Source of the DNA: Allobosea sp.
Lineage (GTDB): Bacteria > Pseudomonadota > Alphaproteobacteria > Rhizobiales > Beijerinckiaceae
Direction: 5' to 3'
DNA: 32,903 bases
Assembly: GCF_030694325.1 (NCBI RefSeq)
Contig: NZ_JAUXYO010000035.1
Location: forward strand, 1 to 32,903
Shown one piece after another: positions 1 to 32,903 of this stretch (its first letter is position 1; each line of letters begins with the position of its first letter). Below the pieces are notes generated by a model that ran no database searches, was not told the DNA's origin, and saw only the letters and a program-made list of their open reading frames with translations. The position numbers were made by a program, and so were the translations under genes.

Positions 1-24
1 TCCGCTTCGCTGCGTCCGGGATGA
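1..24. repeat. Partial palindromic intergenic repeat (REP-like), cut by the window edge
   Basis: The reverse complement of bases 1-24 begins GTCATCCCGGACGCAGCG. It matches the left arm of the complete repeat at 16165-16270 with one mismatch over about 24 bases. Only one arm is visible; the other should lie left of the window. It sits just downstream of the gamma-glutamyltransferase-like gene, the usual place for such elements. Short palindromes starting like this are common between genes in Hyphomicrobiales (general knowledge, not checked here). Confidence 0.7.
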
Positions 25-44
25 CGGCGCGCTATTGGTATCTC

Positions 45-1646
45 TCACACCGCCACGACATACCCATCCCGGCGCGGGTCCGCCGCGCCGGTCATCACGC
101 CGCCGGTGACGGGGTCGACCGACACCGCCTGCATGCCGCCGCAGCGCATCGTCCAGCCCGTGTCGAAGGCGGTGATGGCGTGGCCGCGCCGGCGCAGTTC
201 GGCCAGGGTCTCGGGCGCGATCCGGTTCTCGGCCTCGATCGCCCGCCCGTCCCAGAGCCGCGCGCGCGGCGCCTCGATCGCGTCCTGTAGCGGCAGGCCG
301 AAATCGAGATGCTGCACCATGGCTTGCGTCTGCGTCTGCATGATGCCGTAGCTGCCCGGCGTGCCCAGCGCGAGCCCGGGCCGGCCGTCCCGCGTCGAGA
401 TGCTGGGCGACATGCACATCGGCAGTTCGTCGCCGGGCTTCGAGCGGTTCGGGCTGCCGGTCTGGACGTCCGACCAGTACAGGAAATTGTTGAGGCAGAC
501 GCCGGTGCCCGGCACCACGATCCCGCTGCCGAAGGGGCTGCCCAGGCTGTTGGTGATGCACACCAGATTGCCATCCGCATCGGCCGCCGAAAACGAGGTC
601 GTATGCGCCGGGTCCTCGCCCGGCTGCGGCGTCCATTGCTCTGTCGGCCCCTCGACCGGCGCGCCGTCGGTCAGGCGCCGGCGCAGCGCGGCGAGCGCAT
701 CCTTCGCGAAGATCGCGGCGAGACGCTCGGGCGAGGGATTGTTGGCGGCGATGCGGACCCCGGCCGCCAGCCGGATCGCGCGGAAGACGAGGTCGAGATG
801 CTCCGGCCCGTCCTTGGCGAGGGCGCCGAGATCGCAGCCCTCGAGGATCTTCAGGCTGAGCAGGAATTGGAAGGCCTCGCAGGGCGGCGGTGGCACATGG
901 ACGGTGAGGCCGCGATAGGAGGCCGCGAAGGGCTCGCGCCAACGCGGGGTGACCGCCGCGAGATCCTCCATCGTCATCAGCCCGCCGAGCGAACGCAGAT
1001 GGGCGACGATGCGCTGCCCCAGCGCGCCGCGATAGAGATGATCCGGCCCCTCCGCCGCGATTGCCGCGAATGTCGTCGCGAGATCGGGCTGGCGCAGCAC
1101 CTGGCCGACGCGGACGGGCCCGCCCTCGGGCAGATAGGTCGCGGCGAAACCGGGATAGAGCTCGGTCCAGGCCTGCAGCAGCGGCGCCTGCTCGTTGAAC
1201 TCGGCGACGCCGAATTCCGAGAGGGCGAAGCCGTCCCGCGCCAGCGCGATCGCCGGGGCGAAGACCTCGGCCAGCGTTTTCCGGCCATGGCGCGTGACCA
1301 GTTCGCACCAGCCGGCGAGGTTGCCCGGCATCGCCACGGCATGGGGACCGCGCTCGAGGTCGCTGCGCTGCGAGAACCGCTCGGCCGGGAAGCTCTTCTG
1401 GATCGGGGGCACGAAGTCGAGCACGCTCACGCGCCCCTCCGCCGCCGACCAGAGCGTCGCCGAGCCCATGCCCGACAGGCTCGACATGAAGGGCTCGACC
1501 ACGGTGAGTGCCGCTGCGGTCGCGGCGATGGCGTCGAAGGCGTTGCCGCCCTGGATCAGCAGCCTCGCGCCCGCCTGGGCCGCGAGCGGATGAGCCGCGG
1601 CGACCATGCCGTGGCGGGACTGGATCGTCGGGCGGCGGCCATCCAT
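45..1646 (-). CDS. Gamma-glutamyltransferase-like Ntn hydrolase
   Basis: 533 residues, the usual length for bacterial gamma-glutamyltransferases. The N-terminal part has the family's GGNAFDA segment (residues 33-39) followed by a VVEP motif near residue 50. The self-cleavage site is the TTSF segment, with Thr349 the probable catalytic N-terminal nucleophile of the small subunit, followed by ADADGN. A GTPGS segment takes the place of the canonical GSPGG loop, so substrate preference may differ from classical glutathione hydrolases. There is no clear signal peptide, so it is probably cytoplasmic. The start is supported by AAGGAG about 8 bases upstream. It is the last gene of the TRAP operon, 134 bases after dctM, and may cleave a gamma-glutamyl or other amide conjugate brought in by the transporter (inference). 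Confidence 0.85.
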   Translation of the reverse strand: MDGRRPTIQSRHGMVAAAHPLAAQAGARLLIQGGNAFDAIAATAAALTVVEPFMSSLSGMGSATLWSAAEGRVSVLDFVPPIQKSFPAERFSQRSDLERGPHAVAMPGNLAGWCELVTRHGRKTLAEVFAPAIALARDGFALSEFGVAEFNEQAPLLQAWTELYPGFAATYLPEGGPVRVGQVLRQPDLATTFAAIAAEGPDHLYRGALGQRIVAHLRSLGGLMTMEDLAAVTPRWREPFAASYRGLTVHVPPPPCEAFQFLLSLKILEGCDLGALAKDGPEHLDLVFRAIRLAAGVRIAANNPSPERLAAIFAKDALAALRRRLTDGAPVEGPTEQWTPQPGEDPAHTTSFSAADADGNLVCITNSLGSPFGSGIVVPGTGVCLNNFLYWSDVQTGSPNRSKPGDELPMCMSPSISTRDGRPGLALGTPGSYGIMQTQTQAMVQHLDFGLPLQDAIEAPRARLWDGRAIEAENRIAPETLAELRRRGHAITAFDTGWTMRCGGMQAVSVDPVTGGVMTGAADPRRDGYVVAV

Positions 1647-1720
1647 CGTCGGTCTCCTTGCAGCAGCTCTTGAGCGGCCGGAGCGCGATCAGAGCATGAC
1701 GGAGGCCGGGCGCGACAGAT

Positions 1721-1749
1721 GCCCCGGCCTGCGTTGCGCGGGCCGGGGC
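1721..1749 (-). terminator. GC-rich hairpin between dctM and the GGT-like gene
   Basis: A perfect 9-bp stem (GCCCCGGCC at 1721-1729 paired with GGCCGGGGC at 1741-1749) encloses an 11-base loop. It follows dctM on the minus strand. No T-tract follows, so it may be a weak terminator, an attenuator or an RNA-stabilising structure that sets GGT expression below that of the transporter. Confidence 0.4.
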
Positions 1750-1780
1750 CGGCGTGGCGCGCATGGCGGCGCCACTAGGC

Positions 1781-3064
1781 TCAGTTCAGCACGAGCCGGG
1801 GCAGCCAGAGCACGACCTCGGGGATGAAGGTGATGATTACCAGCACGCCGAACCCGACGCCTAAGAAGGGCAGCACCTCCCGCACGACGCGCTCGATCTT
1901 CACCTGGGCGAAGTTGCCGCAGATGTAGAGGAGAATGCCGACCGGCGGTGTGAGCAGCCCGAGCATCAGGTTGAAGACGATGATCAGCCCGAAATGCACG
2001 AGGTCGATGCCGACCGCCTCCACGATCGGGATCAGCACCGGGATCAGGATGATCATCGCCGCGATCGCTTCCATGAAGCAGCCGACGACCAGCAGCAGCA
2101 CGTTGATCAGCAGCAGAATGACCCAGGGACTGTCCGAGAAGGCGCCGATCCAGGCGGCGATCTCGCGCGGCAGGCCGCTCACCGCCATGAGCCAGCCGAA
2201 GCCGGCGGCAAAGGCGATGATGATCATGACGACGGCGGAATCGAGCCCGCTCTGGACGCAGATGCCCCAGAGCTGGCGCCAGGACAGCTCACGATGGATC
2301 ACCATGGCCACGAAGAGCGCATAGAGCACGGCCACGGCGGCGCTCTCGGTGACGGTGACCACGCCGCCGGTGACACCGAACAGGATCACGAAGGGCATCA
2401 TCAGCGCCCAGATCGCGCCCCTGCCGGAGCGCAGCACCTCGCGCATCGGCACGGCTTCGTTGACCGGATATTTCCGGGCCCGCGAGATCAGGTAGACCAC
2501 CATGGCCAGCCCGCCGCCGAGCAGCAGGCCGGGAATGACGCCGCCGAGGAACAGGGCGGCGACCGAGACGCCCTTGCCGACCGACAGGGCATAGATCACC
2601 AGCGGGATCGAGGGCGGAATGATCGGCCCCATCACCGAGGCCGAGGCCGTGATCGATGCGGCGAAGCCGGGATCGTAGCCCGAGCGCTTCATGCCGGGGA
2701 TCAGCACCTTGCCCAGTGCGGTCGCATCCGCCACCGCCGAGCCGGACACTCCGGAGAAGACCATGCAGGACATCACGGTGGTGAGGCCGAGCCCGCCACT
2801 GAACCGGCCGACGCAGGCATTGGCGAAGCTGATGATGCGCGTGGTGATGCCGCCGACATTCATGATGTTGCCGGCGAGGATAAAGAACGGAATCGCCAAC
2901 AGCGAATAGGAATCGGCACCGATCAACGCCCGCTGCACGAAAACCGAGAAGGGCAGCGTCGGGTGGTTGGCGATCGTCATGACGGCGGCCAGCGCCATCG
3001 CGAAGGCGATCGGCAGGCCCAGCACCATCATCACGCCGAACGACAGCATCAGCACGCCGGCCAT
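1781..3064 (-). CDS. dctM: TRAP transporter large permease (DctM family)
   Basis: 427 residues, almost entirely hydrophobic and typical of the 12-helix DctM subunit that forms the sodium-coupled channel of tripartite TRAP importers in the inner membrane. Recognisable features are the N-terminal LGLPIAFAMAL segment, AIPFFILAGNIMN near residue 60, the FSGVSGSAVADA segment near residue 105 and GPIIPPSIPLVIYA near residue 147, followed by LTPPVG near the C-terminus. An AGGAG lies about 10 bases upstream of the ATG. It lies 26 bases after dctQ in the same operon. The solute cannot be told from this subunit. Confidence 0.95.
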   Translation of the reverse strand: MAGVLMLSFGVMMVLGLPIAFAMALAAVMTIANHPTLPFSVFVQRALIGADSYSLLAIPFFILAGNIMNVGGITTRIISFANACVGRFSGGLGLTTVMSCMVFSGVSGSAVADATALGKVLIPGMKRSGYDPGFAASITASASVMGPIIPPSIPLVIYALSVGKGVSVAALFLGGVIPGLLLGGGLAMVVYLISRARKYPVNEAVPMREVLRSGRGAIWALMMPFVILFGVTGGVVTVTESAAVAVLYALFVAMVIHRELSWRQLWGICVQSGLDSAVVMIIIAFAAGFGWLMAVSGLPREIAAWIGAFSDSPWVILLLINVLLLVVGCFMEAIAAMIILIPVLIPIVEAVGIDLVHFGLIIVFNLMLGLLTPPVGILLYICGNFAQVKIERVVREVLPFLGVGFGVLVIITFIPEVVLWLPRLVLN

Positions 3065-3090
3065 GGGGATCGTCTCCTAGAGGTGCAGGT

Positions 3091-3606
3091 CTAGAGATGA
3101 ACGTCGCCGAGCGGATCGCGCCTCGTCGGATCGAACAGCTTCTCGATCCAGAACACGATCATCAGGGCGGCGCAGAAGGGCGCGGCGAAATAGAAGGAGG
3201 CGGGGCTGATCTCCAGCGCCCCGAAGGTCTGGCCGAGCGTGCCGATCGAGATCTGCAGCCCGAACCAGAGCATCAGCACGGCCAGCAGCAGGACGAGCCC
3301 CTGGTTGAGCCAGAGCACCAGCGTCTGCAGCCGCTGCGGCAGCATCAGCACGAACATGTCGATCGCGATGTGGAGCATGTTGCGGTAGAGCACCGCCGCG
3401 CCGGCGAAGACCGACCAGACGAACAGGATCCGGCAGACCTGTTCGGTCCAGGACAGCGGGCGCTCCAGCCCGTAGCGATACCAGACCGCTGCGATGGTGA
3501 TCAGCACGATGGCCGCGATCGACGCGCCGACGATGGCGCGGGCGGTCCAGTCGCAGACATCGCAAACCCTGCGCCACAGCGCAGGCAGTCCGGTGAGGCG
3601 CTGCAT
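3091..3606 (-). CDS. dctQ: TRAP transporter small permease (DctQ family)
   Basis: 171 residues with four predicted membrane helices, the normal DctQ design. The motif RYGLERPLSWTEQVCR after the first helix matches the conserved family region (F/Y-R-Y...W.EE) that contacts the large subunit. The operon order is dctP, dctQ, dctM, with a strong hairpin in the dctP-dctQ gap. It is translated from the ATG at 3606, where the upstream purine-rich GGGGA can serve as a weak ribosome site. Confidence 0.9.
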   Translation of the reverse strand: MQRLTGLPALWRRVCDVCDWTARAIVGASIAAIVLITIAAVWYRYGLERPLSWTEQVCRILFVWSVFAGAAVLYRNMLHIAIDMFVLMLPQRLQTLVLWLNQGLVLLLAVLMLWFGLQISIGTLGQTFGALEISPASFYFAAPFCAALMIVFWIEKLFDPTRRDPLGDVHL

Positions 3607-3632
3607 GGCATCCCCGTCACGAGAGAGAAAGG

Positions 3633-3657
3633 CGCCGGGCCCGCACCGGGCCCGGCG
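3633..3657 (-). promoter_or_regulatory. Perfect hairpin between dctP and dctQ
   Basis: An 11-bp perfect GC stem (3633-3643 with 3647-3657) and a 3-base loop lie in the 64-base gap between dctP and dctQ. There is no T-tract. In solute-binding-protein operons such hairpins are known to protect the upstream mRNA or attenuate transcription, so the binding protein is made in excess over the membrane subunits. That role is inferred here. Confidence 0.5.
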
Positions 3658-3670
3658 GCGATGCCGGAGA

Positions 3671-4666
3671 TCAGGCGATCGTCTTGATCCGGTCGACCCA
3701 TTTCTTCACATGGGCGAATTCGGTCTCCATGCCTTCGAGCGTCTTGCGGAAGGCGTCCTTGTCGACATCGTTGATCGCGATGTTCTTGGCCTTGACCAGG
3801 CCGAGAATGCGCTCGTCGTCGGCGATCACCTTCGGACGCAGCGCGTCTTCCATGTCGCGTGCGGCCTGCACGAGGGCCTTGCGCTGCTCCTCGTTGACCG
3901 CGCGGAAGCTCGCTTCCGAGATCACGATCATGTTGTCCTGCATCATGTGCTCGGTCAGAGCGAGGTTCTTGTTCACGTCGAAGATGCCGCCGTTGAAGGT
4001 CAGCGCCATCGGGTTCTCCTGACCCTCGATCACGCCTGATTTCAGCGCCTGGAAGACCTCCGGCCAGGGCAGCGGCGTCGGTGAGGCGCCGAAGCGCTCG
4101 AAGGTCCGGCGCCACATCGTCGTCTCCGGCACGCGGATCTTGAAGCCCTTGAGATCGGCCGGCGTCTTGACGACGCGGCTGGAGGAGAGCTGGCGCGGCA
4201 TGCGCGGGATCGCGCCCAGCGGACGCAGCTTGGCCTGAGCCGCGACGTCGTCGCCATATTCGGCCATGATCGCGGTCATGACCTTGTCCTTGTGGGCGAC
4301 GTTCTTGAACAGATAGGGATAGGTGAAGACCTCGGCTGGCTTGTACCAGCCGGCGAGCAGAGCGGCGCCCGGCGTCGCGACATGGATCGACCCCTGCAGC
4401 AGCCCCTCGACATTCTCGCGCTCGCCGCCGAGCGCGCCGGCATGGTGGGAGGCGATGTCGATCTGGCCCTTGGACAGTTCCTTCACGCGCGCGGCGAAGA
4501 CGTCGAGGCTCTGGGAGATGAAGTCGGTCTGCGGCGTCGCCGATGCTCCGATCCATTTCAGTTGCTGGGCCCGCAGGATGCCGGGCATGGCGATGAGGCC
4601 GGCGCCGAGCGCGGCTCCTGCCAGGACGGTCCGGCGGGTCGGCTGGTCTGTTCTGCTCTTGGTCAT
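3671..4666 (-). CDS. dctP: TRAP transporter solute-binding protein (DctP family)
   Basis: 331 residues. The N-terminus carries a twin-arginine signal (TRRTVLAG, then a hydrophobic stretch ending PGILRAQQ), so the protein is exported folded to the periplasm. The mature part has the DctP arrangement: a QLKWIGASA first strand, IRVPETTMWRRTFERFGASPTPLPWPEV around residues 155-185 with the Arg that normally salt-bridges the ligand carboxylate, and GVIEGQENP near residue 195. A carboxylate ligand is therefore likely. The ATG at 4666 was chosen because it follows GGGAGGA and gives the intact signal; an in-frame start further upstream has neither. Confidence 0.92.
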   Translation of the reverse strand: MTKSRTDQPTRRTVLAGAALGAGLIAMPGILRAQQLKWIGASATPQTDFISQSLDVFAARVKELSKGQIDIASHHAGALGGERENVEGLLQGSIHVATPGAALLAGWYKPAEVFTYPYLFKNVAHKDKVMTAIMAEYGDDVAAQAKLRPLGAIPRMPRQLSSSRVVKTPADLKGFKIRVPETTMWRRTFERFGASPTPLPWPEVFQALKSGVIEGQENPMALTFNGGIFDVNKNLALTEHMMQDNMIVISEASFRAVNEEQRKALVQAARDMEDALRPKVIADDERILGLVKAKNIAINDVDKDAFRKTLEGMETEFAHVKKWVDRIKTIA

Positions 4667-4741
4667 GATGTCCTCCCTGGACGTTGGGCCGGCCCGTTGT
4701 CTCGGGCTCTCGCCGGTCTGCACTGCTGGGCCGGGGCTGCG

Positions 4742-6082
4742 TCAGCCCCGGAAGTGATCCTCCATCTCGCGGCGAACCTTGACCGCGGAATCATTGGCGT
4801 CGAAGGCGACGTCCGACCATTTCAGCCGCTGGCCAAGCGCGATGTCGTGCTTGAGCTTGACGCGATGGGCGAGGCCGAGCGGCAGGTACCCCTCCGCCAG
4901 CGAGGTCTTGGCCGGGGTCTGCTTGCCCCAGACACAGAAACCGCCTTCGCCATCCAGCATTTCGCCGGCCTTGAGGTCGCGCTTGGCGGTGGCGACCACA
5001 TCGGAGTTGAAGCAGATCGGCGCGCCCGTCGGCTCGTGGCGCAGCGCGGCGGAGGCGACCGAGATGCCGAGCTCCAGCCCGATCATGTGGATCGGCCGGT
5101 AGAGGCAGGAGTAGCGGCCGCTCTTGTCGGGCAGCATCGAATACTCGCGGAAGCACTCCTCGCTGTAGGCGCTGTCGGATTCGAAGACGACATAGGTGCC
5201 CATGACCAGACTATGGGGCACATCCGTGCCGTCGCGATAGACCGAGGAGGTGACCTCGGTGACGCCGGCCCGCTCCAGCACGCCGCCATCGGCCTTGGGC
5301 TTGCAGATCTCGGCATGCTCAAACCGCGTCGCCGGCGGGAAGGACAGGCCCTCGGCCTGCGATTCCAGCCCCGTCGCATTGCAGACGGCGGTCATCTCGA
5401 TGCCCGACTTGGTGCCGTCGACGAAGGAGTTGAACATCTTCGGATTGATCGAATTGCGATCCTTGATCTTCATGTACTTGTCGAGAATGTCCCAGACCGT
5501 GTCGGGCGTCGACTGGTGATAGGTCGGGTGGTAGCGCGTGCCCTTGCCGGCGCTGACGACCCGGAAGCCCGAGGCGCGGGCCCAGTCGACATGGTCCGCG
5601 ATCAGGGCCGGCTGGTCGCCCCAGGCCAGCGAATAGACCACGCCGGCCTCGCGCGCCTTGCGCGCCAGCAGTGGCCCGGCGCAGGCATCGGCCTCGACAT
5701 TGACCATGACGATGTGCTTGCCGTTGGCGATGGCGCGCATCGCGAAGCGGATGCCGGCGCCCGGATCGCCCGTCGCCTCGATGATCACCTCGACGCCGGG
5801 ATGGTCGATCAGGGCGTCCCCGTCATCGGTGACGAGCGTCGCCCCGTTCTTCAGCGCGTCGTCGATCGAGGCCGCCGCATATTGTTCCTCCGGCCAGCAG
5901 GCCAGTCTCAGCTGCGAGCGGGCGCGGGCGGTGTTGAGGTCGGCGACGCCGACGATGTGCATCCCGTCCGTGCTGCGCGCCTGGGAGAGGAACATGGTGC
6001 CGAACTTGCCGGCGCCGATGATGGCGACGGTGACCGGCTTGCCGGCGGCCTTCCGTTCGAGAAGCAGTCTGTGCAGGTTCAT
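4742..6082 (-). CDS. NAD(P)-dependent dehydrogenase with C-terminal SAF domain
   Basis: 446 residues. Residues 15-40 form a Rossmann nucleotide-binding start (VTVAIIGAGKFGTMF, ending in an acidic VADL strand), followed by an EATGDP motif like that in homoserine dehydrogenase-like oxidoreductases. The last quarter (GDLKAGEMLDGEG-like region, then YLPLGLAHRVKLKHDIALGQRL) resembles a SAF domain, and such proteins are often mis-annotated as FlgA. The exact reaction is unknown to me. It is the first gene of the TRAP operon and is divergent from the LysR gene, so it probably oxidises the imported carboxylate or sugar acid. The start at 6082 precedes the Rossmann fold; a longer in-frame reading upstream has no family resemblance. 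Confidence 0.85.
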   Translation of the reverse strand: MNLHRLLLERKAAGKPVTVAIIGAGKFGTMFLSQARSTDGMHIVGVADLNTARARSQLRLACWPEEQYAAASIDDALKNGATLVTDDGDALIDHPGVEVIIEATGDPGAGIRFAMRAIANGKHIVMVNVEADACAGPLLARKAREAGVVYSLAWGDQPALIADHVDWARASGFRVVSAGKGTRYHPTYHQSTPDTVWDILDKYMKIKDRNSINPKMFNSFVDGTKSGIEMTAVCNATGLESQAEGLSFPPATRFEHAEICKPKADGGVLERAGVTEVTSSVYRDGTDVPHSLVMGTYVVFESDSAYSEECFREYSMLPDKSGRYSCLYRPIHMIGLELGISVASAALRHEPTGAPICFNSDVVATAKRDLKAGEMLDGEGGFCVWGKQTPAKTSLAEGYLPLGLAHRVKLKHDIALGQRLKWSDVAFDANDSAVKVRREMEDHFRG

Positions 6083-6245
6083 GCGCCGGTTCTTTCCTCG
6101 CCAGGCCGACCGCGAGGGGTCGGACGTCTCGTTATTCGAGGAGGCGTCGCAAGGAAAAAGGGTGGCGAACGCGGGCTGCGCGTCACCTGACGCCGGTTGT
6201 CGGCGCGTCTTTCCTCCCTGCGGGCCGCAGCTTCGTTTGATGAGC

Positions 6246-6260
6246 TGCATTCCTCATGCA
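6246..6260. promoter_or_regulatory. Candidate LysR operator in the divergent promoter region
   Basis: In the 250-base gap between the divergent dehydrogenase and LysR genes there is an inverted repeat TGCAT-N5-ATGCA, set in an AT-richer patch. LysR-type regulators usually bind interrupted dyads of about this size in such gaps. I see no convincing -35/-10 pair, so this is only a candidate. Confidence 0.35.
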
Positions 6261-6332
6261 ACAGGCGTAACATGGGGTTCGCTCGCCTTAAAAACGAAGA
6301 ATCTTGGCATGATCGACGAATAGGATTCACCG

Positions 6333-7247
6333 ATGATAGGAGGCATGCCACCGCTGCAATGGCTGCAGACCTTCCGCGCCGTGATGGAGGCCGGCAGCTT
6401 CGCCGGCGCCGCCAAGCTGATGAACCTGACGCCGTCGGCGATCAGCCATCAGATGCGCGCGCTGGAGGGCATGCTGGGGCGACCCCTGTTCCTGCGCGTG
6501 CGCCGCAGCGTCGTCCCGACCGAGGAGGCGCTGACCTATTCCGCCTCGATCGGCGAGAGCTTCGCGCGGCTGATGACGGCGACGATCCGCGTCGCCTCGG
6601 GGGCGGGCGTGCGGCGCCTGCCGATCCACGCCTCGCCCAGCCTGGCGACGCTCTGGCTGATGCCGCGGCTGGGCCAGTTCCTGCGCGAGCACCCGAGCAT
6701 CGACGTTTCGCTCTTCGCCAGCCATGAGCCGGCCCGCCTGGGGCAGGACGGCATCCTCATCGACATCCAGTATGCGCGGCCGGTCCCCGAGGATTGCGAA
6801 GCGGTGGCGCTGGGCGAGGAACTGATCGTCCCGCTTGCCAGCCCGGCCTTCGTCGCCACCCATGGGCTGGAGGCCCCGGGCGACATCGCCCGCGTGCCGC
6901 TGATCCACTCGCTGCGCTGCGTCGTGCCCTGGGACCAGTGGGCCGCGCGACACGCCCCCTTCGTACCCCTGAGCGCCAGGGGCCTGCAGTTCGACCGTGC
7001 CCATCTCGCTCTGGCCGCTGCCGAGGACGGGCTGGGCCTCGCGCTCGAATCGACGCTGCAGGCGCGCGATCTCCTCGCGGCGGGCAGGCTCGTCATGCCG
7101 CTCGGCCCGACCGGCATCGGCGTCGTGGCCCATCGCCTGATCTATCGGCGCGAGGAGCGGGACAATCCCGAGATCCAGGCCTTCGTCGGCTGGCTGATGG
7201 ACAAGATCGCCGAGGGGCCGACACCGGCCGAGCTCGCCAAGCTCTGA
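6333..7247 (+). CDS. LysR-type transcriptional regulator (GcvA-like)
   Basis: 304 residues. The N-terminal winged helix-turn-helix is clear: LQWLQTFRAVMEAGSFAGAA, then LTPSAISHQMRALEGMLGRPLFLR around residues 33-55. The remaining two thirds form the ligand-binding domain (PIHASPSLATLWLMPRLGQF, and later DGLGLALESTLQARDLLAAGRLV, a typical GcvA-subfamily ending). The ATG at 6333 has AGGA about 8 bases upstream; the ATG at 6345 is too close to its AGGAGG. It is transcribed away from the TRAP/dehydrogenase operon and is the natural candidate to regulate it, with the transported compound or its oxidation product as inducer (inference). Confidence 0.92.
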   Translation: MIGGMPPLQWLQTFRAVMEAGSFAGAAKLMNLTPSAISHQMRALEGMLGRPLFLRVRRSVVPTEEALTYSASIGESFARLMTATIRVASGAGVRRLPIHASPSLATLWLMPRLGQFLREHPSIDVSLFASHEPARLGQDGILIDIQYARPVPEDCEAVALGEELIVPLASPAFVATHGLEAPGDIARVPLIHSLRCVVPWDQWAARHAPFVPLSARGLQFDRAHLALAAAEDGLGLALESTLQARDLLAAGRLVMPLGPTGIGVVAHRLIYRREERDNPEIQAFVGWLMDKIAEGPTPAELAKL

Positions 7248-7295
7248 GGCGGCTGGGGAGCCGGCCCCGCGCAGCAGAACGATCCGCCGAGGGGC

Positions 7296-8750
7296 TCAGG
7301 TGCCGCAGAAGGTGCGCAGCACGCGCTCCTCCGGCCGCGGCGGCGTCTCGTAATCCGCATAGCCCGGATGCTCGACAAAGGGCTCGGCGAGCACAGCGAG
7401 CAACTCCTCGAAGGGCCCGAAATCGTCCCGCTCCTGCGCGGCGGCAATGGCGGCCTCGACGCGGTGGTTGCGCGGGATATAGGCCGGGTTGACGCGCAGC
7501 AGCGCGCCAGGCGCGGTGTCCGCGCTGCGCTGGCGCCAGCGGGCCAGCCAATCCACCAACGCCGGGTCGTCCGACAGTGCCGCCCGCAGCGGCGCCTCGT
7601 CGACGCGGCCGGCCTGGAGCCGGGCGAGGTGGCGGAAGGTCAGCGTGAAGTCCGCCTCGCGCGCGCCGAGCAGACCCAAGAACTCGGCGCCCAGCACGGT
7701 ATCGGCCTCGCTGTCGCCGGGCAGGCCGAGCTTGCGGGCGATGCCGGCGTCGTAGCCGGCCTGGAAGCGCGGCGCGAAGCCGGCGAGCGCGTCCTGTGCC
7801 AGTTCCACAGCCGCCTCGGTCTCTTCGGCGAAGAGCGGCAGCATCGCCTCGGCCAGGCGGGTCAGGTTCCACAGCGCGATCGTCGGCTGGTTCCCATAGG
7901 CGTAGCGTCCGCCTGTATCGATCGAGCTGAAGACGGTGGCGGGGTCATAGGCGTCGAGGAAGGCGCAGGGGCCGTAGTCGATGGTCTCGCCGGCGATCGA
8001 GACATTGTCCGTGTTCATCACGCCATGGATGAAGCCGACCAGCAACCAGCGCACCATCAGGTCGGCCTGCACCGCGATCACGGCCTCGAGCAGGCCGAGA
8101 TAGCGGTTGGGCGCCTCCGTCGCCTGCGGATGATGGCGCGCGATGACATGGTCCGCGAGCGCCCGCAGGGCCTCGGTGTCCTGCCGCGCCGCGAAGAACT
8201 GGAAAGTGCCGACGCGGATATGGCTGGCAGCGACGCGCGTCAGCACCGCGCCGGGCAGGATTTCGTCGCGCATCACCGGCGCGCCCGTCAGCACGAAGGC
8301 GAGCGCCCGCGTGGTCGGGATGCCGAGCGCCGCCATCGCCTCGCTCACGATGTATTCGCGCATCACCGGTCCGACGGCCGCGCGCCCGTCCCCGCCGCGC
8401 GAATAGCGCGTGCGCCCGGCCCCCTTCAGCTGGATGTCGCGGCGGCGGCCGAAGCGATCGATCACCTCCCCGAGCAGGATCGCCCGGCCGTCGCCCAGCT
8501 GCGGCACGAAGTTCCCGAACTGGTGGCCCGCATAGGCGGTCGCGATCGGCGTCGAGCCCTCGGCCACCGCATTGCCCGCCAGCATGGCGAGCCCCTCGGG
8601 GCCCGAGAGCCAGGCGGGATCGAGGCCCAGTTCCTCGGCCAGTGGCTGGTTCAGCCGCACCAGCCGCGGCTGAGGGACGGGCGTGGGCGGCGTCAGCGCA
8701 AAGAAGCGCTCCGGCAGCCTGGCGTAGGAATTGTCGAAGGCGATGGGCAT
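7296..8750 (-). CDS. selO: SelO family protein adenylyltransferase (YdiU)
   Basis: 484 residues, full length for bacterial SelO, a pseudokinase-fold enzyme that transfers AMP to Ser/Thr/Tyr of target proteins and is linked to redox stress. Visible motifs are the N-terminal FDNSYARLPERFF, AYAGHQFGNFVPQLGDGRA near residue 75, the ATP-binding RDIQLKGAGRTRYSR near residue 105, and the active-site block HGVMNTDNVS followed by IDYGPCAFLD (the DFG-like metal site). It ends in TFCGT, with Cys as the third residue from the end, the place of selenocysteine in animal SelO. The open frame runs far upstream, but homology begins at the ATG at 8750. It converges with the LysR gene and appears monocistronic. 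Confidence 0.95.
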   Translation of the reverse strand: MPIAFDNSYARLPERFFALTPPTPVPQPRLVRLNQPLAEELGLDPAWLSGPEGLAMLAGNAVAEGSTPIATAYAGHQFGNFVPQLGDGRAILLGEVIDRFGRRRDIQLKGAGRTRYSRGGDGRAAVGPVMREYIVSEAMAALGIPTTRALAFVLTGAPVMRDEILPGAVLTRVAASHIRVGTFQFFAARQDTEALRALADHVIARHHPQATEAPNRYLGLLEAVIAVQADLMVRWLLVGFIHGVMNTDNVSIAGETIDYGPCAFLDAYDPATVFSSIDTGGRYAYGNQPTIALWNLTRLAEAMLPLFAEETEAAVELAQDALAGFAPRFQAGYDAGIARKLGLPGDSEADTVLGAEFLGLLGAREADFTLTFRHLARLQAGRVDEAPLRAALSDDPALVDWLARWRQRSADTAPGALLRVNPAYIPRNHRVEAAIAAAQERDDFGPFEELLAVLAEPFVEHPGYADYETPPRPEERVLRTFCGT

Positions 8751-8867
8751 GGTGTGTCCTGTGATCGGGGCATCGCGGCCCCTGGTCGAAAAGCCGGATC
8801 GGGAGCAAGGGTTCCCGCCATGGCGGCCGTCACACACGCCCGCACCCGAATCGGCTACGCTGCGCAT

Positions 8868-11471
8868 ATGGGCACGGATCGACTGAAACGCATGCTGGAG
8901 CCCGGCTCGCTGGCGGTCGTCGCCCCGCCGGGGGCCTCGACCTCGCCGCTTCTCGCGGGGCTTGCAGCGGAAGGCTTCGGCGGCCGCCGCTTCATCGTGG
9001 GACGGCAGGCGGCGGGGTTCGAGCCCCTCGCCACGCTGGACGATCTGCGGGAGCCCGTCGATCTCGTCATCGTGCCGGCCGCCGGCGCGGCCGAAACCAT
9101 TGCCGCGGCGGGCGCGCGCGGCTGCGCCGGCGTGCTGGTCGTGGACGGGGACCGCTCGGATGCGCCCGCTCTGGCACAGGCCGCCCGGCGAGCGGGTATC
9201 CGGCTGCTCGGCCCCGATTCCATGGGCCTGGTCACGCCTCGCCTGAAGCTCAATGCGAGCTTCGCCCCTCTCGTTCCGGCGGCCGGAAGCCTCGCGCTGG
9301 TGGCACAGTCCAACTCGATCGCGGCCGGCATCCTGGCCTGGGCGGCGCGCCGCGAGGTCGGCTTCTCTGGCGTCGTCTCGCTCGGCGCCGCCGCCGACAT
9401 CGACCTCGCCGACGCGCTCGACCATTTCGGGCAGGACGGCCGCACCCGCGCGATTCTGCTGGCGCTCGACGAGGTCGAGGACGCGGGGCGTTTCCTCTCC
9501 TCGGCGCGGGCTGCTGCGCGGCTCAAGCCGGTGCTGGTGCTGAAGCCCTGGCAGCCATCCCACCGGAGCGGGGGACTGACCCATGCGGGGCTGATCGTAA
9601 CCTCCGACCGCGCCCATGACGCCGCCTTCCACCGCGCCGGCCTGCTGCGCGTCAACGATCTCGACGAGCTCTTCGCCGCGGCAGAAACGCTCGGACGCAG
9701 CCGCCAGCTCGTCGGCGGGCGGCTGGCGATCGTCAGCAATGGCGCGGGGCTCGCCGCACTGGCGGCCGGCCGCCTGCGGCAGCTCGGGGGGCGCCTCGCC
9801 CTGCGCGGAGCCACGGCGGAAGAGGCCGAGCGGGAGGCGATCGTCGAGGTCGCGACGCTGGCCGATTATGCAGGGACCCTCGCCGCCCTGCTCGCCGACG
9901 ACGGCGTCGATGCGGTTCTGGCCGTCCATGCGCCGCACCGTCTCGCCGAGGCAGGGGCCTGCGCCGAGGCGGTCGTCACTGCTGCGCAGGAAGCCGCCCG
10001 CGGCAAGCTCGTGCTGGCGGCCTGGATCGGCGGCGACGAGGCGGTCGGGGCGCGCTTTGCGGCCGCCGGGCTGCCGTCCTTCGCCACGGGCGCGGAAGCG
10101 GTCCTCGGCTTCCAGCATTTGCTGCGCCAAGCTCGCCTGCAGACGGAGCTGATGGCGACGCCGCCTTCGGCCGGCGAGGTGCCGCCGCCCGACCTTGCCC
10201 AGGCCCGGGCCATCGTCGCCCGGGCCCTGGCCGAGGAGCGCGACTGGCTCGACGCCGGCGAGGTCTCCGCACTGCTGGCGATCTATCGCGTTCCCGAGCT
10301 CAAGCCCGTGCTGGCGGCGGATCTCGAAGCGGCGCTGCTCGCGGCCCGGCCCTTCCTGACCTCGGGCCGGCCGGTCGCGCTGAAGATCGTCTCGCCCGAT
10401 ATCGTCCACAAATCCGATGTCGGCGGCGTCGCGCTCGATCTCGCGACGGAGGCCGCGATCCGCGAGGCCGCGCAGCGCATGCTGGCGCGGGTGGCGCAGG
10501 AGCGGCCGGCCGCCCGCATCACCGGGCTGGCCGTGCAACCCATGGCCCAGCGCGCCAAGGCGCGCGAACTCATCGTCGGCTTCGCGACCGATCCCTGCTT
10601 CGGGCCCGTCGTCGTCTTCGGCCGGGGCGGCATCGCGGCCGAGCTGATCGACGACAGCCATGTCGCCCTGCCGCCGCTCGATCTCGGCCTCGCGGCGCGG
10701 CTGATTGCGCGGACCCGCGTCTCGCGCGTGCTGGCCGCCTATCGCGACGTGCCGGCGGCCCATCTCGAGGCGGTCGCCGCCGCGATCGTCGCGGTCGGCC
10801 AGATGGCGGTCGATTTGCCGGAGATCCGCGAGCTCGACCTCAACCCGCTGCTCGCCGACGAGACCGGCGTCATCGCAGTCGATGCCCGCATCATGCTGGA
10901 GCGCCGGCCGGAGCGGCGCCGCCGCCCGGCGATCCGCCCCTATCCGGCGGCCTGGGTGAGGCGGATGGCCCTGCGCGGCGGACGGACGTTCGACGTGCGG
11001 CCGATCCGGCCGGACGACGAGGGCGCCATTGCCGAGATGCTGACGAAGGTGACGCCGGAAGACCTGCGCCTGCGCTTCTTCGCGCCGGTGAAGGCCTTCA
11101 GCCACGCCTTCCTCGCCCATCTGACCCAGCTCGACTATGCCCGCGCCATGGCCTTCGTGGCGCTGGACGAGGCGGGCGCGGTCGCCGGCGTGGTGCGCCT
11201 CCATGCCGACATCGCCCATGAGGAGGCCGAATACGCCATCCTGCTGCGCTCGGACATGAAGGGACTGGGGCTGGGCTGGAGCCTGATGACCCTGATCATC
11301 GAATGGGCGCGGGCCGAAGGGCTGAAGATCATCCGCAGCCAGGTTCTGGCCGAAAATACGCGGATGCTCGCGCTCTGCCGGCAGCTCGGCTTCGACATCG
11401 CCAACGACCCCGACGACACCGCCATCCGCATCGTCACCCTGCCGGTCGATCCGGCTCCGCCCCGCGGTTGA
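8868..11471 (+). CDS. Pat-like fusion: acyl-CoA synthetase-like module plus GNAT acetyltransferase
   Basis: 867 residues. Residues 1-230 resemble the CoA-binding domain and 230-440 the ligase-CoA domains of NDP-forming acyl-CoA synthetases. An ATP-grasp domain spans about 450-690 (VALKIVSPDIVHKSDVGGV, ending LDLNPLLAD). A GNAT domain fills the C-terminus (FDVRPIRPDDEGAIAEM through LGLGWSLM to LGFDIAN). This is the architecture of Pat/YfiQ protein lysine acetyltransferases, which silence acetyl-CoA synthetase and other enzymes. The synthetase part is eroded: GPNCLG reads GPDSMG, SQSG reads AQSN and the nucleotide-loop GAS reads APP. The start at 8868 fits the family N-terminus (LKRMLEPGSLAVV); an in-frame ATG at 8820 behind AAGG is an alternative. 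Confidence 0.9.
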   Translation: MGTDRLKRMLEPGSLAVVAPPGASTSPLLAGLAAEGFGGRRFIVGRQAAGFEPLATLDDLREPVDLVIVPAAGAAETIAAAGARGCAGVLVVDGDRSDAPALAQAARRAGIRLLGPDSMGLVTPRLKLNASFAPLVPAAGSLALVAQSNSIAAGILAWAARREVGFSGVVSLGAAADIDLADALDHFGQDGRTRAILLALDEVEDAGRFLSSARAAARLKPVLVLKPWQPSHRSGGLTHAGLIVTSDRAHDAAFHRAGLLRVNDLDELFAAAETLGRSRQLVGGRLAIVSNGAGLAALAAGRLRQLGGRLALRGATAEEAEREAIVEVATLADYAGTLAALLADDGVDAVLAVHAPHRLAEAGACAEAVVTAAQEAARGKLVLAAWIGGDEAVGARFAAAGLPSFATGAEAVLGFQHLLRQARLQTELMATPPSAGEVPPPDLAQARAIVARALAEERDWLDAGEVSALLAIYRVPELKPVLAADLEAALLAARPFLTSGRPVALKIVSPDIVHKSDVGGVALDLATEAAIREAAQRMLARVAQERPAARITGLAVQPMAQRAKARELIVGFATDPCFGPVVVFGRGGIAAELIDDSHVALPPLDLGLAARLIARTRVSRVLAAYRDVPAAHLEAVAAAIVAVGQMAVDLPEIRELDLNPLLADETGVIAVDARIMLERRPERRRRPAIRPYPAAWVRRMALRGGRTFDVRPIRPDDEGAIAEMLTKVTPEDLRLRFFAPVKAFSHAFLAHLTQLDYARAMAFVALDEAGAVAGVVRLHADIAHEEAEYAILLRSDMKGLGLGWSLMTLIIEWARAEGLKIIRSQVLAENTRMLALCRQLGFDIANDPDDTAIRIVTLPVDPAPPRG

Positions 11472-11590
11472 TCCGGTCGCAGCCTCTTTTTCGGGCGCGA
11501 ACCTGGGGAACGCACACGCCGGATGGCGGTTCACAGGAAAGGCCTGCCCGCGTTCCGCCGGCCGCCAACCCCGGATGGAGGATGTCCACC

Positions 11591-11824
11591 ATGGAAGACG
11601 ACAAAGCGCTCGGCGAGATCAGGAAGATCGCCTACCGCCTCTGGATCGAGGATGGACGCCCGGAGGGCGAGGATCGTCGCCACTGGGATCGCGCCAAGGA
11701 AATCTGGGCTTTCGAACATGCCGGCGAGGAGCCCGCGGCGACGGAGACAAAGCCGAAGCCGTCCGCAACGCCCTCGCGCCGTCGCGGTGGGCGCAGCCTT
11801 CCCGCAGCCGGCCTGGGGGGTTGA
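11591..11824 (+). CDS. Small DUF2934 protein
   Basis: 77 residues. Residues 7-37 match the DUF2934 pattern (IRKIAYRLWIEDGRPEGEDRRHW), a short acidic-basic helical motif found in many Hyphomicrobiales proteins of unknown role. The C-terminal half is low-complexity, rich in Pro, Lys and Arg, and probably disordered. The ATG at 11591 is preceded by GGAGG with a 9-base spacer; an in-frame ATG at 11582 touches the GGAGG and is less likely. Function unknown; it appears monocistronic. Confidence 0.75.
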   Translation: MEDDKALGEIRKIAYRLWIEDGRPEGEDRRHWDRAKEIWAFEHAGEEPAATETKPKPSATPSRRRGGRSLPAAGLGG

Positions 11825-12123
11825 GAGAGGGGATCACGTTGCCGTGATTCCGGTCGCGGCACCGGCTTCGGAAACGGAAGCGATTGGCGGGCTCAAACCG
11901 AACGCCGGCGCGAAAAATCCGCCCTGCCGCCGCGCGGAACGCAAATTCCAGTGTCCTCACGCGGCGTGATCGGCCCGGCGGCCGCTGTTGGCTTGCGGCC
12001 GCAACTGAGCTTCACTCTGTTCCAATTCAAGTCTGACCGGTGTGCCCTGGGGCCTCGCCGGTCCCGCGGCGAGGCGCGTGGGCTCTCTCGCTGCCCTTCT
12101 TGATCGGAACCGGGAGGTCGACG
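11825..12123. promoter_or_regulatory. Intergenic region upstream of iorA, with two hairpins
   Basis: This 299-base gap probably holds the promoter of the iorA-soxA operon. Two structures are visible. One is ATCACG-TTGC-CGTGAT at 11833-11848, just after the DUF2934 stop, a possible terminator without a T-tract. The other is a repeated 8-base palindrome GCGGCCGC at 11978-11985 and 11995-12002, separated by 9 bases, which can fold as a hairpin or serve as paired sites. An AT-richer stretch near 12005-12035 could be the promoter, but I cannot assign -35/-10 boxes with confidence. I see no gene in it. Confidence 0.4.
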
Positions 12124-12591
12124 GTGGCGAAGCTCAATGTGAACGGCAAGGTGCTGGACGTCGAAGCGGCGGGCGATACGCCGCTGCTCTGGGTCCTGCG
12201 CGAACAGATCGGCCTGACGGGCACGAAGTACGGCTGCGGCGTCGCCCAGTGCGGGGCCTGCACGGTCCATATCGACGGCGTCGCGACCCGCGCCTGCGCG
12301 CTCCCGCTCGATGCGGTGACGGCGGAACAGAAGATCGTCACGATCGAAGGGCTCTCGCCCGATGGCACGCATCCGGTGCAGCAGGCCTGGATCAAGCACG
12401 AAGTGCCGCAATGCGGCTTCTGTCAGAGCGGCATGATCATGGCCACGGCCGCCCTGCTGCAGGCCAATCCGAAGGCGACCGAGGCCGACATCGCCGCCGA
12501 GATCACCAATATCTGCCGGTGCGGGACCTATGCGCGGGTCAAGACCGCGATCCTCGACGTCGTCGCGGGCGGGACGCTCGGCCGCGGCTGA
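12124..12591 (+). CDS. iorA: (2Fe-2S) subunit of an IorAB-type molybdenum hydroxylase
   Basis: 155 residues, the usual size of the small iron-sulfur subunit of isoquinoline 1-oxidoreductase-like enzymes. The first cluster is ligated by Cys38, Cys43, Cys46 and Cys58 (plant-ferredoxin type, CGVAQCGAC). The second is ligated by Cys97, Cys100, Cys131 and Cys133 (QCGFCQSG ... ICRCGTY). It passes electrons from the molybdenum site to an external acceptor. The start is GTG at 12124, supported by GGGAGG 7 bases upstream and by the conserved beginning AKLNVNGK. It has no signal of its own; in this family it is thought to be carried through the Tat system bound to the large subunit. It is the first gene of the iorAB-soxXYZA run. 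Confidence 0.93.
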
Positions 12592-12681
12592 TCTCGCTTT
12601 GGTTTCCCTTCCTCGCGAGGTCGAGGCCGGTGCGATCGTCGCCCGCCGCCTCCCTCGTGCCAACCTGATCCGGAGGACGAC

Positions 12682-14880
12682 ATGACGACCCTCTCTGCCA
12701 ACCAGCCTTCCACCGGCCCGGCGCTCTCCCGCCGCAGCCTGCTCGCCGGCTCCGCCGCCGCGGCCGGCGCCTTCAGCTTCGGCTTCACGATCCCCTTCGG
12801 CGAGGCGCAGGCGCAAGGCGCCGTGCCCGAGATCAACGCCTGGGTCGTGATTCATCCCGACGACAAGGTGGTGATCCGCATCGCCCGCTCCGAGATGGGG
12901 CAGGGCACCTTGACCGGTCTCGCCCAGCTCGTCGCCGAGGAGCTGAACTGCGACTGGGCGAAGGTCACGACCGAGTATCCGACGCCGGGCCAGAACGTCG
13001 CCCGCAACCGCATCTGGGGCAATTTCTCGACCGGCGGCAGCCGCGGCATCCGCGAATCGCATGAATATGTCCGCAAGGGCGGCGCCGCCGCCCGCACCAT
13101 GCTGATCCAGGCGGCGGCCAATGAGTGGAAGGTGCCGGCCGCCGAATGCACCGCCGAGAAGAGCGTGATTACCCACAAGGCCTCCGGCCGGTCGCTACGC
13201 TACGGCCAGGTCGCGGCTGCGGCCGCCAAGCTCGAGGCGCCCAAGGATGTCGCGCTGAAAGATCCGAAGGACTGGATCATCGCCGGCAAACCGCTGGCGA
13301 GGCTCGACACCGCCGACAAGACCACCGGCGCCAAGATCTACGGCATGGACTTCAAGCTGCCCGGCATGCTCAACGCCGCGATCAAGGATTGCCCCGTCTT
13401 CGGCGGCAAGGTGAAGAGCTTCGACGCCGCCAAGATCAAGGACATGCCGGGCGTGAAGCATGTGCTTCCCGTCGGCGACAGCGCGGTGACGGTCGTGGCC
13501 GACACCTGGTGGCAGGCCAAGACCGCGCTCGACGCGCTGCCGATCGTCTGGGACGAGGGGCCGCACACCAATGTCTCCAGCGAGAGCCTCGCCGCCTGGC
13601 TGAAGGAGGGGCTGGACGTGCCCGAGGCCGTGGTCGGCAACCAGAACGGCGACGTCAAGGCGGCGATCGCCAGCGCCGCGCGCACGATCGAGGCGGTCTA
13701 TTCCTACCCGTTCCAGAACCATGCCTGCATGGAGACGATGAACGCGACCGCGCTCTACACGCCCGAGAAATGCGAGGTCTGGACCCCGACGCAGAACGGC
13801 GAGGCGGCGCTCGCCGCGGCGGCGGAGGCCTCGGGCCTGCCGATCGCGAAATGCGAGGCCTACAAGATCGACCTCGGCGGCGGCTTCGGCCGGCGCGGCG
13901 CCGTTCATGACTGGGTCCGCCAGGTCGTCGCTATCGCCAAGCAGATCCCCGGCACGCCGGTGAAGCTGATCTGGTCGCGCGAGGAGGACATGCTGCATGG
14001 CCGATTCCACCCGCTGACGCAGTGCAAGCTGACCGGCGCCCTCGACAAGGATGGCAACCTCACCGGCCTGCACATGCGCATCTCCGGCCAGTCGATCGTC
14101 GCCGGCATCTTCCCGCAGAACATCCAGAACGGGCGGGATCCGGTCGTTTTCCAGGGCCTCAACCCGCCCGGGCCGGAAGCGTCGATCGGCTACACCATCC
14201 CGAACCTGCTGATCGACCACGCCATGCGCAACCCGCATGTGCCGCCGGGCTTCTGGCGCGGCGTCAACCTCAACCAGAACGCGATCTATCTCGAATCCTT
14301 CATCGACGAACTCGCGAACGCGGCGGGCAAGGACCCGCTCGAGTTCCGCCGGGCCCTGATGAAGAACCACCCCAAGCATCTCGCCGTGCTCAATGCTGCG
14401 GCCGAGAAAGCGGGCTGGGGCAAGCCGCTGCCCGCCGGCGTCTTCCGCGGCATCTGCCAGACCATGGGCTTCGGCGCCTATGTCGCGGCGGTCGCCGAGG
14501 TCTCGGTCAGCGACGACGGCAAGCTCAAGATCCACCGCATCGTCGCAGCGACCGATCCGGGCCATGTCGTCAACCCGGCGCAGGTCGAGCGCCAGATCGA
14601 GGGCTCCTTCGTCTATGGGCTTTCGGCGGCGCTCTATGGCGAGATCACCATCAAGGGCGGGCGCGTCGAGCAGGAGAACTTCGACACCTATGAGGTGATG
14701 CGGCTGGAGGCGATGCCCGCGGTCGAGACCGTGCTCGTGCCGTCGGGCGGCTTCTGGGGCGGCGTCGGCGAGCCGACGATCGCGGTCGCGGCGCCCGCCG
14801 TGCTGAACGCGATCTTCGCCGCCACGGGCAAGCGCATCCGCAACCTGCCGCTCAAGAACGCCGACCTGAAGAAGGCGTGA
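12682..14880 (+). CDS. iorB: Molybdopterin-binding subunit of an IorAB-type molybdenum hydroxylase
   Basis: 732 residues. The N-terminus has a twin-arginine signal (SRRSLLAG at residues 16-23, hydrophobic stretch, then AQAQ), so the mature enzyme should be periplasmic. Xanthine-dehydrogenase-family cofactor motifs follow: ARSEMGQGTLTGLAQL near residue 75, TGGSRGIRES near 115, LGGGFGRRG near 398 and GGVGEPTIAVAAP near 695, whose Glu is the expected catalytic base. All key motifs are intact. Substrates of this family are N-heterocycles or aldehydes hydroxylated with water oxygen; the actual substrate is unknown. A strong CGGAGGA precedes the ATG. The stop overlaps or abuts the next gene (soxX), implying coupled translation. 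Confidence 0.93.
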   Translation: MTTLSANQPSTGPALSRRSLLAGSAAAAGAFSFGFTIPFGEAQAQGAVPEINAWVVIHPDDKVVIRIARSEMGQGTLTGLAQLVAEELNCDWAKVTTEYPTPGQNVARNRIWGNFSTGGSRGIRESHEYVRKGGAAARTMLIQAAANEWKVPAAECTAEKSVITHKASGRSLRYGQVAAAAAKLEAPKDVALKDPKDWIIAGKPLARLDTADKTTGAKIYGMDFKLPGMLNAAIKDCPVFGGKVKSFDAAKIKDMPGVKHVLPVGDSAVTVVADTWWQAKTALDALPIVWDEGPHTNVSSESLAAWLKEGLDVPEAVVGNQNGDVKAAIASAARTIEAVYSYPFQNHACMETMNATALYTPEKCEVWTPTQNGEAALAAAAEASGLPIAKCEAYKIDLGGGFGRRGAVHDWVRQVVAIAKQIPGTPVKLIWSREEDMLHGRFHPLTQCKLTGALDKDGNLTGLHMRISGQSIVAGIFPQNIQNGRDPVVFQGLNPPGPEASIGYTIPNLLIDHAMRNPHVPPGFWRGVNLNQNAIYLESFIDELANAAGKDPLEFRRALMKNHPKHLAVLNAAAEKAGWGKPLPAGVFRGICQTMGFGAYVAAVAEVSVSDDGKLKIHRIVAATDPGHVVNPAQVERQIEGSFVYGLSAALYGEITIKGGRVEQENFDTYEVMRLEAMPAVETVLVPSGGFWGGVGEPTIAVAAPAVLNAIFAATGKRIRNLPLKNADLKKA

Positions 14881-14891
14881 GACCAGCCGGC

Positions 14892-15338
14892 ATGCGGGCG
14901 CGGATCGGGTTGGGCGCAGCATTGCTGGCTCTGCCGGTGATGTCGCCCGCCATGGCGCTCGAACCCTTCGCAGTCGTCGGCGACGCGATCCCCGCGCCGC
15001 TTGGCGGCCTCGATGGCGATGTCCGGCGCGGCGAGGCCCTGGTGCGCGACCGCGAGCGGGGCAACTGCCTGATCTGCCACCAGGGCGCGGACCCCTCCGA
15101 GCCCTTCCAGGGCTCGATCGGCCCGCCGCTCGCCGGCGTCGGCGCGCGGCTCGACGCCGGCCAGATCCGGCTGCGGCTCGTCGATGCCTCGCTTTTGAAC
15201 CCGCAGACCGTGATGCCGCCCTATTTCCGGACGGACAATCTGCAGGATGTCGCCCCGTCCTTCCGGGGCAAGCCGGCCCTCTCGGCCCAGGAGATCGAGG
15301 ATGTCGTCAGCTATCTCGCCACGCTCCGCGCGGAATGA
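14892..15338 (+). CDS. soxX: SoxX, monohaem cytochrome c of the SoxAX complex
   Basis: 148 residues with a Sec signal peptide (hydrophobic residues 5-22, ending near PAMA). One haem-binding CXXCH is at Cys59-His63 (CLICH), preceded by GEALVRDRERGNC as in SoxX, and TVMPPYF supplies the likely Met ligand. GLVDASLLNP-like and EIEDVVSYLATL segments complete the SoxX pattern. SoxX with SoxA joins a sulfur substrate to the SoxY cysteine and collects the electrons. A GTG at 14877 overlapping the iorB stop (GTGA) gives a form five residues longer; the ATG at 14892 makes a more typical signal. Either way it is translationally coupled to iorB. Confidence 0.9.
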   Translation: MRARIGLGAALLALPVMSPAMALEPFAVVGDAIPAPLGGLDGDVRRGEALVRDRERGNCLICHQGADPSEPFQGSIGPPLAGVGARLDAGQIRLRLVDASLLNPQTVMPPYFRTDNLQDVAPSFRGKPALSAQEIEDVVSYLATLRAE

Positions 15339-15795
15339 CAGGGGGATCCACCGCCGCAGCCTGTTGGCAGGCACGGCGGCCGGTCTGGTCGCCACCGGAC
15401 TCGCGCTGCCGGCCTTTGCCGACACGCCGCCCGATCTCGCCGGTCTCGTTGCCCGCGTCACCGAAGGCGCCGTGCCCGAGCGTGCGCGCATCAGGCTCGA
15501 GATCCCGGCGCTCGCCGAGAACGGCAATTCCGTCGACACCCGAATCGTCGTCGACAGCCCGATGACGGAAGCCGACCATGTCCGCTGGATTCATCTCATC
15601 GCCGAGAAGAACCCGTTTCCGGACATGGCGCGCTTCCATCTCGGCCCGCGCGCCGGCCGCGCCGAGGTCGCGACCACGCTGCGGATCGCGCAATCCCAGA
15701 AGGTCGTGGCGCTGGCTTCGCTGAGCGACGGCCGCTTCGTCATGACGGATGCCGACATCGTCGTGACGCTGAGCGCCTGCATCGACGGCGGCTGA
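15301..15795 (+). CDS. soxY: SoxY-like sulfur carrier with an altered C-terminal arm
   Basis: About 164 residues. It carries a Tat signal (HRRSLLAG, hydrophobic stretch, then PAFA), as SoxY does. The mature part matches SoxY throughout: RLEIPALAENGNSV, VDSPMTEADHVRWIHLIAEKNPFP, MARFHLGPRAGRAEV and SLSDGRFVMTDADIVVTL. The protein ends SACIDGG instead of the canonical GGCGG, so the carrier cysteine lies five residues from the end with bulky Ile-Asp after it. Such a tail may not load or present sulfur in the usual way. The ATG at 15301 overlaps soxX by 38 bases and is the only ordinary start before the RR motif; the exact start is uncertain. Confidence 0.85.
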   Translation: MSSAISPRSARNDRGIHRRSLLAGTAAGLVATGLALPAFADTPPDLAGLVARVTEGAVPERARIRLEIPALAENGNSVDTRIVVDSPMTEADHVRWIHLIAEKNPFPDMARFHLGPRAGRAEVATTLRIAQSQKVVALASLSDGRFVMTDADIVVTLSACIDGG

Positions 15796-15806
15796 GGAGA
15801 CCGACC

Positions 15807-16130
15807 ATGAGCTTCAACGCCCGCATCACTGTGCCCGCCCAGGCGAAGGCCGGCGAGATCGTCGAGATCAGGGTTCTCACCCGTCACCCGATGGACCGCG
15901 GCGGCCAATCCGACGGCAAGGGCGGCACCGTGCCGCGCAAGATCCTGAACCGGCTCACCGCGACCTATGCCGGCGAGCCGATCTTCCGCTTCGACATGCA
16001 CACCGGCGTCTCGGCCAACCCCTTCGTCTCCTTCACGACGCGGGCGGTGGAGACCGGCGACATCGTCTTCGAATGGCGCGAGGACGGCGGCGCGACCTAC
16101 ACCCGCACCGCCCGGCTGACCGTGACGTGA
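15807..16130 (+). CDS. soxZ: SoxZ, partner of SoxY in the sulfur carrier
   Basis: 107 residues, full length for SoxZ. It has the family pattern: an N-terminal beta strand, EIVEIRVLTRHPMDRGG, PRKILNRLTATYAGEPIFRFDMHTGVSANPF and a final FEWREDGG strand pair. It has no signal peptide; SoxZ is exported with Tat-targeted SoxY as a heterodimer. The ribosome site GAGGAG overlaps the soxY stop, and the gap is 11 bases, so the two subunits are co-translated. Nothing is missing from this subunit. Confidence 0.95.
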   Translation: MSFNARITVPAQAKAGEIVEIRVLTRHPMDRGGQSDGKGGTVPRKILNRLTATYAGEPIFRFDMHTGVSANPFVSFTTRAVETGDIVFEWREDGGATYTRTARLTVT

Positions 16131-16164
16131 GGCGGTGAGCGGTTCCGATCGTGCTTCACCGCCA

Positions 16165-16270
16165 GTCATCCCGGACGCAGCGCAGCGGAGATCCGGGATC
16201 CATTCCTGACCCTTTCCGAGCAGGCGTTCCGGAATGGATCCCGGGTCTCCCTTCGGTCGCCCGGGATGAC
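16165..16270. repeat. Complete palindromic repeat between soxZ and soxA
   Basis: A 106-base imperfect inverted repeat. The outer arms are GTCATCCCGG at 16165 and CCGGGATGAC ending at 16270. The inner arms are a perfect 14-bp stem, CCGGGATCCATTCC with GGAATGGATCCCGG, around a loop of about 22 bases. Its left arm is nearly identical to bases 1-24 of the window on the opposite strand. It fills most of the soxZ-soxA gap and ends 9 bases before the best soxA start. It could fold as a long RNA hairpin and modulate soxA expression (inference). Confidence 0.9.
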
Positions 16271-16279
16271 CCGCGTGGT

Positions 16280-17044
16280 TTGGCAGCGATCGGCTTCGTG
16301 GTCGCGCTCGCCTGTCTCATTCTCCAGACATCCGGCGTCCTCGCCGAGATCAGATCCGGCTCCGACTTCCTCTCCCCCGAACTGCGCCGGCAGCAGGCGG
16401 ACGAGACGCGCAATCCCGGCTTCTTCTGGGTCGAGCAGGGACGCGAGCTGTTCACCCGCAAGCCGGCCGGGGAGGGGCAGGCCTGCATCGGCTGCCATGC
16501 GCAGCCGCAGCAGAGCCTGCGCAGCGCCGCGACGCGTTACCCGCAGATCGACGCCGCCGCGGGCCGGTTGCTGAACCTCGAGGGGCGCATCGAGCAGTGC
16601 CGGGTCGAGCGGCAGGGCCAGCCCGCCTTCGGCTACGAGACGCCGGAACTGCTTTCGCTGACTGCCTATCTCGCCTCGCTCTCGCGCGGCCTGCCGATGC
16701 AGGTCCGTACCGACGGGCCGGCGCAGCCCTTCTACGAGGCCGGCAAGGCCTTCTTCGAGCGAAGGCAAGGCCAGCTTAACCTGTCCTGTCAGCAATGCCA
16801 TGACGGGCTCGTCGGCCAGAAGCTGCGCGGCGACACGATCAGCCACGGCGCCGGAACGGGCTACCCCGCCTATCGGCTGGAATGGAACGATGTCGGCTCG
16901 CTGCACCGGCGCCTGCGGGCCTGCTCGCTCGGCGTGCGCGCGACGCAGTTCGAGGCAGGCGGGCCCGAATACCTCGCGCTGGAACTCTATCTCGCCTCTC
17001 GCGCCACGGGGCTTCCCGTCGAAACGCCGGCGATGCGCCGGTAA
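16280..17044 (+). CDS. soxA: SoxA, dihaem cytochrome c of the SoxAX complex
   Basis: 254 residues from the proposed TTG start. The first 22 residues are hydrophobic and end GVLA, a plausible export signal lacking the usual basic start. Two haem sites are visible: CIGCH at Cys69-His73 and CQQCH at Cys170-His174. Cys107 (EQCRVERQ) is the expected axial ligand of the first haem. Cys215 (RACSLGVR) marks the active-site region, so the catalytic parts look intact. The frame stays open back to a GTG at 16151, but those residues would be translated repeat. No ATG fits: the ATG at 16266, at the repeat's end, is out of frame. The start is therefore uncertain, but the identification is not. Confidence 0.88.
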   Translation: MAAIGFVVALACLILQTSGVLAEIRSGSDFLSPELRRQQADETRNPGFFWVEQGRELFTRKPAGEGQACIGCHAQPQQSLRSAATRYPQIDAAAGRLLNLEGRIEQCRVERQGQPAFGYETPELLSLTAYLASLSRGLPMQVRTDGPAQPFYEAGKAFFERRQGQLNLSCQQCHDGLVGQKLRGDTISHGAGTGYPAYRLEWNDVGSLHRRLRACSLGVRATQFEAGGPEYLALELYLASRATGLPVETPAMRR

Positions 17045-17128
17045 GCGAGAGGGCTGCGCGTCATCGGCATGTCATGAACCCGCCGCCACAAGCGCGGACC
17101 TCTCCGGTTCAGCGGGTTCCCTCGGTCG

Positions 17129-18070
17129 ATGCTGCAATTCCTGGCCTTTCGCGCCGCGCGTGCCTTCGTCACCGTCCTGATCTGCGTCTCCGCGGTCTTC
17201 ATCGCGCTGCGGCTGGCCGGCGACCCGGCCGACATCATGCTCTCGATCGACACGCCGCCGGATGTTCGCTCCTATTACCGTGAGCTCTGGGGGCTCGACC
17301 GGCCGCTGATCGAGCAATATCTGCGCTATCTCGCTGCCGTCGCCCGGGGCGATTTCGGCCTGTCGTTCGGGGACGACCGCCCCGCCTTCGAGGCCGTGCG
17401 CGAGGCGCTGCCCAAGACCGTCCTGCTCGGCGGTTCGGCCCTGCTGCTGGCCTTGCTGATCGGCCTGCCGCTCGGCGTGCTCGCGGCGCTTCGCCACAAC
17501 AGCGCCATCGACCGGCTCGCCATGGCGTCGGCCGTCTTCGGCTATGCGATCCCGATCTTCTTCCTCGGCATCCTGTTGATCCTGCTGTTTGCGCTGAAGC
17601 TGCGCGTGCTGCCGTCGGCGGGCTCGGAGACGGCCTGGCACCTCGTGCTGCCGGTGGTCACGCTGGCTCTTCCGCTGGCGGGACGGCTGGCGCGCTTTGC
17701 CCGGACCTCGACGCTGGAGGTGCTGGGCAAGCCCTTCATCCGCGCGGCCCGTGGCCGGGGCGTGATGCCGCTCGCGGTGATCCTGCGCCACGCCCTGCCC
17801 AATGCGGCGGTGCCCCTCCTGATGTTCCTCGGCATCGAGATCGGCGGCATCCTGGCCGGCAGCGCCGTTGTCGAGACGATCTTCGCCTGGCCGGGCATCG
17901 GCCGGCTGCTGGTGGACTCGGTCTCGACGCGCGATCTCGCCGTGGTGCAGGCGGTGATCCTGACCGTCACCGTGATCATGGTCGCTGCCAATCTGCTCGT
18001 CGACATCCTGCATATCCTGATCGATCCACGCCTCGGCGGGTTCGCGCGCGGCTCGGGGAGACCGGCCTGA
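17129..18070 (+). CDS. Peptide-type ABC importer permease (DppB/OppB-like)
   Basis: 313 residues with six membrane helices. The N-terminal segment and the ELWGLDRPLIEQYLRYL region, followed by RGDFGLSF, are the hallmarks of DppB/OppB permeases. The coupling motif for the ATPase lies around residues 205-220 (FIRAARGRGVMPLAVILRHALPNA). A family ending IDPRL is present. The stop overlaps the next permease start (TGATG), so the two are translationally coupled. It is the first gene of the plus-strand unit and lies 84 bases after soxA; no good ribosome site is seen. Confidence 0.93.
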   Translation: MLQFLAFRAARAFVTVLICVSAVFIALRLAGDPADIMLSIDTPPDVRSYYRELWGLDRPLIEQYLRYLAAVARGDFGLSFGDDRPAFEAVREALPKTVLLGGSALLLALLIGLPLGVLAALRHNSAIDRLAMASAVFGYAIPIFFLGILLILLFALKLRVLPSAGSETAWHLVLPVVTLALPLAGRLARFARTSTLEVLGKPFIRAARGRGVMPLAVILRHALPNAAVPLLMFLGIEIGGILAGSAVVETIFAWPGIGRLLVDSVSTRDLAVVQAVILTVTVIMVAANLLVDILHILIDPRLGGFARGSGRPA

Positions 18071-18951
18071 TGACGAGCCTCGATACGCTGCCGGCGCCTG
18101 CGGCACCGCCGCGTCGTCACGGCCGGGGCATGTCGCCGGTCGTCAGGCTCTCGGCCGGTTTCCTGGTGGCGGTGGTCGGCGTGGCGCTGCTCGCCGACTG
18201 GCTGGCACCTCTGCACTACACCACGCAGAACCTCGCCGCCCGGCTCAAGCCACCGCTGTTCGAGAGCGGCGGCGTCACCCATTGGCTGGGGACGGACCAA
18301 CTTGGGCGCGATATCCTGAGCCGGCTTATCTTCGCGATCCGGACTTCGATCCTGATCGCAGTCGCCGGGACCCTGATCGGCGCCGTCTTCGGCACGCTGC
18401 TCGGCTTCGTCGCGGCACGCTGCCGCGGCCTCGTCGATCAGACGATCATGATGGCGGTGGATGCGCAGGCCGCGATCCCGGCGCTGTTCCTGGCGCTAAC
18501 CATGCTCGCCTTCTTCGGCAACAACATCCTGCTCTTCATCGTGCTGGTGAGCATCGACGGCTGGGACCGCTACACGCGCCTCGCCCGCGGTCTCGTCGTC
18601 TCTGAGCAGGAGAGCGACTACATCAACGCCGTCGAGGGGCTGGGCGCCTCGACGGCGCGGGTCATGCTCGGCCATCTCCTGCCCAACATCGTCGCGGCTC
18701 TGGTCGTCCAGGCGACGCTGAACTTCCCGGGCACGATCCTGCTCGAAACCTCGCTGTCCTTTCTCGGACTCGGCGTCCAGCCGCCCGAGACCTCGCTCGG
18801 CCTGATGCTGGGGGAGGGGCGCCGCTATCTCCTGAACGCCTGGTGGATCGCGGTCTTTCCCGGTCTCGCCATTTTCCTGACCACGCTCTCGATGAGCCTG
18901 TTCGGCGACTGGCTGCGCGACCGCTTCGACCCCACCACGCAACGGAACTGA
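18070..18951 (+). CDS. Peptide-type ABC importer permease (DppC/OppC-like)
   Basis: 293 residues. A cytoplasmic N-terminal tail and first helix are followed by HWLGTDQLGRDILSRLI, the signature of DppC/OppC permeases. The ATPase-coupling loop is YINAVEGLGASTARVMLGHLLPN near residue 180. FLGLGVQPPETSLGLML and a final FGDWLRDRFDP tail are standard. It pairs with the preceding permease to form the channel. The GDPD gene starts 3 bases after its stop, showing that the phosphodiesterase belongs to the transporter operon. Confidence 0.94.
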   Translation: MTSLDTLPAPAAPPRRHGRGMSPVVRLSAGFLVAVVGVALLADWLAPLHYTTQNLAARLKPPLFESGGVTHWLGTDQLGRDILSRLIFAIRTSILIAVAGTLIGAVFGTLLGFVAARCRGLVDQTIMMAVDAQAAIPALFLALTMLAFFGNNILLFIVLVSIDGWDRYTRLARGLVVSEQESDYINAVEGLGASTARVMLGHLLPNIVAALVVQATLNFPGTILLETSLSFLGLGVQPPETSLGLMLGEGRRYLLNAWWIAVFPGLAIFLTTLSMSLFGDWLRDRFDPTTQRN

Positions 18952-18953
18952 CC

Positions 18954-19721
18954 ATGCCGTCTCCCGTCACCGGCCCGCCCGCCCGGCCGCTCGCCATCGC
19001 CCATCGCGGCGGGGCCCTGCTCGCAGCCGAGAACACCGCCGCGGCTTTTGCCCGCTCGGCCGCGCTCGGCGCCGACTGGGTCGAGACCGACCTGCGCCTG
19101 AGCGCCGACGGCGCGCTCGTCTGCCTGCACGACGACGACCTGCTGCGCCTCGCCGGAGATCCGCGCCGCGTCGCCGAAACCGATCTCGCGACGCTGAAAC
19201 GCCTCGTGCCTAGCCTGATGACGCTGGCGCAAGCGATCGCGGCCTCGGCGCCGCTCGGGCTCCTGCTCGACGTGAAACTGGCCGATCCGAAGATCCTGCC
19301 GGACGTTCTCGCGGCGCTCGGCGAGGGCGGGGCGAAAGGGCGCGCCGTCCTCGGGCTGCGCGACTTGGCCACGGTCGCGGCGGCGCGTGTTCTCGACCCC
19401 GATATAGCGATCCTCGGCCTGCTGCCCGATCCCGACGGGGCGGGGGATGCCCGAGCCGCCGGCGCAGACTGGTTGCGGCTCTGGCAGGGGCAGGCCAGCC
19501 GGCAGCGCATTGCTGCGGCCCAGGCGGCGGGGCTGCAGGCCGCGGTCATGGTCGGCCAGCCGCGGACCGTTCCGCAAGCCGGCTATCCGCCCTTCGGCGT
19601 CGGCGCCATCGATGCCCAGGGCATCGCACGGGTTCTGGCACTCGGTCCCGACGCAGTGATGCTCGACGATCCGCGCCTGCTCCTCGACGCGCGGCCTGTC
19701 ACCGGCCTGTCGTCAAGCTGA
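18954..19721 (+). CDS. Glycerophosphodiester phosphodiesterase (GDPD/UgpQ-like)
   Basis: 255 residues. It belongs to the TIM-barrel GDPD family, which hydrolyses glycerophosphodiesters to glycerol 3-phosphate and an alcohol. Catalytic and metal-binding residues are in place: His17 in AHRGG, Glu44 and Asp46 in VETDL, and His59 in LHDDD; DVKL near residue 103 supplies a further acidic ligand. There is no signal peptide, so it is cytoplasmic and would act on imported substrate. Embedded between the permease and binding-protein genes, it suggests that the ABC importer takes up phosphodiesters rather than peptides (inference). Confidence 0.9.
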   Translation: MPSPVTGPPARPLAIAHRGGALLAAENTAAAFARSAALGADWVETDLRLSADGALVCLHDDDLLRLAGDPRRVAETDLATLKRLVPSLMTLAQAIAASAPLGLLLDVKLADPKILPDVLAALGEGGAKGRAVLGLRDLATVAAARVLDPDIAILGLLPDPDGAGDARAAGADWLRLWQGQASRQRIAAAQAAGLQAAVMVGQPRTVPQAGYPPFGVGAIDAQGIARVLALGPDAVMLDDPRLLLDARPVTGLSSS

Positions 19722-19743
19722 GGCAAGTCAGCGCCATCGCGGG

Positions 19744-19764
19744 GCGGGCTGTCGGCCGGCCCGC
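19744..19764 (+). promoter_or_regulatory. Hairpin between the GDPD and binding-protein genes
   Basis: A 6-bp GC stem (GCGGGC at 19744-19749, GCCCGC at 19759-19764) with a 9-base loop lies in the 67-base gap ahead of the binding-protein gene. Like other hairpins beside binding-protein genes it could tune relative expression. The stem is short, so this is tentative. Confidence 0.3.
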
Positions 19765-19788
19765 ACAATGCCTTTGTCGAGGACCGTC

Positions 19789-21351
19789 ATGACGCTGATT
19801 TCCCGCCGCCGCTTCCTTGAGGCCGCCGCCGCCGCTCCGGTGCTCGCCGGCACGCCGCTCGCCTTCGCGCAGGCCGAAAGCCGCCCGAACTTCACCGTCG
19901 CCGTCGCCGACCTGCCTGCCACGCTCGAGCCGGCGCGCGAGCTTTCCAATGTCGGCACCCGCGTCACCTACTCGATTTTCGACACGCTGATCCGGCGCGA
20001 CTTCCTCGCCGCTGCCGATGGCGGTGGCTCGGAGCTGAAGCCGCATCTGGCGACCAAATGGGAGCGGGTCTCGCCGCAGGAACTGGTGGTGACTCTGCGC
20101 CAGGGCGTGAAGTTCCATAATGGCGACGAGCTGACCTCGGAGGACGTCGCCTACACCTTTCGCGACGGCCGCCTCTGGGGTGACAAGGCGCAGATCCCCG
20201 GCGGTCGCGCCTATTTCGGCATCCTCGCAAGCGTCGAGCCAGTCGACCGCTACTCCGTCCGCTTCAAGACGAAGGCGCCCGACGTGCTGCTTGAGCAGCG
20301 CCTCGCCTCCTGGTGTGCCTGGATCGTCAACAAGCGCGCCTATGAGGCCATGGGCTTCGAGGCCTATTCGCGCAAGCCGATCGCGACGGGTCCCTACCGC
20401 GTCGTCTCGCATGCTGCCGCCGAGGCGACCGTGCTGGAGGCCTTCGACGACTACTTCATGGGCAAGCCAACGGCGCGGCGCGTCACCTTCCGGCGCGTGC
20501 CGGAACTCGCGGCGCGCGTCGCCGGTCTCGTCGCCGGCGACTACGACCTGATCACCAACATCCCGCCGGACCAGATGAGCGTCGTCGGCGCCTACAAGGA
20601 TATCGACGTCCGCTCCGTCGTGCTGGCCAATGTCCATGTGCTGGCCTTCAACCAGCAGGACAAGGTGCTGGCCGACAAGCGCATCCGCCAGGCGCTGTCC
20701 TTCGCGATCGATCGTCAGAAGCTGGTCGACACGCTCTGGCAGGGCACGGCGCAGGTGCCGGCCGGCCACAACTATCCCGAATACGGCCAGATGTTCGTCG
20801 AGGGCCGCAATCTCGTCCACGACCCGGCCCGGGCCAAGGCGCTGTTGCAGGAAGCCGGCTACAAGGGCGAGCCGATCGTCTACCGCACCATGGCGAACTA
20901 CTACACCAATGCGCTCGAGGCCGCGCAGATCCTGGTCGAGCAGTGGAAGGCGGTCGGCATCAACGCCTCGCTGCAGGTCGTCGAGAACTCGGCCCAGATG
21001 CGCGGACCGGGCGTCCAGATCTTCAACTGGTCGAACTCGACGCGCCTGCCCGATCCGCTCGGCGCGATCTGGGTGGCCTGGGGCCCGGCCGGCGAGATCC
21101 AGGTCTCGAAGTTCTGGACTTCGACCGCGGCCTTCAACGCCGCCGGCACCGCGCTCGAGGCCGAGACCGACCCGGCTCGCCGCAAGGCCCTGTTCACGCA
21201 GATGCTCGACGTCTTCGAGGACGAGGCGCCGGCCACGATCCTCTACCAGCCGAGCGAGGCCTACGCGATCAAGCGCTCGATCGCCTGGCGGCCGACCACC
21301 TTCTATTTCATGGATCTGCGGCCGGACAACCTGGCCTTCGCCAAGGGCTGA
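19789..21351 (+). CDS. Periplasmic substrate-binding protein of the peptide-type ABC importer
   Basis: 520 residues, family 5 extracellular solute-binding protein (DppA/OppA type). A Tat-like signal (SRRRFLEAAAAAPVLAG, then AFAQA) is unusual for such lipoprotein-like or Sec-exported binding proteins, but common in this genome style. The mature part shows the family landmarks LEPARELSNVGTRVTYSIFDTLIRRD, LKPHLATKWERVSPQELVVTLRQGVKFHNGDELTSEDVAYTF and later VRQALSFAIDRQKLV-like text near residue 300. The ATG at 19789 follows GAGGACC and starts just before the signal; an ATG at 19768 is in frame but less well placed. The ligand is unknown; the context points to a phosphodiester. Confidence 0.92.
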   Translation: MTLISRRRFLEAAAAAPVLAGTPLAFAQAESRPNFTVAVADLPATLEPARELSNVGTRVTYSIFDTLIRRDFLAAADGGGSELKPHLATKWERVSPQELVVTLRQGVKFHNGDELTSEDVAYTFRDGRLWGDKAQIPGGRAYFGILASVEPVDRYSVRFKTKAPDVLLEQRLASWCAWIVNKRAYEAMGFEAYSRKPIATGPYRVVSHAAAEATVLEAFDDYFMGKPTARRVTFRRVPELAARVAGLVAGDYDLITNIPPDQMSVVGAYKDIDVRSVVLANVHVLAFNQQDKVLADKRIRQALSFAIDRQKLVDTLWQGTAQVPAGHNYPEYGQMFVEGRNLVHDPARAKALLQEAGYKGEPIVYRTMANYYTNALEAAQILVEQWKAVGINASLQVVENSAQMRGPGVQIFNWSNSTRLPDPLGAIWVAWGPAGEIQVSKFWTSTAAFNAAGTALEAETDPARRKALFTQMLDVFEDEAPATILYQPSEAYAIKRSIAWRPTTFYFMDLRPDNLAFAKG

Positions 21352-21375
21352 GCGTCGTCCGTCCGAACGAGGCCA

Positions 21376-21393
21376 GGCGGCCGCGGGGCCGCC
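21376..21393. terminator. Hairpin between convergent genes
   Basis: A perfect 7-bp stem GGCGGCC/GGCCGCC with a GCGG loop lies in the 51-base gap between the converging binding-protein and phosphodiesterase genes. Its position suits a bidirectional terminator, but no T-tract flanks it on either side. Confidence 0.45.
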
Positions 21394-21402
21394 CGGTCGC
21401 CG

Positions 21403-22878
21403 TCACTGCCCGCCGCCGAGAATGAAGCGGCGGCCGTCCTGCTCGACGATCTCGACCGTCTGGCTGAAAGCGCCCGTTCCGGCCGCGTGGCGCTCGATCC
21501 GGGCCTCGGCGCGCGACGGGCGCGCCAGATTGCGGCCGACCATGGTCGGCGCCGATGCCACCCCGAGCAGGCCCAGCACCGTCGGGGCGATGTCGATGAT
21601 GCCGGCCGGCTCCGGCGACAGCGCGCCGGACTCGGCGGCATTGCCCCGGGCGAGGATCAGCACCGTGTTGAGCTCATGCGGGTTGATGCCGCCATGCATG
21701 CCACCGCCGAGCGGCACGTCGCCGGGCGTCATCGCGCCCAGGCCCGGCAGGCCGTAGGGATCCGCCTGCAGACCCGATTTCAGGATGAACATCAGCTCCG
21801 GCTGGCGCGCATGGCCGGCGCCCATCAGGCCGAGCGACAGCGTCCCCTCGACCTGGCCCTCGACGCCGTTGCGATCGGCCGACAGGACATGGCCGATGGC
21901 GGGCTGCTCCATCAGCCAGGCGGCGATGCGGGCGATCGTCGCACGGTCCGCGGGATCGCGCAGGCGGATCTCGCCGCTCACCCCGCCCGTCGCGGTCAGA
22001 TCGGCCTCGCCGATTTCCTTCGCCGCGCTCAGGCTGAAGCCAGCGGCGACGGCGGCGTCGAACAGGGGCTCGACCGAGCCCGTCGAGATCTGGCCGTGGT
22101 CGGAGGCCGCGATCACGGCGATGCGCTCCGCATCCGGCTGCGCCTCGACCCAGTCGAGGATGGTCCCGAAGGCGCGGTCGGCTTCCTTCAGCCCCGCCTT
22201 CGCCTCGGCAGAGCCGAGGCCCCGGTAATGGAAGGTGGTGTCCGGCTCGTTGAACCAGATCAGCGCGACATCGGGCGCCAGAACGGGCAGCACATGCTCG
22301 CTCATCAGCCGGCCGCCATAGGCGAGCTCGGAAAGCCGCGGCATCTCTCGCGGCGGCAGCGGGCCGAGCAGCGCCAGCGCCTGTTCGACCGCCTCCGGCG
22401 TCTGGGTTGCATCAGCGCCATGGACGGAGAAGGTCCAGTGGCCATTGGCGCGGGCGCGGGAGTTGATGAAATGGGCCGAACCGGGCGAGCCGACATGGAC
22501 GACGGCCAACCGCTTGCCGGCCTTGGCCAGCCGGTCGCCCATCGTCTCGACATCGACCAGCCGCCCGTCGTGATGGGCCTCCGCACGGCGCAGCATCGCT
22601 GCGTCGCTGGTGTCGAAGATGCGCTCGGGGATTGCCTCGCGATGATGGAAGGCGTTGCCGACGATGCCGTGGACGCCGGGAGGCGCGCCGGTGGCGATCG
22701 AGGTGGTGGCGACGCGCGTCACCGAGGGAAAGACACTGCGCGCCTGGCGGAACCAGGTGCCGCGCGCGGCCAGCCGCAGCAGGTTCGGGGTCAGTTCCCG
22801 GCTCAGCATGTCGGGGCGAAGCCCGTCGAAGACCGCGACGACGACGCGGTCGGCAAGGGGGGTATCGTGATGGTCCAT
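21403..22878 (-). CDS. Alkaline phosphatase superfamily phosphodiesterase (nucleotide pyrophosphatase type)
   Basis: 491 residues. The fold of type I phosphodiesterases/nucleotide pyrophosphatases is indicated by the first metal ligand Asp18 (VVVAVFDGLRP) and a nucleophile region VFPSVTRVATTSIATG (Thr54 likely). WFNEPDTTFHYRG near residue 215, AASDHGQIS near 270 and HGGINPHELN near 410 supply the other metal-binding Asp and His residues. It lacks a signal peptide and is therefore cytoplasmic. It would split phosphodi- or monoesters. It lies 37 bases after the downstream ATPase gene on the same strand, so it is part of the ATPase unit of the importer. Phosphonoacetate hydrolase-like activity is an alternative. 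Confidence 0.85.
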   Translation of the reverse strand: MDHHDTPLADRVVVAVFDGLRPDMLSRELTPNLLRLAARGTWFRQARSVFPSVTRVATTSIATGAPPGVHGIVGNAFHHREAIPERIFDTSDAAMLRRAEAHHDGRLVDVETMGDRLAKAGKRLAVVHVGSPGSAHFINSRARANGHWTFSVHGADATQTPEAVEQALALLGPLPPREMPRLSELAYGGRLMSEHVLPVLAPDVALIWFNEPDTTFHYRGLGSAEAKAGLKEADRAFGTILDWVEAQPDAERIAVIAASDHGQISTGSVEPLFDAAVAAGFSLSAAKEIGEADLTATGGVSGEIRLRDPADRATIARIAAWLMEQPAIGHVLSADRNGVEGQVEGTLSLGLMGAGHARQPELMFILKSGLQADPYGLPGLGAMTPGDVPLGGGMHGGINPHELNTVLILARGNAAESGALSPEPAGIIDIAPTVLGLLGVASAPTMVGRNLARPSRAEARIERHAAGTGAFSQTVEIVEQDGRRFILGGGQ

Positions 22879-22915
22879 GGGCAGGGAGCTTCCGGCGGGA
22901 TGAAGAAGGGGGCGG

Positions 22916-23899
22916 TCAGGCGGCCGCCGCGACGGCAGAGGCGGGAACGAGGTGGCAGGCCGTGAGCCGGCCATCGGCGCTCGGACGCAGGGCGGGTTCC
23001 TCCTCCCGGCAGCGGGTGACGGCGCGCGGGCAGCGCGGATGGAAGGCGCAGCCGGCCGGCCGGTCCACCGGATTCGGCGGATCGCCCGGCAGGATGATGC
23101 GCTCGCGTGTTCCGCGCAACGCCGTCGGAACCGCCGAGACGAGCGCCTGGGTATAGGGATGTGCCGGGGCGTGAAACAGCGCCTCGGGCAGGCCCTGCTC
23201 GACGATCTTGCCGAGATACATCACCGCGACCTCGTCGGCGATCTGCCGGACAACCTTGAGATCGTGGCTGATGAAGAGATAGGCCGTGCCGAAGCGGGCC
23301 TGGAGGTCCTGCAGCAGGTTGATGACCTGCGCCGCGACGGAGACGTCGAGCGCCGAGATCGGCTCGTCGCAGACCAGCAGGCCCGGATTCAGCACCAGGG
23401 CGCGGGCGAGAACCACACGCTGCCGCTGCCCGCCCGAGAGCTCGTGCGGATAGCGGGCGAACAGGTCGCGGCGCAGCCCCACCGCTTCGAACAGCGCCAG
23501 GGCCTTCTCGCGCCGGGCGGCGGCGTTCGCCTCCAGCGCGTGGATCGCCAGCGGCTCGACGACCTGCTCGCCGACGCGCAGGCGCCGGTCGAGCGCGGCG
23601 AGCGGGTCCTGATGCACCATCTGCATGCGCCGCCGCAGCGCCCTCCAGGCCCGGTCGCGCTGCGCGCCGACGGCCTCGCCCTCGAAGCGGATCGTGCCGC
23701 ACGTCGCCGGCAGCAGGCCGAGAACGAGCTTGGCGGTGGTCGACTTGCCGCAGCCGGACTCGCCGACGATGCCAAGCGTCCGCCCGGCCGGGAGCGAGAA
23801 GCTCACCCCGTCCACCGCGTGCAGCAGCCGGCGGCTGCCGCCCGACAGCGCCACCGGGTAATGGCGGGCGAGATCCCGGACCTCCAGCAGCACGCTCAT
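22916..23899 (-). CDS. Peptide-type ABC importer ATPase (DppF/OppF-like)
   Basis: 327 residues. Walker A is GESGCGKST near residue 42, the ABC signature is LSGGQRQR near 153, Walker B is LLVCDEPISALD near 173 and the switch His lies in FISHD. The C-terminal extension with PVDRPAGCAFHPRCPRAVTRC matches the oligopeptide/dipeptide ATPase ending that binds a cluster through Cys residues. Its ATG overlaps the stop of the preceding ATPase (ATGA), showing coupled synthesis of the two nucleotide-binding subunits. The longer in-frame reading upstream is inside that neighbour. Confidence 0.95.
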   Translation of the reverse strand: MSVLLEVRDLARHYPVALSGGSRRLLHAVDGVSFSLPAGRTLGIVGESGCGKSTTAKLVLGLLPATCGTIRFEGEAVGAQRDRAWRALRRRMQMVHQDPLAALDRRLRVGEQVVEPLAIHALEANAAARREKALALFEAVGLRRDLFARYPHELSGGQRQRVVLARALVLNPGLLVCDEPISALDVSVAAQVINLLQDLQARFGTAYLFISHDLKVVRQIADEVAVMYLGKIVEQGLPEALFHAPAHPYTQALVSAVPTALRGTRERIILPGDPPNPVDRPAGCAFHPRCPRAVTRCREEEPALRPSADGRLTACHLVPASAVAAAA

Positions 23900-24978
23900 C
23901 ACAGGGCCCCGGCCAGGGCAGAGGCGGCGGGTGGCGGGAGCGCCGCGTCGGGCTGCGCCGTCTCCGCCAGCCGCAGGCAGGCCGCCCGGCGGTCCTGCCC
24001 GGCATAGGTCAGCGCCGGCACCTCGCTGCGGCAGGCTTCGGCTGCGATCGGGCAACGCGGCGCGAAGGCGCAGCCTTGCGGCATGGCCTCGGGCGAAGGC
24101 ACGGTGCCGGGGATCGGCGTCAGCCGCAGGCGCGGACCGGCGAGTGTCGGCAGGGCCGCGAGCAGGCCGCGCGTATAGGGGTGGCGTGGCCGCGACAGCA
24201 ATTCCGCCGTCGGCGCGGTCTCGACGATGCGGCCGGCATACATCACCGCCACACGGTCGCAGAGATCGGCAACCACGCCGAGATCGTGCGAGATCAGCAC
24301 CAGCCCCATGCCGGTCTGGGCGCGGATGTCGCGGATCAGGTCAAGAATCTGGGCCTGGATCGTCGCGTCGAGCGCGGTCGTCGGCTCGTCCGCGACCAGC
24401 AGCTCGGGTTCGCCGGCCAGAGCGAGCGCGATCATCACGCGCTGGTTCATGCCGCCGGAGAATTCGTGCGGATATTGCCGTAGCCGGCGCGGCGCATCGG
24501 CGATGCCGACGCGGCCGAGCAGGCGTAGCGCCTCGGCCTGTGCCGCCCGGCCGCGCAGGCCGCGATGCAGCGCCAGCACCTCAGATAGCTGCGTACCGAT
24601 CCGCTGCACCGGGTTGAGCGAACTGGTCGGGTCCTGGAAGATCAGGCCGATCTGCCCGCCGCGGATGCGGGCGATCTCGCGCTCGCTCAGGCGCGTGAGA
24701 TCGGCGCCCTGCAGCCTCACCGCGCCGCGTGTCGCGACACCGCGCCCGAGCAGGCGCAGCGCCGCGAGCCAGGTCACGCTCTTGCCGCAGCCGGATTCGC
24801 CGACGATGCCGAGCGCCTCTCCCGCTGCGAGCGACAGGTCGATGCCGCGCACGACCGGCAGCGGCCCGTCCCGTCCTTCGAAGGTGACGGAATAGTCCCG
24901 CAACTCCAGCAGCGGGCCGGAACCGTCCGGGGCGCGCGACGGCACGGGCGAATGAAGCGTTGACGGAAGAACTGTCAT
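23899..24978 (-). CDS. Peptide-type ABC importer ATPase (DppD/OppD-like)
   Basis: 359 residues. Walker A GESGCGKSV near residue 58, the signature FSGGMNQRV near 172, Walker B LLVADEPTTALD and the LISHDLGVV switch region identify it. The C-terminal PQGCAFAPRCPIAAEAC motif is the standard DppD/OppD ending. It is the first gene of the minus-strand unit and is divergent from a LysR gene 126 bases away. No good ribosome site precedes the ATG at 24978; GTG starts a few codons downstream are possible. A much longer open frame upstream is antisense to the LysR gene and not credible. Confidence 0.93.
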   Translation of the reverse strand: MTVLPSTLHSPVPSRAPDGSGPLLELRDYSVTFEGRDGPLPVVRGIDLSLAAGEALGIVGESGCGKSVTWLAALRLLGRGVATRGAVRLQGADLTRLSEREIARIRGGQIGLIFQDPTSSLNPVQRIGTQLSEVLALHRGLRGRAAQAEALRLLGRVGIADAPRRLRQYPHEFSGGMNQRVMIALALAGEPELLVADEPTTALDATIQAQILDLIRDIRAQTGMGLVLISHDLGVVADLCDRVAVMYAGRIVETAPTAELLSRPRHPYTRGLLAALPTLAGPRLRLTPIPGTVPSPEAMPQGCAFAPRCPIAAEACRSEVPALTYAGQDRRAACLRLAETAQPDAALPPPAASALAGAL

Positions 24979-25104
24979 GGCGCGGCAGATACCGCCGCGT
25001 CGATGACCGTCTCGTGACAGCGGCCTCTCGCATTTGCGGCGCAGCGCGGGCTGTGATTTGCCTTGTGCCCGCCGCGCCAGCGGACGAGCCGGAGCACCGC
25101 CGCC

Positions 25105-25983
25105 GTGAACAGCCGCCAGATCGAGACTTTTGTTGCCGTCATGAAGGCCGGCACGATCTCGCGGGCTGCCGAACTGCTCGGCGTCACCCAGCCCGGTGTC
25201 AGCCGCACCATCGCCGATCTCGAGACCTCCGTCGGTTTTCTGCTCTTCGACCGGGTGCGCAACCGCATCGTGCCGACGCCGGAAGGGCGCCTGCTTTATG
25301 AGGAGGTTCAGGCCGCCTTCCGCGGCATGGACAAGATCCGCTCGGCCGCGGCCCGCATCCGTGACCATGGCGCCGGCCAGATCCGGGTCGCCTCGCTCTC
25401 GGCGCTGGGGGCTTCGCTCGTTCCGCGAGCCGTCAGGCGCTTCCGCGACCGGCGCCCCGACACGGCGGTGACGCTGATGGTGCTGCCCTCGCGCGACGTC
25501 CGCAACGGCGTCGCCGCCGGCGAGTTCGATCTCGGCCTGGCTGCCGACGAGGTCGATGTCAGCGGCCTCCTTCATCAGCCCTTCGTCGCGCCGCGCGCGC
25601 TCTTTGCGATCCCCGCCGGGCATCCGCTCGCGGAGCGGGCGGTCATCACGCCCCATGATCTCGCAGGCCTTGATTTTGTCGCTTATGTGCCGGAGGACAG
25701 GGCCCGCCAGCGGCTCGACCTCGCCATCGCCGAGGCGGGAGCACTGCCGCCGCGCATCGTCGTCGAAACGATCTATGCCGCCACCGTCTTCGCGCTGATT
25801 TCGGAAGGGGTCGGCGTCGGCCTGGTCAGCCCCTATGCGATCGCGGGCTTCGATCAATCGCGGATCGTGCTGCGGCCTTTCGAGCCTGCGGTGCACAGCA
25901 AGAGCGTTCTGCTGCTGCCCGCCGATCGGCCGAAATCGCAGCTGGTGCGCGATTTCATCGATTGCCTGATGGCAGAGCGCTAA
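25105..25983 (+). CDS. LysR-type transcriptional regulator (OccR/NocR-like)
   Basis: 292 residues from a GTG start. The DNA-binding domain is canonical: NSRQIETFVAVMKAGTISRAAELLGVTQPGVSRTIADLE, then LFDRVRNRIVPTPEG. The effector domain starts at IRVASLSALGASLVPRAVRRF and continues to the C-terminus. It resembles regulators of opine and amino-acid uptake operons. The GTG at 25105 gives the standard LysR N-terminus and has GGAG about 10 bases upstream; the longer frame adds 14 unrelated residues. It is divergent from the importer ATPase gene and probably controls that unit; control of the downstream beta-lyase gene is also possible. Confidence 0.92.
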   Translation: MNSRQIETFVAVMKAGTISRAAELLGVTQPGVSRTIADLETSVGFLLFDRVRNRIVPTPEGRLLYEEVQAAFRGMDKIRSAAARIRDHGAGQIRVASLSALGASLVPRAVRRFRDRRPDTAVTLMVLPSRDVRNGVAAGEFDLGLAADEVDVSGLLHQPFVAPRALFAIPAGHPLAERAVITPHDLAGLDFVAYVPEDRARQRLDLAIAEAGALPPRIVVETIYAATVFALISEGVGVGLVSPYAIAGFDQSRIVLRPFEPAVHSKSVLLLPADRPKSQLVRDFIDCLMAER

Positions 25984-26015
25984 AGCACGCGACCGACGGA
26001 AAAGCCATAACAACC

Positions 26016-26033
26016 AGGCATCATGTCATGCCT
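26016..26033. promoter_or_regulatory. Inverted repeat upstream of the beta-lyase gene
   Basis: AGGCAT-N6-ATGCCT forms a perfect dyad with 6-base arms in the 109-base gap between the LysR gene and the beta-lyase gene. Its size and place suit a regulator operator, possibly for the adjacent LysR protein; as an RNA hairpin it could also end the LysR transcript. Confidence 0.4.
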
Positions 26034-26092
26034 CGCGCCTGATTGCGGCGCCGGGCGGATGGCTTACGCATGAGTCCCAGAGAGGGATTTCC

Positions 26093-27277
26093 ATGCATGA
26101 CCTGACCCGCTGCGTTCACCACCCGGCCGTCAACGAGGAGGGCTATGCCTCGCTCGCCGTGCCGACGCACCGCGCCTCGACCATCGTCTACAAGGACGCG
26201 GCAAGCTTCGCGGCGCGCAAATATCGCGGCTTCGACGGCTACACCTACGGGCTGCACGGCACCCCGACGACCCGCACGCTGGAGGCACAGCTCACCGCGC
26301 TGCATGGCGGTGTCCGCACCGTGCTGGTGCCGTCGGGCCAGGCGGCTGTGACCATGGTCATGCTCGCCGTGCTGATGCCGGGCGACAAGGTGCTGATCCC
26401 CGACCATGTCTATCCGCCGGTGCGCAGCTTCTGCCAGGACTACCTGAAGCCGCGCGGCATCGATTACGGCGTCTACGATCCGCTGATCGGGGCCGCCATC
26501 GTCGATCTCATCGACGACGCCACCAAGCTGGTCTGGGTCGAGTCGCCGGGTTCCGGCACGATGGAGGTGCAGGACGTGCCCGCCATCGTGAAGGCCGCCA
26601 AGGCCAAGGGCCGTCTCGTCGGCTGCGACAACACCTGGGCGACGCCGCTGATTTTCAAGCCGCTGGCTCATGGCGCCGATTTCGCCTGCGAGGCGCTGAC
26701 CAAATATGTCGGCGGCCATTCCGACCTGCTGCTCGGCTCGATCACCGTGGCGGACATGGGCCTGCGCCAGAAGCTCAAGGAGCTGCTGCGGGGCTATGGC
26801 GTCGGCGTCTCGCCCGACGAATGCCAGCTCGCCTTGCGCGGCATCGAGACGATGGGGCTGCGCGTCGCGCATATGGGCCGGGTTTCGGAGGATTTCGCCA
26901 AGCGCCTGGCGCATTCGCCGGCGGTCGAGACCGTGCTGCACCCGGCGCTGCCCTCCTGCCCCGGCCACGAGCACTGGCGGCGCGACATGGGCCGCTCCTC
27001 GGGCGTGTTCAGCCTCGTGCTGAAGCCGGTGGCGGAGGAGGTGCTGGAGGCCGCGCTGACGGCGCTCAAGGTCTTCGCCATCGGAGCCTCCTGGGGCGGC
27101 ACGCGCAGCCTGATCGCGCCGATGGCGGTGAAGGGCGACCGCAGCGTGGTGCCCTGGAAGCCGGAGGGCACCGTGTTGCGCATCAGCATCGGCCTCGAGG
27201 ACGAGGACGATCTCTGGAACGACCTCGACGCGCTGCTGGTCGCGCTGGAAGGCCGGGCCGGAGCCGCGGCGGCCTGA
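26093..27277 (+). CDS. metC: Cystathionine beta-lyase or related PLP Cys/Met enzyme
   Basis: 394 residues, PLP-dependent Cys/Met-metabolism family. The cofactor-binding text is in order: YTYGLHGTPTTRTLEAQLTAL near residues 50-70, PSGQAAVTMVML near 80, DNTWATPLIFKPL near 179-191, and the Schiff-base Lys204 in EALTKYVGGHSDLL. The C-terminal GASWGGTRSLIAP and LRISIGLED are typical of MetC-like beta-lyases. It cleaves cystathionine to homocysteine, pyruvate and ammonia; a cystine or C-S lyase role cannot be excluded. GAGAGGG lies ahead of the ATG. The next gene, an amino-acid binding protein, hints at uptake of a sulfur amino acid (inference). Confidence 0.88.
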   Translation: MHDLTRCVHHPAVNEEGYASLAVPTHRASTIVYKDAASFAARKYRGFDGYTYGLHGTPTTRTLEAQLTALHGGVRTVLVPSGQAAVTMVMLAVLMPGDKVLIPDHVYPPVRSFCQDYLKPRGIDYGVYDPLIGAAIVDLIDDATKLVWVESPGSGTMEVQDVPAIVKAAKAKGRLVGCDNTWATPLIFKPLAHGADFACEALTKYVGGHSDLLLGSITVADMGLRQKLKELLRGYGVGVSPDECQLALRGIETMGLRVAHMGRVSEDFAKRLAHSPAVETVLHPALPSCPGHEHWRRDMGRSSGVFSLVLKPVAEEVLEAALTALKVFAIGASWGGTRSLIAPMAVKGDRSVVPWKPEGTVLRISIGLEDEDDLWNDLDALLVALEGRAGAAAA

Positions 27278-27334
27278 CGCGCGCGAGGCCGCAGCCGCCA
27301 GACGAAAGAGAAGACGACGTTCCGGATTCGACGA

Positions 27335-27359
27335 CGCGGCGGGCAACGCATCCGCCGCG
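27335..27359 (+). terminator. Hairpin between metC and the amino-acid binding protein gene
   Basis: A perfect 8-bp stem CGCGGCGG/CCGCCGCG with a 9-base loop lies in the 131-base gap. It could end the metC transcript or attenuate or stabilise the following binding-protein mRNA. No T-tract follows. Confidence 0.4.
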
Positions 27360-27408
27360 CGGGGAGAGCTGCGTCCGATATCCACCAACAACGACAAGGG
27401 GAAAGACG

Positions 27409-28425
27409 ATGAAGCAATGGATTCTCGGTGTGGCCGCCTTGGCGGCCGCCACCTTGCCTGCCACGGCGCAGACGGGCCCGACGCTCGCCAAGATCAAGGA
27501 ACGTGGCCACATCATCTGCGGCACCAGCCCCGGCGTCGCCGGCTTCTCGATCCAGGATGCGGCGGGGCGCTGGAACGGCTTCGACATCGACATCTGCCGG
27601 GCGCTGGCGGTTGCCATCTTCAACGATCAGGACAAGGCCAAGTTCGTGCCGCTGACCTCCAAGGACCGGCTGATCGCGCTGCAGGGCGGCGAGATCGACG
27701 TCCTGCCGCGCACCACGACCTGGACGCTGTCGCGCAATCTCGGCCAGGGCGTCACCTTCACCGCGGTGAACTACTATGACGGTCAGGGCTTCATGGTCGC
27801 CAAGAAGCTCGGCGTGACCAGCGCCACCAAGCTCGACGGCGCCTCGGTCTGTGTGGCGCAGGGCACCACGAGCGAACTCAACCTCGCCGACTATTTCCGC
27901 AAGCTCGGCATGAAATACGAGCCTGCCGCGTTCTCGACATCGGAGGAGGCGCTGAAGGCCTATGAGGCCGGGCGCTGCGACGCCTATACGACCGATATCT
28001 CCGCGCTGGCGGCGGTGAAGCTCAAGCTGCAGGACCCCGACGCCTATGACGTCCTGCCGGAGGTGATCTCCAAGGAGCCGCTGGGTCCCTGGGTCCGCAC
28101 CGGCGACGAGGGCTGGTTCAACCTCGTTCGCTGGACGGTGGCGGCGCTCGTCAATGCCGAGGAGCTGGGCGTGACCCAGGCCAATGTCCGCGAGATGACC
28201 CGATCGGCCAATCCCGAGATCCGCCGCTTCCTCGGGCTCGACGGCAAGTTCGGCGAGGCGATGGGCGTGAGCAACGACTGGGTCGTCCGCATCATCGCCA
28301 CCGTCGGCAATTACGGTGAATCCTTCGAGCGTTATCTGGGCAGCCAGTCGCGGCTGAAGCTCGCCCGCGGCCCCAATGCGCTCTGGACCAATGGCGGCCT
28401 GCAATACAGCCCGCCCTTCCGCTGA
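27409..28425 (+). CDS. Amino-acid ABC transporter substrate-binding protein (AapJ-like), no permease nearby
   Basis: 338 residues. A Sec signal (ILGVAALAAATLPATAQ) precedes a family 3 solute-binding domain: LAKIKERGHIICGTSPGVAGFSIQD, WNGFDIDICRALAVAIF, VPLTSKDRLIALQGGEIDVLPRTTTWTLSR and GRCDAYTTDISALAAVKL. Length and text match the periplasmic AapJ of the general L-amino acid importer. AGGGGAAAG gives a good ribosome site. No permease or ATPase of this class lies in the window, and the gene is followed by a convergent operon, so it is an orphan that must share membrane subunits encoded elsewhere. Linkage to the beta-lyase suggests a sulfur amino acid ligand (inference). Confidence 0.92.
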   Translation: MKQWILGVAALAAATLPATAQTGPTLAKIKERGHIICGTSPGVAGFSIQDAAGRWNGFDIDICRALAVAIFNDQDKAKFVPLTSKDRLIALQGGEIDVLPRTTTWTLSRNLGQGVTFTAVNYYDGQGFMVAKKLGVTSATKLDGASVCVAQGTTSELNLADYFRKLGMKYEPAAFSTSEEALKAYEAGRCDAYTTDISALAAVKLKLQDPDAYDVLPEVISKEPLGPWVRTGDEGWFNLVRWTVAALVNAEELGVTQANVREMTRSANPEIRRFLGLDGKFGEAMGVSNDWVVRIIATVGNYGESFERYLGSQSRLKLARGPNALWTNGGLQYSPPFR

Positions 28426-28434
28426 GGCCGGCCA

Positions 28435-28470
28435 GCGCTCGCGGCAGCGATGTCACGCCGCCGCGAGCGC
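28435..28470. terminator. Bidirectional hairpin between convergent operons
   Basis: A perfect 11-bp stem (28435-28445 with 28460-28470), GCGCTCGCGGC paired with GCCGCGAGCGC, encloses a 14-base loop whose GCG/CGC ends can extend the pairing. It overlaps the last codons of the minus-strand ATPase gene and follows the plus-strand binding-protein gene by about 10 bases. There is no T-tract. Confidence 0.5.
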
Positions 28471-29208
28471 CCGTAGCGGCGTGACGATCAGGCGCCCCTG
28501 CGGATCGGAGGAGAAGGTCGCCTCGACGCCGAAGATGGAGGCGACCATCGCGGCGTCGATCACCGCCTCGGGCCGGCCGCAGCAGGCGGTGCGGCCTGCG
28601 CGCATCACCAGCACCCGATCGGCGAAGCGCGCGGCGATGTTGAGGTCGTGCAGGATCACGAGCGTGGTGAGGCCCCGCGCGCGGGTCATGCGCAGCACGA
28701 TCTCCATCACCTCGAGCTGGTGGCGGATGTCGAGCGCGCTGATCGGCTCGTCGAGCAGGAGCAGCGACGGCTCGGATGCCAGTGCCTGCGCCAGGAAAAC
28801 GAGCTGACGCTGGCCGCCGCTGAGTTCGCCGAGATAGCGCGAGGCCAGCGGCATCAGATCGAGTTCGCCCAGAACCGCTTCGACCGCGGCGAGATCCTCC
28901 GGACGTACCCGCAGGCCCAGACGCCCGAGACGCCCGAGCAGCACAGCCTCCAGCACGGTCAGCGCGGCACGGGCGCCGATGTCCTGCGGCATGTAGCCGA
29001 TCCGCTCCGGCCGCAGGGGCGAGCCGTCGAACCTGACCACGCCCGCATGCGCCACCAGCCCTGCGACGGCCTTGACCAGCGAGGATTTGCCCGAGCCGTT
29101 GGGGCCGATGACGGCGAGCACCTCGCCGGGATGCGCGGCGACATCCACCGCCTCGATCGCCTGCGTTACGCCGTAGCGGACGCTCAGCCCTTCGACGGTC
29201 AGCTTCAC
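28453..29208 (-). CDS. Metal-chelate ABC importer ATPase (FecE/FepC-like)
   Basis: 251 residues. Walker A GPNGSGKSS near residue 36, signature LSGGQRQL near 129, Walker B LLLLDEPISALD near 149 and switch LHDLN identify an ATPase of the iron-siderophore/B12/haem class. The protein is shorter and lacks the dipeptide-type Cys ending. It overlaps the permease stop by 4 bases. It is the last gene of an operon that begins with copper-handling proteins, so the cargo may be copper or a copper chelate rather than iron (inference). Confidence 0.93.
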   Translation of the reverse strand: MKLTVEGLSVRYGVTQAIEAVDVAAHPGEVLAVIGPNGSGKSSLVKAVAGLVAHAGVVRFDGSPLRPERIGYMPQDIGARAALTVLEAVLLGRLGRLGLRVRPEDLAAVEAVLGELDLMPLASRYLGELSGGQRQLVFLAQALASEPSLLLLDEPISALDIRHQLEVMEIVLRMTRARGLTTLVILHDLNIAARFADRVLVMRAGRTACCGRPEAVIDAAMVASIFGVEATFSSDPQGRLIVTPLRALAAA

Positions 29209-30245
29209 CAGAAGGCCCTCCGGTTGCGCAGGATCAGCCAGACGAAGAAGGGCACGCCGATCAGCGAGGTGACGATGCCGATCGGCACGATCGCGCCGGG
29301 CAGAACGGTCTTGCTGGCGATCGAGGCGAGCGAAAGCAGCAGCGCCCCATACAGCGCCGAGGCCGGCAGGAAGCTGCGCTGGTCCTCGCCGACGAGCATC
29401 CGCGCGATATGCGGCGCCACCAGCCCGACGAACCCGATCGTGCCGACGAAGGCGACCGCCACACCGGTGAGCGCCGAGATCAGCACGAAGGAGCGCAGCC
29501 GTAGGCGCCGGACGTCGACGCCCAGTCCCCGCGCCCGCTCGTCACCGAGCTTCAGCGCGGTGAGCCGCCAGACATCGGCGACGAGGACGGGGATGCAGGC
29601 GACGAGCACGACCGTTATGATCCAGAGCTTGCTCCAGCTCGCCTTCTGCAGCGAGCCGAAGAGCCAGAACACGATCTGCTGCAGCGCTTCGGGCGAGGCG
29701 ACGAACTGCAGCAGCGCCAATAGAGCCTGGAACAGGAAGAGCAGCGCGATGCCCGCCAGCACCAGCATCTCGGGCGAGGATTCCCGCGCCTGGCCGATGC
29801 CGTAGACTCCCGCGCAGGCGATGCCGGCGAAGAGGAAGGCCATCAGCGGGATGCCCCAGGCCTCCGGCACCGGCATGGCAACGCCCAGCACGATGACGAG
29901 CGCCGCGCCGAAGCCGGCTCCGGCGGAGACGCCGAGCGTATAGCTCGACGCCAGCGGGTTGTTCAGGATGGTCTGCATGATCGCACCGGACAGCCCCAGC
30001 GCCGCCCCCACCACGAGCGCGACGAAAGCGATCGGCAGGCGGATCGACCAGACGATGGCGTCGACCGTGCGGTCCTGCGCCAGCCCGAACACCGACTTCG
30101 CCACCGCCGCGACCGGCAGGAAGGCCGGCCCGGTCGCGACGTCGAGCACGAGGCTGACCAGGATGGCGACGCAGCCGAAAACCAGCACGGCCGCGCGCCG
30201 CGCCCCCATCGCGGCATAGGTCGCGGTGAGGGAGAGCGCTGTCAT
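29205..30245 (-). CDS. Metal-chelate ABC importer permease (FecCD family)
   Basis: 346 residues with about ten membrane helices. The signature is VGAALGLSGAIMQTILNNPLASSYTLGVSAGAGFGAAL near residues 75-110, then GLGVDVRRLRLRSF and the ATPase-coupling VGTIGFVGLVAPHIARMLVGEDQR near 265-290. These are standard for FecCD/BtuC permeases, which work as homodimers. Its ATG at 30245 overlaps the binding-protein stop (ATGA). The open frame continues upstream in antisense-like text inside the neighbour and is ignored. Confidence 0.94.
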   Translation of the reverse strand: MTALSLTATYAAMGARRAAVLVFGCVAILVSLVLDVATGPAFLPVAAVAKSVFGLAQDRTVDAIVWSIRLPIAFVALVVGAALGLSGAIMQTILNNPLASSYTLGVSAGAGFGAALVIVLGVAMPVPEAWGIPLMAFLFAGIACAGVYGIGQARESSPEMLVLAGIALLFLFQALLALLQFVASPEALQQIVFWLFGSLQKASWSKLWIITVVLVACIPVLVADVWRLTALKLGDERARGLGVDVRRLRLRSFVLISALTGVAVAFVGTIGFVGLVAPHIARMLVGEDQRSFLPASALYGALLLSLASIASKTVLPGAIVPIGIVTSLIGVPFFVWLILRNRRAFW

Positions 30246-31357
30246 GGCTTCAGCGGCAGCATCCAGGTGCCGCTGAAGGAGATCGGCAGATATTGCTCGT
30301 GATAGGCCTTGAAAGACGCCACCGGATCGACATCGGCGAACTGCTCCGGATAGAGCCGCTTGCCGATGTATTGCATCGCCACGAAGTCGTAGAGCGTGCG
30401 GGCGAGCCCGTGCTCGATGGCGTTGATGTCGCCGGCTTTGATCGCCTTCAGATTCGCCCAGCCGGGACGCTCCGCATAGGGCTTCAGGCTGGCGCGGGTC
30501 TCCGTCTCCGCGATGTCGTAGCCGGTGCGCACCGCCTTGGGCCGGTTCACCCAGGAGGACGATGCCATCAGGATCAGGTCCGGGTTCTCGGCGATCACGG
30601 CTTCCGCGTTGAGCGGTCCCCAGGGGCCGGGGATCTTGCCGGTGGCGATGTTTTCGGCACCCAGCGTGGTGATGATCTTGCCCCACATCGTATTGTTGTA
30701 GGTGTTGCCGATCGTCTCGGCCCCGGCCTGGCCGAGCTCGACATAGACTTTCTTCGTCGGGGCGCCGGCCGCCTTGGCCTTCGCGACGCGGGCGAGCACG
30801 TCGTTGTACTGCCGCTCATAGAGGCCAGCGAGACCTTCGGCCCGGCCTTCCGTCCCCATCACCTTGCCGAGTGCGCGCGTCGAGGCGAGATGGCGCTCCA
30901 GCAGCTGGGCGTTGTAGTCGATGATGACGACGGGGATGCCGGCGCCCTCGATCTGCTGGATCTGCGTCGAGAGCGCCTTGTAGCCCCATTCCGACATCAG
31001 CAGCACGTCGGGCTTCAGCCCGATGACCTTCTCGGCACTGAAGCTGTTGTCGTCGCTGTGGCCGATATCGGGCATCGCGGCGAGGTTGGGGATCACCGCC
31101 TTGTAGCGGTTGAAGATCACCGGCCGCCAGCCTTCCCAGGGCGCGCGCGAGATGCCGACGACCTTCTGCCAACCTTCGACGCCGGCGACCGCGGTGAACT
31201 CCTCGAAATTGAAGTTCACCGCGACGCGCTTGACCGGCAGATCGACCGTGACCTTGCGGCCGAGCGCGTCGGTGATCTCGGTGGGGGCGGCGAGCGCCGA
31301 CAGCGATGAGGCCAGCAGGGCCGCGCCGGCCATGAGCGATTTGAGCGAGAAACGCAT
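30242..31357 (-). CDS. Metal-chelate ABC importer binding protein (periplasmic)
   Basis: 371 residues. A Sec signal (SLMAGAALLASSLSALAA) precedes a Peripla_BP_2-type domain. Visible landmarks are ITDALGRKVTVDLPVKRVAV at the start, VIGLKPDVLLMSEWGY near residue 115, and GAGIPVVIIDYNAQLLERHLASTRALGKVMG near 140. The long central helix and the two-lobe layout match siderophore and cobalamin binders. It carries no obvious metal-binding His/Met cluster, so the ligand is more likely a chelate. It lies 20 bases after the PCuAC gene, making copper or a copper-binding compound a real possibility beside iron. The ATG at 31357 follows AAGG. Confidence 0.9.
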   Translation of the reverse strand: MRFSLKSLMAGAALLASSLSALAAPTEITDALGRKVTVDLPVKRVAVNFNFEEFTAVAGVEGWQKVVGISRAPWEGWRPVIFNRYKAVIPNLAAMPDIGHSDDNSFSAEKVIGLKPDVLLMSEWGYKALSTQIQQIEGAGIPVVIIDYNAQLLERHLASTRALGKVMGTEGRAEGLAGLYERQYNDVLARVAKAKAAGAPTKKVYVELGQAGAETIGNTYNNTMWGKIITTLGAENIATGKIPGPWGPLNAEAVIAENPDLILMASSSWVNRPKAVRTGYDIAETETRASLKPYAERPGWANLKAIKAGDINAIEHGLARTLYDFVAMQYIGKRLYPEQFADVDPVASFKAYHEQYLPISFSGTWMLPLKP

Positions 31358-31377
31358 GTGGTGTCGCCTTTCTCGCT

Positions 31378-31851
31378 TCAGTGCTTGTGGCCGGTGTCGC
31401 GGGCGCCGACGGCCTGAACGGTGAACTCGACGGCGACCGTGCCGGCCTTCTCGAACTGCAGCGTGCCCTTGACGCGCTCGCCCTCCTTCAGCGGGCGCTT
31501 CAGATCCATGAACATGATGTGGAAGCCGCCGGGCTTCAGCTCGGCCTTCTCGCCGGGCTTGACCTCGAGCCCCTTGTCCAGCGGCCGCATCGTCATGATG
31601 CCGTCCTTCACCGCCATCTCGTGGATCTCGACGCGGCCGGCGATTTCCGACGAGCCACCCAGCAGCCGGTCTGACGCGCTGCCGCCGTTCTGGATCGTCA
31701 GATAGCCGCCGGCCACCTTGGCGCCGCCGGGCGTCGCGCGCGTCCAGGGATGGTCGATCTTGAGTGCGCCGAGCGTATAGTCATGGGCGAGCGCGACGAC
31801 GCTGGTCAGGGTGAGCATCGCGGCGGCGAGGTAGTGCACGGGCTTGTTCAT
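31378..31851 (-). CDS. PCuAC copper chaperone
   Basis: 157 residues. A signal peptide (residues 5-22, ending ALAH) leads to a cupredoxin-like PCu(A)C domain. The Cu(I) ligands of the family are visible: His77 and Met79 in HEM, Met86/Met88 in MTM, and His111 and Met113 in GGFHIM. LEVKPGEKAELKPGG is the conserved stretch before the last pair. PCuAC hands copper to the CuA or CuB centres of cytochrome oxidase in the periplasm. A His-rich end (GHKH) may add metal affinity. It lies between the CopD-type gene and the ABC importer genes on the same strand. Confidence 0.93.
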   Translation of the reverse strand: MNKPVHYLAAAMLTLTSVVALAHDYTLGALKIDHPWTRATPGGAKVAGGYLTIQNGGSASDRLLGGSSEIAGRVEIHEMAVKDGIMTMRPLDKGLEVKPGEKAELKPGGFHIMFMDLKRPLKEGERVKGTLQFEKAGTVAVEFTVQAVGARDTGHKH

Positions 31852-31883
31852 CCGGGTTCTCCTTGGGTTTGAAGGCGTATGGG

Positions 31884-32903
31884 TCACGGCCGGATCTCGA
31901 CCGTCTCGGTGAGGCGGATCATCTCGAAATCCGAGATCAGGATGGCGAGCTCGACGCTCCAGCGGCCGGGGCGCGGCAGGCTGAGATCGTCGATCCGCCA
32001 GACACCATCTGCGCCGCGCATCGCCGGGCGTTCGATCGCCTCGATGCCGGCGGCGGGGTTGGCGAAGGAGAGGGTCAGTTCCCTCGCCGGCAGCGGGCCG
32101 AACTCGCCGTTCATCAGCATGATCGCCACCGCGACCGGTCCTGCGCGCCCCGGCGTGAGCGTGACGTCGGCCATCGCGGTGAGCGTGTGGATATGAAGGT
32201 TCGCCGGCTGCGCGGCCGCGATGGCGAGCGCGCGCGGCGGCGGGGTGAAACGCCAGAGTGCCGCCGTCCCGAAGATCGCGAGCATCAACATGAACTCGAC
32301 GGCGATGATGCGTGCCAGGGCGCTGGCTGCGGCCGGCCGCCCGGCTTCGATCCGTGACGTCAGCCGCCAGCGGTTGAATGCGGCGAGCCCCAGCACGAGC
32401 GCGACCAGCCCGAGCTTGGCCAGCAGCACGCGGCCGTAATTCGTCTCGATCAGCGCGGCGGGCCGCTCGACCTGCACCACCGCGAGCACGAGCCCGCTGC
32501 CGAGCAGCACTGCGACGATGGCGGCGATGCGCGCGGAGAAGCGCCGCAGCGTCGCGGCCGCGTCGGGCTGTCGGATGGCCTGGATCAGCGGCAGCAGGGC
32601 GCCGGCCCACAGCGCGATGCCGGCCGCGTGCAGGAACACCGCTGGTCGCATCAGGGCTTGCGGGTTGGCCGCGCTGGCATGGCCGCTCGACGCCAGCGCG
32701 AGCCCCGCCAGACCGACGCCGAACAGGCCGGCTATCCTGGTGGCGAGGCCCGTCAGCCGCAGCGCCAGGAGGCCGCTCGCCAGCGCGCCTGCGGCGATCG
32801 CCAGCATCGATGCCAGGCTGGTGCCCAGCGCCGCGCGCCAGACCGCTGGCTGGAAGACCGCCTTGAGGTCCGCCCCGAGTGCGTCCAGCCCCTGCGCCAC
32901 CAG
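31884..32903 (-). CDS. CopD-type copper membrane protein with C-terminal periplasmic domain, 5' end outside the window
   Basis: At least 339 residues; the frame is still open at the right edge, so the start is missing. About seven membrane helices carry CopD text: RPAVFLHAAGIALWAGALLPL near the middle with its conserved His, and LIETNYGRVLLAKLGLVALVLGLAAFNRWRL. The last 120 residues form a soluble domain (LHIHTLTAMADVTLTPGRAGP ... DLSLPRPGRWSVELAI) like the C-terminus of YcnJ-type CopC-CopD fusions. A CopC domain is therefore expected just outside the window. It imports or handles copper and lies 32 bases upstream of the PCuAC gene in the same direction. Confidence 0.87.
   Translation of the reverse strand: MVAQGLDALGADLKAVFQPAVWRAALGTSLASMLAIAAGALASGLLALRLTGLATRIAGLFGVGLAGLALASSGHASAANPQALMRPAVFLHAAGIALWAGALLPLIQAIRQPDAAATLRRFSARIAAIVAVLLGSGLVLAVVQVERPAALIETNYGRVLLAKLGLVALVLGLAAFNRWRLTSRIEAGRPAAASALARIIAVEFMLMLAIFGTAALWRFTPPPRALAIAAAQPANLHIHTLTAMADVTLTPGRAGPVAVAIMLMNGEFGPLPARELTLSFANPAAGIEAIERPAMRGADGVWRIDDLSLPRPGRWSVELAILISDFEMIRLTETVEIRP

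What the first reader, a model, noticed from the sequence alone, without database searches (positions are those of the whole stretch)
12124..17044. Molybdenum hydroxylase operon fused to a soxXYZA set without soxB or soxCD
Seen: iorA, iorB, soxX, soxY, soxZ and soxA run in one direction with overlaps or very short gaps. IorB and SoxY carry Tat signals and SoxX and SoxA are c-type cytochromes. Known: standard Sox thiosulfate oxidation also needs the SoxB thiol hydrolase and usually SoxCD; neither is here, and IorAB enzymes normally have unrelated neighbours or a dedicated cytochrome. Inference: this may be a distinct periplasmic pathway in which IorAB oxidises an organic (perhaps sulfur-bearing heterocyclic) compound and SoxAX accepts electrons or transfers sulfur to SoxYZ. 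I do not know a described system of this composition.
Basis: partly seen in the sequence, partly recalled or inferred. Interest (0 to 1): 0.72.

Follow-up and report, generated by a model that had tools for sequence, protein, structure and literature searches.

The report
Mo-hydroxylase operon with variant Sox carrier
Many proteobacteria carry a conserved gene set that joins a molybdenum enzyme to half of the thiosulfate-oxidising Sox machinery, with an altered sulfur-carrier arm and without the usual partner enzymes, which points to an uncharacterised sulfur-related oxidation in the periplasm.

Summary
In detail: iorA-iorB-soxX-soxY-soxZ-soxA run in one direction at 12124-17044. (1) SoxY is a variant: it fits NCBIfam 'SoxY-related AACIE arm protein' better than true SoxY, and its arm ends SACIDGG, not GGCGG. 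(2) The linkage is widely conserved: of 80 loci found by IorB alone, 65 of the 68 with enough downstream DNA hold soxXYZA. IorB lay beside 90 of 102 xAC-type SoxY and none of 37 GGCGG-type, though only 7 of those 37 loci reach 15 kb. (3) Relatives often add a flavocytochrome c sulfide dehydrogenase. No SoxB or SoxC over cut-off is in this genome; 11 of 28 genomes picked for this SoxY type lack SoxB. SoxAX keeps its haem motifs and catalytic cysteine. Against strict coupling: IorAB about 70% identical stands without sox in Sinorhizobium and Methylosinus, and unlinked copies branch among linked ones. Best reading: a periplasmic oxidation module for a sulfur-bearing substrate, not thiosulfate; substrate and order of steps are inferred. 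No description was found in the papers searched. A new variant of the Sox kind.

The parts
12124..12591 (+). iorA: [2Fe-2S] subunit of a xanthine-oxidase-family molybdenum hydroxylase
   Evidence: PF01799, PF00111
12682..14880 (+). iorB: molybdopterin-binding catalytic subunit, twin-arginine N-terminus, C-terminal GGVGE motif
   Evidence: motif and RR invariant in 36 rows; best fold match 8gy3_C
14877..15338 (+). soxX: monohaem cytochrome c subunit of SoxAX
   Evidence: TIGR04485 77.6 bits, cut-off 61; CxxCH and Met113 1.00 in AAC-type rows; 1h31_B
15301..15795 (+). soxY variant (AACIE-arm type); start codon uncertain
   Evidence: (TIGR04487 158.6 bits vs TIGR04488 85.2)
15772..15792 (+). SoxY carrier arm SACIDGG in place of GGCGG
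15807..16130 (+). soxZ
16160..16272 (.). dispersed palindromic repeat lying between soxZ and soxA
   Evidence: (78 alignments in own genome, many places scoring on both strands)
16280..17044 (+). soxA: dihaem cytochrome subunit of SoxAX (frame open from 16151; start uncertain)
   Evidence: (TIGR04484 207.3 bits, cut-off 110)
16922..16924 (+). SoxA catalytic haem-ligand cysteine codon (role recalled from SoxA structures)
   Evidence: Cys180 of the fragment starting at 16385, 1.00 in both types; aligned with 1h31

Best explanation
This is a conserved periplasmic oxidation module, separate from thiosulfate Sox. IorAB (xanthine-oxidase-family Mo hydroxylase) oxidises the carbon part of a sulfur-bearing substrate using water. 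SoxAX oxidatively couples the sulfur of that substrate, or of its product, to the single cysteine of the altered SoxYZ arm. A flavocytochrome c sulfide dehydrogenase, encoded in the same locus in many relatives and elsewhere in this genome, deals with sulfide-level sulfur. Electrons leave through c-type cytochromes. SoxB and SoxCD are not part of it. Shown by sequence: gene content, order, broad conservation, intact catalytic residues, altered arm, occurrence without SoxB. Inferred: that all parts act on one substrate, what it is, and the order of steps.
For: IorB alone as query recovers the sox genes in 65 of 68 informative loci of 80. In a second, slightly overlapping sample of 385 alphaproteobacterial genomes, loci with IorB at 60% identity or more were sox-linked in 21 of 25 informative cases (2 more undecided), at 50-60% in 3 of 3 (1 undecided), and below 50% in 0 of 6 (2 undecided). 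Over all distinct loci found by IorB searches and holding IorB at 50% or more, 102 were linked, 11 not, 11 undecided. SoxY arm type and IorAB go together: 90 of 102 xAC loci hold IorB, the 12 others are loci of 3.0-4.4 kb; 0 of 37 GGCGG loci do (some places counted twice, 99 and 30 distinct tails; only 7 of the 37 reach 15 kb). SoxY, SoxX and SoxZ of this type form their own clades, with support from 0.55 to 1.0. SoxA keeps both CxxCH and the haem-ligand Cys, SoxX its CxxCH and Met, in all AAC-type rows. FccB lies in the locus in 33 of 65 full loci. SoxB over cut-off is absent in 11 of 28 genomes picked for this SoxY type, including two same-genus relatives. In Bradyrhizobium diazoefficiens only soxY1 of two soxY genes is needed for thiosulfate oxidation (PMC5748708, introduction read); Bradyrhizobium loci here carry the AAC type beside IorAB (L162, L167, L172, L174), so soxY2 is probably this type (inferred).
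Against: IorAB of the same clade occurs without sox: 14 loci in the tree, among them two near-identical Sinorhizobium plasmid loci with a cytochrome c and a Methylosinus locus with a multihaem cytochrome. Most branch among linked ones; L284, L285, L218 and L286 form a clade of their own. So IorAB can work without Sox. G526 has iorAB-soxXA but no SoxY match in the genome. FCSD is not seen in 32 of 65 full loci. No further gene family recurs near the cluster in more than 25 of 96 loci, so nothing nearby names a substrate. The acidic residue two after the Cys, present in 102 of 102, is not universal: arms end AACVIG, AACLIG or GACIVG in L207-L210 and L288. SoxA does not separate by arm type in its tree.
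Confidence: 0.42

Rival explanations
1. The SoxYZ(AAC) arm carries a carbon intermediate: an aldehyde bound to the cysteine is oxidised by IorAB to a thioester, much as SoxYZ fusion carriers beside quinoprotein alcohol, methanol and formate dehydrogenases have been proposed to serve carbon metabolism.
For: Best structural and sequence match of IorB is the large subunit of membrane-bound aldehyde dehydrogenase 8gy3. PMC11237559 (section 20, and section 24 part 1 of 2, read) proposes carbon roles for SoxYZ-S2/S4. SoxB is absent in 11 of 28 genomes.
Against: SoxAX is kept with intact catalytic Cys, which a plain aldehyde carrier would not obviously need; FCSD recurs; SoxY and SoxZ here are separate genes and score under the TIGR04557 cut-off.
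Confidence: 0.2
2. Two co-regulated but chemically separate functions: IorAB oxidises an aldehyde or heterocycle and only borrows the operon's c-type cytochromes as electron acceptor, while FCSD and SoxXYZA handle sulfide.
For: IorAB stands alone beside its own cytochrome c in some lineages. A script found a same-strand non-Sox haem protein near 6 of 25 unlinked IorB against 3 of 127 linked; three of those 6 are distant outgroup loci. G526 keeps SoxXA but not SoxYZ.
Against: Co-inheritance over two proteobacterial classes with a co-varying SoxY arm; 19 of 25 unlinked IorB show no such cytochrome by the script (18 if the annotated one of L233, which it missed, is counted).
Confidence: 0.2
3. 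IorAB replaces SoxCD: it oxidises the sulfane sulfur bound to SoxYZ, so this is an inorganic sulfur pathway with a different molybdenum enzyme.
For: SoxCD is also a water-using Mo enzyme (recalled); SoxC is over cut-off in only 14 of 28 genomes.
Against: No member of the xanthine oxidase family is known to me to oxidise sulfur (recalled); the GGxGE motif with the catalytic Glu of carbon hydroxylases is kept (function recalled); soxY2 of B. diazoefficiens is not needed for thiosulfate (PMC5748708); no SoxB is in the operon.
Confidence: 0.1
4. A decayed remnant of a thiosulfate Sox cluster beside an unrelated Mo enzyme.
For: SoxB and SoxC missing; arm changed.
Against: Haem and catalytic residues invariant in 97-100 AAC-type rows; linkage kept across two classes.
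Confidence: 0.03

Closest known systems
Sox thiosulfate-oxidising system (SoxXA, SoxYZ, SoxB, SoxCD)
   Same: SoxX, SoxZ, SoxA homologues over NCBIfam cut-offs; SoxAX haem motifs and Cys; SoxY cysteine
   Different: No SoxB or SoxC over cut-off in this genome; SoxY arm SACIDGG (xAC type) in place of GGCGG; a Mo hydroxylase of another family in the operon
NCBIfam TIGR04487 SoxY-related AACIE arm protein
   Same: Best family for the window SoxY; the Methylobacterium sp. NMS14P homologue is annotated so in an operon of the same make-up plus the FCSD pair
   Different: Window SoxY scores 158.6 bits, below the 172 cut-off; the name covers SoxY only, not the operon
IorAB / membrane-bound aldehyde dehydrogenase (8gy3)
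   Same: Fold and full-length sequence match, E 5e-103
   Different: 28% identity in the Foldseek match; apart from SoxX and SoxA no cytochrome gene is in the window operon
Flavocytochrome c sulfide dehydrogenase (1fcd, 5n1t)
   Same: FccB of relative L076 matches 5n1t at 3e-124
   Different: In this genome it is unlinked to the operon
SoxYZ-S2/S4 fusions beside PQQ alcohol, methanol and formate dehydrogenases
   Same: Altered-arm SoxY homologue beside dehydrogenase genes (PMC11237559, sections read)
   Different: Those are YZ fusions; here SoxY and SoxZ are separate and come with SoxXA and IorAB

Membership tests
Sox thiosulfate oxidation system | SoxXA with haem motifs and catalytic Cys | tested here: met
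Sox thiosulfate oxidation system | SoxY with GGCGG arm | tested here: not met
   SACIDGG
Sox thiosulfate oxidation system | SoxB | tested here: not met
   best 130.6 bits, cut-off 550 (sub-cut-off matches also ring in 10 of 14 control genomes); one search finds SoxB over cut-off in 17 of 28 genomes, so the search works
Sox thiosulfate oxidation system | SoxC of SoxCD (SoxD not searched) | tested here: not met
   best 168.3 bits in own genome, cut-off 420
Sox thiosulfate oxidation system | Oxidises thiosulfate | not testable with these tools
   PMC5748708 (introduction read) says soxY2 of B. diazoefficiens is not essential for it
TIGR04487 SoxY-related AACIE arm | Score at or over the curated cut-off | tested here: not met
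   158.6 of 172; 16 of 297 order genomes exceed it
TIGR04487 SoxY-related AACIE arm | AAC-type C-terminal arm | tested here: met
   SACIDGG, Ala before Cys, acid two after it
Xanthine-oxidase-family Mo hydroxylase (IorAB type) | [2Fe-2S] subunit plus MoCo-binding subunit with C-terminal GGxGE | tested here: met
Xanthine-oxidase-family Mo hydroxylase (IorAB type) | Oxidises isoquinoline | not testable with these tools
   no assay possible
SoxYZ-like quinoprotein-associated carrier (TIGR04557) | Fused SoxYZ over cut-off | tested here: not met
   SoxY 58.3 and SoxZ 40.7 bits, cut-off 140; genes separate

The most novel reading that the evidence does not exclude
A Mo hydroxylase of the xanthine oxidase family acts on a substrate held covalently on the xAC-type arm of SoxYZ after SoxAX has loaded it: protein-tethered hydroxylation chemistry that makes SoxB and SoxCD unnecessary and is widespread in Alpha- and Betaproteobacteria.
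Probability: 0.25. Interest if true: 0.88.

Novelty: new variant of a known kind. Interest (0 to 1): 0.66.

Why it matters
Finding soxXYZA is easily read as thiosulfate oxidation. This operon gives that signal in genomes without SoxB over cut-off (11 of 28 examined), so such annotation may mislead in Bosea, Methylobacterium, Bradyrhizobium, Duganella and others. The pairing of an altered carrier arm with one clade of Mo hydroxylase makes a clear, testable prediction of a new sulfur-carbon reaction in tractable organisms.

Tried and rejected
Considered and rejected: remnant sox cluster (residues invariant); dependence on a complete sox set elsewhere (no SoxB or SoxC over cut-off, one SoxA); chance neighbourhood. 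A search for further conserved neighbours gave none that names a substrate: outside the core the widest cluster of homologues is in 25 of 96 loci (by eye an ABC ATP-binding protein, median 3.9 kb from the core), then one in 11 (by eye a response regulator) and others in 10 or fewer; these were not annotated by a family search. An extra cytochrome beside unlinked IorAB is only a weak trend. The 8gy3 alignment gave no substrate clue. Ten paper searches (listings and starts of abstracts seen) found no description of this operon; the library lacks most subscription papers. The Bosea sp. WAO genome paper (PMC5894208, passages seen) describes, in those passages, only the soxAX/YZBCD operon in Bosea.

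Selection limits: L063-L090 were chosen by SoxY or SoxA hits and are biased to linkage. From I fetched stretches for 19 of 34 listed matches, for 39 of 51; the rest were already held, at a contig end, or low-scoring (mostly second copies). L270 is the same contig as L131, and L303 is from a genome already held. In one search I left out L001-L021, L094 and L095 (short or repeated loci) before counting, and some places remain counted twice.
Full report
What is there. Six genes on the + strand at 12124-17044 encode IorA, IorB, SoxX, SoxY, SoxZ and SoxA. Junctions are tight up to soxZ. Between soxZ and soxA lies a palindromic repeat that is dispersed in this genome (78 alignments, many places counted on both strands), so soxA probably starts near 16280. 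The next genes, peptide/nickel-type ABC permeases, a phosphodiesterase and a solute-binding protein, are not kept beside the cluster in the 24 other loci compared (at most one of them has a homologue of any of these within its stretch).

The SoxY is a variant. It scores 158.6 bits on TIGR04487 'SoxY-related AACIE arm protein' (cut-off 172) and 85.2 on true SoxY (cut-off 125). Its arm ends SACIDGG. Of 142 pooled SoxY sequences 102 were of the xAC type, 37 GGCGG, and 3 unreadable, cut or doubtful. IorB lay in the same locus in 90 of the 102 and in 0 of the 37. The 12 exceptions are loci of 3.0-4.4 kb. Some places are counted twice: there are 99 distinct xAC and 30 distinct GGCGG tails, and only 7 of the 37 GGCGG loci reach 15 kb, the others being 2.2-3.7 kb. 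In the 102 the residue before Cys is Ala and the residue two after it is Glu (87) or Asp (15). Later loci soften the second point: L207-L210 and L288 end AACVIG, AACLIG or GACIVG. SoxY, SoxX and SoxZ of the two types fall into separate clades (support 0.55 to 1.0); SoxA does not.

The SoxAX chemistry looks intact: both CxxCH of SoxA, its haem-ligand cysteine, and CxxCH and Met of SoxX are conserved in all AAC-type rows (97 SoxA, 100 SoxX), and SoxA and SoxX align with the solved SoxAX 1h31.

Linkage tested from the IorB side. A scan of genome contigs with the IorB alignment alone kept the best 80 of at least 582 relatives. Of these 80, 65 hold all four sox genes downstream on the same strand, 3 show part of them before the contig ends, 9 end within 1.4 kb of iorB, and 3 have 10 kb downstream without them (L125, L158, L169). 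The named hosts include Bosea, Microvirga, Bradyrhizobium, Mesorhizobium, Roseomonas, Belnapia, Skermanella, Duganella, Massilia and Roseateles. A second sample of 385 alphaproteobacterial genomes gave 43 with IorB at E 1e-200 or better. I fetched stretches for 39 of its 51 matches; it overlaps the first sample slightly (L270 equals L131). With IorB at 60% identity or more, 21 of 25 informative loci were linked; at 50-60%, 3 of 3; below 50%, 0 of 6; 5 more were undecided. Over distinct loci found by IorB searches with IorB at 50% or more, 102 were linked, 11 unlinked and 11 undecided.

A flavocytochrome c sulfide dehydrogenase flavoprotein (FccB) is in 33 of the 65 full loci, 21 times between iorB and soxX. 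The copy of L076 matches solved FCSD 5n1t and 1fcd. In this genome the gene is elsewhere, cut by two contig ends (C12 and C112).

Independence from thiosulfate Sox. This genome has no SoxB (best 130.6 bits, cut-off 550), no SoxC (best 168.3, cut-off 420) and a single SoxA. It is in 357 contigs but rated 99.5% complete, and two same-genus genomes, one of 2 contigs, also lack SoxB over cut-off. Of 28 genomes picked for an AAC-type or TIGR04487-level SoxY, 17 have SoxB over cut-off and 11 do not; 14 have SoxC. In B. diazoefficiens soxY1 but not soxY2 is essential for thiosulfate oxidation (PMC5748708, introduction read; the source paper that I tried to look up is not held).

Evidence against a strict unit. 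IorAB of about 70% identity stands without sox on two Sinorhizobium plasmids, after a response regulator, an ATP-binding protein and a small cytochrome c, and in Methylosinus trichosporium beside a multihaem cytochrome and XdhC. In a labelled set of 166 IorB loci, which includes loci chosen by their sox genes, 127 were linked, 25 unlinked with enough DNA, 14 undecided. Eleven unlinked ones are distant outgroups. Of the other 14, ten branch at eight places among linked loci and four (L284, L285, L218, L286) form a clade of their own (some of these nodes have low support). This suggests repeated loss or relocation of sox. G526, a single-contig genome, has iorAB-soxX-soxA and no SoxY match. So IorAB can work without SoxYZ in some lineages.

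Mechanism. IorB's best match in fold and sequence is the large subunit of membrane-bound aldehyde dehydrogenase 8gy3 (model mean pLDDT 82), and its GGVGE motif is invariant in 36 rows. From general knowledge, such enzymes add water-derived oxygen at carbon, and SoxAX joins a sulfur species to SoxY's cysteine with release of two electrons. I therefore favour oxidation of a sulfur-bearing substrate, with its carbon handled by IorAB and its sulfur by SoxAX-SoxYZ, helped by FCSD. What is shown is the parts and their conservation; the substrate, order and release step are inferred. A carbon-carrier role like that proposed for SoxYZ-S2/S4 (PMC11237559, section 20 and part 1 of section 24 read), or two separate functions, remain open.

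Novelty. NCBI's naming already knows the SoxY variant: the Methylobacterium copy is annotated so inside an operon of the same make-up with the FCSD pair. In ten paper searches I found no description of the operon or its function. I file it as a new variant of the Sox kind.

Noticed in passing
window 16160-16272: Palindromic dispersed repeat inside the operon between soxZ and soxA; 78 alignments in the own genome, many places on both strands. The soxZ-soxA gap is also long in L082 and L083 and short in L096, L097 and L099.
   Followed up: partly
L206 (G526): Natural short form iorAB-soxX-soxA with no soxYZ, and no SoxY match in that genome.
   Followed up: partly
L290, L291, L293: More distant IorAB (51-52%) followed by SoxY ending SGAC[IA]E, SoxZ and SoxA; SoxX not detected by tblastn.
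   Followed up: no
L233, L234: Sinorhizobium plasmids: response regulator, ATP-binding protein, cytochrome c, iorA, iorB without sox; a simple setting in which to find the IorAB substrate.
   Followed up: no
L212, L213, L214, L216: Small genomes of 1.7-2.1 Mb carry the cluster with arms SACTE; G661 and G746 also hold a second, unlinked IorB copy (L215, L218).
   Followed up: no
L145: soxX stays beside iorB while soxYZA lie about 4.7 kb further on, separated by other genes.
   Followed up: no
window 17129-21351: Peptide/nickel-type ABC permeases, a glycerophosphodiester phosphodiesterase and a family 5 solute-binding protein follow soxA directly.
   Followed up: no
G000 C12 end and C112 end: The own-genome FCSD gene is cut by two contig ends.
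   Followed up: partly
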